From the IMG/VR virus record IMGVR_UViG_3300044971_003665, positions 120,017 to 184,016 of that record: DNA of 64,000 nucleotides; one strand, written 5' to 3'. Made by a program: the position numbers and the translations under genes. This DNA is from a virus. Every line of letters starts with the position of its first letter. Position 1 is the stretch's first letter. This document shows, in pieces, positions 1 through 64,000 of this stretch. The notes beneath the pieces are model-generated. The model was not told the DNA's origin and searched no databases. It saw only the letters and a list, made by a program, of their open reading frames with translations.

Positions 1-1
1 C

Positions 2-1270
2 GACGTGCCGCACGTCCAGATCATCCATCCGACGGGGAAGATTGATCCGAAGTATCTGGAGTTTCCGATGGAAAAGATGGCGAAGACTTTCCGGCTGTCC
101 GGCGACAAGCTGCAGGGCGTGGGGCTGCGGAAGAACTGGCACGCGATCCTCAAGGAGCTGCAAGCTTCGGGCCTGGCCGTGAATGACGCCCACACCGGGG
201 ATGTGCACGCATCGGTGGAGGACAAGCACGCTGATGTCGCACTGGAGAAATTGCGCGCCTACCTCGTCGCGCAGGGGCTGGAACATCCCGAGATCGAGCC
301 AGAGGAGGATGAGCCGCTGCATCGGGTGGAGATGGTGGATGATGACGTCATGACGTTCAACACCCGGCAGGGCTTCATCAGGAATTTCGACAAGACGCCT
401 GACGATCGTCGGAAGTGGGTGGCGGATCGGTTCAACCTGACCCATCGGGATAACGCGCTGCACGGCAATGTGACGGCGCGCGCCCTTCGGCAATTGATGG
501 GTGAGGTGCCCATTTACGAGGACCAGCTTGCCAATCCGCAGGATTATGGCCCGACTGCGTTTGCGAAGGCGGCATCGACCTACGTCCCGATCGGTGTCCC
601 GAAGCCGATGCCGAAAGCGCCGATGAAGTCGCCCATGGCGCATCACCGCTACCTGGCGGACGACGACGAGCACGAGAAGTATGCACCGGTGGGCATCGAC
701 GGCCTGCTGGCTGCCACCGAGAAGCTGCTGGCCGTGAACCGCGGCCTGGCTGAGACGGACGACCGCGACAGCCTGCCGAACGACCGCGTCCACACGGTGG
801 ACCGCCTGATGGCCGAGCGCATCAAGCTCGACCACGGACATGCCCTGCGCGCGATGATGGGACGGCTGAGCCGCATGCGCACCCTGGACCCTGTGGGCCC
901 GGACGCGTTCGGCGGATACACGATGGGCTACCTCAAGTCCAATCCGCTGGTCACAGCGCTGGAGGAGATCAACCCGATGCACATCCTCGAGCAGAAGCGT
1001 CGCATCACCAAGATGGGACCCGGCGGCATCGGCGACCCGAATGCCATCACGGACGACATGACGGCAGTCAGCGCCACGCAGTTCGGCTTCGTGGATCCGA
1101 TCGCGGGGCCGGAGTCTGAAAAAGCCGGCATCGACGTCCGACTGGCGCACGGCGCACGTGTCGGATCTGACGGTCGAATTTATCAGTTGCTCGTCAACCG
1201 GCGCACGGGTAAGAAGGAGTGGGTCAGCCCCAGCAACCTGCGGGGGAAGACCCTCAAACTACCCGACTAA
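2..1270 (+). CDS. RNA polymerase beta subunit, N-terminal fragment (5' partial)
   Basis: This is a phage-encoded piece of the RNA polymerase beta subunit. From the GTG at position 5 it reads 421 residues. Residues 262-291 resemble the beta segment that precedes the fork region, and residues 323-342 (around KRRITKMGPGG) match the conserved KRRISALGPGG block of beta. The next stretch (ATQFGFVDPIAGPES) corresponds to the HPTHYGRVCPIETPEG block, although the catalytic-cleft residues are divergent. The protein stops at about residue 600 of the E. coli subunit, and the rest of beta is encoded at 14281. The first ~220 residues are not recognisable. The frame is open to the window edge, so the gene may begin upstream; GTG at 5 is only a possible start. 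Identification is by conserved blocks, not by a search. Confidence 0.82.
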   Translation, partial: DVPHVQIIHPTGKIDPKYLEFPMEKMAKTFRLSGDKLQGVGLRKNWHAILKELQASGLAVNDAHTGDVHASVEDKHADVALEKLRAYLVAQGLEHPEIEPEEDEPLHRVEMVDDDVMTFNTRQGFIRNFDKTPDDRRKWVADRFNLTHRDNALHGNVTARALRQLMGEVPIYEDQLANPQDYGPTAFAKAASTYVPIGVPKPMPKAPMKSPMAHHRYLADDDEHEKYAPVGIDGLLAATEKLLAVNRGLAETDDRDSLPNDRVHTVDRLMAERIKLDHGHALRAMMGRLSRMRTLDPVGPDAFGGYTMGYLKSNPLVTALEEINPMHILEQKRRITKMGPGGIGDPNAITDDMTAVSATQFGFVDPIAGPESEKAGIDVRLAHGARVGSDGRIYQLLVNRRTGKKEWVSPSNLRGKTLKLPD

Positions 1271-1274
1271 TTCC

Positions 1275-1457
1275 ATGAGCCAATCCCAACCCACACAAGA
1301 GCAGATCCGCAACGCCCGCCACCAAGGTTACGGCAACAGCACAGCGATCATTGCGGAGCCCCGCCGCAGCGCGCTGAATGCGAGTTATGTGAAGCAGGAC
1401 ACGCGGCGCGAGCGCAACGTGTCCGGATTCTTCAAGACTATCATGGGCTCGAAGTAA
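1275..1457 (+). CDS. Small hypothetical protein, 60 aa
   Basis: A hydrophilic, basic 60-residue protein rich in Gln, Asn and Arg, with no Cys and no membrane segment. It starts 4 bases after the beta fragment stops, and its own stop codon abuts the next ATG, so the three genes are probably co-transcribed. I do not recognise the family. It is called because the spacing is typical of this genome and the start is preceded by A/T/C-rich sequence. Confidence 0.6.
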   Translation: MSQSQPTQEQIRNARHQGYGNSTAIIAEPRRSALNASYVKQDTRRERNVSGFFKTIMGSK

Positions 1458-2174
1458 ATGTCAGCGGGACCGGCCGGTGGTGTCATCGGCAGGGCGGAGA
1501 ACCGTCTGCTGCCAGCGGAGTCGACTCCGCTGCTGATGCAATACCTGTCCTCGTATGCCGACGGCTTCCCGAACCGCTGCGCTGCGGTTGCGAAGCTGCT
1601 GAACTGCTCGCAGATTACTGCCAAGCGGCTGCTTTCCAAAAGCAAGCCGTATCGCGGACGGATGCGAACCGGGCGGGCTGCGCGCATCTGCGACGTCGTC
1701 GGCCAGCCGCTGAGCAGCGTGGCACCCGCGCGGGTGACGCGCACCTGCGTGGAGGCCATGGTGGGATGGGCGTCGGCGGCAACTTTCTCGGAAGCGATGC
1801 AGCTGGCCACCGATTGCGCGCTGTCGATCTGCGTTCTCGCGTTCAACGCGTTCGGGCTACGCGGCTGGTTCACGCTGCGCTACGACGCCGGCTGGCCGAC
1901 GAGCGTGGACGTCTCCCTGACGCAGCACCCGGAGCTGATACCGCTGGCTGACAAATTCGCACCGCACCGAATCGTCGCGACGATGGAACGGGGCGCAGAT
2001 GGACAGCGCCGTATGTTCGTCAGCCGGCACCACAAAATAGACGGCAGAATCGACAAGCAACCCATGACCTACGACCTAGTCGAACGTCACATTACCAGAA
2101 TCAATGCACTCACAACCCACCATGCCGCCGGACTCGAGCGCGAAGTCCGGATCCAGACCCCCGAACCCAGGTGA
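1458..2174 (+). CDS. Hypothetical protein, 238 aa, possible helix-turn-helix near N terminus
   Basis: An unrecognised 238-residue protein lying between the polymerase fragment and the portal gene. Residues ~43-65 (AAVAKLLNCSQITAKRLL) have the spacing of a helix-turn-helix, followed by a basic patch (KPYRGRMRTGR), so DNA binding is a possible inference. The middle is rich in Ala, Cys and small hydrophobic residues. Its last 71 bases overlap the next gene in another frame, unusually long for this genome, so either this C terminus or the next start may need correction. Confidence 0.6.
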   Translation: MSAGPAGGVIGRAENRLLPAESTPLLMQYLSSYADGFPNRCAAVAKLLNCSQITAKRLLSKSKPYRGRMRTGRAARICDVVGQPLSSVAPARVTRTCVEAMVGWASAATFSEAMQLATDCALSICVLAFNAFGLRGWFTLRYDAGWPTSVDVSLTQHPELIPLADKFAPHRIVATMERGADGQRRMFVSRHHKIDGRIDKQPMTYDLVERHITRINALTTHHAAGLEREVRIQTPEPR

Positions 2175-2910
2175 CGCCACCGACGCGCTGGTGGCGAGAA
2201 TGCGCAGCGGAGACCTGAGCGAGGTCATCGAAGCGGACGAAATCGAGCAGGCCACAATTCGCATTCCTGCGGTCCCGACGCCGGAGTATGACATTCCGGA
2301 CTCGCCCATTGTCACGGTTCGCGAAGCGGGAATACGCATACCACCGGTGCTTGTGCAACTGCTCGGCACCGAGGCAGAGAGCGAGTTGCTGGCCGTGGCC
2401 AAGTGCCTGAGCGATCGCACCAGGAAGAAACTCACGCTGGTGTTCCACACGCCGATTGGCGACGTCAAATCACCAGTCGCGTGGAGCAGCGCCGAGCCGA
2501 TGCATCTGCATCGCGTCAAGCACCTGCTGCTGATCATGGTGAGATCTTCGGAGTCGATGTTCGCGCCGCACCCGGGATCTGAACTGGAGATCAGCTTTCT
2601 GGAGCACCGCGATTCCCCGCGCGTGCGCGTGCTGTGCCTGGCGCCGCCGATGCAGCTTTATCCGGGGGTTGGGATTGACTTGCTCTGCTTTTTGCCTCAG
2701 TCTGCCAGCGTGGAAAAACAAGGCGTATTACATGACGGAGTTCCTTCGGTCGTTTCCGGACGACCGAGCGATCGCGTTGACGACGAAACCGGCGAGCCCA
2801 TTGCGGAGGGCGAGAAGAGCGCCAGCGCGCGGTTCCCGGAGGTCGGCAAATCCGTCGCTAATGTCGCCGGGGCAGCCAGGCTGGACTTCGATCGTCCGCG
2901 CGCAAACTGA
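2104..2910 (+). CDS. Hypothetical protein, 268 aa, upstream of portal
   Basis: The first ~35 residues are rich in Pro, Ser and Asp and look disordered. Residues ~45-205 alternate hydrophobic and charged residues as in a compact domain, and the final 60 residues are acidic and low in complexity. It ends 13 bases before the probable portal gene. By position it could be a head or packaging accessory protein, but no family is recognised. The ATG at 2104 lies inside the previous gene. An internal Met would shorten it, but codon-level protein character begins close to this start. Confidence 0.6.
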   Translation: MHSQPTMPPDSSAKSGSRPPNPGDATDALVARMRSGDLSEVIEADEIEQATIRIPAVPTPEYDIPDSPIVTVREAGIRIPPVLVQLLGTEAESELLAVAKCLSDRTRKKLTLVFHTPIGDVKSPVAWSSAEPMHLHRVKHLLLIMVRSSESMFAPHPGSELEISFLEHRDSPRVRVLCLAPPMQLYPGVGIDLLCFLPQSASVEKQGVLHDGVPSVVSGRPSDRVDDETGEPIAEGEKSASARFPEVGKSVANVAGAARLDFDRPRAN

Positions 2911-2923
2911 CACGCTTTAACCG

Positions 2924-4795
2924 ATGGCCGTCATCTCCAACTCCTTTCTGAACGGTTCCAAAAAGTTTGGAGATCCATTCCTGCTTCCGTCGACAGATTC
3001 ATTCCCGAGCGACATCAAGTCCACGTTCGACTTGTGTCTCTATCTCTACCGGACCAACCGTCTGTACGGAGCAGTATGCAACCGGGTAATTTCCTATTTC
3101 ATCACCGGGATCGAATTCGTCGACGCGGGCGACAAGGACGAACAGAAGAAGCTGGAGCGGCTGCTGACGGAAACGCTGCGCATCTTCTCGAAGATGCAGA
3201 AGGCCGGCACAGAGTGGGCCATCTACGGCCAGGCGTTCGTCCGCTGCGTCGAGCCGTTCGATCGCTGGCTCGTCGACAACCGCGACGGACTCCAGCGCGC
3301 CATTTCGTTGGACATATTTCCGGAACATTTGGTGAAGTATCACTGGTCCGATATGGTTTACGAGGTGCCGGACATGGCAGCGGCGGCGAAGCTGCCGAAA
3401 CAAAAGCGCAAGATGGCCGATCTGCCGACTGTGAGGTTGGAATTCCGCGACAAGCCGTCTGCTGCGCCTGACCGCTTCTCCATCATCTTCCTGGACCCGC
3501 GCTACGTGGATCTGGACTCGCCGCACCACGCGGACACGACGGAATACATCTACCGGATTCCTCCGGACATGGAGGCCAGGGTCAAGCACAACAAGCTGCA
3601 CGAGATCAACAACACGCCGCGCGGTCTGCTGGAGGCGATCTCGAAGAACAAGGACTATCGATTCCGCAAGGGCGAGGTGCATCATTTTCGATCGCCGACG
3701 CCGTGCGGAGTCTCCGATTCCGGATGGGCAGTGCCGGAAGTGCTGATGCACTACGATGCGCTCTACCAACTGGCGATTTACCGGAAGGCGGACTTCGCCG
3801 TCGCGCAGGAATTCCTGCATCCGACGAGAGTGCTGAGTCCGAACTTCGGTGGAAACATCGGCGACGCCGTGCTCACCACACTGATGTCGCGCTGGCGCTC
3901 GGAGATGCAGAACATGATCGCCGCGCGCCGGAGGGACGCCACATCGATCCACGCGGTGCCGTTCCCGATCGAGATGCAGACCTTCGACGGCGGAGGCAAG
4001 GCCATGGTGCTGTATGACGTCGTGGAGGCATACACCAACCAGCTGTTCGACGGGCTTGGATTCCCGCGTGAATTATTCCGTGGCACGCTGAATCCGGAGC
4101 AGCTGCCGAATGCCATTCGCATGTTCGAGCGGCAGTATGAGTGGCTCTACGCAGAACTCGACGGGCTGCTCAAATTTATCGCGCGCACGGTGCAGCGAGC
4201 CTTCGAATCGAAGGAGATGGAGGTGCGACTCAAGCGTCCGGTCGTGGCATACAACGCCGAGTGGATGCAGCTGCGCATGCAGCTCGCCGCAAACCGCGAG
4301 ATCCCCCGAAAGGATGTCTACCCGGACATCGGAGTCACCGACCCGGAGGCCGCGAACATTCGGGCCATCGAGGAGGATCAGGAGATTCAGCGCGGAGCCG
4401 AAGAGCTTGCGAAGAATTACGAGAAGGAACGCACGCAGGGTTCCATGGCCGATCTCGCAATGGCAGCGGCCGAGCAGTCCATGCAGCAGACCGCTCAGGG
4501 CGGGGCTGGTGCGGCGGCCGGCGCAGGCGGCGCCCCCGCTTCTCCGTTGGATTACGCCGTCGATACAAATGCTGACCCGACCATGGTGCAGCAGCGCGCC
4601 CAGGAGATCGCCCAGCAGTGGATCCAGATGCACACGCAGCAGCCGAATTCGCACCGCAAGGAGATGCAGCGGGCCGAGGCAATCAATCCGACGCTTTACG
4701 CCGCGGCGAAAGACGCCATGGAAAAGATGCGCGCGCAGGCTGGTTCGCAAGGTCGCGCCCAAGTCGGGCAAATGCTTGCCGGACAGCAGCAATAA
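2924..4795 (+). CDS. Probable portal protein
   Basis: This 623-residue protein has the look of a large-phage portal, the dodecameric ring at the head-tail vertex through which DNA is packaged. The N-terminal third has the RNRLYGAVCNRVISYF-like helix and the (A/G)x(A)FVRCVEPFDRWLV strand typical of portal clip and wing regions. A long stretch follows that ends in FDGLGFPRELFRGTLNPEQ, resembling the portal segment with the stem helices. The C-terminal ~150 residues are rich in Gln, Ala and Met and probably helical. Length is right for a portal of a myovirus-like phage. No catalytic motif supports the call, so it rests on overall similarity and on its place in a virion cluster. Protease or scaffold genes usually found next to portal are not evident here. 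Confidence 0.6.
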   Translation: MAVISNSFLNGSKKFGDPFLLPSTDSFPSDIKSTFDLCLYLYRTNRLYGAVCNRVISYFITGIEFVDAGDKDEQKKLERLLTETLRIFSKMQKAGTEWAIYGQAFVRCVEPFDRWLVDNRDGLQRAISLDIFPEHLVKYHWSDMVYEVPDMAAAAKLPKQKRKMADLPTVRLEFRDKPSAAPDRFSIIFLDPRYVDLDSPHHADTTEYIYRIPPDMEARVKHNKLHEINNTPRGLLEAISKNKDYRFRKGEVHHFRSPTPCGVSDSGWAVPEVLMHYDALYQLAIYRKADFAVAQEFLHPTRVLSPNFGGNIGDAVLTTLMSRWRSEMQNMIAARRRDATSIHAVPFPIEMQTFDGGGKAMVLYDVVEAYTNQLFDGLGFPRELFRGTLNPEQLPNAIRMFERQYEWLYAELDGLLKFIARTVQRAFESKEMEVRLKRPVVAYNAEWMQLRMQLAANREIPRKDVYPDIGVTDPEAANIRAIEEDQEIQRGAEELAKNYEKERTQGSMADLAMAAAEQSMQQTAQGGAGAAAGAGGAPASPLDYAVDTNADPTMVQQRAQEIAQQWIQMHTQQPNSHRKEMQRAEAINPTLYAAAKDAMEKMRAQAGSQGRAQVGQMLAGQQQ

Positions 4796-4804
4796 TCGTA
4801 TAGT
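4776..4804 (+). promoter_or_regulatory. Sigma70-like promoter for the 4814 gene
   Basis: TTGCCG at 4776-4781 and TATAGT at 4799-4804 are separated by 17 bases, the consensus spacing. The predicted transcription start is about 4811, only ~3 bases before the ATG at 4814, giving a nearly leaderless mRNA. The promoter overlaps the end of the portal gene. Confidence 0.6.
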
Positions 4805-4813
4805 CTCGATGCG

Positions 4814-5053
4814 ATGTCTCACCAGAAATCCCAATACCCACGAAAACTCCGCGAGGCGGCGGTGCAGGAAGTTGCCGCAGCCGCGTCCAAGAAGTTGACG
4901 GAAGGCGAACTGAGTTTCGACCACGATCACGCGGCGACTCCGCGTGGAAGTGCGACAGACGCAGCGGACCGGTTTGACTCGGAGAACTGGGTGGCAAAGT
5001 ATCCAGGACAGAACTCCCCGCACGTCGGGAACGGAAGTGGAGGACGGCGATGA
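4814..5053 (+). CDS. Small hypothetical protein, 79 aa
   Basis: A 79-residue hydrophilic protein with a basic N terminus and an Ala-rich helix (residues ~12-25), ending in a Gly/Arg tail. It is the first gene after a clear sigma70-like promoter and overlaps the next start by 4 bases (ATGA), so it heads the 4.8-8.5 kb virion-protein unit. No family is recognised. Confidence 0.6.
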   Translation: MSHQKSQYPRKLREAAVQEVAAAASKKLTEGELSFDHDHAATPRGSATDAADRFDSENWVAKYPGQNSPHVGNGSGGRR

Positions 5054-5913
5054 GCGAGGAGATCGTGCATCCGCTCATACCGCACGGCGCGGTTCCGAAG
5101 TCCATTCCGCACCACCTGCAGGGCGAGGTGTGGGATTTTCGGAACGAACCTGACGGTAAAATTTCGTTCCAACATCCGAAGGCTTCCATTGGGCTCTCGC
5201 CAGACGACTCCCGGGTGTATATGACTCCCGACGAGTACAAGCTGAGTTTCGATCCGGCCTACCGGATGATGCATCTGCAAGAAGCGGCCAACAACGGGTA
5301 TGCGCCGCTGCAGCGCATTCCGAAAACCCCCGCGCGGCAGTGGAACGATTCGATTGCCAGCGGCATCGGCAAGGCGCTTGACTGGGGGAGTTCGTCGCAG
5401 GGCAAGGCCGTCGGAACGGCCGGGCTGCTGTCGGCGCTGGCCGGCGGAGTGGGTGGCTATCTGTGGGGACCCAGCAAGCGGGAGGGTGGGAGTCCGATCA
5501 AGCGCGCGCTCATGGCTGCGCTGCTTGCCGGCGGCGTTGGCGCGGCCGGCACTGCATGGGCGCAGAGCAAGCACAACCGCCGCGAGGCGTGGCTCTCAAA
5601 GCAGGCAGCGACGGACTGGTTGCCTCTCGTCATTCAACTGTTGAACAGCGATCCGTCGATCAACTCCGGACAGCGCGCGCTGATCCTGCGCGCTCTTGCG
5701 AGTGCCAGATCTTCCGATCAGGAGGACCTCTATCGCCTACTCCGCACTGCGACTGGTGCCGGCATTGGCGCGCTGGCCGTGCGTTTTCTGGGCTCCAAAG
5801 GCTTGCTACCAATGATTGCGGGTGGTATGCTGGGCGGCGCGATGGGGTATGGCTACGACGCCGGTCCGAGCCGCAACATTCTGGGACAAGTTTCAATCAC
5901 CGACTATCTGTAA
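5050..5913 (+). CDS. Putative virion protein with glycine-zipper membrane segments, 287 aa
   Basis: The N-terminal ~100 residues look soluble. They are followed by Gly/Ala-rich hydrophobic segments near residues 117-136 and 146-165, a soluble stretch with the K-x-A sequence (WLSKQAATDWL), and two more Gly-rich hydrophobic segments in the last 60 residues ending in a GYGYDAG tail. Glycine-zipper segments like these are known in phage proteins that enter or cross membranes during DNA ejection, and also in tail tape measures. An internal virion or ejection role is an inference from composition and neighbours. The gene overlaps the upstream one by 4 bases. Confidence 0.6.
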   Translation: MSEEIVHPLIPHGAVPKSIPHHLQGEVWDFRNEPDGKISFQHPKASIGLSPDDSRVYMTPDEYKLSFDPAYRMMHLQEAANNGYAPLQRIPKTPARQWNDSIASGIGKALDWGSSSQGKAVGTAGLLSALAGGVGGYLWGPSKREGGSPIKRALMAALLAGGVGAAGTAWAQSKHNRREAWLSKQAATDWLPLVIQLLNSDPSINSGQRALILRALASARSSDQEDLYRLLRTATGAGIGALAVRFLGSKGLLPMIAGGMLGGAMGYGYDAGPSRNILGQVSITDYL

Positions 5914-5918
5914 CATTT

Positions 5919-6503
5919 ATGAATGCAACCGCTGTAGGATTCGCGTTTGGACAAGGACTGGCCGCTTCCGCGTTCGGAATCGGACGCAACGAGATGCTGC
6001 GTCGGCAGGGCAGACAGCGCGTCATGACCAGCGAAGAGGGCATCCCTTTTGAGCGTCAGCTGTGCAAGCTGGCCGCAGATCTTTTTGAAGGATTCGGCGA
6101 CGCGCATTCGCCGGTGTGCATTCTCTTCCGCAACCTCGAAAAAACTGCGACGTGGCACGCCTCTTATCGGCGCTTCACGGACAGTGTCCGTCGCGCGCTC
6201 GCAAACCAGGAGGAGCTGCGCAAGGAGGCCGGGGCTGCCTTGCTGCCGGCCGCCGTGGCGTTGCATGACAACATCGGCGGGAACATCCTCAAGACCCTCA
6301 CAGCCGGCGGTGCGCTCACCGGAACTGCACTGGGTTCGCTCGCGTTTCTGCTGTCACGCAACGCCGAGCAGTCATCGGCGGAGAACGCGATCATTATGGA
6401 GAAGGTCAAGGCGTATCGAAAGCTGAAGAACGACATCGAGGAGGACATGGCGAACGAAGTTCAACCCGCCGCAAAAACAACACGCTCACGCTACAATGTC
6501 TGA
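5919..6503 (+). CDS. Putative virion protein with two hydrophobic segments, 194 aa
   Basis: The protein opens with a Gly/Ala/Phe-rich hydrophobic segment (residues 4-21) and has a second one near residues 125-145 (LTAGGALTGTALGSLAFLL). Two copies of the K-[T/L]-A sequence (LCKLAADL and LEKTATWH) link it to its neighbours. The C-terminal 40 residues are charged and probably coiled coil. The ATG at 5919 is preferred over upstream in-frame starts because those lie within the previous gene. It overlaps the next gene by 8 bases. Confidence 0.6.
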   Translation: MNATAVGFAFGQGLAASAFGIGRNEMLRRQGRQRVMTSEEGIPFERQLCKLAADLFEGFGDAHSPVCILFRNLEKTATWHASYRRFTDSVRRALANQEELRKEAGAALLPAAVALHDNIGGNILKTLTAGGALTGTALGSLAFLLSRNAEQSSAENAIIMEKVKAYRKLKNDIEEDMANEVQPAAKTTRSRYNV

Positions 6504-6975
6504 CGCGAAAACAAAACGCTCAACGCCCGCAGAGCAGGAAGCCGCGCTGATGGATAGCGCTGAAGAGATGTTTGAAAAATCCGCCTCCGCGCTTTCGGCG
6601 GAGGACCAGGAGAAGTTCGCGAAAGTCGATGCGGATCGGTTTGAAGACCGTCCGCCCGCGGGTCCGGACGACAAGGACGCAACCAAGGATGACGACGAAA
6701 CGCCGACGCGACCGACCGATACCAGGTGGGGAAGCAAACCGTCCATCCGCGGGCAGATGGCGGAGCAGCCGTCATCCGTGCGACTCGTCAACCCCGAGAC
6801 CAAAATACTCACACTATCGAAACCGGCGGACCTGGCCGAGTACAACCGCCTGCTGAAAGCATCCGCAGACCCGGAGACGCCGACGCTGGCGATCTCCGTG
6901 CTGGAAAAGCAACCCTACGAAGGCTCCTGGGTCGTGTTCATCACTTACCAAGAAGTCCAATACATGCAGTTCTGA
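6496..6975 (+). CDS. Putative virion-associated protein, 159 aa, acidic
   Basis: The first 75 residues are very acidic and probably disordered, with the shared sequence MFEKSASAL near residue 25 and a second K-x-A (EKFAKVD) a few residues later. The last 65 residues form a small mixed alpha/beta region ending in aromatic residues. No family is recognised. Cluster position and the shared motif suggest that it belongs with the surrounding virion proteins. Confidence 0.55.
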   Translation: MSDAKTKRSTPAEQEAALMDSAEEMFEKSASALSAEDQEKFAKVDADRFEDRPPAGPDDKDATKDDDETPTRPTDTRWGSKPSIRGQMAEQPSSVRLVNPETKILTLSKPADLAEYNRLLKASADPETPTLAISVLEKQPYEGSWVVFITYQEVQYMQF

Positions 6976-6979
6976 CACC

Positions 6980-8455
6980 ATGCCAACCAACCTGATCGAA
7001 ACTGTAGCAAGAGGAGCCGCCGGTAAACTCACCGGCACGGTCAACTCGCCGGATGTAGCCGCCGCGCAAGACGCGCGCGGAACAAGTCTCGTGCGCAACA
7101 TGGCCGTCGGCGGCATGGCCCTGGGGGCCGGCGCCAGCGCGGTCGTGGCGCTGCTGAACTATCTGAAGTCGCTGCGCGAGGAGAACGAGCTCGCGGACAA
7201 ATCGCGCCTGAACGACGACACGCTCTACATCTCATCCCCGCACCCGCAGCAGAAGTCTGCGTCAGACGTGAATCGGTGGATCGCGCCCGGGTTGGCTGTC
7301 ACGGGCGGCATTCTGGGCGCCGGCGGCGCTTACGCGCTGACCCAGGCCGTCTACAATTACCTGCAGAAAAAGCACAAGCAGAAGCTGCTGGACGAAGCGC
7401 AGGGCGAGGCGCTTCTCGCCGCGGACCTCGAGGTGTCGAAACGTGCCGCGGCGGCTCCGGCAGTGGATGCCAAGATGAATCTGTATGACCTGATCTCGGC
7501 GACGCCTGTGGCGCTGCCGCTGCTGGCTGCGCTCGCGGCCGGCGGGGTCACTTTCGCGACACTGCGCAAAGCCTTTCCGACAGTCCAGACACCGAAGTCC
7601 AGATACCCGAAGCGCGTGCGCCAGGTGGCTGCCGACGGCCACCTGAGTGAGCCGGAGGTTGGCGACGAAGAGCAGCTGAAGTCGGCCGCGACGTTGTGGG
7701 CGGAGGCGGACTGTGAAGCTGCGGCCCAGGAATTCCTGATGCTGGCTGTGGATCAGATGGCCCACGAAAAATCGGCATCGGTGTGTGTCACCTCGGACTT
7801 GCTGCACAAGGCAGCCCGGGATGGTATCGCCGGGATGGTGCAAACCCAGCGCGACGGCGGAATGGAAGCGTTGGTGGAGTTCGCCCGCGGAGCATCGGAT
7901 GAGCCGCTGCCGCTACCAGAGCGCGCGCTTGCGGCGGTTGCGATCTGCAAGTCCGCCAGGCTCCGGCCCGTTGTCGCAGCGCTGGCCGCTGCGGAGTTCG
8001 CCGATCTCGTGCCGAGTCTGTATGACGAGGTCCTGTCGCACGGCGAAGAGCAGATCGAAAAATTCGCCGGAATTGCCACCCTGCTGCAGCTGACTTATTT
8101 CCGTCCGCAGATTCTGGAAAAGACCGCGGCGGACACACAGCTCTCCGCAGAGCTCGAACAGATGATGGCCGAAGACCCGGCAATCAGCGACGATATGCTG
8201 GCGGCGGACCCCGCGCTTGAAGGTCGGATGCCGTCCGGAGATCCGGCAGTCAGCGACGCCATGCAGGAGGAACTCACGTCTGACTCTGCCGGCGGCATGA
8301 GTGAGGATGCCGAGGGCGGCGACATGATGCAGGAGCAGGGCGAACGGTTGCAGCCGAACAACCCGGACCCTGTCGATCAGTTCATGGCGATGAAGCAGGA
8401 GCAGTCTCCGATTCTCGAGCCGGCGGTTGCGTCGGACGCCGTGGCCAGCGCGTAG
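6980..8455 (+). CDS. Putative virion protein with three membrane-like segments, 491 aa
   Basis: Hydrophobic Gly/Ala-rich segments lie at about residues 36-55, 93-120 and 170-189, each followed by basic residues. The central 230 residues are Ala/Leu-rich and helical and carry at least five K-[S/F/T]-A sequences (for example HEKSASVC, QIEKFAGI, LEKTAADT). The C-terminal 100 residues are acidic and Met-rich, with imperfect repeats of DPAxSDxM. The gene ends its transcription unit, with a rho-independent terminator 33 bases downstream. The architecture suggests an internal head or ejection protein, but no family match is claimed. Confidence 0.6.
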   Translation: MPTNLIETVARGAAGKLTGTVNSPDVAAAQDARGTSLVRNMAVGGMALGAGASAVVALLNYLKSLREENELADKSRLNDDTLYISSPHPQQKSASDVNRWIAPGLAVTGGILGAGGAYALTQAVYNYLQKKHKQKLLDEAQGEALLAADLEVSKRAAAAPAVDAKMNLYDLISATPVALPLLAALAAGGVTFATLRKAFPTVQTPKSRYPKRVRQVAADGHLSEPEVGDEEQLKSAATLWAEADCEAAAQEFLMLAVDQMAHEKSASVCVTSDLLHKAARDGIAGMVQTQRDGGMEALVEFARGASDEPLPLPERALAAVAICKSARLRPVVAALAAAEFADLVPSLYDEVLSHGEEQIEKFAGIATLLQLTYFRPQILEKTAADTQLSAELEQMMAEDPAISDDMLAADPALEGRMPSGDPAVSDAMQEELTSDSAGGMSEDAEGGDMMQEQGERLQPNNPDPVDQFMAMKQEQSPILEPAVASDAVASA

Positions 8456-8470
8456 GACAAAATGTAGAAT
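8442..8470 (+). promoter_or_regulatory. Possible sigma70-like promoter just before a terminator
   Basis: TGGCCA at 8442-8447 and TAGAAT at 8465-8470 have a 17-base spacer. Transcription would start near 8477, only about 10 bases before the terminator hairpin, so any product would be a very short RNA unless the terminator is read through. The match is moderate and may be chance. Confidence 0.3.
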
Positions 8471-8487
8471 TTCTTTGCGGTTCATCT

Positions 8488-8523
8488 GCCCGGTCATCGC
8501 CCAGTGCGGTGACCGGGCTTTTT
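8488..8523 (+). terminator. Rho-independent terminator
   Basis: GCCCGGTCA at 8488-8496 pairs perfectly with TGACCGGGC at 8510-8518 across a 13-base loop, followed by five T residues. It sits between the 6980 gene and the 8551 gene. Confidence 0.85.
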
Positions 8524-8550
8524 GCGTACACCAACAACCATCACATCATC

Positions 8551-9123
8551 ATGAACGACATCACACAAATCAAAGCCGCGCTACTGAGCGCAGCGCCAGG
8601 CACCACGATCGAGATCCTCAACTACCGCGATTCCGAAGGCGTCGCAAAAGACATCCGGGTAGAGCTTCTGTCCTTGGAAGCATACGCCGCGATGCAAGCC
8701 GAAGATCTGAAGCGGCTGCGGGAAGCGAAAGTGGACGATAACCTGGCGGCGTCCGATCGTGGCGACCTGCAGCTGGTCGATCTGATCGCAGCACGAGCGC
8801 AGCTGATCGAGTCTCGCGAGAAGTCCACGCAGGCGCGCGAAGAAGGCAGCGGCGGCTCCAGGGGCGCGGAGTATCACATGATCTCGCCGAACGTCGCCAC
8901 GCTGCCGACGTCAGACACCGCACTCTACCTGATGCGGTTGAAATCCCTGCAAGAGCCAGGCATGCCGAAGCCAGCCAAGGGCAGTGTTCCACGGGCGAAA
9001 CAGGAACTGACGCGGTGGCTGAATCTGCCGACCCGATACTACATCCACACGCTGAAATTGGAGCCTGGAAAGTTCGAGACTCTGCGCATCACGCGCGAGG
9101 TGGTTTTGCCGCCAGCATTATAG
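8551..9123 (+). CDS. Hypothetical protein, 190 aa
   Basis: An unrecognised soluble protein. Residues ~40-75 are helical and charged, residues ~85-110 are Glu/Arg/Gly-rich, and the last 60 residues are probably beta-rich. The ATG at 8551 is chosen because the open frame upstream runs into the terminator. The start is preceded by an A/C-rich leader (about 25 bases, CACCAACAACCATC-like) with no Shine-Dalgarno sequence. It stands alone between a terminator and a 250-base regulatory gap. Confidence 0.6.
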   Translation: MNDITQIKAALLSAAPGTTIEILNYRDSEGVAKDIRVELLSLEAYAAMQAEDLKRLREAKVDDNLAASDRGDLQLVDLIAARAQLIESREKSTQAREEGSGGSRGAEYHMISPNVATLPTSDTALYLMRLKSLQEPGMPKPAKGSVPRAKQELTRWLNLPTRYYIHTLKLEPGKFETLRITREVVLPPAL

Positions 9124-9373
9124 GACCCAGAAGAAAGGTATCATGCAAACGGCTAAATGATACTCGATCGGGAAGTTCAAAAGAGGCAAAATGATACTCG
9201 AGTCGAAATCTGTAAGACGCGGTAGCTCAACGCGTTCGGGGGCGCCGCGCACGAGACCAGGGTATCACGGATTGTCAAATACACTGCACCGACCCATGAT
9301 ACCCGGCGCGAAACGTAATTTGCTTAGAGAGAAACGGGTTGACGGAATCCGGGCGGCGACGCATTACTGGGGC
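9124..9373 (+). promoter_or_regulatory. Intergenic control region with five TGATAC/GTATCA sites
   Basis: This 250-base gap holds no convincing gene or tRNA. GTATCAT occurs at 9138-9144, ATGATAC at 9157-9163, 9191-9197 and 9296-9302, and GTATCA at 9262-9267. The copies at 9155-9167 and 9189-9201 share 13 bases (AAATGATACTCGA) and are 34 bases apart, about three helical turns. The arrangement looks like operator sites for a regulator of the promoter at 9339, but no binding protein is identified. Confidence 0.45.
9339..9367 (+). promoter_or_regulatory. Sigma70-like promoter for a leaderless mRNA (9374 gene)
   Basis: TTGACG at 9339-9344 matches the -35 consensus at five of six positions. After a 17-base spacer, CATTAC at 9362-9367 is a weak -10 (three of six). 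The expected transcription start coincides with the ATG at 9374. Confidence 0.45.
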
Positions 9374-9967
9374 ATGGAAAACACAGCCAGACACGCGCAG
9401 ATTTTCAAAAATGTGCAGTTGCGGGATCATCTCGGGCGGCCCGTGGATAATCCGAAGCACGGCGCGGTGCTGTCCGCCAAGCAGATGCGGACCTACTACA
9501 TCCAGGGGATGGCTCGCGTCGGCAATTACGACGATAGCGGACAGTCCGGAGATCCGATTCGCGAGTCGCTTGTGCGTGCGCAGGTGCCATACATCGTGAC
9601 GCTGCTGGTCTATCACAGCAAGTTCCAGATCGAGCCGACGCATCGCGAGTATTTCATCTACGCGCCCATGGAAGTGCAGAAAGCCGCGGAGCTGGCCCTG
9701 CGCCTGTGGCAACGATGGGAGCGTCCGCCGCGTCCTGAGTTCATGTTCGAGGATCTGCGGGAGGTTTATCCGAAGGTGGACGACGGCGTGGTAGCGGAGC
9801 CGATCTCCGACTCGACGTTCGACGCGCACTGGAGGGACGTGCGCAAGCGGAAGAACAAGTGTGCCGGCGACCCTGAGTATCCTTTCGCCTTTACCTGCCT
9901 GGACCAGGATGTCATGCTCCAGAAAGTGACCGACTTCCAAGCTGGTCTCAACGTCAAAATCCGATAA
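9374..9967 (+). CDS. Hypothetical protein, 197 aa
   Basis: A soluble mixed alpha/beta protein of unknown function, with several Tyr-rich strands and a conserved-looking EVQKAAELALRLWQRW helix near residue 95. An upstream in-frame ATG at 9191 is rejected because the added 61 residues are low-complexity and Arg-rich and overlap the operator-like repeats. The promoter at 9339 also points exactly at this ATG. It is followed after 13 bases by the SAP-like gene. Confidence 0.6.
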   Translation: MENTARHAQIFKNVQLRDHLGRPVDNPKHGAVLSAKQMRTYYIQGMARVGNYDDSGQSGDPIRESLVRAQVPYIVTLLVYHSKFQIEPTHREYFIYAPMEVQKAAELALRLWQRWERPPRPEFMFEDLREVYPKVDDGVVAEPISDSTFDAHWRDVRKRKNKCAGDPEYPFAFTCLDQDVMLQKVTDFQAGLNVKIR

Positions 9968-9980
9968 CCAACCCGACACC

Positions 9981-10694
9981 ATGAACGAATCCGCTACGCC
10001 TCACACCATCGAATCACTTGCCGAACTGCCCCGCAAAACGGATGTGATTGCCATCGCGGAATCCATGGGACTCGATACGGAAGGCACGCGAGCCGAGATT
10101 TCCAGGCGGATCGTGGACGGCTTGGATGCGCATATCGACATCGCCATTCCGACTCAGCCAACAGCCGCGAGCGACCCGTCCGTTGTCGTTATATCCATGG
10201 GACTCGATACGGAAGGCACGCGAGCCGAGATTTCCAGGCGGATCGTGGACGGCTTGGATGCGCATATCGACATCGCCATTCCGACTCAGCCAACAGCCGC
10301 GAGCGACCTGTCCGTTGTCGTTATCCCATCCGCGGTGACTGACGCATTCGCCGCGGTGACGAGCGCCACCGTTGAGCATCTACGATCAGAAGTTCCGACA
10401 ACCCCGGCGGTGCGGTTGTCCGCCGCAGCGCGCGCATCGCTGTTTAAGAACATTGGCTCGCTCATGGGTATCGAAGAGGCGAAGGCGGAGATCGAGGGTG
10501 TCATCAACGCCATCGAAAGCGGCAAGCAGGTCTGTATCGTCGCCGGGAAAGGGAACCGACGCTACGACGTGCAGGTGTTCGATGTGCCGTTCGACGCAGC
10601 CGACTGCTCCGCCGACATTCCGCCAGGACGCGACGGGGTGTCTGTCAACCTCACGCGCCGGCTGGCGGTGCAGGTGCTCTACCCGCGTGGCTGA
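9981..10694 (+). CDS. Protein with duplicated SAP-like motif, 237 aa
   Basis: Residues ~12-45 (pattern LPRKTDVIAIAESMGL, then GTRAEISRRI) follow the SAP motif, a ~35-residue helix-extended loop-helix that often binds DNA. A second copy of most of it (residues ~72-115) comes from a nearly perfect 132-base tandem repeat. The C-terminal half, after a Thr/Ser/Val linker, is a separate small domain with a basic segment (CIVAGKGNRRYDVQV). DNA binding is inferred from the SAP pattern only. The second copy lacks the first helix of the motif, so only the first may fold. Confidence 0.6.
   Translation: MNESATPHTIESLAELPRKTDVIAIAESMGLDTEGTRAEISRRIVDGLDAHIDIAIPTQPTAASDPSVVVISMGLDTEGTRAEISRRIVDGLDAHIDIAIPTQPTAASDLSVVVIPSAVTDAFAAVTSATVEHLRSEVPTTPAVRLSAAARASLFKNIGSLMGIEEAKAEIEGVINAIESGKQVCIVAGKGNRRYDVQVFDVPFDAADCSADIPPGRDGVSVNLTRRLAVQVLYPRG
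10061..10324 (+). repeat. 132-base tandem duplication, two copies
   Basis: Copy one spans 10061-10192 and copy two 10193-10324. I see one base difference (CCCGTCC versus CCTGTCC near the ends). The unit is 44 codons, so the frame of the SAP-like gene is kept. Near-identity implies a recent event. Confidence 0.95.
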
Positions 10695-11112
10695 TGCTCC
10701 GACACCGGACGCCGTAAGCAAACCGCTGGACTCAGTGGTCGTGTACGGGATACGCGACACGAAGCGGGCCATCAGCTTGATTTACAGCCTGGCCGAGATC
10801 CCATGCTACCCGTCGGTGATCTACCGCATCGACCGTTACGGAAAACTGATAGGAGCGCTGGATCAGCTGCGACTACCCGGACAGCCGGCCCGCATTTACT
10901 TCATCCGGGTGCTCAAATGGAATCTCAAAGGACTGCCGGTGATCGGCTGGACGCTGCGTCCGCGGGACATCAACGGTCGCCTGGAGGGTAGGGCACGGCG
11001 GATTCTGGGGTTGTATAGCTCGAAGCTGCGCGGAAAACCGCCAATGACGGTGCAGGTGAGTGTTCAGGAGCACGCGGCGCTCCATGCAAAAATGACGCGG
11101 ATTGCGTCATAA
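10687..11112 (+). CDS. Hypothetical protein, 141 aa
   Basis: It starts at GTG 10687, overlapping the previous gene by 8 bases. The product is a basic mixed alpha/beta protein with Tyr-rich strands (DSVVVYGIRDTKRAISLIY) and several Arg/Lys clusters in the C-terminal half (RRILGLYSSKLRGKP), compatible with nucleic-acid binding but unproven. No family is recognised. The stop is directly followed by a 62-base structured leader. Confidence 0.55.
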   Translation: MADAPTPDAVSKPLDSVVVYGIRDTKRAISLIYSLAEIPCYPSVIYRIDRYGKLIGALDQLRLPGQPARIYFIRVLKWNLKGLPVIGWTLRPRDINGRLEGRARRILGLYSSKLRGKPPMTVQVSVQEHAALHAKMTRIAS

Positions 11113-11174
11113 TACATTGCTAGCGGCAATTCATGCCGTTCGCGTAACGAACACCAACCAACCAACCAAGTAAA
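11113..11174 (+). promoter_or_regulatory. Leader with two small hairpins and a CCAA repeat before the 11175 start
   Basis: CGGCAATTCATGCCG and GTTCGCGTAACGAAC can each form a short stem-loop. They are followed by an AACCAACCAACCAA run ending 5 bases before the ATG. There is no Shine-Dalgarno sequence. A CATAAT at 11108-11113 could be a -10 box but has no good -35. Confidence 0.35.
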
Positions 11175-12074
11175 ATGGATAACGACAACTACGATCAAGA
11201 GACTAAGCAGCAATATAAAACCTCAATTGCCCAGTTGCCATTGAGTCCACTGGAGGACCCGCGGCTACAACAGACGTCTCCGGAACGTCTCAGCACCGAC
11301 TACGGTCACCGATGGAGTGGCTGCTTCCTCTCCAGCATGGAAATGTGCGCACTCACCGTCCTTGACGACGACAGTAAAATCCTGGCGGTCTTGGCTGCTA
11401 TGTTCCGCAGGAAGGAGTCGGACACGCGACATCACGTGGTGTCGCTTACGCTAGAGATGGTCGCGGCCGGCATGAAAGCCGGCAAACATCCGGATGCGAC
11501 GGTGACAGTCCTGGATGGTGACGAGGCGCGGCGCGACTATACGATCAAAATGGTCGAGATCCCGTGGTTGTCGGCCTACATGGGACGCCTGCTGCCCACG
11601 GCGGCAGGCTGGGGGATCATGAAGGGCTACCTGGATCCTCTAAAGCGGATGGACGGACACCTGCCGAACAGCAAGAATGCCGAGCAGTATCTGGACCCTC
11701 GGACATGGAAAGAGGTGAAAGGCATGGTAGTGCCTGGCTCCAGCGCGTCAGACCTCATGGCCAGACTGGCCCCGTCGGCGCGGGAGTTCGCCGAGAACCA
11801 CGTCACAGCGTGGGACCCATTCCTCGCCGCGTGCCAGTGCTTTGGTGGGTTCGACAAGGCAACGATTCCGAAAATAATCGGAGCGCCCCCCGTGCTTGTT
11901 CGCGAGCTTACTGGGGAGGGCGAGATGCGTAAGGCGGCGAAAGTCAAACGCGACAGCGCGCGGACCGCTCGCTATAGTGCGCAACACGGCGGAGGCGGGC
12001 TGGAAGTTCACGCTGCGTTCGAGGGCAGCGTCGCAGCGGCGTTCGACGCCGCAAAAGAGGACGGCGCGGCGTAA
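11175..12074 (+). CDS. Hypothetical protein, 299 aa
   Basis: A soluble 299-residue protein, mostly helical. A cluster of Trp and Tyr lies around residues 130-145, and the C-terminal 60 residues are Ala/Lys/Arg-rich. It follows a CCAA-repeat leader and is followed by a strong terminator, so it is the last gene of the 9.4-12.1 kb unit. I see no enzymatic motif. A tail or head-completion role is possible from position only. Confidence 0.6.
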   Translation: MDNDNYDQETKQQYKTSIAQLPLSPLEDPRLQQTSPERLSTDYGHRWSGCFLSSMEMCALTVLDDDSKILAVLAAMFRRKESDTRHHVVSLTLEMVAAGMKAGKHPDATVTVLDGDEARRDYTIKMVEIPWLSAYMGRLLPTAAGWGIMKGYLDPLKRMDGHLPNSKNAEQYLDPRTWKEVKGMVVPGSSASDLMARLAPSAREFAENHVTAWDPFLAACQCFGGFDKATIPKIIGAPPVLVRELTGEGEMRKAAKVKRDSARTARYSAQHGGGGLEVHAAFEGSVAAAFDAAKEDGAA

Positions 12075-12105
12075 GCCGCGCGCAACCACTACAAGGAAAT
12101 CGTCG

Positions 12106-12150
12106 CAGCCGCCGCCACCCTCACCGGTGGCGGCGGCTGCTTCCTCTTTA
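12106..12150 (+). terminator. Rho-independent terminator
   Basis: CAGCCGCCGCCACC at 12106-12119 pairs with GGTGGCGGCGGCTG at 12126-12139 around a 6-base loop, followed by a T-rich tail (CTTCCTCTTT). This 14-bp GC stem separates the 11175 gene from the GNAT-fusion gene and argues against starting the latter upstream of it. Confidence 0.85.
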
Positions 12151-12175
12151 CCTGCGACGGAAAGTGCGGTAGCAT
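12147..12175 (+). promoter_or_regulatory. Sigma70-like promoter for a leaderless mRNA (12181 gene)
   Basis: TTTACC at 12147-12152 and TAGCAT at 12170-12175 are 17 bases apart, and the ATG follows 5 bases after the -10 box, so transcription should begin at or next to the start codon. It lies just after the terminator, as expected for a new transcription unit. Confidence 0.5.
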
Positions 12176-12180
12176 TCCGC

Positions 12181-14277
12181 ATGATCAAAGTTGCCGCGGC
12201 CTCCGAGCTGCCCATCGTCGAAGGCATCATGAGTCGGATCCTGCACGAGGATCCGTCCTACTGGCCGCACGGACTGAAGACCAATCAGTTCAACGGCGGG
12301 CTGTATCTCGTGAAAGAATCTGCCACCGCGGACCCGGTGGGTTTTGTCGGCTGGCAGAAGTTCGACGAGGGCGAAAAAAAAGTCGGATACTACGCGGTCG
12401 GCATTCTGCCGGCCTACCGTGAGCGTGGCTTCGCGAAGTCGGCCGTCGCGCAAGTCATCCGGGAAGTCCGCGATCATTGCGATGACGTGAAGGCCATGAT
12501 CATGCGGCACAACTCGCCGTCCAAGGCCCTGGCGCGCAGTCTGAACATCGAGGTCATCGAGAAGTGTGCGAACACCAAAACCCAAGCGCTGGCCAGCGTT
12601 CTCGGAGCACTCGGCACGACCGCGTTCTTCGACCAGGCGGCCGACACGAAGCGTCCGATCGGCAGCACCTTCCAACCGTGGAAGTGGGACAAGGAGCGCA
12701 CGCTGATGGGCGGGCTGAACGCCCTGCTCGGGGCCGTCGGCGGACATCAGATCGCGAGCAAGAACGTCCTCACCGGGCTCGGTGCTATCGCGCTCGCGCC
12801 GACCAAAGATCTCGCGATGAAAGGAGTCGGCACTCTCTACAACGTCGACAACGCGGCGACCGAGGCGGCGAAATCCTTTGCACACGACCGCGCGAAACCG
12901 CCAGCCGAGAACCCGATCAAATCCATCCCGAAGGAAGTCTGGTTGGGAGCCGGCGGGCTCGGCCTGGGTGCCCTCGGTATACTGCTCTACAAGGCGAAGC
13001 AGAACAGCGACATGGAGCAGAAGCGGCTGGCTCTGGACTCAGCCGGGACGGCGAGCGTCACGCTGCCGACAGCGAACCCCGGCGACATCGAAACGCAAAT
13101 TCAGATGCCTGTCGGAAACCTGCAGCTCTCAAACACGCTGCTGCAGCGGTTGGGGCGCGATACACGCCGCCGCCTGCGCACGGAAACTCGCGCGCGCACG
13201 AAGCATCGCAACGAGAAGCAGCCGCAGCCTGTGGAGAAGTCCGCTGCGTCGCTGGTGGGTCTCGTCGCCGAACTCACCAAGTATGCGCTAGGACCAGCGC
13301 CGGCCGGCGCCGTCCCAGTGCCGCCGCAGCTCGGACAGAACCCAGCGCTGCGGATGCAGAATCAGCAGCAGGCGACTGCCAACTCCATCACGCCACCGCC
13401 GGCCGCAAACCCTGCGGTGATGCAGGCCGAACAAAAAGCCATGCAGGCCGAGCAGGCCGCTGCACAGCAGCAGGGCCAGACGGAGCAGGCAGCCACGCAG
13501 GCGCAGATGGAGCAGGAGCAGCGCTTTCAGCAAGAGCTGGGCAAGCAGCAGCAGGAAAAAGAAGTGCTGAAGTTGCAGCTCGAGACGGCAAAGGCCACGG
13601 CTGCACTGCAGAAGGAGCAGGCAAAGGCCACGTCCGCAGTGCAGAAGGAGCAGGCGAAGATGACGGCCGCGATGGGCAAGGCCCAGGCGGACGGCGCGGC
13701 GTCCGCGAGCGACAGCGAGAACACGATCGCCGGACGGCTGATCGGCAACCGCATCGATCGGCTGCAGAAGCGTGTCGGTCAAATCAAGGCGGCCGCGCAG
13801 GGCAACACGGTGGTGAACGGACGATCCTACACCACCGGCATACCGCCCGAGCCGCCCGAAGTCGCAAGTCCGCCGCCGCCGATGATCGGACCTCCTGCAC
13901 CTGGGCGTCTGCAGGTCAACGGCAACGATAGTTACACCACTGGCACCGCCGGTGTGCCCGGCTCGATCGACCCGGAGACCGGACGGACCGTGCCGAAGCC
14001 TTTCCGGCATCTCGCGCCCGAATCAGGGCAGATGCTCAACAATCACGCCGGCGCCAACGCGCTGTTTCCGCGGCTTGGACTCTATCGCGCATCCTACGGA
14101 GCGCTTGGAGACACGATGTTCGATTGGATGCTGAAGAAGCGTCTCACTACGCCTCAGCCGCCGCGCTACATGCGCGAGTCCGACATGGTAAACTCACCCG
14201 ATCGGATGGGGATCATCAGTCAGATCTACGGCAACCAGATCACAACCGATCCGCGCCTCGCCGCGGCTCAGTCCTAG
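12181..14277 (+). CDS. GNAT-domain fusion protein, putative virion protein, 698 aa
   Basis: Residues 1-150 look like a GNAT acetyltransferase. The stretch YYAVGILPAYRERGFAKSAV (residues ~70-90) matches motif A with its acetyl-CoA pyrophosphate loop (R-x-x-G-x-A), and MIMRHNSPSKALARSLN fits motif B. After it come Gly-rich hydrophobic segments (~178-205 and ~250-272), a basic linker, the shared PVEKSAASL sequence (~350), a long Gln/Ala/Lys coiled coil (~390-510) and a C-terminal domain (PKPFRHLAPESGQ). Fusion of a full GNAT domain to a coiled-coil, membrane-segment protein is odd. The enzyme might be injected or modify the virion. The ATG at 12181 is supported by the terminator and promoter immediately upstream, although the frame is open further 5'. 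It ends 3 bases before the polymerase gene. Confidence 0.65.
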   Translation: MIKVAAASELPIVEGIMSRILHEDPSYWPHGLKTNQFNGGLYLVKESATADPVGFVGWQKFDEGEKKVGYYAVGILPAYRERGFAKSAVAQVIREVRDHCDDVKAMIMRHNSPSKALARSLNIEVIEKCANTKTQALASVLGALGTTAFFDQAADTKRPIGSTFQPWKWDKERTLMGGLNALLGAVGGHQIASKNVLTGLGAIALAPTKDLAMKGVGTLYNVDNAATEAAKSFAHDRAKPPAENPIKSIPKEVWLGAGGLGLGALGILLYKAKQNSDMEQKRLALDSAGTASVTLPTANPGDIETQIQMPVGNLQLSNTLLQRLGRDTRRRLRTETRARTKHRNEKQPQPVEKSAASLVGLVAELTKYALGPAPAGAVPVPPQLGQNPALRMQNQQQATANSITPPPAANPAVMQAEQKAMQAEQAAAQQQGQTEQAATQAQMEQEQRFQQELGKQQQEKEVLKLQLETAKATAALQKEQAKATSAVQKEQAKMTAAMGKAQADGAASASDSENTIAGRLIGNRIDRLQKRVGQIKAAAQGNTVVNGRSYTTGIPPEPPEVASPPPPMIGPPAPGRLQVNGNDSYTTGTAGVPGSIDPETGRTVPKPFRHLAPESGQMLNNHAGANALFPRLGLYRASYGALGDTMFDWMLKKRLTTPQPPRYMRESDMVNSPDRMGIISQIYGNQITTDPRLAAAQS

Positions 14278-14280
14278 CGC

Positions 14281-16194
14281 ATGCACGTCGTACGCAACAA
14301 CCGCCTCGAAGAGGTGCCGGATGACGATCCGGATGTCGATTACGAGCTGTCCTCGCCCTCGCAGCAGTTTGGGTCACACACCAACATGATTCCGCTGGCG
14401 GGAGCAGTGCAAGCGCCGCGGCTGTTCTACGGCGCGCGGTTCGCGAACCAGGCGCTGGCGATCGACAAGGGCGAAGCTCCGCTGATCCAGAACTTGGACA
14501 CGTCCGACCCCGAAGGGCGCAGCTTTGACGAAATCGTCGGCGAGAACATGGGCGCCGTCCGCGCCAAGCGTGCCGGTCGCGTCATCAGCGTCACGCCGGA
14601 CTACATCCGCGTCTCCTACGATGACGGCGAGACGGCGGACGTCGACCTGTACAACGAACAATTTTTCAACCAGAAATCGGGCATAACCTCCCGCGCACTG
14701 CTCAAGAAAGGTGACACCTTCAAACCCGGGCAGATGATGGCAGCATCGTCCTACACGGACGACAACGGCGTGCAAAACATGGGGCTGAACGCCCGCATCG
14801 CTCTGGTGCCATTCAAGGGCTTCGGAATGGACGACGCCATGCCTGTCAGCGAGTCGTTCGCCAAGCGCCTGTCCGCCGTCCAATACAAGGTGATGCACCA
14901 GGACCGCTCGGACAATCTGAAGACAGGTCTCAGCCACTACCGCGCCCTCTTCCCGAACCGCTTCACCAAGGAGAAGCTGGAAAATTTTGACGAACACGGG
15001 CTGGTGCGACCTGGCACCGTGCTGGAGTCTGGCGACCCCGTCATGCTCGCGACGATGCCTCGCACGCTGTCGTCAGACGGCGCAAACATCGGGCGCCTCA
15101 GCAAGGCGCTGAGGCAGCAGCGCCGCGACGCCGCTCAGGTGTGGCACGGACAGCAGCCGGCCCAGGTCATCGCCGCGCGCGCGACCAAGAACGGCTACAA
15201 GGTGGTGCTGAAATTCCTGAAGCCGACGGAAGTCGGAGACAAGATCGTGCTGCGGCAGGGCGCCAAGGCGACCGTCTCGAAGATCATTCCCGACGACCAG
15301 ATGCCGCGGACGGAGGACGGACAGCCGCTGGATGCGCTGCTCAATCCGCTGTCCCTGGTCTCCCGGGCGAACCCGGCGTCACAGCACGAGCTGCGGCTCG
15401 GCAAGGTCGCCAAGAAGCTGGGGCACGCGCTGAAGCTGCCCAGCTACCTGCCGAAGGGACAAAACTGGAACGACTACATCGACCAGTTGGAACGCGAGAA
15501 TGGCGTGCAGTCACAGGAGATGGTCTACGATCCGGAAGAAGGCCGGACGCTGGATGCGCCGGTGACGGTGGGCTACGGTTTCGTCCACAAGCTCCACCAC
15601 ACGTCGGAAGGCAAGATCAGCGCCCGCGGCACGGGCAGCTACGACCAGAATCAGCAGCCGACGCGCGGCGGTGGCGAATTCGCACAGGCCAAACGCTTCT
15701 CGGGTCTCGAGAATTTTGCAACACTGTCCAGCGGGGCCTACTCGCTGATGCGGGAGAATGCCACAATCCGCGGGCAGAAGAATCACGACTTCTGGATGGC
15801 ACTGCGCACGGACAAGACGCTACCAAAGATCGGCGAGCCGTTTGTCTGGCACAAGTTCCGCGCGCTGCTGGCGGGCGCCGGCATCAACACGCGCAACTCC
15901 GGCAAGGGCAAGTATCGCCTCGCGCCATTCACGGACGGCGACCTGGACGAGCGCGATCCGATCGACGTCGAAAACGGCGAGATGGTAAATCTTCGCAACC
16001 TGACACCGATCCCCGGTGGCCTTTTCGACAATCGGCTGCTGAATGGAGAGCGGTGGGGCCGCATTCGTCTGCCGCGGCCCATCCTCAATCCAGCGATGGA
16101 AGACGCCGCGCGCACGATGATGGGACTGACGAAGCAGCAGCTCGAGGACGTCCTCGCTGGGCGTGTGCCGCTGGCGGATGTCATGCAGAAATAG
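14281..16194 (+). CDS. RNA polymerase beta C-terminal part fused to start of beta prime
   Basis: This 637-residue protein continues beta where the 2-1270 gene stops. Residues 20-60 match the VDYxxVSPxQ...ALIPFLEHDDANRALMG region. ARIALVPFKGFGMDDA (171-186) matches the AFMPWxGYNFEDA block. VGDKIVLRQGAKATVSKI (318-335) matches GDKMAGRHGNKGVISKI with both catalytic-site lysines, and NPLSLVSRANP (355-365) and the HHTSEGKISARGTGSY...GG block (439-465) match the beta C-terminal clamp. Without a stop, residues 573-637 continue into the beta prime N terminus (GGLFDNRLLNGERWGRIRLPRP), lacking the four-Cys zinc-binding domain. The start lies 3 bases after the GNAT-fusion gene. The remaining beta prime is at 58282 and, presumably, outside the window. 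Confidence 0.9.
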   Translation: MHVVRNNRLEEVPDDDPDVDYELSSPSQQFGSHTNMIPLAGAVQAPRLFYGARFANQALAIDKGEAPLIQNLDTSDPEGRSFDEIVGENMGAVRAKRAGRVISVTPDYIRVSYDDGETADVDLYNEQFFNQKSGITSRALLKKGDTFKPGQMMAASSYTDDNGVQNMGLNARIALVPFKGFGMDDAMPVSESFAKRLSAVQYKVMHQDRSDNLKTGLSHYRALFPNRFTKEKLENFDEHGLVRPGTVLESGDPVMLATMPRTLSSDGANIGRLSKALRQQRRDAAQVWHGQQPAQVIAARATKNGYKVVLKFLKPTEVGDKIVLRQGAKATVSKIIPDDQMPRTEDGQPLDALLNPLSLVSRANPASQHELRLGKVAKKLGHALKLPSYLPKGQNWNDYIDQLERENGVQSQEMVYDPEEGRTLDAPVTVGYGFVHKLHHTSEGKISARGTGSYDQNQQPTRGGGEFAQAKRFSGLENFATLSSGAYSLMRENATIRGQKNHDFWMALRTDKTLPKIGEPFVWHKFRALLAGAGINTRNSGKGKYRLAPFTDGDLDERDPIDVENGEMVNLRNLTPIPGGLFDNRLLNGERWGRIRLPRPILNPAMEDAARTMMGLTKQQLEDVLAGRVPLADVMQK

Positions 16195-16195
16195 C

Positions 16196-16224
16196 TTGAG
16201 CTGCGAGACCGGCTGGCGTAGGAT
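16196..16224 (+). promoter_or_regulatory. Sigma70-like promoter for a leaderless mRNA (16231 gene)
   Basis: TTGAGC at 16196-16201 and TAGGAT at 16219-16224 have an exact 17-base spacer. The predicted start is 16231, the A of the ATG. The promoter follows the polymerase stop codon directly. Confidence 0.6.
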
Positions 16225-16230
16225 TCCGCC

Positions 16231-16452
16231 ATGACTAATCTCGCGCTTCTCCAAATCACCGGGGCTGTTGTTCGTTCCGGATTCTCCACCCTGGAAAAAT
16301 CTGCCTCGGCCTCGCCGCAGCAGCAAGAGCTCCTCGCCGCCGGCTGGCCGCGCGAAGACGAGCAGCTGACGAAGGTCGCGACCCTCGCTCGCATGCTGGG
16401 CACCGGTCTGATGATCGAGGAAGCCGAAGCGAGCATCGCTCAGGCCGTCTAG
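16231..16452 (+). CDS. Small hypothetical protein, 73 aa, with the shared EKSA sequence
   Basis: A 73-residue helical protein containing TLEKSASAS (residues ~20-28) and a second K-x-A (LTKVATLARML), the same short sequence found in the 5-14 kb virion proteins. It has its own leaderless promoter and is followed within 25 bases by a palindromic terminator, so it is a one-gene transcription unit. Function unknown. High-level expression as a small virion component is an inference. Confidence 0.6.
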   Translation: MTNLALLQITGAVVRSGFSTLEKSASASPQQQELLAAGWPREDEQLTKVATLARMLGTGLMIEEAEASIAQAV

Positions 16453-16476
16453 TCGGACCACAACTTAACCTCTTTC

Positions 16477-16510
16477 AGAAGGCGTCCACGTGTACACGTG
16501 GACGCCTTCT
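16477..16510 (+). terminator. Perfectly palindromic 34-base terminator-like hairpin
   Basis: The 34 bases centred at 16493/16494 are a perfect inverted repeat (AGAAGGCGTCCACGTGT and its complement). It can act as a hairpin terminator on either strand and sits between two + strand genes. The T-tract after it is short (CTTCTTG), so it could also be a protein-binding site. Confidence 0.65.
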
Positions 16511-16520
16511 TGCTGTACCC

Positions 16521-17048
16521 ATGATAACCATAAAACTGATCAACACGCGCGACAACATTCTCGGAGAAGACCTGACCGGGATACAATCGGACCCAGCGGC
16601 AATACGCGCTTACCGCCCGGACCTGATGCGGCTCGCCCGTGAGAAGTCCGCATGCGGCCTCGCCGCGAACCAGGTCGGCCTGCGGGAGAATTTCTTCTTC
16701 CTGGCCGCGAGCGCCAGAGTCACGTCCTCCGGGAACGTCAATTCGAGCGTCGCGCACCTGTGCGTCAACCCGACCTGGCGCCCCGGGCCCAAGTCGGTCA
16801 AGGTCACCGACGTCGAAGGCTGCTTGTCCCTACCCGGACGGCAGTTCCGCGTCGAACGCGAACACGTCATCCTGGCGTCCTGGACCAACGAGCAGGGGCA
16901 CAAGATCGCGGACAAGAAGTTGACCGGTCTGCCGGCACGCGTGTTCCAGCACGAACACGACCACCTCCGCGGCATCACTCTTCTACAATCCGGCACGCCA
17001 GTGCTGCGCGACGAGGCCATGGCGACGTGCAAGGCGGCGAAGTCATGA
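16521..17048 (+). CDS. def: Peptide deformylase
   Basis: Peptide deformylase removes the formyl group from the initiator Met of nascent proteins, using a metal held by one Cys and two His. All three family motifs are present: GLAANQ at residues 46-51 (motif 1), EGCLSLPG at 99-106 with the metal-binding Cys101 (motif 2), and HEHDH at 144-148 with the metal-binding His pair and catalytic Glu145 (motif 3). At 175 residues it is complete and should be active. Phages with large genomes often carry def, possibly to support rapid synthesis of phage proteins. It starts shortly after the palindromic terminator and overlaps the next open frame by 4 bases. Confidence 0.95.
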   Translation: MITIKLINTRDNILGEDLTGIQSDPAAIRAYRPDLMRLAREKSACGLAANQVGLRENFFFLAASARVTSSGNVNSSVAHLCVNPTWRPGPKSVKVTDVEGCLSLPGRQFRVEREHVILASWTNEQGHKIADKKLTGLPARVFQHEHDHLRGITLLQSGTPVLRDEAMATCKAAKS

Positions 17049-17304
17049 GCGCAGCAAAGACAGTCACGGTGTCAGCGAACATCCTGATTCCTGCCGAAAT
17101 GCAACGCCTGCTGGACGCGCGGGCTCCTGTGATTATTGGCCTGTGAGTTCTGGATGTATGCCCGCGGCAAGAGTGTGAAGCAGCTGAGGCATGCAATCTG
17201 GTGGCGCAATCATGGGAAGGTTCCCAAGGACGACATCGAAGTGGAACTCACACCGACGGGAGCAGACGGGAAACCGCTGTTCTCACACCGAAAAAAATTA
17301 CAAT
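17045..17304 (+). pseudogene. Probable frameshifted or truncated small gene
   Basis: An ATG at 17045 (4-base overlap with def) gives a 33-residue peptide ending at a TGA (17144-17146): MSAAKTVTVSANILIP and so on. A different frame, open from 17133, continues with protein-like sequence (CEFWMYARGKSVKQL..., then IWWRNHGKVPKDDIEVEL) up to about 17300, where the next gene begins. That second frame has no stop until 17903 and is shadow sequence beyond 17305. The simplest reading is one small gene broken by a frameshift and then cut off by the next start. A programmed +1 shift near 17133-17143 is the alternative. Confidence 0.45.
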
Positions 17305-18147
17305 ATGGGACTCACCGTACACTACGACCTGGCGCTCGAAGCGCCGGCAACAAAAGCAGGGAGCAAGAAAGCGCTCGACGCGATCGCCGCGTTGGGATCA
17401 TTCGCGATGGACCTTCCGTTCGAAACCGTCTCCGGCGTGTTCAGCGGAGGCGCCGACGTGGACTACAACAAGGCAGAGACGTATCCAAAACTGCCGGACG
17501 ACATGGACGCAGAGTCCTTTCGCTGGTGGGCAATTCAGGGCTTGCGCGACTCGGTGGATGTGACCACGCCGCGCGAGAAGGCGTCGGGCTACAGGCGATC
17601 GGTCGACATCCACGCGCAGGAGTTCCATGGGTTCAGCACGTGGCCGGGCGAAGGCTGCGAGGCTGCCAACTTCGGTCTGGTGCGGTTTCCCAGATCGAGG
17701 ATTTTCAACGGAAAGAAGCTGAAGGCGGAAGGTGCGACCTGGCGGTGGAATTCATTCTGCAAGACGCAGTATGCCAACGACCCCCGCTGCGGCGGGCTGA
17801 AGCACTTCCTCGAGTGCCATCTGTGCGTCATCGCCATTCTGGACAAGGCCAAGGAACTTGGAATTCTGGCACGCGTCAGCGACGAGTCTGGCTACTGGGA
17901 TGATCGTGACCTGCAGGCGCTGGTGGGCGAGATAGCCGAGTGGGATCTGATGATCGCAGGCTTCGGCGCCGGGCTGCGTTCTGCCGTGATTGCCGCCGGC
18001 GGCGATGCTGCTGACTTGCAGTCTTCCATGGACCATCGACCCGGCGTAGAGCAGCTGGAGGCGAAAGGCTTCGAGAAATACCGGCATCTCCCGGCGCTGC
18101 AGATCCTGGAGGAATTTAGCAAACACACATCAACCCAATGCGCTTAA
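17305..18147 (+). CDS. Hypothetical protein, 280 aa
   Basis: A 280-residue soluble protein starting MGLTVHYDL, with a Trp-rich central region (GFSTWPGEGCEAANFGL) and Cys residues around 160-180. The N terminus resembles a class of conserved phage proteins that open with xxVHYxL, but I cannot assign a function. The ATG at 17305 follows an A-rich leader (GAAAAAAATTACAAT) without a Shine-Dalgarno sequence. Upstream in-frame Met codons give shadow-like sequence. Confidence 0.65.
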   Translation: MGLTVHYDLALEAPATKAGSKKALDAIAALGSFAMDLPFETVSGVFSGGADVDYNKAETYPKLPDDMDAESFRWWAIQGLRDSVDVTTPREKASGYRRSVDIHAQEFHGFSTWPGEGCEAANFGLVRFPRSRIFNGKKLKAEGATWRWNSFCKTQYANDPRCGGLKHFLECHLCVIAILDKAKELGILARVSDESGYWDDRDLQALVGEIAEWDLMIAGFGAGLRSAVIAAGGDAADLQSSMDHRPGVEQLEAKGFEKYRHLPALQILEEFSKHTSTQCA

Positions 18148-18404
18148 CAGCAGGTCAACAATTCAGATCTAACCGCGCGCCGCGACTGCCCAGCAGCATG
18201 ACACCAGACCCGTTCTTCGCCGCGAACAAGTGCGCTCGGTGTCCAAACGAACTGATCGCACGCATCATGTCGTGGTTCAACAATGACGCCATCTGCCTGG
18301 AGTGCTCAGCGAAGGAGGGCGTCATCAAGAAGGCACTGCGCGCCAAGGGCATCGACGGCGCCATGGAAGGATGCGGCTACGTGCCGGACCCGGAGAAGCT
18401 ATGA
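18138..18404 (+). CDS. Small zinc-ribbon-like protein, 88 aa
   Basis: Cys pairs (CARC near residue 32 and CLEC near residue 55) are about 22 residues apart, a spacing consistent with a zinc ribbon. It overlaps the previous gene by 10 bases. A second ATG at 18198 would give a 68-residue protein starting just before the metal site. Role unknown. Confidence 0.55.
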   Translation: MRLTAGQQFRSNRAPRLPSSMTPDPFFAANKCARCPNELIARIMSWFNNDAICLECSAKEGVIKKALRAKGIDGAMEGCGYVPDPEKL

Positions 18405-18493
18405 GATCGAGTAGATGGCTCACCATCTAATGCACCAATCTGAGGACCACCGAATAACCGCAACAACAACCCCAACAACCCCAACAACCAAAA
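18405..18493 (+). promoter_or_regulatory. A/C-repeat leader before the 18494 start
   Basis: The last ~35 bases are a CAACAACCCCAACAACCCC-type repeat ending directly at the ATG. No Shine-Dalgarno sequence and no clear promoter are visible. It marks the start of the long early-type gene array. Confidence 0.4.
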
Positions 18494-18928
18494 ATGAGTG
18501 ATAGCAACAATGGTCCCACCGACCAGGAAATCGAAGATGACGAAATTGACCGCGCTATAGAGCGCTCGGAGGAGGCGCTCCGCGGCGAACACGGAGAAGA
18601 AGCAAAGCGGGAAGAAGAGGCACGTCAGGTCGTGTATGACGCAGCCAGGCGAAAGCGTGAGGTCAGGGAGGAAGTGCAGCGCAAACTTGAGAAAAATCTG
18701 GGGTCGCCTGCCTTGGCCATCGTCAGAATATCGTCGGTCGACCTACCGCACCACCCGGCCTACGTGGCCATGGATCTGCGGCAGGTGCAGAAAGTGTGTG
18801 AACTCATTGGCACCGAGGACACCGTCTGGTCACAGGAGCAGATCGACACCATTGGCAGACGGGCAGCCAAGGGCGAGTTCAACATGTGCACAATCGGCAA
18901 CCGCACCACCATCACATTCAAAGAATGA
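18494..18928 (+). CDS. Hypothetical protein, 144 aa, charged coiled coil N terminus
   Basis: Residues 10-75 are almost entirely Glu, Lys, Arg and Ala and should form a long helix or coiled coil. The C-terminal half is a small mixed domain. It is the first gene of the 18.5-58 kb array and overlaps the next by 4 bases (ATGA). Not recognised. Confidence 0.6.
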   Translation: MSDSNNGPTDQEIEDDEIDRAIERSEEALRGEHGEEAKREEEARQVVYDAARRKREVREEVQRKLEKNLGSPALAIVRISSVDLPHHPAYVAMDLRQVQKVCELIGTEDTVWSQEQIDTIGRRAAKGEFNMCTIGNRTTITFKE

Positions 18929-19905
18929 ACCACATCCACACCATCCTGGCAGCCTTGCGCTGCTACCAGTCGACTGTCGGCAACCATCGTGATATCGACG
19001 ACATCGCCACCGACAGCGGCAGACTGCCGCTGCCCACGGAGGACGAAATCGGAGACCTGTGTGAGCGGCTGAACTGCGGGCAGGAGAAGCTGCCGGAGAT
19101 TCCGCCGTTCACGGACACGGAGCTGAACGAGCTGATGGAGATCGCCAGCGTGGCGCTGCGGGATCTGGGCATGCGCGGACGTCTGTCCGACGTGCTGGAT
19201 CTGTGCGAGGAATATCTAGCCAGGCTGCAGGAGCGCCTGCGGAACTACTTGGACCACGCCGAGCCAGCCACGCCACGCGCGGCGACCGGACTGATGGAAC
19301 CGTTCGTGTTTCGCGCGCCGACCTGGAGCAACTCCGGGGTGTCGCCTACCTCAGCGGAGGAGGCGCTTCAGCGCGCGAGGGATCTGGCATCTTCCTATTA
19401 CGCGCTGGGCGCCCAGTGCGGCATCCATTCCATGATCGAGTGGTGCGGCGTGATGACGGAGTATGTCAAGATGCTGGGCGAGGCATACAAAGCCGGCGTT
19501 GACCCGCGGGAAGTGGATCAGCATCACGCCGACTGCGCAGTGTCTGTGCCTAAGTTCATGCTGGAATACTTCACCGAGAAACTGGGCTGCCAGCTGAAGC
19601 CGTTCATTCGCGCCGATCGGACCGCCTGGCGCAGGCTGCTGGAGGGCTGGTTCGAGGGCGCAGGGCAGCACATCGTCTGCGAGGTCATCTGCCAGAGACC
19701 ATCGGTCAGCCTGCACGCGACCGAGGAGGAAGCTCTGCGGTATGCGGTGCAGTGTGCTTTGGAGAACCTGTATCCGGTGACTGACGAAACATCGCCGAGT
19801 GACATCGAGGAGATTAAGGACGGCTTCCGGGACACGCTGAAGGAGCACGACTGCATCCGCGATGGCGACTACGAGGTGTATCTACTCACACCAACCAACG
19901 CATGA
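18925..19905 (+). CDS. Hypothetical protein, 326 aa
   Basis: One of the larger unassigned proteins of the array. It is soluble and helical, with scattered Cys residues and a central Ser/Tyr-rich region (ARDLASSYYALGAQCGIHS). The ATG at 18925 overlaps the preceding stop. It overlaps the next gene by 4 bases, so translation is probably coupled. No motif suggests a reaction. Confidence 0.6.
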   Translation: MNHIHTILAALRCYQSTVGNHRDIDDIATDSGRLPLPTEDEIGDLCERLNCGQEKLPEIPPFTDTELNELMEIASVALRDLGMRGRLSDVLDLCEEYLARLQERLRNYLDHAEPATPRAATGLMEPFVFRAPTWSNSGVSPTSAEEALQRARDLASSYYALGAQCGIHSMIEWCGVMTEYVKMLGEAYKAGVDPREVDQHHADCAVSVPKFMLEYFTEKLGCQLKPFIRADRTAWRRLLEGWFEGAGQHIVCEVICQRPSVSLHATEEEALRYAVQCALENLYPVTDETSPSDIEEIKDGFRDTLKEHDCIRDGDYEVYLLTPTNA

Positions 19906-20648
19906 AGCCGAAGCTACAGAAAGAAACCGTCGACCCCAGCCGTATAGCATGGGGACTGAACACCTCCAAGCGATTGGCAGACGCCATGCTGTATCGGTCC
20001 ATGGCGTTTGATTTGATGCGACAGTATCGCCGAATGAAGAAGCGACTGCGGATACTGTCCTTCCCTGCGCAGACATGGGTGTGGGAGCAGGCGCTGGCAA
20101 GTGACTTCCCGGACGTTAAGATGGAATTCCTCGGGCTCGAGCGGGATCCGAGGATTCACAAGAAGACCGCCAAGTTCGGCGAGGCTCTGCCGCAACACTT
20201 CAAGATGACCGCTGGTCCGGTTGACTTCCGCAGCTTCGCGGACCTGACGACCAGGCGCCGGCCTTATGACGTTATCTACCTGGACTGGATGGGAACCTGG
20301 TCCAAGGAGAAGAAGGAAGACATCGCCGCCATGTTTCGCAACGAACTTCTGGCAGTCGGCGGCATGCTGCTGCTGACCGTCTCATTGCGTCGCGGACGGC
20401 CGGAGACCATGGACGAATTGACGGATCTGTCCTACGACCTTCCGTTGGCGTTTTACGACGCCAGGGGCGAGGACAAGTATACCAGCAATCTGAAGGTGCG
20501 CGGCATTCCTCACTGGGTGCAGAACTACGCGAAGGAGTATTTCGACATCGATATGCGACCGCTGATGGCCAGCGTTTACTACTCGTCCACCGGATTGTCG
20601 CACCAGGTACAACCACAACTACAAATCGTGCTTCTGCGCGAAACATAA
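19902..20648 (+). CDS. Possible class I methyltransferase-like protein, 248 aa
   Basis: RILSFPAQTWVWEQAL followed by FLGLERDP (residues ~48-83) has the beta-alpha-beta pattern of a Rossmann-type SAM-binding motif with an acidic residue after strand 2. YDVIYLDWMGTW (~118-129) matches the usual motif IV strand ending in D-x-x-G/W. The glycine-rich loop of motif I is degenerate, so SAM binding is uncertain. Substrate unknown. A nucleotide or DNA methyltransferase, or a degraded relative, is possible. Confidence 0.45.
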   Translation: MKPKLQKETVDPSRIAWGLNTSKRLADAMLYRSMAFDLMRQYRRMKKRLRILSFPAQTWVWEQALASDFPDVKMEFLGLERDPRIHKKTAKFGEALPQHFKMTAGPVDFRSFADLTTRRRPYDVIYLDWMGTWSKEKKEDIAAMFRNELLAVGGMLLLTVSLRRGRPETMDELTDLSYDLPLAFYDARGEDKYTSNLKVRGIPHWVQNYAKEYFDIDMRPLMASVYYSSTGLSHQVQPQLQIVLLRET

Positions 20649-20649
20649 A

Positions 20650-20675
20650 ATGGCTGATTATTATGGCTGATTATT
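20650..20675 (+). repeat. 13-base tandem duplication of a start-codon region
   Basis: ATGGCTGATTATT occurs at 20650-20662 and again at 20663-20675. The first ATG now opens a 6-codon frame that stops immediately. The second is the functional start of the next gene. Confidence 0.9.
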
Positions 20676-21088
20676 ACACAAATGTGAGCATGGAACTGGC
20701 GCTTCCGTCTGCGGAAGCTGTCCAGTATGCCGTCGAACTAGCGCAGGCGATGGCTGATTGCGCGAACGGCGACAAGCCGGAAACGGACATACCCAAAGGC
20801 TGGGAGAAGGACGCCGAGGACGAAAACTGGAACTTCGACATCAAGAAAGAGGGCGACAGGTCGATCTGTATTCACAGCGAGTGCGGGTGCATCGACGAGA
20901 TCATCAAGCTCATCCGGCATCTCATGCAGAAGTTCGACATGACCGAGCCGGTCTCGTTCGAGTGGTCGAACGACTGCTCCAAGCCCAGGACGGATGCCTA
21001 CGGCGGCGGCGCGGCATACATCACGGCGACGGAGGCTCGGACATTCAGCACCTCGCAGTGGCTGAGGGCTCAGGGGGTCGGCGGATGA
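20663..21088 (+). CDS. Hypothetical protein, 141 aa
   Basis: A soluble mixed alpha/beta protein with two Cys residues close together (CGC near residue 73) and acidic N-terminal helices. The layout is common among small conserved phage proteins, but no name is justified. The start is the second of two tandemly duplicated ATG copies, since the first leads to a stop after six codons. It overlaps a 14-residue mini-ORF by 4 bases. Confidence 0.6.
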   Translation: MADYYTNVSMELALPSAEAVQYAVELAQAMADCANGDKPETDIPKGWEKDAEDENWNFDIKKEGDRSICIHSECGCIDEIIKLIRHLMQKFDMTEPVSFEWSNDCSKPRTDAYGGGAAYITATEARTFSTSQWLRAQGVGG

Positions 21089-21129
21089 GCGCAACAACAT
21101 CACAATCACAATCACAATCACAAGCATGA
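21085..21129 (+). CDS. Mini-ORF made of CACAAT repeats, 14 aa
   Basis: The frame ATG...TGA encodes MSATTSQSQSQSQA. It overlaps the previous stop (ATGA at 21085) and the next start (ATGA at 21126). It is most likely a translated leader that passes ribosomes to the 21126 gene rather than a functional peptide. Confidence 0.35.
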   Translation: MSATTSQSQSQSQA

Positions 21130-21425
21130 GCATGAGAAACATCGACATCACACAACCGCCCGGGAAACTCCGATATCACTCCGTCGACGAAGTCGCCGAG
21201 TGCGTCTCCGGACTCACGGACGCCACCTACAGCGAACTGTGGGCTACCCTGGAGGAGGCATACAAGGCCAGAAACGCCAAGCCGCTAGGCGGTGACGGCA
21301 GCGACGGCACCATCGAGGAGCCCGTCGTCACGTCCGGGGAATACGACTCGGACCTTGCGGCCGCCTGGCCCAAACTGTCCGAGGCTGCGCGTCGCAACAT
21401 CCACGAGGCTGCAAATGCGAATTAA
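21126..21425 (+). CDS. Small hypothetical protein, 99 aa
   Basis: An acidic protein with a helical centre (residues ~25-50) and a disordered Gly/Asp/Glu stretch in the middle. Two in-frame ATGs (21126 and 21132) are possible starts. The first coincides with the stop of the repeat-encoded mini-ORF. It overlaps the next gene by 11 bases. Not recognised. Confidence 0.55.
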   Translation: MSMRNIDITQPPGKLRYHSVDEVAECVSGLTDATYSELWATLEEAYKARNAKPLGGDGSDGTIEEPVVTSGEYDSDLAAAWPKLSEAARRNIHEAANAN

Positions 21426-22179
21426 GATCACCGAGGACATTGACGACAGCTACGCGGCAAGCATGGCGAAAGGGCGAGGGCTGAAGACTGGCGCGGACTA
21501 CAAGTCCTTCGCCGCGCAGAGCCGGCAGCAGCCGACGATGCAGGGCTGGTTCGCCGTCATGGACTTCGCCGCCGGCAAATGGGTGGAGGTGGAGACCGAC
21601 CATCTGTTTGACAGCCAGTTCAACATCGGAGATCCGCCCGGGTTCGTTCCGCCTCCGGATCGCGACCCGCGGACCACTGGAGCGCGGGTCGACCTGCGCT
21701 ACGTGGACGCCATCGACTTCGCGCCTGAGTTCAGCGGGCCGGAGGATTTCCTGCAGGCGGTACAGAAGCGCTACGACACCGACTGGCCTGGAAGCTCGGT
21801 AAGCCGCGAACTGATCAACCGCCTCGCGTGCGGCGCGATGAAGGACGAGACCAACCGAAAAGCTGAACCAATGGAGTTGCAAGCTTACCGCGATCTGTTC
21901 ATCAAAGGTGCGAAGTTCCGCGTGATCAAGAAAGGCGCTTACATCAGCGGCATGAAGCCGATAGCGCCATACGCAAGCCAGGGACACCACGAGCACCTCG
22001 ATGTCGGACGTATCCTGACATGCGCGGGCAGTTCGATGACCCACGGCGACGGCGTACCGGCGGTCAAGTGGCTGGACGCGGACGGCAATTGGATATGCAA
22101 TGACGCGCTCTTCTCGCACGTCATCGGCGGGACGTGGGGCGGTCAGATACCCGAGCCGGGATGGCTTGAACTCGTATGA
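21415..22179 (+). CDS. Hypothetical protein, 254 aa
   Basis: A soluble mixed protein with a Pro-rich loop (GDPPGFVPPPDRDP) near residue 80 and a C-terminal Trp/Gly-rich section (VIGGTWGGQIPEPGW). Its start at 21415 lies within the end of the previous gene, and it overlaps the following gene by 4 bases. No family known to me. Confidence 0.6.
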   Translation: MRIKITEDIDDSYAASMAKGRGLKTGADYKSFAAQSRQQPTMQGWFAVMDFAAGKWVEVETDHLFDSQFNIGDPPGFVPPPDRDPRTTGARVDLRYVDAIDFAPEFSGPEDFLQAVQKRYDTDWPGSSVSRELINRLACGAMKDETNRKAEPMELQAYRDLFIKGAKFRVIKKGAYISGMKPIAPYASQGHHEHLDVGRILTCAGSSMTHGDGVPAVKWLDADGNWICNDALFSHVIGGTWGGQIPEPGWLELV

Positions 22180-22787
22180 GCGCACTACTCACTCCGCAGG
22201 AGTTCGACGAGATATGGGCGCAGGTGTCGCCCGAGGTGTCGACGATCATCGAGGACGCCATACAGAGGTCGCCGTTGGCGTCGCCCATGGATGATCCGCG
22301 CCAGCTCGCGCGCTACCTGTGTGTGACGCAGGCATTCACGGATATACTCGATCTACTGCCGGCGTTTGGTCTGCAGATGTTCGACACGATACCGGATTCT
22401 GCGGGCCTCGAAAGCGACGCGCCGGCTCTACTGGCGCTCGCGCGCAGACTGGCTCGCTACAAGTCGTGCGACGACGAGGCGCTCAAGGTCGACTCCTACA
22501 GCGGCTCCATGGAACTGCTGCGCATCAACGCGCCGGCCTGGTTCGAGAATCCGGAGTTCGTCCGATGGCTCACGCACAAGGGCACGGCGACGTGGCACCA
22601 GGGCGAGGAGCCGAACGAGTTTTCGGACGTGTTCTTCACCTTCTGCCAAGGCGAAGGTTCGGACTACCCGTCGATTCCCGACCGCCCCGGTATCCCGGAA
22701 GAAATCTGGAGGTATCTGGAGATCCTAGTGGCTGAAAAATACGGCTGGAACGAGGAGGTGCTGGTGTGGGTCAGCAATCTGGCATGA
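22176..22787 (+). CDS. Hypothetical protein, 203 aa
   Basis: An acidic, mainly helical protein with a Trp/Phe-rich C-terminal half (AWFENPEFVRWL). It is coupled to both neighbours by 4-base overlaps. No recognisable motif. Confidence 0.6.
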   Translation: MSALLTPQEFDEIWAQVSPEVSTIIEDAIQRSPLASPMDDPRQLARYLCVTQAFTDILDLLPAFGLQMFDTIPDSAGLESDAPALLALARRLARYKSCDDEALKVDSYSGSMELLRINAPAWFENPEFVRWLTHKGTATWHQGEEPNEFSDVFFTFCQGEGSDYPSIPDRPGIPEEIWRYLEILVAEKYGWNEEVLVWVSNLA

Positions 22788-23062
22788 AGAAGAAACACAC
22801 CATCGAGGTCCGACGCTACCTGCCCGGCCAGACGGATTACGGCAGCGAATCCATGGGCGCCATCACCGGCAACTACGGACACCACGAGAAGGTGGAGACG
22901 ATCAAGCGCGTGCTGCGCGCTGAGCAGATCGGCAACTTCAATCCGGTGTTCTGCACCTACAAAGGCAAACGGTGCTTGGTGCAGTCAGACGAAGGAGACC
23001 TGTCGGACCCGTTCCGACGCACCGAGGAGCATCTAAAAACACTATTCATCAAAATCCCATGA
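22784..23062 (+). CDS. Small hypothetical protein, 92 aa
   Basis: A basic mixed alpha/beta protein beginning MKKKHTIEVRRY, probably two or three strands followed by a helix. It is coupled by 4-base overlaps on both sides. Not recognised. Confidence 0.55.
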   Translation: MKKKHTIEVRRYLPGQTDYGSESMGAITGNYGHHEKVETIKRVLRAEQIGNFNPVFCTYKGKRCLVQSDEGDLSDPFRRTEEHLKTLFIKIP

Positions 23063-23910
23063 GAAATCCTGCAATCGAAATCCTATCCAAGCCAAAGTCC
23101 AAATTCACCCTGCTGGTCGTCGGTGGCGGCATGATGGGTTGCGACGTCCGCAAACCCATCGTGTCCAAAGGCTGGCTTGAGACGTCGCAAGGCGAGAAGC
23201 TGTGCTACTCCGAGCCGCGCGGTCGCAAGATCTACGGACTGGAGGGAGTCCTGAGGGCCGGCGCCATCGTGCTGCGCGGCCACGAGGAGTCGCGCCCCAT
23301 CTTCGAGTCCCACGCGCGCGCCGAAGGCGGATGCCTGTCGTTCGTCATGGACGGCAAGGGCGGACGCTTCATCGACTACAACGCGGAGGGCACCGATGCG
23401 CTGATCGACTACCTCAAGAAGCACTTGGTGCTGCATACGCTGGGGTGGAGTCACACCCTGACGCTGCTCGTCGAGAAGAAGGACAGCGTCAGGGACACAC
23501 GGGCGATTGCCGACCACGACTTCAAGAAGAAGCTGCTGACGGCACTGGGGCAGCCCGTGGAGATGGAGCGCGCGGCGCCGAAAGAACCGGAGCGCAAGTC
23601 GCTGCTGACCGATGCGATGAAGGCGAAGCTGCGTGCGGCCGTCGGCAAGGAGCCGCAGCCGATCTACAAGATCTTCCTGCCGGAGGGCTCGGCGACGTGG
23701 CTGCTGTGCAGCATCGAGGACGACGGAGACACGTTGTGGGCTGTCTGCGACCTCGGCCTCGGATGCGTCGAGTATGGCACGGTGAGCCTCAAGGAACTGG
23801 AGACCATCCGTGGTCCCCGGTTTAAGCTGCCGGCCGAGCGCGACCTGCACTTCGACGGGCGCGACTTCAACATGGAGGAGGCGCTCGGGAAGATGTCGCT
23901 GATGGCGTGA
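23059..23910 (+). CDS. DUF2958-domain protein, 283 aa
   Basis: The C-terminal ~80 residues fit the DUF2958 pattern: IYKIFLPEGSATWLL, then DDGDTLWAVCDLGLGCVEYG, then VSLKELETIRG and a closing RDLHF. DUF2958 occurs widely in plasmids, integrative elements and phages, usually as a ~110-residue protein of unknown function. Here it is preceded by about 190 residues of unrelated sequence with a Gly-rich start (LLVVGGGMMGCD), so the protein is a fusion. It overlaps both neighbours by 4 bases. Function unknown. Confidence 0.7.
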   Translation: MRNPAIEILSKPKSKFTLLVVGGGMMGCDVRKPIVSKGWLETSQGEKLCYSEPRGRKIYGLEGVLRAGAIVLRGHEESRPIFESHARAEGGCLSFVMDGKGGRFIDYNAEGTDALIDYLKKHLVLHTLGWSHTLTLLVEKKDSVRDTRAIADHDFKKKLLTALGQPVEMERAAPKEPERKSLLTDAMKAKLRAAVGKEPQPIYKIFLPEGSATWLLCSIEDDGDTLWAVCDLGLGCVEYGTVSLKELETIRGPRFKLPAERDLHFDGRDFNMEEALGKMSLMA

Positions 23911-24152
23911 AAGAGTTCACTGGAAAGCACACCTACACCTTTCGCTGGTGGCGCCCGGGCGGACAGTCGATCGATACCAAGCATTGCGACGCGCTGGAGG
24001 AGACGGCGCAGAACAGAATCGCGGAAATGGTAAAGCAGGGTTACCGCGAGGGCGAGCTGAACGATCACATCCGGATGGACGACACCGACCCGCCCGATGG
24101 GGTGGAGTATCGCGGATGGTGGCAACACAAAGCAGAAACCACAGAATCATGA
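23907..24152 (+). CDS. Small hypothetical protein, 81 aa
   Basis: It starts at GTG (GTGA overlap with the previous stop). The aromatic-rich N terminus (HTYTFRWWRPGG) and C terminus (YRGWWQHK) flank a charged helix. It ends in a 4-base overlap with the next gene. No function suggested. Confidence 0.55.
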   Translation: MKEFTGKHTYTFRWWRPGGQSIDTKHCDALEETAQNRIAEMVKQGYREGELNDHIRMDDTDPPDGVEYRGWWQHKAETTES

Positions 24153-24676
24153 AACACAAATACCACATCGGCGTTCGCCGACTTTCCATCCGCGAGGCCA
24201 CATTCGACGTCGTGATGGACGGAGAAGTCTCCGGAGAGGCAGCAAGGGCAAGGGACGCGGCCAGGGAGAAGGCCAGGAACACTGACTACAATCAGTTTCC
24301 GGAGGACGTGACATACGAGGCGCTGATCCAAAGCGTCGAGCCCATACGGGAGAAGACTGAACTAAACCTCAGAACCAGCGCCTACGAGGGTTATCTCATC
24401 CTACGCGTCGCTCAACGCGCAATGAGTCTGGGTATACATACGCTGAGTCTGGGTATACATACGCGCAGTATTCTGCCGTGCACCGAGGATGAGCAGCAGT
24501 GGGTGACGGACATCGTCCTCTGCCACAATCACGGCTGCCCGCTTATGCTGGCGGAGCTGCTGGCAGCCAGCGCCGATGAGTTCACTCACGACATGATCGG
24601 GATCCGCAGCTTCCTCAATAGGAACACCGGCAAGTTGGAAGGCATCTTCCACCCGCGGTATGCACTCAACCAATAA
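24149..24676 (+). CDS. Hypothetical protein, 175 aa, with a 7-residue tandem repeat
   Basis: An unassigned protein of mixed composition. At residues ~92-105 a 21-base tandem duplication makes the peptide repeat LGIHTxSLGIHT. His and Cys residues follow (LCHNHGC), which might bind metal, but the spacing is not a standard motif. The start overlaps the previous stop by 4 bases. Confidence 0.6.
   Translation: MKHKYHIGVRRLSIREATFDVVMDGEVSGEAARARDAAREKARNTDYNQFPEDVTYEALIQSVEPIREKTELNLRTSAYEGYLILRVAQRAMSLGIHTLSLGIHTRSILPCTEDEQQWVTDIVLCHNHGCPLMLAELLAASADEFTHDMIGIRSFLNRNTGKLEGIFHPRYALNQ
24423..24464 (+). repeat. 21-base perfect tandem repeat
   Basis: TGAGTCTGGGTATACATACGC occurs twice back to back (24423-24443 and 24444-24464), in frame within the 24149 gene. 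I see no difference between the two copies. Confidence 0.95.
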
Positions 24677-24679
24677 AAC

Positions 24680-25792
24680 ATGCATAAACAATCGAAGCCG
24701 GAGGGCTACCTACTCATCGGGCCTGACAACCGTCCGCTATTCCCGTATCCGTATCCCACGCTGGACGAACTGGTCTGCGCGGCCGCAAGGTTCCTGCATC
24801 GTCACTACGGTCAGGGACATTACCTGGACGCGAATGGCGTAAGCCAGACGCTGGAGTGGGTCACGGACAATCTGTCCGTGCGTGTCGTGCCGGTGCGCAT
24901 GACGGCCACCCAGGCATACACCAAGTATGTCAACGACAACCTGGAACGAATCGAGAGCGAAGGCTGGACGCCGCTGAGCTTCATCGAGTTCGTCAGCAGC
25001 GAGGAGTGCGACAACGAGATGATCATCGACACACCACCGCCACTGAAGGACGGGGAGTGGCTGGAGTTAGGAGAGGTAGACGTGGACTCCGGGCAGCTCA
25101 TGCTCTGTGACCCGTGCTACATCGAGAACCAGTGGAAGAAAGCAGATGCGGAAACGAGAACGGTAGCGCCGGCTTACCGGCACAAGGACGGCACCATCCT
25201 CTACTGCACGCTGCACGGGGACGCTCCGCAGAAGGACGCGATCGGGTTCGCCGCCTACGATATCGTGATCGAAAAGTATGGCAAGACGATGAACCAGATG
25301 GGTGGGGAATGCGTCGTTTACGCGATACCAGCAGTCCACAAAAACCCGGGTGAGTTCTCCTACTCTGGCAGCTGCGCTGCGACCGACGATCCCAAGCTCC
25401 AGGGAGGGCAGTTGAACCACACGAAGGGGCACGCCGGAGCGGGCGTGGTCGCCCGCACTGGATTCGGGGACGGAGTCTACCCAGTGACCGCAAGGTATGT
25501 GGAAGACAAAGCTTGGGGCCGCCGCGTTGCCGAGCTGCGAGTCGTGTTCATCGGCGACGAGGAGGAGGATGACGACGCGCAGGGCGACTACGAGAGTCTG
25601 CCCGCGCACATGCGGAAGTTGTGCACGGAAACGGGCACCAACTCGGATGAGTGGACGCCGACTGACGGCCCCTCGACCGGCGTGGGCGCCGAACACTGGT
25701 ATCGGCACGACGACGGACGCACGGCATACGTGTGCGACGACCAGGGCCGCATCACCGTGGATCTGCACCCGGCCGAGGAGGACTCGAAATGA
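24680..25792 (+). CDS. DUF4241-like protein, 370 aa
   Basis: The middle of the protein resembles DUF4241: SGQLMLCDPCYI (residues ~137-150), a strand-rich stretch, then GDGVYPVTARYVED and RVAELRVVFIGDEE near residue 285. DUF4241 proteins are of unknown function and occur in phages and some immunity loci. The N-terminal 110 residues and the acidic C-terminal 75 residues are not part of that pattern. It starts 3 bases after the previous stop and overlaps the next gene by 4 bases. The family call is from the pattern only. Confidence 0.5.
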   Translation: MHKQSKPEGYLLIGPDNRPLFPYPYPTLDELVCAAARFLHRHYGQGHYLDANGVSQTLEWVTDNLSVRVVPVRMTATQAYTKYVNDNLERIESEGWTPLSFIEFVSSEECDNEMIIDTPPPLKDGEWLELGEVDVDSGQLMLCDPCYIENQWKKADAETRTVAPAYRHKDGTILYCTLHGDAPQKDAIGFAAYDIVIEKYGKTMNQMGGECVVYAIPAVHKNPGEFSYSGSCAATDDPKLQGGQLNHTKGHAGAGVVARTGFGDGVYPVTARYVEDKAWGRRVAELRVVFIGDEEEDDDAQGDYESLPAHMRKLCTETGTNSDEWTPTDGPSTGVGAEHWYRHDDGRTAYVCDDQGRITVDLHPAEEDSK

Positions 25793-26112
25793 GCCGCTCC
25801 GGACACACTCCGTTCCCATGGAAGGCTGGCGAGGTGTGCGACGACGACGGCAATCTGACCGGCGTGGACATCGGTAACGTCAAGCTGGACGTGTGCGCCG
25901 CCCATGTGGCGGCCGGGCGGGCGGATGGAAACATGGACGAGCGCGTCATGACGAACGAGGACCGCGCGAACATCAAGCTGATCCTGGCGATCCCGAAGAT
26001 GCTGCGACTTCTCCGGGGCTTCGCCAATGCGAGGACTATGGGCCAGATGGCAAGGCTCGCGGCGGCGTCTGATGTGCTGCTGCAGAAGCTGCCGAAACCG
26101 AACAAATCATGA
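25789..26112 (+). CDS. Conserved phage protein of the HTPxPW type, 107 aa
   Basis: The N-terminal GHTPFPWKAGEV and the downstream EDRANIKLILAIPKML helix match a layout common in small phage proteins of unknown function (HTPGPW at the N terminus, then a region listing residues of an N/A-I-I-A-type helix). Coupled to its neighbours by 4-base overlaps. Confidence 0.6.
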   Translation: MSRSGHTPFPWKAGEVCDDDGNLTGVDIGNVKLDVCAAHVAAGRADGNMDERVMTNEDRANIKLILAIPKMLRLLRGFANARTMGQMARLAAASDVLLQKLPKPNKS

Positions 26113-26696
26113 AGAAGCACACGATTCTGTTCACCAGGCACGAGGGGACGTCAGGCATGACGAACGCCGCTGTGCTTATCCTGGAGACCGACGATGAGAC
26201 TGCCTCCAGCACGGACGCGATGGAGATGTTCAAGCGCGGGATTACCGAGTGGGTCGACGACACCCAAGCCGGGCGGGAGGTCTGGGAGGCGTCCAGAGAG
26301 GATCTCAACATCGGCGACCTGCTCCTCACACAGCCGCAGAACGACGAGGAGTTTGTGACCATCTTGCGCAGGCACGGTGTGAAGCTCCTGTCCATGGAGG
26401 GCCTGGCGTGGGATGCCACCGAATACTACGACACCGTGCTGTCCGAAGATCCGGAGGAGCCGAGCGCCTACGTTGTGTGGGCCGGCACCGGCGTGATCGA
26501 GACGTTCACAAGCGTGGACGCGGCGCAGAACGAACTGGCCTACATGACCACGCAGGGCGACTGCCGAGGGATCGTCTATACGGACCGCGCTGAGGCCGAG
26601 CGCGATGTGGCAGACCGGCGCGCGGCGGATGCCGAAACACAGCGACGAGACGAGAAGCGCGGACTGTATCCGGACAAAGAGGACCCAGCAAACTAG
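26109..26696 (+). CDS. Hypothetical protein, 195 aa
   Basis: An acidic protein with strands and helices in alternation. The C-terminal 45 residues are extremely charged (Arg, Asp, Glu) and probably helical or disordered. It begins at an ATGA overlap and ends 4 bases before the next ATG. Not recognised. Confidence 0.6.
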   Translation: MKKHTILFTRHEGTSGMTNAAVLILETDDETASSTDAMEMFKRGITEWVDDTQAGREVWEASREDLNIGDLLLTQPQNDEEFVTILRRHGVKLLSMEGLAWDATEYYDTVLSEDPEEPSAYVVWAGTGVIETFTSVDAAQNELAYMTTQGDCRGIVYTDRAEAERDVADRRAADAETQRRDEKRGLYPDKEDPAN

Positions 26697-26700
26697 GCGT

Positions 26701-26931
26701 ATGAAATACTACGCCATCAGGTGCTACGAGTCGCCTTTCGGGAGCGACTGCTACTACACCAGCGGCGGAATGCGGACGGAGGTAGTCCACTTTAACTCGC
26801 CGAAGAAGCGGGACGAGTGGGTAAGGATGCCGTCCGTGTGGCCCGAGAAGTTCAGACAGGCGGTGCCGTCGACCTTCGTGGTGCAATGCCCGGCCGAGCA
26901 CGCCAATGTCTACGTGAAAGAGGTCGCGTGA
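26701..26931 (+). CDS. Small hypothetical protein, 76 aa
   Basis: The protein begins MKYYAIRCYESPFG and is rich in Tyr, Val and Lys, probably a small beta-sheet fold. Two Cys residues near the N terminus and one near the C terminus do not form a standard metal site. It is followed by a CCAA-repeat leader. Confidence 0.55.
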   Translation: MKYYAIRCYESPFGSDCYYTSGGMRTEVVHFNSPKKRDEWVRMPSVWPEKFRQAVPSTFVVQCPAEHANVYVKEVA

Positions 26932-26936
26932 CCGGT

Positions 26937-26993
26937 ATGAATACCAAAGAGGAACCAAGCCAACTAACCAACCAACCAACCAACCAACCATGA
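26937..26993 (+). CDS. Mini-ORF made of CCAA repeats, 18 aa
   Basis: ATG at 26937 opens MNTKEEPSQLTNQPTNQP and stops at a TGA that overlaps the next ATG (26990). Most of it is translated CCAA repeat. A role as a coupling leader is more likely than a functional peptide. Confidence 0.35.
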   Translation: MNTKEEPSQLTNQPTNQP

Positions 26994-27253
26994 AAAAGCA
27001 CAAGCAGATCGAATCCCGTCTCAATGCATCGCACGCGCAGCTCCTCCAAGCTGTGCATCAGACTACAGTCAGCCGGAGCGCGGCGACCGTGCGTGCCGTC
27101 ATACGGACCGCCCGAGAGTTCATTCGCACGTTCTGGCGGGCAGTGGAGGCCTTCGCCGAGACCGGCTACCCGACGTCCGAGAAGTTGGAACGCTGGGAGA
27201 CGGGCCGGGCGACGGCGGAGCAGCAAATGCGCAGCCTGGGGGCAACCGTATGA
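26990..27253 (+). CDS. Small helical protein, 87 aa (paralogue of the next gene)
   Basis: An all-helical basic protein. Its second half (FAETGYPTSEKLERWE followed by AEQQMRSLG) resembles the second half of the next gene (FDKTGYPDAWADWERA followed by AEMHLRRMG), so the two genes look like an old tandem duplication. The start overlaps the stop of the repeat-encoded mini-ORF. Confidence 0.6.
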   Translation: MKKHKQIESRLNASHAQLLQAVHQTTVSRSAATVRAVIRTAREFIRTFWRAVEAFAETGYPTSEKLERWETGRATAEQQMRSLGATV

Positions 27254-27522
27254 GCGACTTCGACCAGTCGCAGTATCGCCGCCTCAAGACCCGGCTGACC
27301 ACCAAGAAGAACAAGTTCGATGCTGCCCTGCGGTCGGCCCGCGGCGGACGCATGGACGACTCGCACGACGCTCTCATCACCGTGTCGAAAGCCCTCATCG
27401 AGGAGGTCAACTACGCGAACGAGTGCTTCGACAAGACCGGCTACCCAGACGCGTGGGCAGACTGGGAGCGTGCCAAGATGGACGCGGAGATGCACCTGCG
27501 GCGGATGGGGGTGAAGCCGTGA
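27250..27522 (+). CDS. Small helical protein, 90 aa (paralogue of the previous gene)
   Basis: A helical, charged protein that shares the TGYP...W...A(E/M)xxLRxMG C-terminal pattern with the gene before it. The N-terminal halves are more diverged. Coupled on both sides by 4-base overlaps (GTGA on the 3' side). Function unknown. Confidence 0.6.
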   Translation: MSDFDQSQYRRLKTRLTTKKNKFDAALRSARGGRMDDSHDALITVSKALIEEVNYANECFDKTGYPDAWADWERAKMDAEMHLRRMGVKP

Positions 27523-27779
27523 AGAAAGGAAAGCTCTGCAGACCGCCGAAGGATGCGACGGATATTCACATGTGGACTGGTCGCAGCTGGAAGCCGTATG
27601 ACGGTAAACCGGCGACCGCGTTCAGCTACAAGGACGACCGAGGTTGCCCTTGTGCGGGCACTACTGACGCCGAGTCCGTGCAGCATGACCGCGCAATGGA
27701 TTATACATGCAAGCGCTGGAGTGCTGCGAACGGCAGACTCCTGCCAGCCTTGCGAGTAGCGCGCAGGAGGTCGAAATGA
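27519..27779 (+). CDS. Small hypothetical protein, 86 aa
   Basis: It starts at GTG 27519, overlapping the previous stop. Basic protein with a CPC triplet (GCPCAG) and two further Cys residues. The tail is Arg-rich. A GGAGG sequence near its 3' end lies 8 bases before the methyltransferase start, one of the few good ribosome-binding sites in the window. Confidence 0.55.
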   Translation: MKKGKLCRPPKDATDIHMWTGRSWKPYDGKPATAFSYKDDRGCPCAGTTDAESVQHDRAMDYTCKRWSAANGRLLPALRVARRRSK

Positions 27780-29875
27780 TCGACAATCTAGTGTATCTCG
27801 ATGAGCGAGAGGATAATATGGTGGATCTCTTTTGCGGGGCTGGCGGGTCCGGAGGTGGACTGCTGGACGCCACAGATCTGATGGGACGCAAGGTGAGCGG
27901 CACGTTCGTTAACCACTGGGATAAGGCGATCCTCATCCACCAAGAGAACCACCCGGAGCACAGGCATCTGGCGGAGGATCTGTTCACGTTGGACCCTACC
28001 GCTGTGTTCCCGGTCGGCACCTACTGCAGCCTGCTCTGGGCGTCGCCGCAATGCACGTTCTTCAGCGTCGCGCGCGGGGCCAGCTGCGTCAACGAGCAGG
28101 ACCGCAGCCACGCGCACTCGGTCACCGACTGGGTGAAGCATCTGCGACCTGAAGCCGTAATCGTGGAAAATGTTAGGGAATTCGTTTCGTGGGGCCCTGT
28201 GACCCAGAAGCGTTGGCCGGAAAAAGCGGGTCCGCCAATCGTGGACGAACTCATGTGGGCTCGGAAGGGCAGACCAGTGAAACTGCCGAGAAAAGAGCGC
28301 CGACGGGCGAAAGAGACCGAGACAGACTGGGGCAAGCGCATGAAGGCTGCCGGCTACCAACCCTACGAGGCGCCGGACAAGGAGCGCCGCGGCGAATACT
28401 TCCAGGCATGGATCGCCGAGATGCAGGCGCTGGGATACGAGTCCGACTACCGCGTCCTCAAGTCCGCTGACTACGGTGACCCCACCATCCGCCAGAGGCT
28501 GTTCGTCTACTTCGTCCGCAAGGATTCAGGCAAGAAGATCGTCTGGCCGGACCCCTACGCCGGGGAGCGCGGCACCGGGCACGGGCGTCCGATGGACTGG
28601 CGCACCGCGCGGGGCATCATTCAGTGGGCGATTAAAGGCCTGAGCGTGTTTACGCGGGACAAAAACCTCGCTGACAATACGTTCCGCCGCCTGGCCATCG
28701 GGTTGGTGAAATACGGCCTGCGCGAGTTCCTGATCAGCTCGGCTCATGGCAGCCCGAAGGCGTCGGACTGTGATCGTCGTGTGCACGACGTGGACCAGCC
28801 GCTGCTGACGTTTACCGCGAAGGGTGAGCGCGGACTGGTGAAGGCCGAAGGGGAATTCATCACGCCGAACTTCGGCGAAGCCCCAGGCCAAGAGCCCAGG
28901 ACGCACAGCGTGGACGACCCGGTGCCCACGGTCACGAGCCACGGGGCCGGCGGCGTCGTGAGGTCAGAGGCCTACATCATCCCGCACCATGCCGGCAGCA
29001 AAAAGGACTGGGTGAAGGGCGTCGACTCGCCGGTCAGCACTGTGACCACCACGATGACCGGCGAGGGCCTCGTGGAGCCGGCGATCGTTCAGCTGAAGGG
29101 CCAGAGCACCGCCCAGAGCATCGACAGCCCCCTGACGGCGCTCACAGCATCCCAGGGGCACTACGTGATGCAACCTGAGATCGCCACGCTGGACAACCAG
29201 CGCGGCACCGGCGTATGCAAGGACGTGGACTCCCCGCTGCGGACCTCCACGGCTGGCGGCTGCAACCAGGCCATTGCCGAGGCGTTCATGTTCGCCATCG
29301 ACCAGACAGGCGGCGCCAGGGGCAACGACGGGACCTACCCGGTCGACGCCCCGGTCCGCACAATCGTGACCAAGGCGAACCAGACCTGCATCGAGGTCGA
29401 GCTCGAGGTGGTGTCCGACCGGTTCCTTCACGCGTGCAGCGAGAAGGGCGTGGACACCTCGCGCGCCACCACGTTCCTCAACCATCTGGTGACGGAGCTG
29501 AAGCGCCGGGGCAAGGTCGACGCCAAGCCGTGGATCTACGTCTACTACAGCAACGGCTCGGAGGGGAAGTCGATCGACGAGCCGCTGCCGACCGTGCGCA
29601 CCAAGGCCGGGCACGCCCTGGTCTACCCGGTGATCGAACTGGACGGGAAGCTGATCAAGATCGACCTGTTCTATCGCATGCTGACGCCACTCGAGCTGCA
29701 GCGCGCGATGGGTTTTCCCGATTCAATGACATGGGCAAACTGCAACAAGAGCGAGATCATTAGGGCCATCGGAAACAGCGTCAGCCGCGGCGTGTCTCGA
29801 GCCATCGGCTTGGCGTGGTATTCGCAGGACTCCAACGTGTGGGACAAAGTAAAGCCTATCTACGAAGCAGCATAG
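27776..29875 (+). CDS. C5 cytosine DNA methyltransferase with repeat-rich insert
   Basis: It transfers a methyl group from SAM to C5 of cytosine in DNA. Motif I is DLFCGAGGSGGG (residues 17-28), the catalytic motif IV is SPQCTFFS with Cys93, motif VI is ENV (131-133), motif VIII is DYGDPTIRQRLFV, and motifs IX-X (LTPLELQRAMGFP, IIRAIGNSVSRGV) lie at the C terminus. Between VIII and IX is an insert of roughly 300 residues with at least seven repeats of the form (S/D)-(V/I)-D-x-P-x-x-T, each ~30-50 residues apart. This insert occupies the target-recognition region. At 699 residues it is long for the family. No restriction enzyme is adjacent, so it is probably a protective phage methylase. ATG 27776 follows GGAGGT. 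Confidence 0.9.
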   Translation: MIDNLVYLDEREDNMVDLFCGAGGSGGGLLDATDLMGRKVSGTFVNHWDKAILIHQENHPEHRHLAEDLFTLDPTAVFPVGTYCSLLWASPQCTFFSVARGASCVNEQDRSHAHSVTDWVKHLRPEAVIVENVREFVSWGPVTQKRWPEKAGPPIVDELMWARKGRPVKLPRKERRRAKETETDWGKRMKAAGYQPYEAPDKERRGEYFQAWIAEMQALGYESDYRVLKSADYGDPTIRQRLFVYFVRKDSGKKIVWPDPYAGERGTGHGRPMDWRTARGIIQWAIKGLSVFTRDKNLADNTFRRLAIGLVKYGLREFLISSAHGSPKASDCDRRVHDVDQPLLTFTAKGERGLVKAEGEFITPNFGEAPGQEPRTHSVDDPVPTVTSHGAGGVVRSEAYIIPHHAGSKKDWVKGVDSPVSTVTTTMTGEGLVEPAIVQLKGQSTAQSIDSPLTALTASQGHYVMQPEIATLDNQRGTGVCKDVDSPLRTSTAGGCNQAIAEAFMFAIDQTGGARGNDGTYPVDAPVRTIVTKANQTCIEVELEVVSDRFLHACSEKGVDTSRATTFLNHLVTELKRRGKVDAKPWIYVYYSNGSEGKSIDEPLPTVRTKAGHALVYPVIELDGKLIKIDLFYRMLTPLELQRAMGFPDSMTWANCNKSEIIRAIGNSVSRGVSRAIGLAWYSQDSNVWDKVKPIYEAA

Positions 29876-29876
29876 C

Positions 29877-30752
29877 ATGAAAACTGAAATCAAACCGACC
29901 AAAACGCAGCAGAAAGTCGCCGAGCAGGTGCGTGCCTACCTGAAGCGGCTCGGCATCGACAGTGAAGAAGTCGAAAGCGACGGAACCATCCTGCTGACGG
30001 CGTCTGACCGCCGCAGCGCCGGCGACGATGAACCCGCACAGGAAATCATCGACAGCATGCGCGCGCACGCCAAAGCGATCCGCGCGCTGTCGCCCTACGT
30101 GTTCGTCGGCACCGAACACATCGACGAATGGGTGCACCTGAATGTCCGGGTGAAGACCGCAGCCAGGAAGGACAAGCCAGAGGTGGCAGCGCAGGAGATC
30201 AACTGCGGACTGAAGGCGAAGTTCCCGGAGTGCATCAGCAAGCATCCGAAGACTCGGTCGGTCGACGTCGACATGCCGTTTGGGTTCGACGGGCGCATAA
30301 CGGTGTGGACACTCGTCGAGGGACCCCACGGAAAACGCAGTATCAACTTCGGGTGGAAGTTGTCCGGCGACGCCACAGAGGGATGGGTATTGCTCGTCGA
30401 ATGGGGCGAGCACAAAATCAAGCGACCGGCGACGTTCAAGAAGCTGACGGACGGCATCGTCCTGAAGCAACTGGAGACGCTGCTCGCGCGGCTGAAGGAT
30501 CCGTTGGACGCCACGGGCTGGACGATCAACGTCAAAACGCCGGACGGGTTCATGATGACGGGCAGGCACAGGCAGCACTTCGGTCTATGGCAGGTGCTGG
30601 ACAGGGAGACGGACAAAATGAAGTCGCCGGTGTGGGCCGACAAAAGGGACCTGACCATCCTGCTCATCAACAACTTCAGCGGGAAAGAGATCTGCGCAAG
30701 CGTCGGACAGCCCGTCCCTGAGGAAATCAAACCGATGGAGATCGTCCAATGA
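29877..30752 (+). CDS. Hypothetical protein, 291 aa
   Basis: It starts one base after the methyltransferase stop. The N-terminal ~60 residues are basic and helical, and the rest alternates strands with charged loops. It has no recognisable catalytic motif. It is coupled to the next gene by a 4-base overlap and could be an accessory to the methyltransferase, by position only. Confidence 0.6.
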   Translation: MKTEIKPTKTQQKVAEQVRAYLKRLGIDSEEVESDGTILLTASDRRSAGDDEPAQEIIDSMRAHAKAIRALSPYVFVGTEHIDEWVHLNVRVKTAARKDKPEVAAQEINCGLKAKFPECISKHPKTRSVDVDMPFGFDGRITVWTLVEGPHGKRSINFGWKLSGDATEGWVLLVEWGEHKIKRPATFKKLTDGIVLKQLETLLARLKDPLDATGWTINVKTPDGFMMTGRHRQHFGLWQVLDRETDKMKSPVWADKRDLTILLINNFSGKEICASVGQPVPEEIKPMEIVQ

Positions 30753-31162
30753 AGAAAACAACAGCCCCCAAACAACTGCTCATGAACTTCACCGCCGCCC
30801 GCGAGGCGGTGACGGTGGCCATGACACAGCTGGAAACAGCGACGGCCGAACTGGCGAAGGCCATGGACGGCAGCAACCCGGAGACGAAGTCCATGGTGGA
30901 CGACGAGATGAAAGAGATGCGCAAGTCCGTGAAACGTCTCGTCGGCGTCCTGTGTGACCAGACCGGGATGGACTTCCACAAGATGTGGGTCATGGTCTAC
31001 CACGAGCATCACAAGCGCACGGAGTTCCACGCGGTCGCGGCCAGCCACGGCAAGGGAGCGCACCTGGACGCCGTGGAAAAAGCCGGACAGTTGCCGGCCC
31101 TGCGCGAGACGGTGGAGGAGATGCTGCAGAGCGACAAATACGGCCCGCTGGTCGTCCCATGA
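30749..31162 (+). CDS. Hypothetical protein, 137 aa, helical
   Basis: Residues 15-75 form a long, Ala/Glu/Lys-rich helical region likely to be a coiled coil. The rest contains a His-rich stretch (VYHEHHKRTEFHAV) that might bind metal. Coupled to both neighbours by 4-base overlaps. Not recognised. Confidence 0.55.
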   Translation: MKKTTAPKQLLMNFTAAREAVTVAMTQLETATAELAKAMDGSNPETKSMVDDEMKEMRKSVKRLVGVLCDQTGMDFHKMWVMVYHEHHKRTEFHAVAASHGKGAHLDAVEKAGQLPALRETVEEMLQSDKYGPLVVP

Positions 31163-31410
31163 GCACGCCCCGGATACTGCCGAGCGCGCCGGACGAGATC
31201 CCGGGACATCCGGTGGCCGACTGGCTGCACGAGACGCAGGCCGGCGAGACCAAGCTGGACTACCCGGAATGGGTGGAGCAGCGCTACCAGGACAATCCCG
31301 ACGACTACTGCCGCACCTGCTTCGAGCCCTACGCGGACAACGGGGACGGATGGGACGGCGAATGCCCGATCTGCGCGGACCGGACAGCCGCACAAGAAGA
31401 CGAAGGCTGA
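31159..31410 (+). CDS. Small zinc-ribbon-like protein, 83 aa
   Basis: CRTC (near residue 51) and CPIC (near residue 70) are separated by ~15 acidic residues, a zinc-ribbon spacing. The N-terminal half is Pro/Trp-rich. One of several tiny Cys-pair proteins in this array. Confidence 0.55.
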   Translation: MSTPRILPSAPDEIPGHPVADWLHETQAGETKLDYPEWVEQRYQDNPDDYCRTCFEPYADNGDGWDGECPICADRTAAQEDEG

Positions 31411-31461
31411 CAGCCGACAGCCTACAACGAGGAAAATAGCAACCACGACAACAACAACAAC
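31411..31461 (+). promoter_or_regulatory. CAA-repeat leader before the GHKL ATPase
   Basis: The bases directly before the ATG are CACGACAACAACAACAAC. A GAGG lies ~30 bases upstream, too far to act as a ribosome-binding site. No promoter is evident. Confidence 0.35.
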
Positions 31462-33291
31462 ATGACAACAGCACCAGCACCTATCAAAACAGAGCGCCGC
31501 ACCATGCGTGCGCACAGCAACCTAGTCCTCCAGGTCATCAAATCGCAGGCCGGCACCATAGCCAAAGCCATTCTGGAAGGGGTCATGAACTCCATTGACC
31601 AGGCCGCGAAGAACATCGCGGTCACCATCACGGCCAAGCTGGTCCGCATCACGGACGACGGCAGGGGCTTCGCCGGGCAGATCGTCAAGGACGTATTCGA
31701 GGAGTTCGGCAACCCGCACCCCATGGACGACGAAGGCTTCGCCAAGGACACCGTATTCGGCAAGTTCCGCATCGGACGCGGGCAGATGTTCGCGTTCGGA
31801 AAGAACACCTGGCGCTCGGCCAACTTCAGGATGATCACCGACGTCGAAAAGTGGGGGCTCGATTATGACTACGAGGAGGGACACCCCGACCAGCCCGGAT
31901 GCATCGTCGAGATCGATCTCTACGATGCGCTGTCGCTGCGCGACATCCAGCACACCGTGGACCAGATCACGAAGTTCTGCCGCTACACCGACCGCAACCT
32001 GGTCGTCAACGGCAAGAGTGTCGCGACGGACCCGGCCACGCTGAAGTGGGACGTGGTCAACGACCTCGCCTACATCAAGAAGAAAGTGGTCGAACACCGC
32101 TACCGCAACGGCACCGGGCTGGACGTTTACCAGCAGGGCGTTTTTGTCGAGTCCCTGCCGTTGTCGGAATTCGGACTCGAGGGGGTGATCGTCATTCGGC
32201 AGGAAGTCAGCGTCAACTTCGCCCGCAACCAGGTGCTACGCCGCTGCGCGCGCTGGAAAAAGATCGCGCAGCTGTTGAAGGAAGAGGGCATCAGGAGCGC
32301 CTCGAACAAGAAGAAGCTGAACCGCCAGGAGGCGCGGAACTTCGTGGAGGAATACGCCGGCGGCGGCTATGTCGCCCACGGTGTGTTCTACGACACCGCC
32401 TGCCTACCGGATGTCACCGGGAAGCTCTGGTCTCCGCATCAGCTCTACAACCTCATCCACACCCGGTCCGACACGCCGAAGATCCTGCGCGACGCTGATG
32501 GTCGCGTGTCTCTGTGTTTCGGGCCGAAGGGCGATCACGAGGCCGAGAAGGTGATGCAGCTGAAACGGGCTGTCGTCCTGGACGAAGTGGTCCTGGAGTG
32601 GCTGCATGCGGACGATATCGACGACCCTGCCGAACAGGGAGCAGCAGCTATCAAGGTGATCTGCGAAGTGCTGCCGTCGAGGAGCAACGAACAACCGTAT
32701 GACCGCTTTCGCGGCATGCTGGTCTGGGCGGACTACAAGCTTCTGCTCGAGGATGTGGACGACCGCGATTACCACCGCCTCAGTCCGGACGAATACACGC
32801 AGCGGGAGGATGACTTCGTTCGCTGCATCGAGAACGTCATGAGCCATCTGGACTACTCCGTGAACGGATTCCAAGACAGGGAAAACCGTTCCGCTGGCAT
32901 CGGACAGACGGACCTGACAAAAGCGTGGACGGACGGCGTCAGTCACATCACGTTCGACCGTAACTTTGTCGCCACGCTGAATCTCAGCATGGAGCGCGAC
33001 TGGTTCAAGGCGGGTCTCATCGTGGCGGACATGTATGCCTTCACGAGCGACAGCACGGCGGAAAAGGACGACAGCGTGGAGTGCCTGCAACGCTACGCGG
33101 ACTTCACCGAGGCGCTGCCTGATGCGTGCCGGAGGGCATACCAGACGTTCATCAACATCATGCTGCGTCGCGGCGGCAAGCTGCCGAAGCCGGTGCAGGA
33201 GAACATCATCAAGGAGGCGGAGGCGTATGCTCACGAGCAGCACGTCTACAAGGACGAGGAAGCGTCGGCGTCACCGCACGGCGTAAACTAA
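31462..33291 (+). CDS. GHKL-family ATPase, 609 aa
   Basis: The N-terminal domain carries the GHKL (gyrase/Hsp90/histidine kinase/MutL) ATP-binding signature: the N box EGVMNSIDQAA (Glu39 as general base, Asn43 for Mg), the G1 box DDGRGF (65-70) and a glycine-rich G2-like loop GKFRIGRGQMFAFG (100-113) forming the lid. The region to about residue 290 suggests a second transducer-like domain. The rest (~320 residues) is unassigned. It is not a gyrase or MutL by length. A chaperone-like or MORC-like role is possible. A second, divergent GHKL protein lies at 49926. A hairpin follows the gene, so it may end a transcription unit. Confidence 0.75.
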   Translation: MTTAPAPIKTERRTMRAHSNLVLQVIKSQAGTIAKAILEGVMNSIDQAAKNIAVTITAKLVRITDDGRGFAGQIVKDVFEEFGNPHPMDDEGFAKDTVFGKFRIGRGQMFAFGKNTWRSANFRMITDVEKWGLDYDYEEGHPDQPGCIVEIDLYDALSLRDIQHTVDQITKFCRYTDRNLVVNGKSVATDPATLKWDVVNDLAYIKKKVVEHRYRNGTGLDVYQQGVFVESLPLSEFGLEGVIVIRQEVSVNFARNQVLRRCARWKKIAQLLKEEGIRSASNKKKLNRQEARNFVEEYAGGGYVAHGVFYDTACLPDVTGKLWSPHQLYNLIHTRSDTPKILRDADGRVSLCFGPKGDHEAEKVMQLKRAVVLDEVVLEWLHADDIDDPAEQGAAAIKVICEVLPSRSNEQPYDRFRGMLVWADYKLLLEDVDDRDYHRLSPDEYTQREDDFVRCIENVMSHLDYSVNGFQDRENRSAGIGQTDLTKAWTDGVSHITFDRNFVATLNLSMERDWFKAGLIVADMYAFTSDSTAEKDDSVECLQRYADFTEALPDACRRAYQTFINIMLRRGGKLPKPVQENIIKEAEAYAHEQHVYKDEEASASPHGVN

Positions 33292-33303
33292 CAAGCAGCA
33301 ACA

Positions 33304-33334
33304 TCGCGCCGGGGAGACACTCTCCCCGGCGCGA
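33304..33334 (+). terminator. Hairpin after the GHKL gene
   Basis: TCGCGCCGGGGAGA at 33304-33317 pairs with TCTCCCCGGCGCGA at 33321-33334 around a 3-base loop. The stem is perfect (14 bp), but no T-tract follows, so it may be an RNA-stability or pausing element rather than a true terminator. Confidence 0.6.
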
Positions 33335-33351
33335 GTCGTTGCAGATAAAAA

Positions 33352-33846
33352 ATGATGAACCAAGAAACGAGACGCCAGCGGCTGATGCCGGACGGCGTTC
33401 CCAAGCACGTCCGCGTTTACGATAACGGAGGTAGTGTCTACGAGTCGTTCTGCGCGAAATGCTTCGAGTTCAGCAGCGGAGGCGGCAAGCGTTGCCCGGT
33501 GAAGGATTGCGGACACCGTCTGCTGCCTGCCGGCAAAGGCACCGCCGACCGCTACACCGTGGTGTTCACTGGGCGCTTCAAAGGACGCGGCGGTCGCGCG
33601 CACTACGTGGGGATGAGCTGTCACCCGTTCCATCCCCAGGGAGTCGGCATGCACGGGGAAGCGGAGTTGAACTTCGACGCGCCTGGCGGCTGGCCGCCAA
33701 AGATCGGCGACAAGGCCAAATGGGGAGACGGCGACAGCCGGCGCATTCCGTTCCGGCTTCTGCCGGCGGACTGCCAGAAGCTGGTAATCAGGGACTACGT
33801 CGAAATCTGGGGCATCAACGTCAAACAACTGCAACTCTTCAAATGA
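33352..33846 (+). CDS. Conserved-looking hypothetical protein, 164 aa
   Basis: The layout is a short Cys pair (CAKC near residue 34, with CPVKDC ~15 residues later), then RYTVVFTG...YVGMSCHPFHPQGVGMHGE and a C-terminal DYVEIWG. The Y-V-G-M-S-x-x-P-F motif occurs in conserved phage proteins of unknown function. A zinc site is possible. The start at 33352 (ATGATG, two possible Met) follows a hairpin and an A-rich leader. Confidence 0.6.
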   Translation: MMNQETRRQRLMPDGVPKHVRVYDNGGSVYESFCAKCFEFSSGGGKRCPVKDCGHRLLPAGKGTADRYTVVFTGRFKGRGGRAHYVGMSCHPFHPQGVGMHGEAELNFDAPGGWPPKIGDKAKWGDGDSRRIPFRLLPADCQKLVIRDYVEIWGINVKQLQLFK

Positions 33847-34367
33847 TCAGAATCCAAACAACAGTCGCGTCGAGTCGCGGCGGTTCCACGACATACTTCA
33901 GCAGGTTTTCCACGGCCTTTGAAGTCGCACGCCTCCTGCCAGGCTACGACCCCGACGGACCGCCGCACACGCTCTCAGAGACCGATGCGGTCTCTGTTTT
34001 CGTCCTCGACGAAGCAGGCGACTGGACGTGCCGCATACGGGGCGAAGGCGAGACCAACCAGATCGTCGAGCTCACCCACCGGCACGCCGCGCACCACCCG
34101 GGCATCGAGTTCACCTTCGCGAGCTGGCTCGTCGCGTGCAACCCTGGGTGGCTCATCCTGATCGGCGACGGGTCGGCGCCGCAAAAGGTGTCAGTAGACG
34201 TGACGTTTTGCGTCACGCTGCCGAAGCAGTTCATGCCGGAAGAGCTGGCGACCATATCCTTCGAAATTCCCATGGAGGCGGTCAAGGTGTTCATCGACGG
34301 TCACGTGATCCCTGGGGCCGGGCTGACGTCCTACATGACGTCGGCAGACGTGGAGGTGTCATCATGA
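33843..34367 (+). CDS. Hypothetical protein, 174 aa
   Basis: A beta-rich soluble protein (long stretches of alternating Val/Ile/Phe strands), starting MIRIQTTVASSRGG. The last third is rich in Pro and Val. Overlaps both neighbours by 4 bases. Not recognised. Confidence 0.55.
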   Translation: MIRIQTTVASSRGGSTTYFSRFSTAFEVARLLPGYDPDGPPHTLSETDAVSVFVLDEAGDWTCRIRGEGETNQIVELTHRHAAHHPGIEFTFASWLVACNPGWLILIGDGSAPQKVSVDVTFCVTLPKQFMPEELATISFEIPMEAVKVFIDGHVIPGAGLTSYMTSADVEVSS

Positions 34368-34813
34368 CCACCGCCGCGCACACACAAGGGAAGCTGCACG
34401 TGGTCACGGAGCGCACACGCCTCAATCAGGGGTTCTCCATACGCGCGGTCGACGGCGCGGCGCTCGTGGCGGAAACGGCGGAGGACCACGCAGCCGTGGA
34501 CGGACTGAGAAACGCCGAGCGGCTGGTCCTCTGCTGGAACCGCTACGACGAGCTGGTGGAGGAAAACGCCTGGCTGAAGGTGAAGCCGGAGTGGGATCGT
34601 ATCTCAGCGGAGATGGTCCACATGGAGAAGCAAATGCTCGCCAGCGACCAGCCAGAGGCAGCAGACCAACGCACCCCGGCGCAGCTCAAGGAACGCTATG
34701 CGTGGAGCGCGCTCTACATCGCCAAGCGCGAACGGCTCGCAGAGATACGCGGCGCTCACTACAAGGCGATGGACCGGATCGCGATTGCCGAGAGGGAGAC
34801 CAAGGATGACTAG
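34364..34813 (+). CDS. Hypothetical protein, 149 aa, helical C terminus
   Basis: The first 70 residues resemble small conserved phage proteins that open with THxGxxxV and run to RLVxCWNxYDEL. The C-terminal 80 residues are a charged helix or coiled coil. The function of that group is unknown. It overlaps the next gene by 8 bases. Confidence 0.55.
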   Translation: MTTAAHTQGKLHVVTERTRLNQGFSIRAVDGAALVAETAEDHAAVDGLRNAERLVLCWNRYDELVEENAWLKVKPEWDRISAEMVHMEKQMLASDQPEAADQRTPAQLKERYAWSALYIAKRERLAEIRGAHYKAMDRIAIAERETKDD

Positions 34814-35021
34814 CCATCCCTGCACCGACGATTACCTGCGCAGCATCTCCGCCTTCTCAGGAAGGAGGTCGAGCGGCACGATCGTCTACTACTTCGACGC
34901 GGACATGAACGAAACGGGGTATTCACTCTGGCCAGAAATGAGCCCTGAGATAGCAGTCCGAATCTTCGGACGCACATGGGCTGACGAGGCCCTCGACAAA
35001 CTACACATCACTGCACAATGA
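34806..35021 (+). CDS. Small hypothetical protein, 71 aa
   Basis: A small soluble protein with a Tyr/Phe-rich centre (GTIVYYFDADMN). It ends in a 4-base overlap with the DNA ligase gene, so it probably shares its mRNA. Not recognised. Confidence 0.5.
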   Translation: MTSHPCTDDYLRSISAFSGRRSSGTIVYYFDADMNETGYSLWPEMSPEIAVRIFGRTWADEALDKLHITAQ

Positions 35022-37219
35022 ACACACCCATGACTAACGCAGCCCGAGAGAAAGTGTTGCGGCTTGCCAACGAGAACTATCACAACGGCCAGCCCTCCAT
35101 GCGGGACGCAGAATACGACGCGCTCTGGCGGGAACACCAGGACGCACGCGCCGACGATGCCCACGAGACGGACGACCCGGTGTGGCGCGACACCATCCTG
35201 AACAAGGTGGGGGCGGCCCCGCATCCGCAGTCCGGCTTCGCCAAGGCGAAGCACAGCTGCCCGATGCAGTCACTGGACAACGTGTTCGCCGGGGACGACG
35301 GCAACATCGATGAGCTGACCAAGTGGCTGGCGAAGCTGAACGACGACGAGGCCTGCAAAGGCTGCGCGCTCGTCGCCGAGCCGAAGATCGACGGGCTGAG
35401 CCTGCGGCTGACCTACGGGCTGAACCCGCGGCTGACGAAGGGGGTGGCACTGCTCAAGGCGGTCACCCGCGGCGACGGCGAGACCGGGGATGATGTCACG
35501 CTCAACGTGATGATGGCCGAGCTGGTGCCGCTGGAGCTGAACTGCGACCCGATCGAGATCAACGGCGAGGTCTTCATGACCTTCGCCGACTTCGAGGCGC
35601 TGAACGCCCGGCAGAAGGCAGCGGGCGAGGAGGTCTACTCCAACCCGCGCAACGCAGCGGCCGGCATCCTGCGGCGCAAGAACTTCGAGGAGGTGATTGG
35701 ACAGGGGCTGTCGTTCATCGCACACGGCATCGCCTCTGGCACGTTGTCCGACTGTTACGGCGACGACGCGGAGTGGTTGCAATCGCTGGGGCTCAAGTTC
35801 GCACCGGCGGTCTACCTCCTCGCGGACGGCAGCCACCGAGCGACGGGCGAGGTGATCTCGCGGCTCCGGCTGAAGGAGATCGCCGATCAGCCCTATCCGA
35901 CCGACGGAGTCGTGCTCAAGGTCAACGACTACGACCTGCGCAAGCACCTCGGCAGCACCTCCCGGGCGCCGCGGTGGGCCATCGCCTTCAAGTTCAAGCA
36001 GGAGGAGGTTGAGACCACGCTGAAGGCCATCACCGTCCAGGTGGGCCGCAGCGGCGTCCTGACGCCAGTCGCTGAGCTGGAACCGGTCGAGGTGGATGGG
36101 ACCATCGTTTCCCGCGCCACTCTGCACAACGAGGACCAGATCAACCGCCTGGGGCTGCAGGTGGGCGACCGGGTGGTCGTTCGCAAGGCTGGGGCGATTA
36201 TACCCGAAGTTTTGCGGTCGATTACGCACGGCGAGCGAAAGATCCAGAGCATCTTCTTCTTGACGAATCACATCGGCGACAAGTGCCCGAGCTGCGGCGG
36301 TATGAGCTTCGAGAAGCGGAAGACTGAGGACGAAGAGAAGGCGGCATCAGTTTGGATGTGCACCAACACCGCCGGCTGCCCGGCGCAGATGGCGGCCCGC
36401 ATCGAGCACATGGCCAGCCGCGACTGCCTGAACCTGTCACAGATGGGCACTGAGCTGTGCGCTGAGATCGCGTTCCGCGCGCCGCTGGAGCTGGATGAGT
36501 TCGAGCACCCATTTGACCTGTTCGCGGCTCCTACGTCGTGGTTTGCCAACCTGTCGTGGACTACGGAGTCTGGCAGCAAGATGACCTTCGGCGCATCACG
36601 GGCGAACACACTGCGCAGGGCCATGGATGCGGCGGAGAAACTGCCGTTGCGGAACTGGATTGTCGCGCTGGGGATCCACACCATCGGGAAGAACACGTCG
36701 AAGGAAATCAGCCGGTTGTGCGAAAATACCCAGGAGCTGATCACGCATTGCTCGCATACGCAGGGATTGTTTCGTCGCATGGTGGACTATCACGAAGCCA
36801 AGCGGCAAAAGGAGTTCGACGAGCTGAAGGCAAAGTATAACATCAGCCATCACCTCGGCCCGGTGTCGCTGAAGAATCTGGATAACTTCGTGCAGAGCGA
36901 AATCGGGCATTACGTCCTGTGGGATTGCATCCCGGGCACCGTGAAGTCGGACAACTACGCGCCGGAACCCGTCAAGGCAGAGCCGGCGGCTGGCGACAGC
37001 CTGCTCAAAGGCAAGACGGTCGTGCTCACCGGCACAATCAGCGTGCCTCGTCACGTGATGGAGGCGGAGCTGGAGAAGGTTGGCGCCGTCCTCAGCAGCT
37101 CGGTGTCCAAGAAGACGGACTTCCTGATCGCCGGGGAGGACTGCGGAAGCAAGTTGGACAAGGCAAAGAAGGCCGGCGTGCGGATTCTCACGGAGGCCGA
37201 AGCGCGGGCGATGCTGTGA
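35018..37219 (+). CDS. ligA: NAD-dependent DNA ligase
   Basis: It seals nicks in DNA using NAD+. Residues 1-60 correspond to the Ia domain that binds nicotinamide. The adenylation domain has the catalytic Lys in EPKIDGLSL (Lys123). The other nucleotidyltransferase motifs are visible: DGETGDDVT, INGEVFM, NPRNAAAGILRR and TDGVVLKVND, and FKFKQEEVET covers motif V. The OB fold follows, then a four-Cys zinc finger (CPSCGG and CTNTAGC, ~422-455), helix-hairpin-helix segments and a C-terminal BRCT domain (KGKTVVLTGTI to EARAML, ~660-733). At 733 residues it is full length with all domains, which is unusual for a phage, since many carry shorter ATP-dependent ligases. Confidence 0.95.
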   Translation: MNTPMTNAAREKVLRLANENYHNGQPSMRDAEYDALWREHQDARADDAHETDDPVWRDTILNKVGAAPHPQSGFAKAKHSCPMQSLDNVFAGDDGNIDELTKWLAKLNDDEACKGCALVAEPKIDGLSLRLTYGLNPRLTKGVALLKAVTRGDGETGDDVTLNVMMAELVPLELNCDPIEINGEVFMTFADFEALNARQKAAGEEVYSNPRNAAAGILRRKNFEEVIGQGLSFIAHGIASGTLSDCYGDDAEWLQSLGLKFAPAVYLLADGSHRATGEVISRLRLKEIADQPYPTDGVVLKVNDYDLRKHLGSTSRAPRWAIAFKFKQEEVETTLKAITVQVGRSGVLTPVAELEPVEVDGTIVSRATLHNEDQINRLGLQVGDRVVVRKAGAIIPEVLRSITHGERKIQSIFFLTNHIGDKCPSCGGMSFEKRKTEDEEKAASVWMCTNTAGCPAQMAARIEHMASRDCLNLSQMGTELCAEIAFRAPLELDEFEHPFDLFAAPTSWFANLSWTTESGSKMTFGASRANTLRRAMDAAEKLPLRNWIVALGIHTIGKNTSKEISRLCENTQELITHCSHTQGLFRRMVDYHEAKRQKEFDELKAKYNISHHLGPVSLKNLDNFVQSEIGHYVLWDCIPGTVKSDNYAPEPVKAEPAAGDSLLKGKTVVLTGTISVPRHVMEAELEKVGAVLSSSVSKKTDFLIAGEDCGSKLDKAKKAGVRILTEAEARAML

Positions 37220-37479
37220 CCGCGCAGCAAGCGGCGGCGACGCGCGGCGCGCAAATGTATCTGCCGTGGCCGGGTGACCCGACCGGGCAGACACCGCAAA
37301 TGTTCTATCGGTGGACGCCGACGCGGCGCAACGACGGCGTGACGCACATCGGGCTGGAGTATCTCAGCTTCTGCGATCTCTGGCAGGGATCCAACATCAG
37401 CACCAAGGATGAGCAACTCACATTCGCCCGGGATCAACTGACCCCGATTCCGGGTGCGCAACAAATCGAACCAGAATGA
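37216..37479 (+). CDS. Small hypothetical protein, 87 aa
   Basis: It starts at GTG 37216, overlapping the ligase stop by 4 bases. Pro/Gln/Trp-rich with an aromatic centre (YLPWPGDP, MFYRWTP). Function unknown. It sits between LigA and a membrane protein. Confidence 0.5.
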   Translation: MTAQQAAATRGAQMYLPWPGDPTGQTPQMFYRWTPTRRNDGVTHIGLEYLSFCDLWQGSNISTKDEQLTFARDQLTPIPGAQQIEPE

Positions 37480-37772
37480 ACATCGCGACGGATTTACTGC
37501 CGTGGTTCATGGGTGGTGTGGTCGTCGGCATCTGGCTGGCGTCCGTGAGCGTTGTGTTAGGTCAGCGGCGCGCACGCAGGGCAGGGGCTGCTCAACTGGC
37601 GTGGACGCGTGGGATGCTCGACGCGCTCAACCGAGCTTCCGCGAATGCCCGCGCTGCGCTGCAGCGTGGGGATGTGGAAGCCTCCGAACACTATGCAGCC
37701 GAGTTTTGGGCTATCAGCGCGGAGCTCGATCTGCACTTCAAGAAATACACCGATGAAAAAAAAGACAAATAA
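37476..37772 (+). CDS. Small membrane protein, 98 aa
   Basis: A single hydrophobic segment (residues ~7-28, LLPWFMGGVVVGIWLASVSVVL) is followed by a basic cluster (GQRRARRAG) and a helical, Ala-rich soluble tail. The layout is that of an N-out or N-in single-pass inner-membrane protein. A lysis or membrane-remodelling role is possible but not shown. Confidence 0.6.
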   Translation: MNIATDLLPWFMGGVVVGIWLASVSVVLGQRRARRAGAAQLAWTRGMLDALNRASANARAALQRGDVEASEHYAAEFWAISAELDLHFKKYTDEKKDK

Positions 37773-38142
37773 CACCGACGACACCGGGCTCTTCAGCGGG
37801 GTCATTCCGGAAGGAGCGAAGGACACACCACCGGAGCTGCAGGCAGCGCTGGACCGGATATTCCCGGACGTGGTCACAGCCGAGGTGGTTGCGATGATGG
37901 CAGTGGACCTCTGGAGCGAGCACCCTGACTTCCCGCGGAGGGACTGGCAACACGAGGTGGCCGAAGGCAACGTGCAGAGCGGATACTGGGAGTGGGCGAA
38001 CTCGCAGTGCGAGCAGCGGGATGCCGAGGAGGAATGCGTCCACGACTGGAAGACCACGCGTTCCTACGGAGCCACCGTTGGTTACGACGCCGAGTGCACC
38101 AAGTGCGGAGAAGAGACAACATTCACGCCGAGCGACGACTGA
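37753..38142 (+). CDS. Small zinc-binding-like protein, 129 aa
   Basis: An acidic protein with a Cys/His cluster (ECVHDWKTT, then ECTKCGEE) in the last 40 residues, compatible with a zinc site. The start at 37753 overlaps the membrane-protein gene by 20 bases and sits within its poly-Lys 3' end. Not recognised. Confidence 0.55.
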   Translation: MKKKTNNTDDTGLFSGVIPEGAKDTPPELQAALDRIFPDVVTAEVVAMMAVDLWSEHPDFPRRDWQHEVAEGNVQSGYWEWANSQCEQRDAEEECVHDWKTTRSYGATVGYDAECTKCGEETTFTPSDD

Positions 38143-38146
38143 TGCG

Positions 38147-38254
38147 CGACCAACCAAAAAAGTACGGCCGCGCGTCGAGCTATTCGCAAGACAGAAGCAC
38201 GACGGATGGGCGAGCTGGGGAAACGAAGTCGAAAGCGATATCAACCTGCAATAA
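38147..38254 (+). pseudogene. Remnant of a DNA adenine methyltransferase C terminus
   Basis: A frame that overlaps no called gene reads RPTKKVRPRVELFARQK then HDGWASWGNE. R-x-E-L-F-A-R-x...W-x-x-W-G-N-E is the characteristic end of MT-A70-type N6-adenine methyltransferases in phages and mobile elements. Only ~35 codons remain and no start exists, so this is a decayed fragment in a stretch that otherwise looks empty. Confidence 0.5.
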
Positions 38255-38258
38255 CACA

Positions 38259-38453
38259 ATGAACCTATACATCATCAACGTAGTGGAGGGTGTCGAACCC
38301 GAAGTGCACGGCCCATACAAGAACGCCGCCGAGCGGCTCGACGCTGCGCGCGAAATGTTCGACGATGAGGACGTCATCATGCGACTCAACATCGACAAGG
38401 ACGGAGTGCCGGAGGTCGAGAGCTTTTCACACAATGAAATGGAGGGCGACTGA
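38259..38453 (+). CDS. Small hypothetical protein, 64 aa
   Basis: An acidic protein beginning MNLYIINVVEG. An upstream in-frame ATG at 38142 would add 39 residues, but those overlap the methyltransferase remnant and look random, so 38259, which follows an A/C-rich leader, is preferred. Overlaps the next start by one base (TGATG). Confidence 0.55.
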   Translation: MNLYIINVVEGVEPEVHGPYKNAAERLDAAREMFDDEDVIMRLNIDKDGVPEVESFSHNEMEGD

Positions 38454-39037
38454 TGAGCAACGGAGGCAAAAAACTGACTCCACAGGCAATCACAGAGGCC
38501 ATCCGCCGCGGCGACCTGACCATCGCAGACTGCGTGGAGGCAGCCAGCGCTGCCCAGCCCGACCCGGACCGTGTTGCCGAAATTGTGGCGCTGGCTGGTG
38601 GCGCGTCGACCGAAGGTGAGACGGAGGTGGATGACAATGCGATTGTCAGCGAAGGCGACGATAACGGCGCATATGTGTCGGCGTGGGTGTGGGTGTCGTT
38701 CGCTGGCACACGGCTCGACAAGGAGGCCGACACTGCGCTGGGCGTGTTCAACCGGGCGAATGCCGCCGGCAAACCACTGGACTGCTACATGGTTGTGCGA
38801 GAGTGCCGCAGCGGACAGGAGTGGGTGCGTCCAATCCGAAAGCGGGAGAAGGTGGACCTGGAAGCGCTGATCCGAAAATGGGCGAAGGAGGAGTTCAACG
38901 GTGAACTCCGACTGGATGGAAAGCTCATGCCAAAACTGGAGGGCGATTACTACGCCAGGATCATCACCGACGGTCGCCCGCCCGACTCGGTCGTCGTGTG
39001 GGCCTCCGGCGGATTCTACCTGAAGGGGGACGAATGA
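38453..39037 (+). CDS. Hypothetical protein, 194 aa
   Basis: A soluble protein with an N-terminal helical section, then a Ser/Val/Trp-rich beta section (SAWVWVSFAGTRLD), and a C-terminal basic domain. No family recognised. It overlaps the next gene by 4 bases. Confidence 0.6.
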   Translation: MSNGGKKLTPQAITEAIRRGDLTIADCVEAASAAQPDPDRVAEIVALAGGASTEGETEVDDNAIVSEGDDNGAYVSAWVWVSFAGTRLDKEADTALGVFNRANAAGKPLDCYMVVRECRSGQEWVRPIRKREKVDLEALIRKWAKEEFNGELRLDGKLMPKLEGDYYARIITDGRPPDSVVVWASGGFYLKGDE

Positions 39038-39246
39038 ACGCACTGCCGTATGCCACTGCCTTGGTGCGCTTTCAGGAAGCGTTGATCGTTTATGCGGCGG
39101 CCGCGAAGGCGCAAAGTCACGCGAACAGCGAGACGAACCGCCGGCGGGTCCACGACGCGCAGGTCACCGTCACGGCACTCTATAACGCCACACTGACCCA
39201 GCTGCAGCACCTGAACGTGGAGCCTGCGATTATCGACGGACTGTAA
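39034..39246 (+). CDS. Small helical protein, 70 aa
   Basis: An Ala/Gln-rich all-helical protein (MNALPYATALVRFQEAL). Followed directly by a CCAACA repeat leader. Not recognised. Confidence 0.5.
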   Translation: MNALPYATALVRFQEALIVYAAAAKAQSHANSETNRRRVHDAQVTVTALYNATLTQLQHLNVEPAIIDGL

Positions 39247-39276
39247 CCAACACCAACACCAACACCAACCAAACCA
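39247..39276 (+). promoter_or_regulatory. CCAACA-repeat leader before the 39277 start
   Basis: Thirty bases consisting of about five CCAACA units run into the ATG. There is no Shine-Dalgarno sequence. Confidence 0.4.
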
Positions 39277-39690
39277 ATGGGATTCACATCATATACATGT
39301 GCTAAGACCAACCTCCCCATCCTGAACAGCAACAGCTGGGGATACATGCCCGAGACATACGAGGTCGCGATGCTGTTCAAGAACGGCGACCGCGTCACCG
39401 GATCTTACGACGGCTACGGCCGGGTCGACCTCGATATCGGAGTCACCGTCGAGTCCATCCATGCGGCCATGGAAAACAAGGAAGCGAAGCTGGTGCTGCA
39501 GAAGTTCTGCACGCCGGGAGACACGTTCGAGTCTATCGTCGGTTTCAGCCGCCGCGAGCCCGGACAGGGCCACTTCCACGATCCAGCCCGGATCAGGAAG
39601 TGGTATGACAAGGGGGGCTTCAAGACCTACGCGGCATATTGCAAAGCCGAAGCGCGGCAAATTCCTAATCCACCATGCCCAAAATCATGA
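39277..39690 (+). CDS. Conserved-looking hypothetical protein, 137 aa
   Basis: The N terminus (MGFTSYTCAKTNLPIL) resembles a group of small phage proteins that start with a TCAKTxLP motif, of unknown function. The remainder alternates strands and charged loops. Overlaps the following mini-gene by 4 bases. Confidence 0.55.
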   Translation: MGFTSYTCAKTNLPILNSNSWGYMPETYEVAMLFKNGDRVTGSYDGYGRVDLDIGVTVESIHAAMENKEAKLVLQKFCTPGDTFESIVGFSRREPGQGHFHDPARIRKWYDKGGFKTYAAYCKAEARQIPNPPCPKS

Positions 39691-39773
39691 ACAAGACAAC
39701 GTGCGTTATCCTCGCGCTGGCAGCCTGCACGCTGCTGCTAATCGGCTGGCGCAACCGCAGGAGGACCAAGTGA
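39687..39773 (+). CDS. Very small membrane protein, 28 aa
   Basis: MNKTTCVILALAACTLLL followed by IGWRNRRRTK is a single hydrophobic segment flanked by basic residues. LAAC also fits a lipobox, though too little follows for a typical lipoprotein. It is coupled on both sides (ATGA and GTGA overlaps), which supports a real gene. A holin-like or regulatory membrane peptide is possible. Confidence 0.45.
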   Translation: MNKTTCVILALAACTLLLIGWRNRRRTK

Positions 39774-39955
39774 AATTGACACTGCCGGCAGCGTTTCTGG
39801 AAGACTTGGTCGACACTCTGAATGAACTGGCTGACGATGTCGAAGATGCTGGTTACCCAGCGCGGGCGACCAGCGCACGGCGCAAGGCAGAGAGGCTGCG
39901 GAAGGCGATAGTGAAGGTGATAGTGAAGGCGATACCAACCAAGGAAAAACAATGA
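39770..39955 (+). CDS. Small helical protein, 61 aa
   Basis: It starts at GTG 39770, overlapping the mini membrane-protein stop. Helical and charged, ending in Lys-rich residues from a GTGAAGGTGATA repeat. Function unknown. Confidence 0.5.
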   Translation: MKLTLPAAFLEDLVDTLNELADDVEDAGYPARATSARRKAERLRKAIVKVIVKAIPTKEKQ

Positions 39956-40251
39956 ACAAATCCCAATCAGCTATCAACGGATGCCTCCTGTTCCTGCTCC
40001 ATCGTTTCGATGACGGACACGGGGCCGATCTCGAAATCCGGCAGCGACTGCCGAAGTATCGGTTCGACGAACTGGCCGGCATCCTGGGTGATCCACAGGA
40101 GCACGTGCTCGGGCGGTGGAAGTCGTGGTGCCGCGGACCGTATCACATCTTGGACGTCCATAAATTCGGTATTACCAAGCTGACGCTGGTAATGGAGTGG
40201 CTGCGTCGGAATTCGATCAAGCACCGCTTCACCGCGGAATTCTCGATATGA
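39952..40251 (+). CDS. Small hypothetical protein, 99 aa
   Basis: A basic, mixed helical protein with several Arg/His residues (FGITKLTLVMEWLRRNSIKHRF). Coupled by 4-base overlaps. A DNA-binding role is conceivable, but no motif is clear. Confidence 0.5.
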   Translation: MNKSQSAINGCLLFLLHRFDDGHGADLEIRQRLPKYRFDELAGILGDPQEHVLGRWKSWCRGPYHILDVHKFGITKLTLVMEWLRRNSIKHRFTAEFSI

Positions 40252-40478
40252 AGACGCACACCACCAATCGCGTTTACCGGGTACGCTGCAAGTCAGGACT
40301 CATGGGCTGGAGGACCCGGCTCCGGAACAACTACAAATCCTTCGAGGAATGGGAGTCGTCTTCCGACATGTGGGGCCTGTGCCATCGACTCGGCTACGGC
40401 ACTGCGGAAGGCGCATGGAGGGCGAACCCAGTCGTGGAAGGGAGCGTAAACGCCGGCGATTTCAGGAGGGTGAAATGA
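40248..40478 (+). CDS. Small basic protein, 76 aa
   Basis: Arg/Tyr/Trp-rich (VYRVRCKSGLMGWRTRLRNNY), with an acidic middle. Coupled to the neighbours by 4-base overlaps. No family recognised. Confidence 0.5.
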   Translation: MKTHTTNRVYRVRCKSGLMGWRTRLRNNYKSFEEWESSSDMWGLCHRLGYGTAEGAWRANPVVEGSVNAGDFRRVK

Positions 40479-40531
40479 GCCGTCGCCAACTGACCTACAG
40501 ACGCACATCTAAAATACCAAAACAACCATGA
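40475..40531 (+). CDS. Very small basic ORF, 18 aa
   Basis: MSRRQLTYRRTSKIPKQP overlaps the stop of the preceding gene and the start of the next by 4 bases each. It is probably a coupling leader, since its 3' half is A/C-rich, but a functional basic peptide cannot be excluded. Confidence 0.35.
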   Translation: MSRRQLTYRRTSKIPKQP

Positions 40532-40872
40532 CAACAGTTCACATCGGAATCGAGACGTGGAGCTACGAAATCGAAGGCAATTACACGAACATCTGCAACG
40601 ACGACGGCGAGCACGTCTGCCAGCTGCCATGGGCTGCGAAGGACGAGGTGGAAGTTCGCGCCGCGGCCTACGGGTTCGGCGCGGGTCGTCGCCTCGGCGA
40701 GCAATTCGGACGCGCGACCCAGTTGCGCGAAATCCAAAAGGCGCTCGGGATACCGACGACGGAGGTGTCGGTCGGTGTGGGTCGTCGCCTCGGCGAGCAA
40801 TTCGAACGCGCGACCCAGTTGCGCGAAATCCAAAAGGCGCTCGGGATACCGACGACGGAGGTGTCGGCATGA
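40528..40872 (+). CDS. Hypothetical protein with a duplicated 32-residue C-terminal unit, 114 aa
   Basis: After ~50 residues with a Cys and several Tyr, the sequence GRRLGEQF...ATQLREIQKALGIPTTEV occurs twice in succession because of a 96-base tandem repeat. The repeat looks helical and amphipathic. Function unknown, but the duplication is very recent. Confidence 0.6.
   Translation: MTTVHIGIETWSYEIEGNYTNICNDDGEHVCQLPWAAKDEVEVRAAAYGFGAGRRLGEQFGRATQLREIQKALGIPTTEVSVGVGRRLGEQFERATQLREIQKALGIPTTEVSA
40683..40868 (+). repeat. 96-base tandem duplication
   Basis: Copy one is 40683-40778 and copy two begins at 40779. I see only one or two differences before the gene ends (for example GGACGC versus GAACGC). 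The unit is 32 codons and keeps the frame. Confidence 0.9.
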
Positions 40873-41069
40873 GCGACGAGCAGACGTTTCAAATTCCGGT
40901 CACCTGGGAGATGTGCGGATGGGTGACAGTGAAGGCTGCCGACATCGAAGCAGCGATCAAGAACTTCGATCCTGATTCGCACGAGCTACCCACGGACTCC
41001 GAATACGTGTGCGGATCGTTTCAACTGACCAGCGACGATCCTGACGTCGTGAAGGCCATGACGCCATGA
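40869..41069 (+). CDS. Small hypothetical protein, 66 aa
   Basis: An acidic protein, probably a small beta sheet with a helix (PVTWEMCGWVTVKAADIEAAI). Layout is similar to small phage proteins that modulate host factors, but that is only an impression. Coupled on both sides by 4-base overlaps. Confidence 0.5.
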   Translation: MSDEQTFQIPVTWEMCGWVTVKAADIEAAIKNFDPDSHELPTDSEYVCGSFQLTSDDPDVVKAMTP

Positions 41070-41500
41070 ACCACCACCTGAGAATCGTGACAAAGAGAAT
41101 TGCCGGGTACACCGCCCATTTCTTCCGCTACCAGGCCACGACGGACATGGGGTTCGACTGCTCGCTGCTGTGCGAGGTGGGTCAGCCCTTCATCCCCGGG
41201 TTCGAGCGGATGATCGAGGCGAGGAAGTTGGACCTGGCGGTCGTGAAGATACCGGAGCGCCCGTGGATGATCACGGTACCGCGGCGTCAGCTGGTCGTCG
41301 CAGCCGAGAAGCACGGCACCGGTGTGGACATCTGCTCGGTCTGCAGCCGGACATTTCCGCCCGGTGAACTGCGCGACATCACAGAGGCCGACTTCGATCT
41401 GATATGCCCCGAGTGCGAGGAGAAGAAAAACCGAAAACCCAAATCATGCTCAACCAACAGAACCACGAACCCATCGCGGCGGCGGAATACTTCTCGCTGA
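41066..41500 (+). CDS. Zinc-ribbon-like protein, 144 aa
   Basis: CSVC (near residue 90) and CPEC (near residue 115) form a likely zinc ribbon. After it the tail turns into a Lys/Arg/Ser/Asn-rich stretch that overlaps the next gene by 55 bases in another frame, so the last ~20 residues may be a readthrough extension. Function unknown. Confidence 0.55.
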   Translation: MNHHLRIVTKRIAGYTAHFFRYQATTDMGFDCSLLCEVGQPFIPGFERMIEARKLDLAVVKIPERPWMITVPRRQLVVAAEKHGTGVDICSVCSRTFPPGELRDITEADFDLICPECEEKKNRKPKSCSTNRTTNPSRRRNTSR

Positions 41501-41814
41501 TGCGTCTGCTGCAGCACCTCGAGAACCAGGGACCCATTCCCGGTGCCGAGGAGACCGACTGGCAGGCGATTTACGCCAAGCTGAACGCCAGCTGCCTGCG
41601 CACCAGGAACGCGGAGCGAAGTCCACAGGACGACGCGGAGTCCATACCCGGGATCAGATTCGCAGTGTCGAACGACGGCGGAAAGACTGGCGTGGCCTGG
41701 CGTCGTAATGTTCACCAGGCACTGGATTATCTCGACAAGCAGAACGCCAGCGGTGGGGATTATGCAGTGGTGGCGGTGCGTTCGCAGCAGGTGCCGAGCG
41801 GGGGAGCAGCGTGA
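41446..41814 (+). CDS. Hypothetical protein, 122 aa
   Basis: The start at 41446 follows an A-rich leader (AAAACCCAAATC). Mixed helical protein with a C-terminal strand-rich section. Coupled to the next gene by a GTGA overlap. Not recognised. Confidence 0.5.
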   Translation: MLNQQNHEPIAAAEYFSLMRLLQHLENQGPIPGAEETDWQAIYAKLNASCLRTRNAERSPQDDAESIPGIRFAVSNDGGKTGVAWRRNVHQALDYLDKQNASGGDYAVVAVRSQQVPSGGAA

Positions 41815-42080
41815 GCGCGCTCAGACTGCCGATCAAGCTCGGCCTTGGCTTCCTGCTGAGCGACAGCGGTGAGCAGGTGATTGCGGATCGCGCCAAGGCG
41901 CGGCGCATCGCCGACGAGATGGCGGCGCAAAAGACCAAGCAGTGCGCGCCGGAGAAGAAGTCCAGGTGGCACGGGATGAACGGTCGCGCCAGCGGCTTCC
42001 AGTGGCACGGGGTCGTCTGGAGCTGCGACGAGTATCACCGGATCAGTTTGGCTGGTCAGCCCGTGGGGGTGCGCAAATGA
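41811..42080 (+). CDS. Small hypothetical protein, 89 aa
   Basis: It starts at GTG 41811. The first 45 residues are helical and Ala/Lys-rich, and the C-terminal half has Trp/His/Cys residues (WHGVVWSCDEYH). Function unknown. Confidence 0.5.
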   Translation: MSALRLPIKLGLGFLLSDSGEQVIADRAKARRIADEMAAQKTKQCAPEKKSRWHGMNGRASGFQWHGVVWSCDEYHRISLAGQPVGVRK

Positions 42081-42310
42081 GCAAACTCACCGATCTGGCT
42101 GACCACTGCAATGCGGGCGCACAGAACGTCGCTGGACTTCTCATCGCGCTCGGCGCGGCTGTGAAGGAGTATGCGAACGGACCGGCAGCACTTCGCTGCG
42201 AGCCGTCCCTGAAGTGCATCATCGGACACATCAGCTTCCTGCTCGGAGAGTCGTTTGGTCCGACATCGAGTGCACTGGAGCAATACGCAGAACAACAGAA
42301 TAAAAAATGA
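42077..42310 (+). CDS. Small hypothetical protein, 77 aa
   Basis: A helical Ala/Leu-rich protein with two hydrophobic stretches but no clear membrane segment (AGLLIALGAAVKEYA). Coupled by 4-base overlaps. Not recognised. Confidence 0.5.
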   Translation: MSKLTDLADHCNAGAQNVAGLLIALGAAVKEYANGPAALRCEPSLKCIIGHISFLLGESFGPTSSALEQYAEQQNKK

Positions 42311-42627
42311 ACAAACTCATCAACCCAGTTTCCGGTGAAGTGAAGGAGATCACCATCTTCGATCTCCTGGAAAGAATGGACCCGGAAACCCATGCCTCAA
42401 TCATGGAGATGTCAGCCAGGTATCCGGACAAGGAGGCCCTCGTCCTGTTCGAGTGTCTGCAGATGGACAGCTCACACTGCGGCCATCTCAGCGTGCTGGC
42501 GATGGGGCCGAGCAACAGCTGGCCTCTCTCCAAAGTGGAGGAGGCAGGGTTCCGGCTCGGGGATGTCCCCAGCCGGTTCCTCTACCCGGTGGCCTACGTG
42601 GACTATCGTAAAAAAGAACAACCATGA
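42307..42627 (+). CDS. Hypothetical protein, 106 aa
   Basis: An acidic, mixed protein starting MNKLINPVSGEVKEI, with a Cys/His pair near residue 57 (SSHCGH). It overlaps the next gene by 4 bases. No family recognised. Confidence 0.5.
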   Translation: MNKLINPVSGEVKEITIFDLLERMDPETHASIMEMSARYPDKEALVLFECLQMDSSHCGHLSVLAMGPSNSWPLSKVEEAGFRLGDVPSRFLYPVAYVDYRKKEQP

Positions 42628-42908
42628 AACTACAATCACCAACAGGGAAGGACATCGTCGGCACCGAGGAGCGGATCTCGGGCGTGGCGCAAATCGTCAA
42701 TGCCGGCATCGAAGCGCCGCAAGTCGACGGACGGTATGACATCGACTACGAAGGCACGACCGACGTGGATTGGGATGCGCAAGAGACGCGGGTCGCTTGC
42801 GGTCAACGCATCTTCGTGGACTCGGAGGGTGCTCTGTGGCTGGAGCGCGAGCTGAAGCTCGTGGCGGAGACAGATGAGGAAGTCGACCACACGGAGGAAG
42901 CTCAGTGA
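42624..42908 (+). CDS. Small hypothetical protein, 94 aa
   Basis: An acidic beta-rich protein with a very acidic C-terminal tail (ETDEEVDHTEEAQ). Coupled to the next gene through a GTGA overlap. Function unknown. Confidence 0.5.
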   Translation: MKLQSPTGKDIVGTEERISGVAQIVNAGIEAPQVDGRYDIDYEGTTDVDWDAQETRVACGQRIFVDSEGALWLERELKLVAETDEEVDHTEEAQ

Positions 42909-43423
42909 AAACCATCAAAGAGATCGCGGCGGACTGCGGGCTCGACTCACACTCACTGCGTCCATCGACGCTGGAGAAGATCGTGAACGACATTTACACC
43001 GGCTCCACGCTCTACGAGGAATCCCTTTACGAGATCATCGGCGCGCTCTACCGGCGCATTGAGAAGCTGGAGGGATACGAGGCTGGCTATCGAGCGACGC
43101 TCTCGAAGATCCTGCTGTGGCTGGACGATCTGGGGTACGGCAACAGCAGCCTGTCGATCGCGGACAATATCCTTCAGACACTCGGGGAACAGCGGGAGCG
43201 CATTGAGAAGCTGGAGGAGCAGAAAGAGTGCTACATCGCCGAGATCAAGGCGCTGGAGTCTGCCGTCGCTGGCAATGCTTCGCGGATAGCGAAGCTGGAG
43301 GAGGAGGCGTATCGCGACGAGTGGAATTGCCCCTCCTGCGGAGGCGAAAGCGAAGACGACGACGACGCGCGGCGGTGTCATCCATGCGGCCTCCGCTTCC
43401 CTCCTGCGGAGGAGGCGCCATGA
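42905..43423 (+). CDS. Coiled-coil protein with C-terminal zinc ribbon, 172 aa
   Basis: It starts at GTG. Residues ~45-135 are a heptad-type coiled coil (RIEKLEGYEAGY, ERIEKLEEQKECY). The last 35 residues hold CPSCGG and CHPCG, a likely zinc ribbon. Such coiled-coil plus zinc-ribbon proteins often act as adaptors, but the partner is unknown. Confidence 0.6.
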   Translation: MKTIKEIAADCGLDSHSLRPSTLEKIVNDIYTGSTLYEESLYEIIGALYRRIEKLEGYEAGYRATLSKILLWLDDLGYGNSSLSIADNILQTLGEQRERIEKLEEQKECYIAEIKALESAVAGNASRIAKLEEEAYRDEWNCPSCGGESEDDDDARRCHPCGLRFPPAEEAP

Positions 43424-43947
43424 GCAACTCTCGTTCGCCACTGACCGACCGGCTCGACACTCGGCTCGCCAACCAGCGAGCATGGAGTCACGGGGATCAT
43501 TACGCTGAGATGCGCGAACACGCCCGGCTTATGGAGGAGCGCGCGACCGATCTGAAACAGCTCGTCTGCGACATGATCAACGGGTTCGAGGAAGGCATGC
43601 TGAACTGCGAGTCCGATGCCGACGAAGGCGTGCGGGGCGCGCGGAAAACCTACAAGGCATACTGCGCCATCCTTGCGAGGGCGCGAGCGGTGGAGGAGGA
43701 GGGCGTCACGATGCACGCCACTGAAACCACCGAAGTCGTGATCGCGAATGCGGCGACTGTCCAGCAGGCGCTCGAAGCACTGACGCACGACCCAGAATCC
43801 GATGCTTGGACCTACTCTCGATACAGAGCCACGCTGAGGAAGGACGGGCGGTTTATCGCAATCGTTACGCCCGACGGGCGTAACGCACTCTCGGAGGATG
43901 CCGAAGCTGAACTCCTACACGCATTGAACCAACCCAAACCCATATGA
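43420..43947 (+). CDS. Hypothetical protein, 175 aa
   Basis: A helical, charged N-terminal 110 residues precede a C-terminal region with strand-rich character (YRATLRKDGRFIAIVTPDG). A GGAGGAGG sequence lies 6-13 bases before the start, although within the previous coding sequence. Function unknown. Confidence 0.55.
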   Translation: MSNSRSPLTDRLDTRLANQRAWSHGDHYAEMREHARLMEERATDLKQLVCDMINGFEEGMLNCESDADEGVRGARKTYKAYCAILARARAVEEEGVTMHATETTEVVIANAATVQQALEALTHDPESDAWTYSRYRATLRKDGRFIAIVTPDGRNALSEDAEAELLHALNQPKPI

Positions 43948-44393
43948 TGTCAAAAACTCACAGCGAAGTCCTCGCGCGGATGATCGCAGAACAAGCAACC
44001 GGAATCGCGGAGCAGCCGCATGGCCTCGGGGCGCTCTACACGGCGCCGTGGAATGACAACGGGACCGTGCGCCCCGGCGGAGAGAAGATCGAGACCAAGG
44101 AGGGCGCCTACGACCTCCTGCGCGACGGGCGGGGTGTCGCGGTGCCCGGCGCCGGCGCGGGGAGCTACTACCAGTTCTTCGAGGAGCTGGGGTTTGCGGA
44201 GGTCCAATCCGTCGAGACTTGCAGCAGCGCCGGCGACTGGACACTGGCGGTGAAGGATGGAGAAGATGGCGACTGGTATCTCGCCTACCAGTCGCAGCGT
44301 TACCCGTATCACGGGTTCAACTACTCGGTGGACTTCAGTCAGGGGTTCTCCACGGTCGAAGCACTGTGCGACGACCTCAACATGCGCGGATGA
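43944..44393 (+). CDS. Hypothetical protein, 149 aa
   Basis: The centre is Gly/Ala/Tyr-rich (VPGAGAGSYYQFFEELGF) and the C terminus is Tyr/Asp-rich. It has two possible Met starts (ATGATG). Not recognised. Confidence 0.5.
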   Translation: MMSKTHSEVLARMIAEQATGIAEQPHGLGALYTAPWNDNGTVRPGGEKIETKEGAYDLLRDGRGVAVPGAGAGSYYQFFEELGFAEVQSVETCSSAGDWTLAVKDGEDGDWYLAYQSQRYPYHGFNYSVDFSQGFSTVEALCDDLNMRG

Positions 44394-44788
44394 TGAGAGA
44401 AATCATCATCTACTCGTCGAACGGCGAGCTGCGCGTAGGCCCTGAAGATGGGATCGTCGACAACGTCAGGTCCGACTACTACGGCACCGACGAGCTGAAG
44501 ACCATTGACCGATTCGACATCGAGGAGTTCTGCATGTTCTGGGGCTGCGAGCCGCAGAGTGGTGACATCCTGGACTTCGGATACTGGGAAGGTGAGCGAT
44601 ACGAGGCGCCGGTGATGGAATGGCGCTTGGATACCGTTATCCCGATGCTGCTGGAGGAAGCTGCGCAGGTCGGCACTCTGGACAAAGTGGGGAATGCTAC
44701 CACACCAGGCGAGCTGTTGAGGTTGATCGCCCGCGGGTTCGCCTTCGGCTCGGTGCCCAAAGAACCGCGAGCACCGGAGGCTCGATGA
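44393..44788 (+). CDS. Hypothetical protein, 131 aa
   Basis: An acidic protein starting MREIIIYSSNGELRV, with a two-Cys stretch near residue 42 (EEFCMFWGCEP). The rest is helical. Coupled to the next gene by a 4-base overlap. Not recognised. Confidence 0.5.
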   Translation: MREIIIYSSNGELRVGPEDGIVDNVRSDYYGTDELKTIDRFDIEEFCMFWGCEPQSGDILDFGYWEGERYEAPVMEWRLDTVIPMLLEEAAQVGTLDKVGNATTPGELLRLIARGFAFGSVPKEPRAPEAR

Positions 44789-45045
44789 ACCGCAAGACAT
44801 CTTACGCATGCTCCGGCATCATCGCCTGTTGGGTATTGCTCAGCTGGCAGATCGCCACCTTCCCGGCGGATGCACCGGACGCGCCGGAGATCGTAGCTCC
44901 TCCTGCGTCCGCTCCAGAACCGGAGGCGCTCCCGCTCCCTACCGATGAACCCGAGGCGCTCCCGCTCCCTACCGAGCGCGACATCACCGGCGTGCAGCTT
45001 ATGCTGACGCAGGAGTGGCCGAAACTCAGACCCAAATCAAAATGA
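44785..45045 (+). CDS. Small signal-anchored, Pro-rich protein, 86 aa
   Basis: Residues ~8-26 (ACSGIIACWVLLSWQIATF) form a signal anchor. A Pro/Ala/Glu-rich stretch with two copies of PEALPLPT from a 30-base tandem repeat follows, then a short helix. It might be exported to the cell envelope. Spanin and lysis regulators share this layout, but there is no further support. Confidence 0.5.
   Translation: MNRKTSYACSGIIACWVLLSWQIATFPADAPDAPEIVAPPASAPEPEALPLPTDEPEALPLPTERDITGVQLMLTQEWPKLRPKSK
44923..44982 (+). repeat. 30-base tandem repeat, two copies
   Basis: GAGGCGCTCCCGCTCCCTAC occurs at 44923 and 44953 inside the signal-anchored protein gene. The unit is 10 codons. Confidence 0.85.
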
Positions 45046-45605
45046 CCATTGAACGAATCGCACAACTGAAAAAAGACCTGGATACCGCGCTCGCTGACGC
45101 GCTGAACCAGGCGGAGACGCTGCAATTCTACGCCCGGGTGCTGCGGCAGGCGGTGCTCACACACGGAGGAGAACTGCGCGTGGATCCCTCACTGAGTGAC
45201 CAGGCCAGGCAGGACACACGGGCGTTGGAATTCAACGGCGGCGGCGTGAGGCTGATCGGCGCTGTGAAAGACACGGAGGACGTCGCCGAAACGATACCGC
45301 GTTATCTCGACCCGCAGTCGCCCCCGCGTCTCCTGCGTGCTTACCTCAGCGGAGACGAAGACTACGTGTCAGAGCTGGAGCACGAAAGCGGACCCGACGG
45401 CTGCGCCGAGGGGTGCCCGGCCTGCGCAGACGAAGCGGCTGCCCGGCCCGGCAGCAAGCAGACCCTGCGGTATGGCGCGCTGTGCAATCTTCTGCTCGAT
45501 GCCGACCGCCGCCGCAGCCATCCCGCCGAAACCGAGCAAGCCATTCGGCTCATCGTCACCGCGTTCGCCGAGTCTGAAGAACTGCCCGTCGAGGGAGAAC
45601 AATGA
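45042..45605 (+). CDS. Hypothetical protein, 187 aa
   Basis: The start at 45042 follows the A-rich AAATCAAA leader. N-terminal helical section, C-terminal Ala/Arg/Glu-rich section with a Cys pair (GCPACAD). The fold is unknown. It overlaps the next gene by 4 bases. Confidence 0.55.
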   Translation: MTIERIAQLKKDLDTALADALNQAETLQFYARVLRQAVLTHGGELRVDPSLSDQARQDTRALEFNGGGVRLIGAVKDTEDVAETIPRYLDPQSPPRLLRAYLSGDEDYVSELEHESGPDGCAEGCPACADEAAARPGSKQTLRYGALCNLLLDADRRRSHPAETEQAIRLIVTAFAESEELPVEGEQ

Positions 45606-45799
45606 ACTGCACCACCTGCCACGAGCCCATCGTGCTGACGCCGTCGGCCCAGGAGCGCGCGCGGAAGGACGTCTGCGGAAACACCGCGGCGTTCTACACG
45701 TCGCTGTTCACGACGCATGCGGACTGCCAGCTTGCCAAGAGGGTCGCTGACACCAGCCGACTCATCGAGACACACTACAGGAGGGGCGCTGATGAGTGA
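45602..45799 (+). CDS. Small Cys-containing protein, 65 aa
   Basis: CTTC at residues 3-6, with further Cys residues at 25 and 42 (DVCG, DCQ), may bind zinc. It overlaps the next gene by 8 bases. Not recognised. Confidence 0.5.
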   Translation: MNCTTCHEPIVLTPSAQERARKDVCGNTAAFYTSLFTTHADCQLAKRVADTSRLIETHYRRGADE

Positions 45800-46004
45800 C
45801 ACCCAGGTCAACTGCAGCATTGAACGCGTGGACCTGCCGAACGACAATGGAGCCATGAAGCCCAGCACGCGACTCACCTGCAGCCGCTGCAGCTACGTGG
45901 TCGAGTGCCTGGGGCAGAGGGGGAGATCCACACGGCGCTGTCTGACCATGCTGCACGAGGGATGTCCGAAGAAGGAAGCCAACACCTATAAGACTCAGAA
46001 ATGA
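45792..46004 (+). CDS. Small zinc-ribbon-like protein, 70 aa
   Basis: Cys residues occur at CSRC, ECLG, RRCL and GCPK, with a central basic stretch (GQRGRSTRRC). The Cys spacing suggests a zinc-binding fold, and the basic charge suggests nucleic acid, but neither is proven. Confidence 0.5.
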   Translation: MSDTQVNCSIERVDLPNDNGAMKPSTRLTCSRCSYVVECLGQRGRSTRRCLTMLHEGCPKKEANTYKTQK

Positions 46005-46540
46005 CCGACACCGAAAAAACCATGCGAGAGGAGCAGTGGATGCTCTCCGCCGAGCTGCTGCTCACGCCCGCCTCTGTGCCCGAGCCGCCGATCGTGACGG
46101 CCTTCAGGCTGCTGGATGAATCGCGATGGGAGCATTTCCGCGATTCGCTCGTCGACAACCCTGCGTTGCGATTCTTCAACCCCGAGTTGCGCGAGTTCTC
46201 CTGTGCCTCCGGCTGGGAGGACCTGGCAGACGAATACGACGTCCCGGAGTATGCGGATTGCTGGCGCATCGACGTCTCCATGCCCGAAGCTGCTCGGCAG
46301 TTCTGCCGGGATTTGCGGGCGCTCGTAGGCAGCGAGGAGACTGCTGATCGCACTGTGCGATACTTCCAGCCGATCTTTCGCGGTCGGCTCGTGCTGTCGG
46401 TGAATCACATGACGAACTGCCTGACGCCCTACTTTCAGGACGAGGACGACTCCAGGTTCCGCGTCACGACGGACATGCTGAAGCATCGCGGATTGACCCG
46501 CTGCCGGCTCGCCGGTGGATTCACACTCATCAACGCATGA
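46001..46540 (+). CDS. Hypothetical protein, 179 aa
   Basis: An acidic mixed alpha/beta protein with Trp/Phe-rich blocks (DESRWEHFRDSL, ELREFSCASGWEDL). The C-terminal half contains several Arg residues. Coupled to the next gene by a 4-base overlap. Not recognised. Confidence 0.55.
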   Translation: MTDTEKTMREEQWMLSAELLLTPASVPEPPIVTAFRLLDESRWEHFRDSLVDNPALRFFNPELREFSCASGWEDLADEYDVPEYADCWRIDVSMPEAARQFCRDLRALVGSEETADRTVRYFQPIFRGRLVLSVNHMTNCLTPYFQDEDDSRFRVTTDMLKHRGLTRCRLAGGFTLINA

Positions 46541-47001
46541 CGGAAACTGACAAACAATGGCCGGCGACCGTGCGCATCAAGGTGGATGTGTGCCCCCGCT
46601 GCGGCGGAACGCACGAGGTCGTCGAGTATCGCAGCTTCGGCCTGGGCGACCAGCAGTTCACCCACTGGGCCTACTGCGAGGCGACGGGCGAGCCGCTGCT
46701 GCTGAACATGGGCGCGTCGCGCCGACACCCGGACCAATTCCTGGTGCGCTTTCTCGGCACCGGACAGAAAGCCAAGTGCGCTCCCAACCCGGACTACCCC
46801 GACGGTATTCACATCAAGGCGCTCAACGCCCAGGTGGGCGCTGCCTGCACGGCGCCGCTACCGTGGCCGGCGAAGGAGATCGGCGCTTGGAAGGTGGAGT
46901 GCGTCATCTGTGGCGCGCGCGCGGCATGCACGACAGCCGGGCGACCGGACGACCCGCGCTCGATCGAAATCAACTGCAAAACAGAAAACCAACCAAAATG
47001 A
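46537..47001 (+). CDS. Zinc-binding-like protein, 154 aa
   Basis: CPRCGG near residue 19 and CVICGA near residue 121 bracket a central domain. The two Cys pairs could belong to one zinc site or two. It overlaps the next gene by 4 bases. Function unknown. Confidence 0.5.
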   Translation: MTETDKQWPATVRIKVDVCPRCGGTHEVVEYRSFGLGDQQFTHWAYCEATGEPLLLNMGASRRHPDQFLVRFLGTGQKAKCAPNPDYPDGIHIKALNAQVGAACTAPLPWPAKEIGAWKVECVICGARAACTTAGRPDDPRSIEINCKTENQPK

Positions 47002-47312
47002 ATAACATTTGCGCCGACCCAAAGTTGGCGATCGAATGTCCGCGTTGTCGCGTCTACCGCCACGAACGGATCCCTGGAACAGCCATGCGCTGCCTCAACT
47101 GCCACGTCGAGTGGAACATCCCGAAGGACCTGAAGCGGTTCCGGCACATGCACCCCGCACGCCGTCGCGGCACAATCAGCGGATGCGAGCAGTCCGTCCA
47201 CGACACGGTCCTGCTGGCCGAGTCTGAGGGGGAGGCGAGGGCCTACGTGCGCGCGGTGCACGGCACCGACCACTTCGTCATCCCGGTGATCGACGGAAAG
47301 GATTACGGATGA
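46998..47312 (+). CDS. Small zinc-ribbon protein, 104 aa
   Basis: CPRC near residue 15 and CLNC near residue 33 fit a zinc ribbon, followed by a basic region (KDLKRFRHMHPARRR). This layout occurs in proteins that bind nucleic acid or polymerase, but the partner is not known here. It is followed by the region-4-like helix-turn-helix gene, overlapping by 4 bases. Confidence 0.55.
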   Translation: MNNICADPKLAIECPRCRVYRHERIPGTAMRCLNCHVEWNIPKDLKRFRHMHPARRRGTISGCEQSVHDTVLLAESEGEARAYVRAVHGTDHFVIPVIDGKDYG

Positions 47313-47659
47313 GCGCGAAACGATCCGTCCGCGAAGAGCATGTGCAGCGCCGCCTCGCTGTTGTTCGCGGCTTCGCTCCGCGCTACGAGGCGGGCGAGAC
47401 CTCGGTGGCGCTCAGCAAGGAGGCGGGCATCAACTGTGTGACACTGCTGCGTTATCTGCGGCTGTTGGGCGTTGCGATACGTCCGAGGGGCTTCAAGAAA
47501 GGGGCGCCGAACTACAAAATCAGGAAGGTGATGAACCACTCGGAGCTGCTGCGATTGTTCGACCGGGGCGACACGCTGGTGTCCATCGGGGCGAAGCTCG
47601 GCATCACCAGGGAACGGGTGCGGCAGATTGCAATCAACAACGGGCGGTCGACGCGGTGA
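47309..47659 (+). CDS. Helix-turn-helix protein resembling sigma70 region 4, 116 aa
   Basis: The C-terminal 40 residues (LLRLFDRGDTLVSIGAKLGITRERVRQIA) fit sigma70 region 4, where LGITRERVRQI is the recognition helix that contacts a -35 element. No region 2 is present. The N-terminal half has a second possible helix-turn-helix (VALSKEAGINCVTLLRYLRLLG). It may recruit polymerase to phage promoters or compete with host sigma. In the same frame, sequence after the TGA continues for 29 protein-like codons to a TAG at 47748-47750, so the stop could be a recent truncation. Confidence 0.65.
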   Translation: MSAKRSVREEHVQRRLAVVRGFAPRYEAGETSVALSKEAGINCVTLLRYLRLLGVAIRPRGFKKGAPNYKIRKVMNHSELLRLFDRGDTLVSIGAKLGITRERVRQIAINNGRSTR

Positions 47660-47769
47660 CATAGCCGGCCGAACATCGGAACTGTCCGCGAGGCGGTGCT
47701 GACTGGCGAGATCGACCTGTCGCACAACAAGGCTGGCGTCAAGAGGTAGCGAGGCTGGAGGTGGAGCGG
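47660..47769 (+). other. Gap with an in-frame remnant after the HTH gene
   Basis: After the TGA at 47657-47659 the same frame reads HSRPNIGTVREAVLTGEI then DLSHNKAGVKR and stops. It has no start codon. The rest of the gap shows no promoter, hairpin or other gene. Confidence 0.4.
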
Positions 47770-47874
47770 ATGGTATGGGCGCGCAACCGCATGGATGGCT
47801 GGAAGGTTGAGGCATACCAACGCGGCAAACACGTCGGACAGTTCACAGTTGAGAGGCACGAATTCACCACATAA
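47770..47874 (+). CDS. Possible small gene, 34 aa
   Basis: ATG at 47770 opens MVWARNRMDGWKVEAY..., ending in ERHEFTT. The composition is protein-like and the stop is followed by the usual A/C-rich leader of the next gene, but nothing else supports it. It may be the remains of a longer gene, since the frame is open 35 codons upstream. Confidence 0.3.
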   Translation: MVWARNRMDGWKVEAYQRGKHVGQFTVERHEFTT

Positions 47875-47881
47875 AAAACCA

Positions 47882-48307
47882 ATGAGCTACACATACACAA
47901 AACTGATCGCGCTGAAGGTCCGCAGAGATGCGGCCGAGGAAGCCTACGAGGACGAGATGGACACCAACCGCGAGCAACGGGCCGACGAATCTGAGGTGGA
48001 CTACACGAAGCAGAACCGCCTGCAGGAGAAATTCGACAAGCTGGTAAGCCAGGTGTGTGACATGGAGAAGCAGGTGATGGAGCGCATGCGCTCGCTGCCG
48101 CCTCCGGAGTTCGCAAGTGTCGTGCCTCCGGAGGGCCTCTACATCTACACCGCTCTGACCGCTAAAGGCAGGGAGCTGACCGTCGTGACTTGTTGCGGCG
48201 GAGAGGTGGGCTACCGGATCGCGCTACACAAAGCGGACACCGTATGCAGACGCGACGGCCTTTCGCTCGCCATCAGCCTGGACTTCAACTGCCGGACCGA
48301 TGCGTGA
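47882..48307 (+). CDS. Hypothetical protein, 141 aa
   Basis: The first 80 residues are a charged helix or coiled coil (RRDAAEEAYEDEMDTNRE), and the last 60 contain a mixed fold with two adjacent Cys residues (VVTCCGGE). The leader is A-rich (AAAAAACCA). Not recognised. Confidence 0.55.
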   Translation: MSYTYTKLIALKVRRDAAEEAYEDEMDTNREQRADESEVDYTKQNRLQEKFDKLVSQVCDMEKQVMERMRSLPPPEFASVVPPEGLYIYTALTAKGRELTVVTCCGGEVGYRIALHKADTVCRRDGLSLAISLDFNCRTDA

Positions 48308-48320
48308 ACCGCATACACCC

Positions 48321-48389
48321 ATGAAAACAACCTACGAAGATGTAGCAAGCCCCCTTGCGGCGAAGAAAGGAGTCAAGCCATGCAGGTAA
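48321..48389 (+). CDS. Possible mini-ORF, 22 aa
   Basis: MKTTYEDVASPLAAKKGVK plus three more residues, with the TAA overlapping the start of the next gene by 10 bases. No independent evidence of function. It could be a coupling leader. Confidence 0.25.
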   Translation: MKTTYEDVASPLAAKKGVKPCR

Positions 48390-48577
48390 GCATCGACGAC
48401 GCAGAGGAGGACCACGGCACGCTGGTCGTGCATCTCGAGCGCGACGACAGTGCGAGCCTCGGCGGATACGGGAACGATCTGACGCTGCGGCTGCCGCTCT
48501 ACGCGCACGAGGCGCAGGACATCATCGACGCCCTGACTCCGATTGCGAATGCTGGGAAGAGAGAAGGCGCACAATGA
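48380..48577 (+). CDS. Small hypothetical protein, 65 aa
   Basis: A beta-rich acidic protein (MQVSIDDAEEDHGTLVVHLE) with a helical C terminus. It overlaps the next gene by 4 bases. Function unknown. Confidence 0.5.
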   Translation: MQVSIDDAEEDHGTLVVHLERDDSASLGGYGNDLTLRLPLYAHEAQDIIDALTPIANAGKREGAQ

Positions 48578-48894
48578 AGCGCGGCCAAAAAATAGCACAG
48601 ACCGCGGTGCGCAACTTCCTGAGCGGACGCACCGAGCCGGTGACCCTATTCCGCGTCTCCTGCGTCGCTGACGAGGCCGCCCTGGCGCGGCGCAAAACGG
48701 GACTGTTCGCGAGTCTGTTCGATTACGAGGTCCTGCTGCCGGACGACTGGACGTCACGCTGGCTCGGCTCCTCGGGATCCTCGGACAGCATGTGCTACGC
48801 CGTGCCGCGCGCCTGGCGGGCCGGTCAGACTCCAGGCAGTCTGCTGATGCCGGGGAGGCTGACGGAAGTGCGCTCGGAGGACTTTGCCTGGTGA
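48574..48894 (+). CDS. Small hypothetical protein, 106 aa
   Basis: A basic protein with a central aromatic region (DDWTSRWLGSSGSSDSMC). It stops 34 bases before the next start. No family recognised. Confidence 0.5.
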   Translation: MKRGQKIAQTAVRNFLSGRTEPVTLFRVSCVADEAALARRKTGLFASLFDYEVLLPDDWTSRWLGSSGSSDSMCYAVPRAWRAGQTPGSLLMPGRLTEVRSEDFAW

Positions 48895-48928
48895 CGATCT
48901 GTGAGGCGATGAAAACAACCCGACCAAT

Positions 48929-49285
48929 ATGAGAACACGCGAAAAATTGATATTCTTGAAGAATTTCCCGAGGCGGGCATCCGTGCCGGCACAACTGCGC
49001 TACATGAAGGATGCGGGCGCCGTGGTGATTGTGGGGTGGAATGCTGCTGTAGGAACTGGATCCCCTTGGGATTGCTACGCGTTTCTGGTAGTCCTGGATC
49101 GCGTCTCCTACTTATTCTTCGAGCAGATGGATCGGTGCGACGGCGAGTATTTCGAAATGCACGTCATCACGGACTACGCAATGTTCCCCAGGATAAAAAG
49201 TGACGGAGCTATTGAGTTTGTTCCGCCTGACGAGCTGAAGAAGGTATTCCGGGAGTTCTTGCACAGATGCAGGGAGGCACTATGA
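48929..49285 (+). CDS. Hypothetical protein, 118 aa
   Basis: It starts MRTREKLIFLKNFPRRA. The base composition of this gene is noticeably lower in GC than its neighbours and its codons include more A/T-ending forms, which suggests a more recent acquisition. The C-terminal half is acidic with a strand-rich centre. The leader is A/C-rich (CAACCCGACCAAT). Confidence 0.55.
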   Translation: MRTREKLIFLKNFPRRASVPAQLRYMKDAGAVVIVGWNAAVGTGSPWDCYAFLVVLDRVSYLFFEQMDRCDGEYFEMHVITDYAMFPRIKSDGAIEFVPPDELKKVFREFLHRCREAL

Positions 49286-49313
49286 AACTTTGCCTGGTAA
49301 CAATCAAAACACT

Positions 49314-49631
49314 ATGAACAAAGGCGACAAGGTAGTTTGCATCAACGACGACTTCGCTCCGCTGTTCGTCCGCGTCTACAGGCAGCTGCCCAAGAAGGGC
49401 GACATCTACACCATCCGGGAGGTGTGTCTGCGGCGCGAGACGATTCGGGGCTCGGATTCTGCGACCGTCGCGCTGCTGCTCGAAGAGCTGAAGAACGACG
49501 TCGACCCGACTCACAAGGGCGGGGAGGAACTGGCGTTCAAGCAGGAACGATTCGCGCCGCTGGAGACGCTGGAGGAGGAAGAAGAAATCGACGCATATGC
49601 CCCGGCACAGCTCGAACTGCAACCGACCTAA
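49314..49631 (+). CDS. Small SH3/KOW-like protein, 105 aa
   Basis: The N terminus GDKVVCINDDFAPLF followed by GDIYTIREVCLRR has the small beta-barrel character seen in many conserved phage proteins of unknown function. The C-terminal 30 residues are very acidic. The start at 49314 follows a leader (CAATCAAAACACT) without a Shine-Dalgarno sequence. It overlaps the next gene by 35 bases. Confidence 0.5.
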   Translation: MNKGDKVVCINDDFAPLFVRVYRQLPKKGDIYTIREVCLRRETIRGSDSATVALLLEELKNDVDPTHKGGEELAFKQERFAPLETLEEEEEIDAYAPAQLELQPT

Positions 49632-49929
49632 GCCGAAGCAATCTCCGACGAAGAAAGTCCGCCGTGCGAAAGTCTGGGACGGCAGGACCGTCGTGGACAT
49701 CGAACTGCCCCCGGGCGTTGCGCTGGTGGTCAACAGCGCGCACGGGAAGCGACTCGCCGGCGTCGCGGTGATGGCCTACATCGGCGGTCGTGGACGACGC
49801 GGATGCTGCAGGAACCAGATCACGAAGCGCTTCAACCCGGACAACTTCCCGTCGATGCTTGCCTGTATCAAAGCCGCCATTCGATGGCGGCGCAAAGCGG
49901 AACATCTACTCAACCAATTCACCAAATGA
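49597..49929 (+). CDS. Small basic protein, 110 aa
   Basis: It starts inside the 3' end of the previous gene in another frame. Lys/Arg-rich, with a beta-rich middle (GRTVVDIELPPGVALVV) and a basic helix (RWRRKAEHLLNQF), so nucleic-acid binding is possible. The first ~15 residues may not be real if the start is further downstream. Overlaps the GHKL gene by 4 bases. Confidence 0.45.
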   Translation: MPRHSSNCNRPKPKQSPTKKVRRAKVWDGRTVVDIELPPGVALVVNSAHGKRLAGVAVMAYIGGRGRRGCCRNQITKRFNPDNFPSMLACIKAAIRWRRKAEHLLNQFTK

Positions 49930-51881
49930 CTGAAATGACTGAAACAACAAATCCGAATATTCACTGGGCCTCTGTCGATCCGAGGTTCTTGCAGAAAGTC
50001 GACCGCGTATTCGACGCGTCCCCGACCACCGTATGGGTCGAACTGCTGCAGAACGCCCGCCGCGCCGGGGCCACCCGTGTCACCGTGCATCTGACGGAGG
50101 GGGAGGACGGATGCGCCGCCTGCGTCGTATGCGCGGACAACGGCAAGGGCCTGGAGAGTCCCGCGCCGTTGCTGCGCCTGGCGGGCCGAGGATGGAGCGA
50201 CGAAGTCGAGCACGAGGAAGACCCGGCCGGTATGGGTTTCTTCTGCCTGTCGAACATCCCGAGCGTCTGGGTGAACTCCTGCGACTGGACGGCTGAATTC
50301 ACACCGGCGGCGTTCCGCGGCGAGGTGGGCGTCGAGCAGTTGAAAATCTCGCCTCTGGATGGCTTCTCTGTGGAGTTCGCGTGGGAGTCGCAGAAGGTAG
50401 TCAACCTGAGCGCAGCGCTGATGGAAGCCGCACAGTTCTGCGGGATCCAGGAGGTCAGCGTGCAGATCGACGACCGGCCGGCGACTGTGATCGAGCCCAA
50501 GGACTTCCTGCACGACACTCAGATGCCTGTCCGGGAAGTTCCGGAGCTTGGTGTGCGCATAGGGGCGCGGCATCTCCTCGCCTACCGGTATGACGATCAC
50601 GTGCGGGTTACGCTGAATTTTCGCGGCGTCTCCATCACCTGGGGCAGTGCAGATCTCGGCGAGATCATCCCCAAGCTGCGCCACTGTCACGTCGAGGTGC
50701 AGGTTGACGTGCTCCACACGCGCGTGCTTCAGTTGGTGCTGCCGGCCCGCAATGCGGTGAAACACAACAGTGGACGCGATGCGCTGCTGGAGGAGATCGA
50801 GCGCACGATATACCAGTGGCTGATCGTGCGGCAGACGGTCGACCCCAAGAATACGCACGACCTTCCATACGCGCTCTACCGTCGCGCCAAGGAACGGTTC
50901 GGGCTGGTCATCGAGGAAGCCGGCTTCAACCTAACGGCATACGGCGACGCGGATTACACTGGCCGGGAGCATACGCGCGTGCTAATCGACCCGGCGACGC
51001 GCGCGTGGACCTTCTTGAAGTATCTCATCGGCGAACACAACGCGACCGTAGACCCAGACGCGTGCATCAACGCCTACCGCACGAGAGACGAGATGCGCGG
51101 CTACGCGTGGTATGACAGCATTCCGTTGCTGCTGGGGGCGGTCGTGAAGATCGACGGGAAGGAGATTGCGCAGGAGGATTTGAGCGACCAGTTGGGCAAG
51201 GCGCAGCATCAGCTTGCGGACAACATCGAGGTGGCCCTGCACATGAGTGACGCGCGCACGATCACGATCAACCCAGACGTGATTGTGCTGGGCGACACGA
51301 AGTTTTCTTCGTGGAGTTCTGCTATGGATGAGAACAGCGTCTATCTGCGCGCGACCATCAAGACCGAACCTGATCGCATCGACGACGTCGCAAGAACGCT
51401 GACAGCGGAATTGTTCGAAGCCTACACCGAAGGCGACGGTGACAGTATAGAGGACCAGGAGCGCGAATTCCTCCGTGATGCGACGGTCTGGCTGTTCGAG
51501 TTCTGCGGGCAGATCAAGCGAGCGCTGCGTTACAGGGTGAACGCTGTGATCGACGATATCGATTGGGTTGCACGCAACGAAGGCGTAGTCTGGACTCTGC
51601 GCCACGACGGGCGCAAAGGCAGCCGCTACAACGACAACCGCATCGAGCTGCACAGCTTCCAGCTGTCCGCCGATGAGGATGCGAATCACAAGATGGTGTC
51701 CATACACAAGGACGGCAAGGCGGGGCGGATCGAAGAGCTGGTCTCTGAACAGCCCGTCACGCTGGAGCGTGTCCGTGCCTACCTCGCGAAAGAGCATGGG
51801 ATTGACGCAGCGAACGACCAGTGGTTCGGGGATGTGGTCAGGTCGGCTGTCGACCTGGACGCGTGGGAAAAACGACAATAA
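49926..51881 (+). CDS. Second GHKL-family ATPase, 651 aa
   Basis: The N-terminal ~120 residues carry the GHKL ATP-binding signature: N box ELLQNARRAGAT (Glu39, Asn43), G1 box ADNGKG (~70-75) and G2-like loop EEDPAGMGFFCL (~97-108). Between N box and G1 it has an acidic loop with two Cys (CAACVVC). The remaining ~520 residues are not assigned and do not resemble gyrase, MutL or histidine kinase. It is clearly distinct from the GHKL protein at 31462, since the lid regions differ. The ATG at 49926 is preferred, and 49935 is also in frame. An ATP-gated clamp role is an inference. Confidence 0.7.
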   Translation: MTEMTETTNPNIHWASVDPRFLQKVDRVFDASPTTVWVELLQNARRAGATRVTVHLTEGEDGCAACVVCADNGKGLESPAPLLRLAGRGWSDEVEHEEDPAGMGFFCLSNIPSVWVNSCDWTAEFTPAAFRGEVGVEQLKISPLDGFSVEFAWESQKVVNLSAALMEAAQFCGIQEVSVQIDDRPATVIEPKDFLHDTQMPVREVPELGVRIGARHLLAYRYDDHVRVTLNFRGVSITWGSADLGEIIPKLRHCHVEVQVDVLHTRVLQLVLPARNAVKHNSGRDALLEEIERTIYQWLIVRQTVDPKNTHDLPYALYRRAKERFGLVIEEAGFNLTAYGDADYTGREHTRVLIDPATRAWTFLKYLIGEHNATVDPDACINAYRTRDEMRGYAWYDSIPLLLGAVVKIDGKEIAQEDLSDQLGKAQHQLADNIEVALHMSDARTITINPDVIVLGDTKFSSWSSAMDENSVYLRATIKTEPDRIDDVARTLTAELFEAYTEGDGDSIEDQEREFLRDATVWLFEFCGQIKRALRYRVNAVIDDIDWVARNEGVVWTLRHDGRKGSRYNDNRIELHSFQLSADEDANHKMVSIHKDGKAGRIEELVSEQPVTLERVRAYLAKEHGIDAANDQWFGDVVRSAVDLDAWEKRQ

Positions 51882-51891
51882 AAAAACTCCA

Positions 51892-52578
51892 ATGAATGAA
51901 AATATAGCCCTCACGGGCACACCAGAAGAGAGCACCCGATTCGTAACGCCACAGGCACTGCGCGAGTTCGTCGAGTGGGCTTCGGAAATCTTCGCAAGGT
52001 ATACGAGCCTGAAGCCCGACGCCGGCGATACTCCGGAGGTGCAGGAAGAGACCGCGGAGAGCATACAGAGAGACCAGGCGTATCTGGACGCCTTCGTCGC
52101 GGCGTGCAAGGAAGCGCAAGACACACAGCAGCGCGCGTTGGAAACGTCCAGGCGTATCGACCTCGAGGAAAACCAGCGCAAAAATAATGTCGCGCTGGGT
52201 ATGCTCATGGCCGCGGCCGACGAACTGAGGAAGGAGCGCGACGCATTCAAAGCCGACCTCGACAGAGTCAGCAGCAAGCCGAGCTCGTCGCCTTCAGTTG
52301 ACCCTGTCCCCGGCTGGCTGTGGAAGCAGCTGGGTGGCTTAGCCGCCGAGCGGGACGCAGCCCGCGCCGAACTCGTCGTCCTTGGCAGTGCGTGCGACAA
52401 ATTCAGGATCGCGGAGAGCGCGATGCGCATCGAGCGCGACGCGGCGAAGCGGGAACTCGCGGAGATGAGTGCCGCGCTGGACGCGGTATTGCGAGAGCGC
52501 AACTGGTGGCGCGATCATCCATACGCCGACCGGCGGCGCAGTCGGTCTTCCACCACCGACGGGGAGGCACAAGCGTGA
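51892..52578 (+). CDS. Coiled-coil protein, 228 aa
   Basis: Long helical stretches of Glu, Arg, Ala, Leu in heptad-like order cover residues ~20-120 and ~150-205. The C-terminal 25 residues are basic and Ser-rich. It follows the GHKL gene after a short A-rich leader (CAATAAAAAAACTCCA), so co-transcription is likely. Not recognised. Confidence 0.6.
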   Translation: MNENIALTGTPEESTRFVTPQALREFVEWASEIFARYTSLKPDAGDTPEVQEETAESIQRDQAYLDAFVAACKEAQDTQQRALETSRRIDLEENQRKNNVALGMLMAAADELRKERDAFKADLDRVSSKPSSSPSVDPVPGWLWKQLGGLAAERDAARAELVVLGSACDKFRIAESAMRIERDAAKRELAEMSAALDAVLRERNWWRDHPYADRRRSRSSTTDGEAQA

Positions 52579-52817
52579 AGGACCCTGACGTAGCGAAGCG
52601 CGCTGCCGAGCGGGTCAGCGCCCTGCTGGAGGTCGTCAATGCCCAGCATCCCGGCGAATCGCTGGACGCGCTGATACATGACTGCGCCTCGGAGCAGGCG
52701 TCCGCCGTCAACAACAACGGCCAGCCGGCGCAGGTGGAATACCTGCTGACGAACGGCTGGACCGCCGAGGACATCCTCGGGCGGCTGCGCATCCAGAAAG
52801 AGGAGGAGGCGGTATGA
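52575..52817 (+). CDS. Small hypothetical protein, 80 aa
   Basis: It starts at GTG 52575 (GTGA overlap). Mostly helical, acidic, with a single Cys. Ends in an ATGA overlap. Function unknown. Confidence 0.5.
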   Translation: MKDPDVAKRAAERVSALLEVVNAQHPGESLDALIHDCASEQASAVNNNGQPAQVEYLLTNGWTAEDILGRLRIQKEEEAV

Positions 52818-53062
52818 CCGATCAGGAATACGCGAATTGGCGCGATAGGGATGGAGCGCTGTGGGCGAGCTTTCTGCATGGCACCATGGATCCGATCGTC
52901 ATCATGGGCATCCCAGCCGGACGCCCTGAAAACCGCTTCATCGAGGGGATCGTCATTCAAAGCGCGACGGCCCTCTATCCGGTGGGCTACGTGTCGTTCG
53001 CGTGGACCGCGGAAGCGTTCGAGTTCGTAGATGGCGAAATCTCATTCAGACCAATCCTATGA
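52814..53062 (+). CDS. Small hypothetical protein, 82 aa
   Basis: An aromatic-rich acidic protein (EYANWRDRDGALWASF, then SFAWTAEAFEFVD). Coupled by 4-base overlaps. Not recognised. Confidence 0.5.
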   Translation: MTDQEYANWRDRDGALWASFLHGTMDPIVIMGIPAGRPENRFIEGIVIQSATALYPVGYVSFAWTAEAFEFVDGEISFRPIL

Positions 53063-53295
53063 TTACAAGTCGCGGAAACCCAGACGGACCGTTCCCCAAC
53101 GGGAAAGAGCAGGAGGTCGTGCATCTGCGCATCGGCGTCGATCAACACGACCCTAGGAAAGGCGGGCGACCGCTGTGCAACAACCGCACGTGGAACCTGC
53201 TCTGGACCAACCTGCGCACCGAGGTCACATGCCCGACGTGCCGGGATTACATCGACGGCGACCGCGAGGACGCCCATCTCAACCATGAATACTGA
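53059..53295 (+). CDS. Small zinc-binding-like protein, 78 aa
   Basis: CPTC near residue 60 with a further upstream Cys (RPLCNN) and two His residues close to the C terminus (AHLNHEY) might form a zinc site. It resembles small conserved phage proteins that carry a VHLRxG-type strand. Overlaps the next gene by 11 bases. Confidence 0.5.
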   Translation: MITSRGNPDGPFPNGKEQEVVHLRIGVDQHDPRKGGRPLCNNRTWNLLWTNLRTEVTCPTCRDYIDGDREDAHLNHEY

Positions 53296-53779
53296 CCCCA
53301 TCATCCCGTGCCCGACCTGCGAGGGCTTCTTGACCGAAAAACCAGGCGGCGCTGCCTGCAAGCACTGCGAGGTGTTGAACCCCTACTGGGAGATGTCGGA
53401 GCGCCGCAAAGCTGATCGCGCGAAGATGCTCGCGCTCATGATCAGGATGTGCGACGCGCTGAAGGTGCCGTTCACGATTGAGCGCGAGCTGAACCGACGC
53501 GCGGAGATCCGCATCACCGGCCCGACAGGCTTGTCCGCGACGCTCGACTTCGACGGGAAGTCCTGCCAGCCGGACACGTTCGTGGTGAGCTGGCACATGG
53601 ACATTGGCCCTGCTTACGACAGGGAGACCATCATCCGGGCGGACTTCTGCGAGGATCCGGAGGCGCGCAACCCGTTTCACAAGCGGAAGGCGACGGACGT
53701 GTGCCGCGGGTTCGACCAACTGATCGTCCTGATGAGCCGACGGCTGCAGCGCATCGCTGACGGCACGGCCACGGAGTAA
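53285..53779 (+). CDS. Zinc-ribbon-like protein, 164 aa
   Basis: N-terminal CPTC (9-12) and CKHC (26-29) make a zinc ribbon, followed by a helical section (RRKADRAKMLALMIRM) and a beta-rich C-terminal domain. It lies 32 bases before the sigma-like gene. Function unknown. Confidence 0.55.
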   Translation: MNTDPIIPCPTCEGFLTEKPGGAACKHCEVLNPYWEMSERRKADRAKMLALMIRMCDALKVPFTIERELNRRAEIRITGPTGLSATLDFDGKSCQPDTFVVSWHMDIGPAYDRETIIRADFCEDPEARNPFHKRKATDVCRGFDQLIVLMSRRLQRIADGTATE

Positions 53780-53811
53780 GCAGCGAGGAGAATCAACAAA
53801 CGCGAACTCAA

Positions 53812-54708
53812 ATGATCGCATCAACGTCAGACATGAGCACGAACGCAGCCAACGAGAAACCGAAAAGCAAGCTTCCAGATGGGCGCGGGAATCCAGCCTA
53901 CCATGTCTGGTATGCTCGTAATGTCCTCGGAGTCAAACCTCGCAAGCCACGCGCCGAAGGTGCTCCTCCCTGCCTGGTCGACGGTAAGCAGAATCCCGCA
54001 TATCAGCGCTGGTATTACCGCAAGAAGCATCCAAATGCGAGAATGCGCCAACCGTTGAAATACGGCATACCTTCTAGGATCAACGGTAAACGAAACCCCG
54101 AGTACACGCGTCGATACAACCAGTCCGAGAGCGGCCTGGCTGCAGCCGCAAAACGCCGCGAAAAGCCCATCGCTGAAGGCAGGCCTCCAGCAAATAGGGG
54201 TCTCAAGTGCGCTTACTGCGAGGTGCGCGCGACTGGAGTGCCGGTCAAGAACGGAGTCATCATCCACGGACCCCGCAGCAAGGGCCATAGCCGCGGAAAG
54301 AGCCAGCGTGTTGGTATGTTCATCTGTCGCGAATGCTGTCCCGATGGACGACTGACTCCAGACCGCGCTCAGGAACGCATCAGAACTCATACCCGCATCG
54401 TGTCAGGCGAACTCCCGGAAGGACCGCTCACATTCGCCCGCCCGCTGCGTGCCGCCAGAGACGTAGCAGCGGAGGAGTATCGGGAGCCTGTAGCGCTGGA
54501 ATTGCTGGAGGAGAGCCTGTCCGAACTCGACGCGCGCGCACGTCTCATAATACGGATGCGCGCTGATGGATTCTCGCTCGATGAGGTCGGGACAAAGGTT
54601 GGCCTCACACGGGAGCGCATCAGGCAGATCCAAAACGAAGCGTCTCTCAAGTTGCGGAAGATCTTGCGCAAACGTGAACGCGAACTCGACAACCCAACAC
54701 AGCAATGA
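53812..54708 (+). CDS. Sigma70 region-4 protein with novel N-terminal repeats, 298 aa
   Basis: Residues ~228-290 match sigma70 region 4: SLSELDARARLIIRMRADG, then LDEVGTKVGLTRERIRQIQ and LKLRKIL. The recognition helix TRERIRQIQ is well kept. There is no region 2, so it cannot melt a promoter as sigma70 does. The N-terminal 120 residues hold three repeats of the form GxxNPAYxxWYxR (around residues 22, 58 and 91). Between them and region 4 are four Cys residues (CAYC ~136, CRECC ~170). It could recruit a polymerase to -35-like sites. The Met at 53833 is an alternative start. It ends in a 4-base overlap. Confidence 0.75.
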   Translation: MIASTSDMSTNAANEKPKSKLPDGRGNPAYHVWYARNVLGVKPRKPRAEGAPPCLVDGKQNPAYQRWYYRKKHPNARMRQPLKYGIPSRINGKRNPEYTRRYNQSESGLAAAAKRREKPIAEGRPPANRGLKCAYCEVRATGVPVKNGVIIHGPRSKGHSRGKSQRVGMFICRECCPDGRLTPDRAQERIRTHTRIVSGELPEGPLTFARPLRAARDVAAEEYREPVALELLEESLSELDARARLIIRMRADGFSLDEVGTKVGLTRERIRQIQNEASLKLRKILRKRERELDNPTQQ

Positions 54709-55295
54709 AAGTAATTCAGCTCAGCGGAGCCATGTGGGGCTTCATGCAGTCCATGTACAACCTGTCGACGGACATGCCGCCCAAGGGAGTGACTACGTCA
54801 CAGGGCGACCACGTGTTCCCCATCAAGGGCAGGCCCGATCGCATCGCGGCCGGCATCGCCACGCCCTACGGGTGGCGGGTCGACGACGACGCCAAGGAGC
54901 ATCACTACGCGTTCCTCTCGGAAGGGATGCGCAACGGGCGACCACTGATCAGTGGCGACAACGAGTCATCCGCGTTCTACCCGGAGCGGCTGTTCATCTG
55001 GGGCGACGACAACGAGGGCAACGACCTGACGCACGAGGAGCTGCTGGCGGCGCTGGGGCCCATCCTGCGACGCGGCAGCGCCGGCTTCTGGCATCCGACC
55101 AGGGTGTGGCGTGGCTACCGCGCCGGCCTGCCGACGTTCTACCGGGCGCTGCGGGCGCACACGGACATCGGCGAGACGTGGTATGGGGCGATGACGACGC
55201 TGGCCGGCAAGCTGCCGGAGGGCTGCCAGTGGACGCCCTACGAGCACCACGGGCAGCTGCTGATCATGAACGAGCTGGCGGAGGTGAAGGCATGA
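54705..55295 (+). CDS. Hypothetical protein, 196 aa
   Basis: A soluble mixed protein beginning MKVIQLSGAMWGFMQ, with a Trp/Tyr-rich centre (FWHPTRVWRGYRAGLPTF). Coupled to the sigma-like gene and the next gene by 4-base overlaps. No motif. Confidence 0.6.
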   Translation: MKVIQLSGAMWGFMQSMYNLSTDMPPKGVTTSQGDHVFPIKGRPDRIAAGIATPYGWRVDDDAKEHHYAFLSEGMRNGRPLISGDNESSAFYPERLFIWGDDNEGNDLTHEELLAALGPILRRGSAGFWHPTRVWRGYRAGLPTFYRALRAHTDIGETWYGAMTTLAGKLPEGCQWTPYEHHGQLLIMNELAEVKA

Positions 55296-55456
55296 ACGAG
55301 CACATCGTGAAGTTGGATTGTGCAGAGAGGGAAGCTCTGCGCAGCTGGCTGGCGAACCCGAACGGCGCACTGAGCGAGCACAAACGAGAGACCACATTCG
55401 AGGAGCGCGCGCGCTGGGCAAGTGCCCGGCAGGAGTATCCCGATGGAGACTGGTGA
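55292..55456 (+). CDS. Small hypothetical protein, 54 aa
   Basis: A short acidic helical protein (LDCAEREALRSWLANP). It overlaps the following gene by 14 bases. Not recognised. Confidence 0.45.
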   Translation: MNEHIVKLDCAEREALRSWLANPNGALSEHKRETTFEERARWASARQEYPDGDW

Positions 55457-55649
55457 GCCGGCCACACTGCCGGTGTGCTACCGAAACTGGCGCGGCGTCG
55501 AGCGATGCCGGGAAATCCGTCCGGTGCGCATCTTTTGGGGCCGCACAGAGTGGCACCCGGAGGACCAGTGGCTGCTCGAAGCCGTGGACACCGAGGACGG
55601 TCAGATGAAACAATTCGCGTTGAAGGACTGCGACTTCGTGCGACGTTGA
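55443..55649 (+). CDS. Small hypothetical protein, 68 aa
   Basis: A small protein with two Cys and an aromatic centre (RPVRIFWGRTEWHPEDQWLL), a pattern seen in small conserved phage proteins of unknown function. Its stop codon lies at the base of the structured element at 55645. Confidence 0.5.
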   Translation: METGEPATLPVCYRNWRGVERCREIRPVRIFWGRTEWHPEDQWLLEAVDTEDGQMKQFALKDCDFVRR

Positions 55650-55774
55650 AGTGTGGAGTGAGTTGCCCGGCATTCACGCCGGCGAACGCTCAAGACAAAA
55701 TCTTGGTGGAAAGGCGTGCGCCGCAGTCGCCCATTTCATGGGAGGGGCGGGGCGACTCACTCCCACACTTCAAC
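55645..55774 (+). ncRNA. Structured non-coding element with a 24-bp closing stem
   Basis: GTTGAAGTGTGGAGTGAGTT plus GCCC (55645-55668) pairs with 55750-55774 (GGGCGACTCACTCCCACACT plus TCAAC) in a 24-bp stem containing one bulged C and one G-U pair. The 81 bases between form smaller hairpins, such as CCGGC/GCCGG (around 55667-55682). No convincing gene lies in 55650-55802. This could be a structured RNA, a processing site or a small mobile element. No terminator T-tract follows. Confidence 0.5.
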
Positions 55775-55802
55775 GGCGGGACCACACTCAGAAATCAAAA
55801 CC

Positions 55803-56132
55803 ATGTTTATCATCAAACCCCTGCAGATCGCAAAGAACGGACAACCCACCGGACGCTGGCGCCTGACCGCAACCAGCGACGAAGACGGCGGCGGACCATA
55901 CGGCGACGAGTCTCACGACCACGGCTCGTCTGCTGAAGCTCTGCACTGCCCGACGTGCCAGAACTACTGCGCGGGTTGGGCCGGCATGCCGATGCCTGCC
56001 CAACGCCAAGCGTCAATCACGACGCACAGCGCCGGAGTGTTGCTGCAACCCCCGGGCTCGCCGCTGCCTGACCGCTGGTGGCGCAACATCACCTCGGTGT
56101 CCACCGGGCAGCCGTCGGAGGCCGGCGAATGA
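55803..56132 (+). CDS. Hypothetical protein, 109 aa
   Basis: The first gene after the structured element, starting at ATG 55803 behind an A/C-rich leader (CTCAGAAATCAAAAC). The product is beta-rich at the N terminus (MFIIKPLQIAKNGQP), with CPTC near residue 50 and a Pro/Gly-rich C-terminal half. Not recognised. Confidence 0.5.
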   Translation: MFIIKPLQIAKNGQPTGRWRLTATSDEDGGGPYGDESHDHGSSAEALHCPTCQNYCAGWAGMPMPAQRQASITTHSAGVLLQPPGSPLPDRWWRNITSVSTGQPSEAGE

Positions 56133-56410
56133 ACACGGCCACAATCATCATCGGGAACGAAGAGCTCGAAATGCGGGAGTGCGTGCCGCATTACTGGAAG
56201 AGCGTAATCAGCATCGCCGGGAAGAGCTTCCACGTGGAGGCTGTCGAAGTCGTTGCAGGAGGAGCCGTCCGCGGAGCTGTCCACGAAGCGGTCAACGACG
56301 ACTGGAACTACTGGTTGGAGAACCTGGAAAATATGTGCGGCAGCAAACTGGAGACCGTCCTGATCGGCGGGCGTGAATGCGTTCTGGCCATCACACCCTA
56401 CGGAGCATGA
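56129..56410 (+). CDS. Small hypothetical protein, 93 aa
   Basis: A beta-rich protein (MNTATIIIGNEELEMRECVP) with a helical C terminus. Coupled by 4-base overlaps. Function unknown. Confidence 0.5.
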   Translation: MNTATIIIGNEELEMRECVPHYWKSVISIAGKSFHVEAVEVVAGGAVRGAVHEAVNDDWNYWLENLENMCGSKLETVLIGGRECVLAITPYGA

Positions 56411-57234
56411 GCACCAAAACCACAATGACTACCAAAACCACAATGACTACACTCGACCCACGCGCGCACAAACTGCGCGAAATCCTCGCCGTCGCGGCGA
56501 ACATCAGGAGGAAAGACGACATCGATCGGATCGACTTGTCAGCCGACATCAAGAGCAGCCTCCGGCTGGACGCAATCGACATCACGACGGCGAGTCGTGA
56601 CATCTACAAGGAGTTCGGCGTGGACATCCAGCTCATCGACGCATGCGGCAACGACGTCCTGGCACTGCTGCGCATGAGGCTGGGGCCGGCCGAGCCGATG
56701 CACGGGCTGCTGCTGCATCTGACCGATGACCAGTTCATCGCGCGTTACCGCCCGGAGCAGACCCCGGAAGGCGACGGCGTCCGACAGCGCGACTGGACTG
56801 ATGCGGACGACCTGCGCGCCCTCAACGAAGCGGTCAAAGAGAACCGTGTTTGGACGGCGATGGATGACGACGACGGGGAGTTCTGCATCGTGAACGGTAT
56901 GCACTTCGTCAACCGGCTCTACTACATCATCACCGGGAAGCCGGCGGAGAACCCGGACTGGGTCATCCAGGTACAGGACCCGGATGAGAGTCCGCGCGTC
57001 CTGCTCGAAGTGGACTGGGATCTGACGAACGATGGCGACGACCCGAACCCCGATGGAGTTGATGTGGTCGACCCGCCCAAGCAGGTCGTCGTGCGTCTGT
57101 GGGACGTGGAGACGGGCATGGAGGATGCGATGGCGGACGACAGCGCGGTGTCGGACTGGCTGTCCGACGAGTATGGGTTCTGCGTGAACTCGTTCAAGGT
57201 CGTGCGGGTGCTGGCGCCGGGGGAGGAGGTATGA
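56407..57234 (+). CDS. Protein with N-terminal ACP-like domain, 275 aa
   Basis: Residues ~18-95 look like an acyl carrier protein fold: a first helix (HKLREILAVAANI), a loop, then a helix 2 segment SLRLDAIDITT where the DSL motif would be, and EFGVDIQLIDACGNDVLALL. The phosphopantetheine serine is replaced by Ala (DAI), so it cannot carry an acyl group. The remaining 180 residues are unassigned and acidic. The first codons contain an 18-base tandem repeat with two in-frame ATGs. A second ACP-like gene lies ~300 bases downstream. Confidence 0.5.
   Translation: MSTKTTMTTKTTMTTLDPRAHKLREILAVAANIRRKDDIDRIDLSADIKSSLRLDAIDITTASRDIYKEFGVDIQLIDACGNDVLALLRMRLGPAEPMHGLLLHLTDDQFIARYRPEQTPEGDGVRQRDWTDADDLRALNEAVKENRVWTAMDDDDGEFCIVNGMHFVNRLYYIITGKPAENPDWVIQVQDPDESPRVLLEVDWDLTNDGDDPNPDGVDVVDPPKQVVVRLWDVETGMEDAMADDSAVSDWLSDEYGFCVNSFKVVRVLAPGEEV
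56413..56448 (+). repeat. 18-base tandem repeat at the start of the 56407 gene
   Basis: ACCAAAACCACAATGACT occurs twice (56413-56430 and 56431-56448). Each copy contains an ATG in the frame of the gene, so ribosomes could start at three ATGs. Confidence 0.9.
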
Positions 57235-57470
57235 CGACGAAACGCAGCGTTCCACGCGACAAGAACGGCCGCAAAATGGCGAAGGGATGGGTGCCTCATG
57301 CTACGGACGATCTGAACGACGCCGTCTTGCGTCAGAAATTGATCGCCACCGGGCTGAACGTCGGGTTTTGCGAAAGGGGGCCGGAAGCCTCGGCGAAGCG
57401 CAAGAGGCTGCGCAAGCTCACGAAGATTGCGCGCCTCGAAGCGGACGCGACAGGGGAGGAGACCTGGTGA
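57231..57470 (+). CDS. Small basic protein, 79 aa
   Basis: A basic protein (TTKRSVPRDKNGRKMAKGW, then KRKRLRKLTKIARL) of the kind that may bind nucleic acid. Overlaps the previous gene by 4 bases. Not recognised. Confidence 0.5.
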   Translation: MTTKRSVPRDKNGRKMAKGWVPHATDDLNDAVLRQKLIATGLNVGFCERGPEASAKRKRLRKLTKIARLEADATGEETW

Positions 57471-57529
57471 CGCTGCGAGTGGGTGAAATTCAAACTGTCG
57501 GCGTTGACCGCCGCAACAATACCATCACA

Positions 57530-57766
57530 ATGACAAAAAACTACCGCACCGACGCCATCAGAATCCTGAGCGAGTTCACCGGCGAGTCCGAAGCCGCCGT
57601 CGCGAAAGTCAACAAGCTGACCGACATCGGAATTGACGAGCACGACGACGTGGACGTCCTCATGGCCTTCGAGGATGAATACGACATCATCATATCCGAG
57701 GACGAAGAGCGTTTCTTCAAAACCATCGACGACATCGTCGCGTTCCTCGAAAAAATCGAAGCATGA
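57530..57766 (+). CDS. ACP-like protein lacking the phosphopantetheine serine, 78 aa
   Basis: At 78 residues it has the size of an acyl carrier protein. Helix 1 (residues 6-17) is followed by LTDIGIDEHDDVDVLMAF (30-47), matching L-x-x-x-G-x-D-S-L-D-x-V-E-L, then EDEYDIIISEDEE and TIDDIVAFLEKI. The modifiable Ser is replaced by Glu37 (D-E-H-D), so no phosphopantetheine can be attached. The ATG at 57530 sits behind a CAACAATACCATCACA leader. GTG 57467 is a less likely start. Its job might be binding a host enzyme that recognises ACP. Confidence 0.6.
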   Translation: MTKNYRTDAIRILSEFTGESEAAVAKVNKLTDIGIDEHDDVDVLMAFEDEYDIIISEDEERFFKTIDDIVAFLEKIEA

Positions 57767-58212
57767 AAAACAACCCTGACCCTACGGAAAGCTGGCACAT
57801 GATCGCCAGGACCAAAGCCGGCGACCCAGTCTGGCGCATGTATGGCAAGGGCCGCCCGTTCGTCCTAGTGGACGGCGGCGTGCGCGAACTGCGATGGTGG
57901 TGGCGGTGGCCTTGGTGGCCGTCCACGCTGCGTCGTCTGCCTGAGCCGCACCTGACCTACGACCAGGTGGCCACCGCGGTGGAACTGTCGACCACTGTGC
58001 TGAAGGCGCTGAAATGCGACGGCCCGATCTTCCTGTCCCGTGGATTCCTGAAGGGATGCGACAGCAAAATCATCACCACGCGCGCGAATGCAGTGCCGCT
58101 GTTCCACTGGATGGAGGGCTGCGGCATCGTACTGACACGTCGCGAACTGCAGGACGGACGGACCGAGATCGACCTGGACGTGAAAGCGACGGCGAAGAAC
58201 AACGTCCGATGA
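57763..58212 (+). CDS. Hypothetical protein, 149 aa
   Basis: It has a striking Trp/Arg run (LRWWWRWPWWPSTLRR) near residue 45, then a helical and a strand-rich section. The Trp run could be a membrane-interface segment. Overlaps the ACP-like gene by 4 bases and is the last gene before the polymerase gene. Not recognised. Confidence 0.55.
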   Translation: MKNNPDPTESWHMIARTKAGDPVWRMYGKGRPFVLVDGGVRELRWWWRWPWWPSTLRRLPEPHLTYDQVATAVELSTTVLKALKCDGPIFLSRGFLKGCDSKIITTRANAVPLFHWMEGCGIVLTRRELQDGRTEIDLDVKATAKNNVR

Positions 58213-58245
58213 CGGCCGGCGCGCGACGGGTGAGTGACATTTCGC

Positions 58246-58274
58246 GCGACACGACGCCGACAGCAGGCTAGGCT
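58246..58274 (+). promoter_or_regulatory. Sigma70-like promoter for a leaderless mRNA (polymerase gene)
   Basis: GCGACA at 58246-58251 and TAGGCT at 58269-58274 have a 17-base spacer, and the expected start is one base before the ATG at 58282. The boxes match the consensus at four of six positions each. The architecture matches the promoters at 9339, 12147 and 16196. Confidence 0.4.
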
Positions 58275-58281
58275 CCTGCGC

Positions 58282-61200
58282 ATGACCACGCCTCCGACCA
58301 CAGGCCCTGAAGCGATCCTCGCAGCGCTGCAGGGGATGAACATCGACGACATCGAAAAGGAACAGCGCGACATCATCCGCGCCGGCAGCAAGACCAAGCG
58401 CAGCCGCGCGGTGCGGATGCTGAACATCCTGCACGGGCTGCGCGTCAACGAGCTGAGGCCGGAGCACATGATGCTCACATCCGTGCCGGTCATCCCGCCG
58501 AAGTTCCGCCCGTTCAGCGTTACCGGCGACACGTTCCTCCCGGGCGACTCGAACGAGGTCTACCGGGACCTGCTCGAGTATCGCCGGCTCTACAGCGACA
58601 CGGAGAAGGCGATGGGGCGCGACGGCGCGGCGGAGGCCTACATGGACATGACGCGCGCGGCCAAGGCTGCCTACGGCTACGGCGAGAGCCCGAACCCCAA
58701 GACCCGCGCGCGCGAGGTGAAGGGGTTCTTCAAGATGGTCACCGGTACGAATCCAAAAACGAGTTTTTACGCCTCCAAGATGCTGTCCAAGCCGGTCGAC
58801 ACGGTCGGCCGCGGCGTCATCGTGCCTGACGCCGACCTGGGCATGGACGACGTCGGCATCCCCGAGGAGATGGCGTGGAAGCTCTACAGCAACTACGTGC
58901 AGCGGCGGCTGGTGCGTTCCGGCATGGCGCCGGCCGCCGCGCTCAAGCATCTGACTGACCGCTCGCCGATGGCGCGCAAGGCGCTGGACTACGAGATGGG
59001 CACGGAGACCGACAAGGAGGGGCATGAGACGCCGCGCCGGCCCGTCGTGATCACCAGGTCCCCGGCATGGCACCGGACGAACGTGATCGGACAGCGTCCC
59101 CGGATTGTTCCAGGTGACGCGATTCGGGTGAACACCTTCATCACGGAGGGAATGAACGCCGATTTTGACGGGGACGAAGTTCATAATCAGGTAGTTACAG
59201 CGATTCAGCGCGACCTAATTTCATCCTTGCCGTCATATTTGGTTGACCGCTTTCAGATTCTCGGCAATGCTGCTGATATGTATAACAAACTTCAACTACC
59301 CTACATTGATCCGACCACGCACGAAGTGGCTGTGATCGACCTCGAGGACTTCCCGCGCAGCGAGGAACTCATCGGAGAGAAGCAGGGCACCAACAGCTAT
59401 ATCAGGTTCTTCAAAGCCCTACCGGGAACCAAGGTCATCGCATTCGACGAGAATACTGGGGCGTTGGTATGGGCCGACGTCGCCGGGTGGAGCGAGCACA
59501 CTGCGCCTCCGATCGAGGTTGTCACATTGTCCAACCGTCGGCAGACCTTCACCGATGACGACCCGCGGGCCGTCTACGGCATGGACCCGACGACGGGCGA
59601 GATGGGACGCTGGACGCCGACAGATGCGCTGGAGAAAAAGGTTGCGGTTCCGTGCGGGAGAAACCTACGGGAACTGGTAGCAACACTGGAACCGATCGCG
59701 GAAGTGAAGATGGGCAGCGTCCAGATCGTCCTGGACTTCGACGCGGGCTGGTTCATGGGCGCGATGTGCGGCGACGGATGGTGGGATAAGAAAGACTACG
59801 ATTTCTACGCTACGCGCGGCTGGAAGGGGCGTCGGAATCTTCATCTCGCCGATCTCAAGGAGGACAACGCAAAGCGTCTGAAATCCTTCATCGAACAGCA
59901 TCTGGATTCTGCGGGAACGCTCTACTATCACCGCCACGAGCAGAATAAGGAAGAGGGAGACGCTCGATACGGCGATACGATCAGGCACAGCTTCAACTTC
60001 GCCGGAAGTGAGCACGTGGCTGCGTTTCTGCAGTTACACCTGGGCGGCGAGCGCGACGAAAAAACATCCGGAGCAGCGAACAAGCGCGTCCCCGGATTCC
60101 TGTTCCGCGCGCCGGAGGAGTTTCGACGTGGGTTCCTGACTGGCATGGTGGACACCGACGGATCCATCAGTGTCGGGAATGGCGGCGAGGAAGGGAAGGG
60201 GAACGTGTTTAACATCGGATCCACTTCGCTGAGACTCATTCGTGAACTGCAAGCACTCTGCATGACGCTGGACGTGCGTGCTTCGGTTACGTGGTCGAAG
60301 GAAACCAGCGGCGGGAATGAATGCTGGGTGCTCGCAATGTCCACGTGGGACTGCAAGCGGCTAGACCTCTTCGCCGGGCTGGCCACCGAGCACAAACGTG
60401 AGAACTTCCTCAAAGCGGAAGTAGTCCGCGAGAACACAGCGGCGGTGTTCAACAAGGCGGTCATACCCCGCAACGTCTTCGACGTCGTCCAGCACGACCT
60501 CGTCAATCCCAAGATCACCGCCGAAGACCGCACAACTGACAGCCCGGAGCTGGACTGGAAGAAGCACCAGCAGAATATGGTCGTGCAGTGGGCCAAGGGG
60601 AAACACGAAGGTGTCATCTCGCGTCCGAGCGCGCGCGCAGTCTTGGATCATCTGCGCGAGATGCTCGCCAAGCGTGTCGCGGCTCGCGACGCTGCGCTGA
60701 CCTTGCTGCGTTCCGAGGTGGTGGAGCTGACATCCGCGAATGCGAAGATTCTACGGGCCGGCGTTTACGCGACCGCTGCGCCGTTCTCCGCTGACAACGA
60801 CAAGGGGTCTGAGACTTACAAGTTGGCATCCATCATCAAAACCGCGGCGCACGCCGGCGACGCGCTGGGTGGACTCCGCCGACGCAGACTGCTGGAACGC
60901 CTGGAGGCTCTCCCGGTGTATCGTGGCGCGTTGGACTCGGACCTGCTCAAGACTTGGGTTCGCGACATCCTGGACCAGGAGCACATCACCTGGGCCACTG
61001 TCGTCGAAGTCGACAAGACAGGCATCCGCGAAACCGGCTACGACCTCACCGTCCCAGGCTACGAAACCTTCATGTCGGCCGACGGCGTGATCCTCTCAAA
61101 CACCATGAGCGTGCACGTGCCGACCACCGACGAGGCGGTCAGGGACGTGCGCGAGAAGATGATGGCTTCGAAGATGCTCTGGTCCATCAAGGACCGCAGC

Positions 61201-61368
61201 AAGACGATGGCAAATCCCAAGCATGAGACCTTGCTCGGGCTGAACATGTTGAGTCCCGCCAATCGCCCACAAAAGAAGCACAAGTTCACATCGGACGACG
61301 ACGTGATGGCTGCTATCGAACGGGGAGAAGTGGACCTTTACGACGACGTAGAGATTTCGCCTTCATAG
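58282..61368 (+). CDS. RNA polymerase beta prime, catalytic-loop segment, interrupted by an intein
   Basis: From ATG 58282 the protein has 1028 residues. Residues 1-80 match beta prime around the zipper and rudder (KRSRAVRMLNILHGLRV, MMLTSVPVIPPKFRP). GRGVIVPDADLGMDDVGIP corresponds to the switch region near the DYSGRSVI block, and NADFDGD (292-298) is the absolutely conserved Mg-binding catalytic loop. Directly after it a 642-residue intein (299-940) is inserted. The host protein then resumes at Thr941 (TMSVHVP) and continues for ~90 residues. The bridge helix and trigger loop are absent, so the rest of beta prime must be encoded elsewhere. A GTG at 58234 would add 16 residues; the promoter favours 58282. 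Confidence 0.88.
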   Translation: MTTPPTTGPEAILAALQGMNIDDIEKEQRDIIRAGSKTKRSRAVRMLNILHGLRVNELRPEHMMLTSVPVIPPKFRPFSVTGDTFLPGDSNEVYRDLLEYRRLYSDTEKAMGRDGAAEAYMDMTRAAKAAYGYGESPNPKTRAREVKGFFKMVTGTNPKTSFYASKMLSKPVDTVGRGVIVPDADLGMDDVGIPEEMAWKLYSNYVQRRLVRSGMAPAAALKHLTDRSPMARKALDYEMGTETDKEGHETPRRPVVITRSPAWHRTNVIGQRPRIVPGDAIRVNTFITEGMNADFDGDEVHNQVVTAIQRDLISSLPSYLVDRFQILGNAADMYNKLQLPYIDPTTHEVAVIDLEDFPRSEELIGEKQGTNSYIRFFKALPGTKVIAFDENTGALVWADVAGWSEHTAPPIEVVTLSNRRQTFTDDDPRAVYGMDPTTGEMGRWTPTDALEKKVAVPCGRNLRELVATLEPIAEVKMGSVQIVLDFDAGWFMGAMCGDGWWDKKDYDFYATRGWKGRRNLHLADLKEDNAKRLKSFIEQHLDSAGTLYYHRHEQNKEEGDARYGDTIRHSFNFAGSEHVAAFLQLHLGGERDEKTSGAANKRVPGFLFRAPEEFRRGFLTGMVDTDGSISVGNGGEEGKGNVFNIGSTSLRLIRELQALCMTLDVRASVTWSKETSGGNECWVLAMSTWDCKRLDLFAGLATEHKRENFLKAEVVRENTAAVFNKAVIPRNVFDVVQHDLVNPKITAEDRTTDSPELDWKKHQQNMVVQWAKGKHEGVISRPSARAVLDHLREMLAKRVAARDAALTLLRSEVVELTSANAKILRAGVYATAAPFSADNDKGSETYKLASIIKTAAHAGDALGGLRRRRLLERLEALPVYRGALDSDLLKTWVRDILDQEHITWATVVEVDKTGIRETGYDLTVPGYETFMSADGVILSNTMSVHVPTTDEAVRDVREKMMASKMLWSIKDRSKTMANPKHETLLGLNMLSPANRPQKKHKFTSDDDVMAAIERGEVDLYDDVEISPS
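59176..61101 (+). mobile_element. Intein with LAGLIDADG endonuclease in the beta prime active-site loop
   Basis: The 642-residue insertion splits NADFDGD from TMSVHVP. Its C terminus has intein block F/G features (GYDLTVPGYETFMSADG, then VILSN) with the terminal Asn and Thr as the +1 nucleophile; the penultimate residue is Ser rather than His. WFMGAMCGDGWW (~490-501) and GFLTGMVDTDGSISV (~617-631) are the two LAGLIDADG motifs. Two points are unusual: the first residue is Glu, not Cys or Ser, and the block-A-like PGTKVIAFDENTG begins only ~85 residues in. Block B reads TDDDPRAV instead of TxxH. Splicing by the ordinary class 1 mechanism is therefore doubtful. Confidence 0.8.
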
Positions 61369-61489
61369 CGTCGGCGCCTTTCTGGGCGTTGATTCTGCGC
61401 TTATCTGCGTGCGCTCAAAATGGAGTATCCTGACGGGGAGTGGTGAGACGCAAGCATCGAGGGAGGCAAATAAATTCACACGAAACATT
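61369..61489 (+). other. Gap after the polymerase gene
   Basis: This 121-base gap contains no convincing gene. TTGATT followed by TATCCT occurs, but the spacing is not standard. A GGGAGG lies about 30 bases before the next ATG. No terminator hairpin is obvious. Confidence 0.3.
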
Positions 61490-61963
61490 ATGCAAAATAT
61501 AAAATTCACCGACATCCTGACTCCGGCGCAACTGGTCCTATGGAACAACGCCTTCGAGTGGCTCGCCGAGCGGGCCGCTACAAAAATACTCAAGAAGCAC
61601 GGGATCGAAGCAGACGATATCGAAGTTTCACCATCCACTGGTCGCTACGAAGTGGACTTCGACGCTGAGTATGTCGAGGTGACAATCTTCCCCGAGAGCA
61701 TCAGCGATCGCAGAGCCGAGCTGCTGGAAGAGCTGGACGACACTGAAGATGAATCGGACGAAGAGGCCGACGTGCATCACGAGATCGATCAACTGGACAA
61801 TGATTATCGATCGGAATTGCTGGTCTACAGGATCGACCGCGATGATCCGCCGGCCTGGTTGGTTTTCCGTTTGCTGGTCGACAGAATGGACTGGCTCGGG
61901 GAACAAATGGGAGACAGTTTCGCCACCATCGAGGAGTGGATCAAATCAGACCGTCGCGAATGA
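61490..61963 (+). CDS. Hypothetical protein, 157 aa, acidic
   Basis: The ATG at 61490 follows a leader of CACACGAAACATT. An earlier in-frame ATG at 61409 would add 27 low-complexity residues. The protein is helical, with an extremely acidic centre (EELDDTEDESDEEADVHHE). Not recognised. It overlaps the next gene by 4 bases. Confidence 0.55.
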   Translation: MQNIKFTDILTPAQLVLWNNAFEWLAERAATKILKKHGIEADDIEVSPSTGRYEVDFDAEYVEVTIFPESISDRRAELLEELDDTEDESDEEADVHHEIDQLDNDYRSELLVYRIDRDDPPAWLVFRLLVDRMDWLGEQMGDSFATIEEWIKSDRRE

Positions 61964-62178
61964 GCGCACTCAACATCCTCTCCACCAAACCGTGGTGGCG
62001 AAGCATCGCCCCCGGTTCCACCGTCCACTACTCCACCCCGCAAGGACAACGTGGCAAGGGCCGGGTCGTCATGAGCCTGCCGACGCACCTCGTGCTGAAC
62101 ATCGGAGGCCAGCACGGCACGCCGAAAGTGGTGGACGACAGCAACTACATCAGGCACACAACACCCAAAAAACCATGA
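61960..62178 (+). CDS. Small beta-barrel-like protein, 72 aa
   Basis: A basic, beta-rich protein (GSTVHYSTPQGQRGKGRVV) with SH3-like character. Coupled by 4-base overlaps. Function unknown. Confidence 0.5.
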   Translation: MSALNILSTKPWWRSIAPGSTVHYSTPQGQRGKGRVVMSLPTHLVLNIGGQHGTPKVVDDSNYIRHTTPKKP

Positions 62179-62480
62179 CCAAAGCATCCCGAGCCGTGCT
62201 GTCTGAGACAGCCAAAGTTTTGAATCGTCACATCGCCGAGGGCACGCTGCTCGGCAAAGAGCTGGCATCTGGCACCGACTTGTCGCGTGCCACAGCCGGC
62301 GTCATCAATGAGATCCTCCGCGCGACGGCGGAAGGTGGCACCCTGGTGTGCGCCACCGAAATCGACGGCAAGCTGCTTGGCTTCGTGCCCCGGGCCGAAG
62401 TCATCTTGCCAGACCTGACCCCGCGTTCCGGGGCGGACTCTCATTCCAAGGTCCCGAGGGGACCTGACAGTGGCGCCTAA
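62175..62480 (+). CDS. Small hypothetical protein, 101 aa
   Basis: A helical N-terminal 60 residues (SRAVLSETAKVLNRHIAEG, GVINEILRATAEGG), then a beta region and a disordered tail. It is the last gene before a strong terminator. Not recognised. Confidence 0.55.
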   Translation: MTKASRAVLSETAKVLNRHIAEGTLLGKELASGTDLSRATAGVINEILRATAEGGTLVCATEIDGKLLGFVPRAEVILPDLTPRSGADSHSKVPRGPDSGA

Positions 62481-62556
62481 ATTTCTCGCACGGAACGAGC
62501 GGCGATTTGTCATTACAGAGGATTCCAAGTCGCGTCGTTGAGGCTTTCCAAGTCAG

Positions 62557-62588
62557 TCCGCCCCCTCTCACAGAGGGGGCGGATTTTT
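62557..62588 (+). terminator. Rho-independent terminator
   Basis: TCCGCCCCCTCT at 62557-62568 pairs with AGAGGGGGCGGA at 62572-62583 around a 3-base loop, followed by TTTTT. A clear end of the upstream transcription unit. Confidence 0.9.
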
Positions 62589-62612
62589 ACCTGCCAGCGC
62601 CTGTTTTCTGTC

Positions 62613-62640
62613 TCGACTTTGCCGCGCCGGACCGTATCAT
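62613..62640 (+). promoter_or_regulatory. Sigma70-like promoter for the tail-fibre-like gene
   Basis: TCGACT at 62613-62618, a 16-base spacer, and TATCAT at 62635-62640 give a short leader of ~17 bases before the ATG at 62664. GTATCATGC at 62634-62642 also matches the 9138-9146 site in the control region upstream of 9374. Confidence 0.45.
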
Positions 62641-62663
62641 GCGCCGACCACTGAAATTTTGAT

Positions 62664-64000
62664 ATGCCAATCATCAATCTCGAGCCAGGCGGCGCACGCC
62701 CACCAACTACGCAGGAATCGGCATGGACTAGGGCAGCCCTGGCTCTCTGCGCGCAGGCTCTGAGGCTGCCGGCCGCCAGCTGGGTCGGCAGTACAGTGCT
62801 GGAGCTGGGACAGATCGGACTGGAGACTGACACGGGCCGCGCGAAAATGGGAGATGGTACCACGATCTGGTCGAGTCTCGCCTACTCTGATGTCGCGGTG
62901 CGCGCATACGCAGACGCACTGATCGCAGCGGAGGTGGAAGACCGCGACGCAGCCATCGAGGACGCTACGCTCGGCCTATGGGACGACCGTGGGAATTTCG
63001 ACGCCAGCGTGAACACCTTCCCCACGACCGGCGGAAGCGGCACGGCCGGGGCGATCAAGAAGGGCGACGTCTGGCTGATCTCAGTAGTTGCCACAAGCGG
63101 CCCGCTGAACGGGGTCCTGGCTGGTGCTACAATTCGGGCGCTCGTGGATGTGCCTGGACAGACGGGTGGGAACTGGGCGACCGGCAGCATCGGAGTGGAT
63201 CAGCCTGCGCGCGACGCCGCAGCCGCAGCCCAAGCCACCGCAGATGCCGCACTCCCTGCCAACGCACAAGCTGCCGACGTTGATCCGGCTGGCACGGACA
63301 TTGCCCTCGCCCTCGCAGCCAAGCTCGCGCTGTCAGGCGGGACGATGGAAGAAAACGCAGTCGTCAATCTGTTCAACGGCTCCAAGTGGCAGCAGAGCAC
63401 GCCCAACAAAGGCATTGCCGGAGACGCAGGATTCTCGATCATCTGCTCGGCGGGCTACGAATACAAATTCGCAAATGGCTTCCTGTTCATTCTGTCCGAT
63501 GGCAGTTCGACGGTTCGCAAGGTGCTCTACGCCCCGGCAACTCCAACTGCCACAGATGACACCACGCTCGGCTTCACCACAGACACGACGTGGGAGACGG
63601 CAGACGGCACGCTGTATCGCTGCACAGATGACACGGCGACGGCGGCGTTATGGGAGGTAGTGCCTGCCACCGATGCCACCAAGCTCCCCCTTGCGGGCGG
63701 GACGATGGACGAGAACGCCATCGTCAATCTGTTCAACGGCTCCAAATTCAAGCAGAGCGAGCCGAACAAAGGTATCGCTGGCACCGCAGGGTTCTCAATC
63801 ATTTGCTCGGTGGGCTACGAGTATAAGTTTGCAAATGGCTACTTGTTCATTCTGTCCGATGGCAGTTCGACGGTTCGCAAAGTCCTCTACGCACCCGTTG
63901 CCCCTACCGTCACCGACGACGAAACGCTCGGCTACACCACGGACACGACGTGGGAAATGGCGGACGGCACTCCATATTACTGCTTGGATGCTTCCACCGG
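62664..64000 (+). CDS. Tail-fibre-like protein with tandem 120-residue repeats (3' partial)
   Basis: The open frame runs from ATG 62664 to the window end (445 codons). Near residues 49-72, ELGQIGLETDTGRAKMGDGT followed by TIWSSLAY matches the N-terminal motif of phage receptor-binding proteins (ExxxxxDTGxxKxGDGxxxW), which attaches fibres to the virion. An Ala-rich helical stretch follows. A ~120-residue unit (GGTM(E/D)ENA-VVNLFNG..., ending in DTTWExADGT) then occurs at least twice, with DNA repeats 360 bases apart (63498 and 63858). Such repeats are typical of fibre shafts. The C-terminal receptor-binding part is beyond the window. Host recognition is the likely role. Confidence 0.8.
   Translation, partial: MPIINLEPGGARPPTTQESAWTRAALALCAQALRLPAASWVGSTVLELGQIGLETDTGRAKMGDGTTIWSSLAYSDVAVRAYADALIAAEVEDRDAAIEDATLGLWDDRGNFDASVNTFPTTGGSGTAGAIKKGDVWLISVVATSGPLNGVLAGATIRALVDVPGQTGGNWATGSIGVDQPARDAAAAAQATADAALPANAQAADVDPAGTDIALALAAKLALSGGTMEENAVVNLFNGSKWQQSTPNKGIAGDAGFSIICSAGYEYKFANGFLFILSDGSSTVRKVLYAPATPTATDDTTLGFTTDTTWETADGTLYRCTDDTATAALWEVVPATDATKLPLAGGTMDENAIVNLFNGSKFKQSEPNKGIAGTAGFSIICSVGYEYKFANGYLFILSDGSSTVRKVLYAPVAPTVTDDETLGYTTDTTWEMADGTPYYCLDAST

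What the first reader, a model, noticed from the sequence alone, without database searches (positions are those of the whole stretch)
59176..61101. Non-canonical intein inserted exactly at the catalytic NADFDGD loop of the polymerase
The intein C terminus (VILSN followed by Thr) and the two LAGLIDADG motifs are clear, but residue 1 is Glu, block B lacks the usual His (TDDDPRAV), and ~85 residues precede the block-A-like sequence. Without splicing, the active-site loop would be broken. This is either a new splicing variant, a recombinant intein with a replaced N terminus, or an inactive element that silences the subunit.
Basis: partly seen in the sequence, partly recalled or inferred. Interest (0 to 1): 0.85.

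Follow-up and report, generated by a model that had tools for sequence, protein, structure and literature searches.

The report
Nucleophile-less intein in phage RNA polymerase
A self-removing protein insert sits in the catalytic loop of a phage RNA polymerase and belongs to a widespread, apparently undescribed family that lacks the usual first catalytic residue and active-site histidine, and in some phages is encoded as two separate genes, so it may splice proteins by a chemistry not yet studied.

Summary
A 642-residue in-frame insert (59176-61101) sits between NADFDGD and T-MSVHVP of a phage RNAP beta' fragment. It starts with Glu, has TDDDPRAVYG where inteins have TxxH, carries two LAGLIDADG motifs, and ends VILSN|T. 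It is not a one-off wreck: the family has 28 fused and 3 naturally split members, nearly all from viral metagenome contigs and all at the same site. Residue 1 is Q, D, E, C, K, F, A, Y or L; block B reads [TSA]D[DN]D[PE]R[AG]; His F:13 is replaced by Glu/Asp; the end is LSN|T in 28/28. Class-1 alleles (Ser1, DH, WD/YD|T) occur at the same site. The '85-residue extension' is a block-A strand without its nucleophile, a variable AT-rich linker, and the normal A-B strands. In most relatives the linker holds an internal Shine-Dalgarno/start codon; in three it is where the gene is split. The window copy keeps the ATG but not the Shine-Dalgarno. Selection is purifying throughout. Best reading: a splicing-competent intein using direct Thr+1 attack (class-2-like) without His B:10, possibly a fourth mechanistic class. 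Splicing chemistry is inferred, not shown.

The parts
58282..59175 (+). N-extein: RNAP beta' N-part, 298 aa
   Evidence: Pfam RNA_pol_Rpb1_2 (8e-19), NCBIfam rpoC, PDB beta' chains to residue ~316 of the longer ORF; start chosen from the aligned ATG of L002
59155..59175 (+). catalytic loop NADFDGD, Asp at -1 of the intein
   Evidence: sequence; alignment to beta'
59176..61101 (+). intein with LAGLIDADG endonuclease, 642 aa, E1 to N642
   Evidence: AlphaFold2 model pLDDT 82 matches PDB inteins 7qss (1e-14), 1dq3 (6e-13), 2cw7
59176..59211 (+). block A strand without nucleophile (EVHNQVVTAIQR); position 6 hydrophobic in 30/30 members
   Evidence: aligns with SMIGDIWLS / SVLGEIFYL of class-1 alleles L115 / L102
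59212..59325 (+). variable AT-rich linker; split point in L084/L162, L157/L167 and L166
59278..59280 (+). ATG (Met35) aligned with the internal start codon of relatives; Shine-Dalgarno weak here (-1.7 kcal/mol)
59341..59460 (+). LEDFP ... GTKVIAFDENTG: normal stretch between blocks A and B
   Evidence: alignment with class-1 allele L004
59551..59580 (+). block B TDDDPRAVYG; Asp replaces His B:10
   Evidence: [TSA]DDD[PE]R[AG] in 27/27 tabulated fused members; aligned with TGDHS of L004
59743..59784 (+). first LAGLIDADG motif (GAMCGDGWW)
60133..60171 (+). second LAGLIDADG motif (FLTGMVDTDGSIS)
   Evidence: Pfam LAGLIDADG_3 8e-7
61036..61071 (+). block F GYDLTVPGYETF; F:4 Asp, Glu at His F:13
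61087..61101 (+). block G VILSN; Ser at G:6, Asn at G:7
   Evidence: 24/24; TIGR01443 16.0 bits (cut-off 15.6)
61102..61368 (+). C-extein, Thr+1 first, 88 aa and stop
   Evidence: beta' homology TMSVHVPTTDEA; intein-free alleles

Best explanation
This is a homing-endonuclease-containing intein in the active-site loop of a phage multisubunit RNAP beta' fragment. It belongs to a monophyletic phage family (called here the DDD family) that has lost the N-terminal nucleophile and replaced His B:10 by Asp, His F:13 by Glu and His G:6 by Ser. Shown: the anatomy, family-wide conservation, purifying selection, invariant Thr+1 and Asn, and natural splitting between the first strand and the rest. Inferred: it splices. 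The most likely route is class-2-like: Thr+1, activated by Asp F:4 and the acidic DDD/Glu cluster, attacks the Asp(-1)-X1 peptide bond directly. Asn642 then cyclises, and an O-N shift restores NADFDGD-TMSVHVP. In many relatives an internal ribosome start just after the first strand probably also yields a separate product of C-intein, endonuclease and C-extein; in three relatives that is the only source of this part, so ligation there would occur in trans.
For: 31 members at one site, residue 1 free (Q11 D4 E3 Y3 C2 K2 F2 A2 L2), block B DDD/DND, LSN|T in 28/28 full-length. Family monophyletic, 100/99. dN/dS window vs L002: intein 0.165 (1-50), 0.11 (51-180), 0.13 (endonuclease), 0.10 (F/G); exteins 0.26/0.25. 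Thr+1 in every intein allele against 14/74 intein-free alleles. Only one NADFDGD gene found in the record. Fold matches HEN inteins. Internal SD z -6.6 against synonymous shuffles, p 8e-9 against other ATGs. Three natural splits with own SD/ATG. Class 2 precedent: Ser G:6, Asp F:4, direct +1 attack (PMC4031507).
Against: No biochemistry. The known class 2 inteins need His B:10 and use Cys+1. Direct attack by Thr on an amide without His B:10 has, to my knowledge, no precedent. The window copy lacks the strong internal SD. Thr+1 statistics are inflated by shared ancestry. Cys1 occurs in two members.
Confidence: 0.58

Rival explanations
1. The intein splices, but the first nucleophile is not Thr+1. 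It could be an internal residue (for example Ser641, Thr625, Ser106 or a DDD carboxylate), giving a class-3-like two-step route, or the extein Asp(-1) attacking its own carbonyl.
For: S106, T625, T631, S641 and D127/D129 are invariant or nearly so; Asp(-1) is imposed by the catalytic loop in every member.
Against: F:4 is Asp, not the class 3 Cys. Several of these residues also occur in class-1 alleles or are structural. Thr+1 is invariant.
Confidence: 0.24
2. Splicing is lost. The element only cleaves at its C terminus (Asn cyclisation) and the polymerase works, or is regulated, as two pieces broken after the catalytic loop.
For: N-junction motifs are gone while C-terminal motifs are intact; this phage's RNAP is already in several pieces; split relatives make the two halves separately.
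Against: The N-terminal strand is conserved even in 21-25-residue split tails. Thr+1 need not be conserved for Asn cyclisation alone. Fused members keep the linker frame open. dN/dS at the N end is low.
Confidence: 0.12
3. A degenerate, non-functional insert that inactivates this one gene (pseudogene).
For: Residue 1 and block B lack the canonical residues.
Against: Same features across 31 members; dN/dS 0.10-0.18 in the intein; endonuclease motifs intact; no other NADFDGD gene found in the record.
Confidence: 0.04
4. The insert is removed as RNA (a group I or II intron carrying an endonuclease ORF fused to the downstream exon).
For: The layout N-extein, short tail, SD-ATG, endonuclease resembles phage intron ORFs.
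Against: No Rfam intron match. Synonymous sites in codons 1-50 are as free as elsewhere while amino acids are kept (dN/dS 0.165). Intein C-terminal motif and intein fold.
Confidence: 0.02

Closest known systems
Class 2 inteins (KlbA orthologues; PMC4031507)
   Same: no Cys/Ser at residue 1; Ser at G:6; Asp at F:4; presumed direct attack by the +1 residue
   Different: residue 1 is any residue instead of Ala; Thr+1 instead of Cys+1; no His B:10 (required in KlbA); RNAP beta' site; split forms
Class 3 inteins (WCT motif; PMC7664689, PMC7891396)
   Same: residue 1 not a nucleophile; phage association; one split example known (AceL NrdHF)
   Different: no Cys at F:4, no Trp/His in block B
Class 1 inteins at the same NADFDGD site (L004, L102, L115)
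   Same: same insertion codon, Thr+1, homologous strands, LAGLIDADG-type domain
   Different: Ser1, His in block B (GDHS, NDHS, DNHS), C-terminal Asp (WD/YD|T), no linker or internal start
Inteins lacking His B:10 (Tko CDC21-1 type, cited in PMC6333167)
   Same: block B His absent and compensated
   Different: those inteins keep the N-terminal nucleophile (own knowledge) and are few archaeal orthologues
Atypical naturally split inteins with a short N fragment
   Same: N-intein of about 21-54 aa, remainder in a second gene
   Different: DDD split members lack Cys/Ser1 and keep the endonuclease in the C fragment

Membership tests
Intein (general) | in-frame insert in a conserved motif, absent from homologues, removal restores the motif | tested here: met
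   74 intein-free alleles
Intein (general) | HINT fold with LAGLIDADG domain | tested here: met
Intein (general) | protein splicing activity | not testable with these tools
   needs expression
Class 1 intein | Cys or Ser at residue 1 | tested here: not met
   Glu1; 29 of 31 members lack Cys/Ser
Class 1 intein | TxxH in block B (usual, not absolute) | tested here: not met
   TDDD
Class 2 intein | Ala1, Cys+1, KlbA orthology | tested here: not met
   Glu1, Thr+1, RNAP beta' host gene
Class 2 intein | His B:10 needed for activity | tested here: not met
   Asp at B:10
Class 2 intein | Ser G:6 and Asp F:4 | tested here: met
   24/24
Class 2 intein | direct attack by the +1 residue | not testable with these tools
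   consistent with invariant Thr+1
Class 3 intein | Cys F:4 and WCT motif | tested here: not met
   F:4 is Asp in 24/24
Naturally split intein | two genes | tested here: not met
   window is fused; three relatives are split
Group I/II intron | conserved RNA structure | tested here: not met
   Rfam 15: no intron match in 58200-61420

The most novel reading that the evidence does not exclude
A fourth mechanistic class of inteins, found at one site in phage RNAP beta': no nucleophile at residue 1, no His in blocks B, F or G, an invariant carboxylate cluster (DDD + Asp F:4 + Glu F:13) and Thr+1 as the only nucleophile for the N junction, with a conserved internal ribosome start that lets the element act as a fused or a naturally split intein.
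Probability: 0.42. Interest if true: 0.86.

Novelty: new variant of a known kind. Interest (0 to 1): 0.74.

Why it matters
Class 2 is described as a single gene family (KlbA) that still needs His B:10 (PMC4031507), and before 2020 no split class 2 or 3 intein was known (PMC7891396). A diverse phage family without the N-terminal nucleophile and without His B:10, inserted next to the magnesium-binding Asp of RNA polymerase, would make the open question of how a HINT fold activates the N-terminal bond without a nucleophile directly testable. The natural split forms, with N-inteins as short as 21 aa and no required Cys/Ser, could be useful for cysteine-free protein ligation. The conserved internal start suggests that an intein can express its endonuclease part independently of splicing.

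Tried and rejected
Class 3 (no Cys F:4). RNA intron (Rfam negative; synonymous sites free). N-terminal replacement or recombination (block A strand shared by the family and homologous to class-1 alleles). Host-polymerase origin of residues 299-382 (intein-free alleles lack them). Single degenerate copy (31 members, low dN/dS). Ribosomal frameshift as the explanation of the split relatives: L157 has an ~80-nt gap with stops and its own promoter-like TTGACA-16-TATAGT; L166 is in the same frame after a TAA; L084 would need an unusual +1 shift. Scans of bacterial/archaeal genomes gave one contig only (L049, an Eisenbacteria MAG, probably phage). No INPHARED phage carries the family. The L004 intein has no further close relatives. 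Model coordinates are not released, so active-site distances could not be measured.

Full report
WHAT IS THERE. The ORF 58282-61368 encodes a beta' fragment of a phage multisubunit RNA polymerase. Its homology to cellular beta' covers residues up to NADFDGD and resumes at T-MSVHVP. Between them lies an open 642-codon insert, 59176-61101. The window is the last 64 kb of a 184-kb IMG/VR record. The record holds one NADFDGD gene; beta lies in three further pieces and the beta' C-part elsewhere. The record may be incomplete.

NOT AN ISOLATED ODDITY. Scans of viral contigs by protein, by profile and by two motif patterns found a family of 28 distinct fused members (window included) and 3 split members, all at the same codon of phage beta'. 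One of the fused members is from a prokaryote MAG contig that is probably phage (L049). Pairwise identity among fused full-length members is mostly 27-59%, with one close pair (window/L002, 75%). Residue 1 over the 31 members: Q 11, D 4, E 3, Y 3, C 2, K 2, F 2, A 2, L 2. Block B is [TSA]DDD[PE]R[AG] in the 27 tabulated fused members, in L147 and in two of the splits, and DND in the third. Block F is [YF]DLTVP..ETF (L147 has YDITVP; the L084 split has DTF): F:4 is Asp, and Glu or Asp stands at the usual His F:13. The end is LSN|T in every full-length member. In a tree with class-1 alleles from the same site the family is one clade, support 100/99, though the class-1 rows have long branches.

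THE 85-RESIDUE 'EXTENSION'. Comparison with class-1 alleles at the same site (L004, L102, L115: Ser1, block A ...IGDI/LGEI..., DH in block B...WD/YD|T) shows that residues 1-10 are the block A strand minus its nucleophile and that LEDFP...GTKVIAFDENTG is the normal stretch between A and B. What is added is a variable linker of roughly 30-45 residues. Its codons are AT-richer than the gene's own synonymous usage (codons 1-20 low in 25/27, Wilcoxon 2.5e-6).

INTERNAL START AND NATURAL SPLITS. At the end of the linker most relatives have a conserved M/V/L-(T/S/A)-A-R-like position whose codon is ATG, GTG or TTG in all 26 members where it could be placed, usually preceded by a Shine-Dalgarno. Predicted SD pairing is stronger than in synonymous shuffles (mean -7.2 vs -4.3 kcal/mol, z -6.6, 0/300) and stronger than at 218 other ATGs in the same inteins (p 8e-9). 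Five of five non-ATG cases use GTG or TTG. The position was chosen partly by looking for such codons, so the codon count alone is weaker than the SD test. In three relatives the N-extein ORF stops 21, 25 or 54 residues into the intein and a second ORF with its own SD and ATG supplies the rest: L157/L167, L166, L084/L162. The two contigs of each pair are identical in sequence over the overlap, so each pair counts as one case. The tree implies at least two independent transitions between fused and split forms. The window, L002, L009, L026 and L031 have a weak or absent SD, so this feature is relaxed or lost in the window's own copy.

WHY IT PROBABLY SPLICES. The insert interrupts the only catalytic-loop gene found in this record. 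The N-terminal strand, block B region, endonuclease and F/G blocks are all under purifying selection (dN/dS 0.165, 0.11, 0.13, 0.10), stronger than on the exteins (0.26, 0.25), with synonymous sites near saturation. Thr+1 is present in every intein allele but only in 14 of 74 intein-free alleles, which have Ala 50 and Gln 10 (Fisher 1e-14, inflated by relatedness). This is what is expected if Thr+1 is chemically required. The AlphaFold2 model (pLDDT 82) matches whole LAGLIDADG inteins in the PDB (7qss 1e-14, 1dq3 6e-13) and intein-bearing proteins among viral predictions.

MECHANISM (inferred). Review literature recognises direct attack by Cys+1 (class 2: Ala1, Ser G:6, Asp F:4, His B:10 required) and an internal Cys F:4 (class 3, WCT) as the two ways to splice without Cys/Ser1 (PMC4031507, PMC7664689). 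The DDD family matches class 2 in Ser G:6 and Asp F:4 but lacks His B:10 and uses Thr+1; it lacks the class 3 Cys. Loss of His B:10 can be compensated in some inteins (PMC6333167). The simplest reading is direct attack by Thr+1, with carboxylates (D127-D129, D623, E630) and R131 doing the work of the histidines. An internal nucleophile, Asp(-1)-assisted cleavage, or C-cleavage without ligation remain possible.

LIMITS. No experiment; metagenomic sequences; related alleles are not independent; no coordinates to measure distances; most subscription literature was not searchable, so novelty is judged against open papers only.

Noticed in passing
59176-59300 and the same place in 26 relatives: The first ~60 codons of these inteins use AT-richer synonymous codons than the rest of the gene (strongest in the window, z about -6). 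It fits an upstream region of an internal start but is not proven.
   Followed up: partly
L157 3310-3337: A near-consensus sigma-70 promoter (TTGACA-16-TATAGT, 11 of 12) lies inside the split intein, upstream of the C-intein/endonuclease gene.
   Followed up: partly
window 686-1276 and 14332-16152; record positions 117652-118131 and 23228-23707: The phage RNAP is encoded in several separate pieces: beta in three genes, beta' N-part here, beta' C-part far away.
   Followed up: no
L026, L044, L004: Catalytic loops deviate: NMDFNGD (second Asp to Asn), NADHDGD, and DYDGN before the class-1 intein of L004.
   Followed up: no
L003, L011, L013, L017, L018, L020: The fused beta-beta' proteins of these phages carry further inteins at other sites, most with Cys1 and ending N|S, so phage RNAP is an intein hot spot.
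   Followed up: no
L102, L115, L004: A second, class-1 intein lineage uses the same insertion codon but ends in Asp after Trp/Tyr (WD|T, YD|T) instead of Asn.
   Followed up: partly
L182 (Salmonella phage Arash, OQ632216): A cultured phage has a related RNAP gene, annotated as a beta subunit, that tblastn matches on both sides of the insertion point within 1.1 kb; no intein of this family was found there.
   Followed up: no
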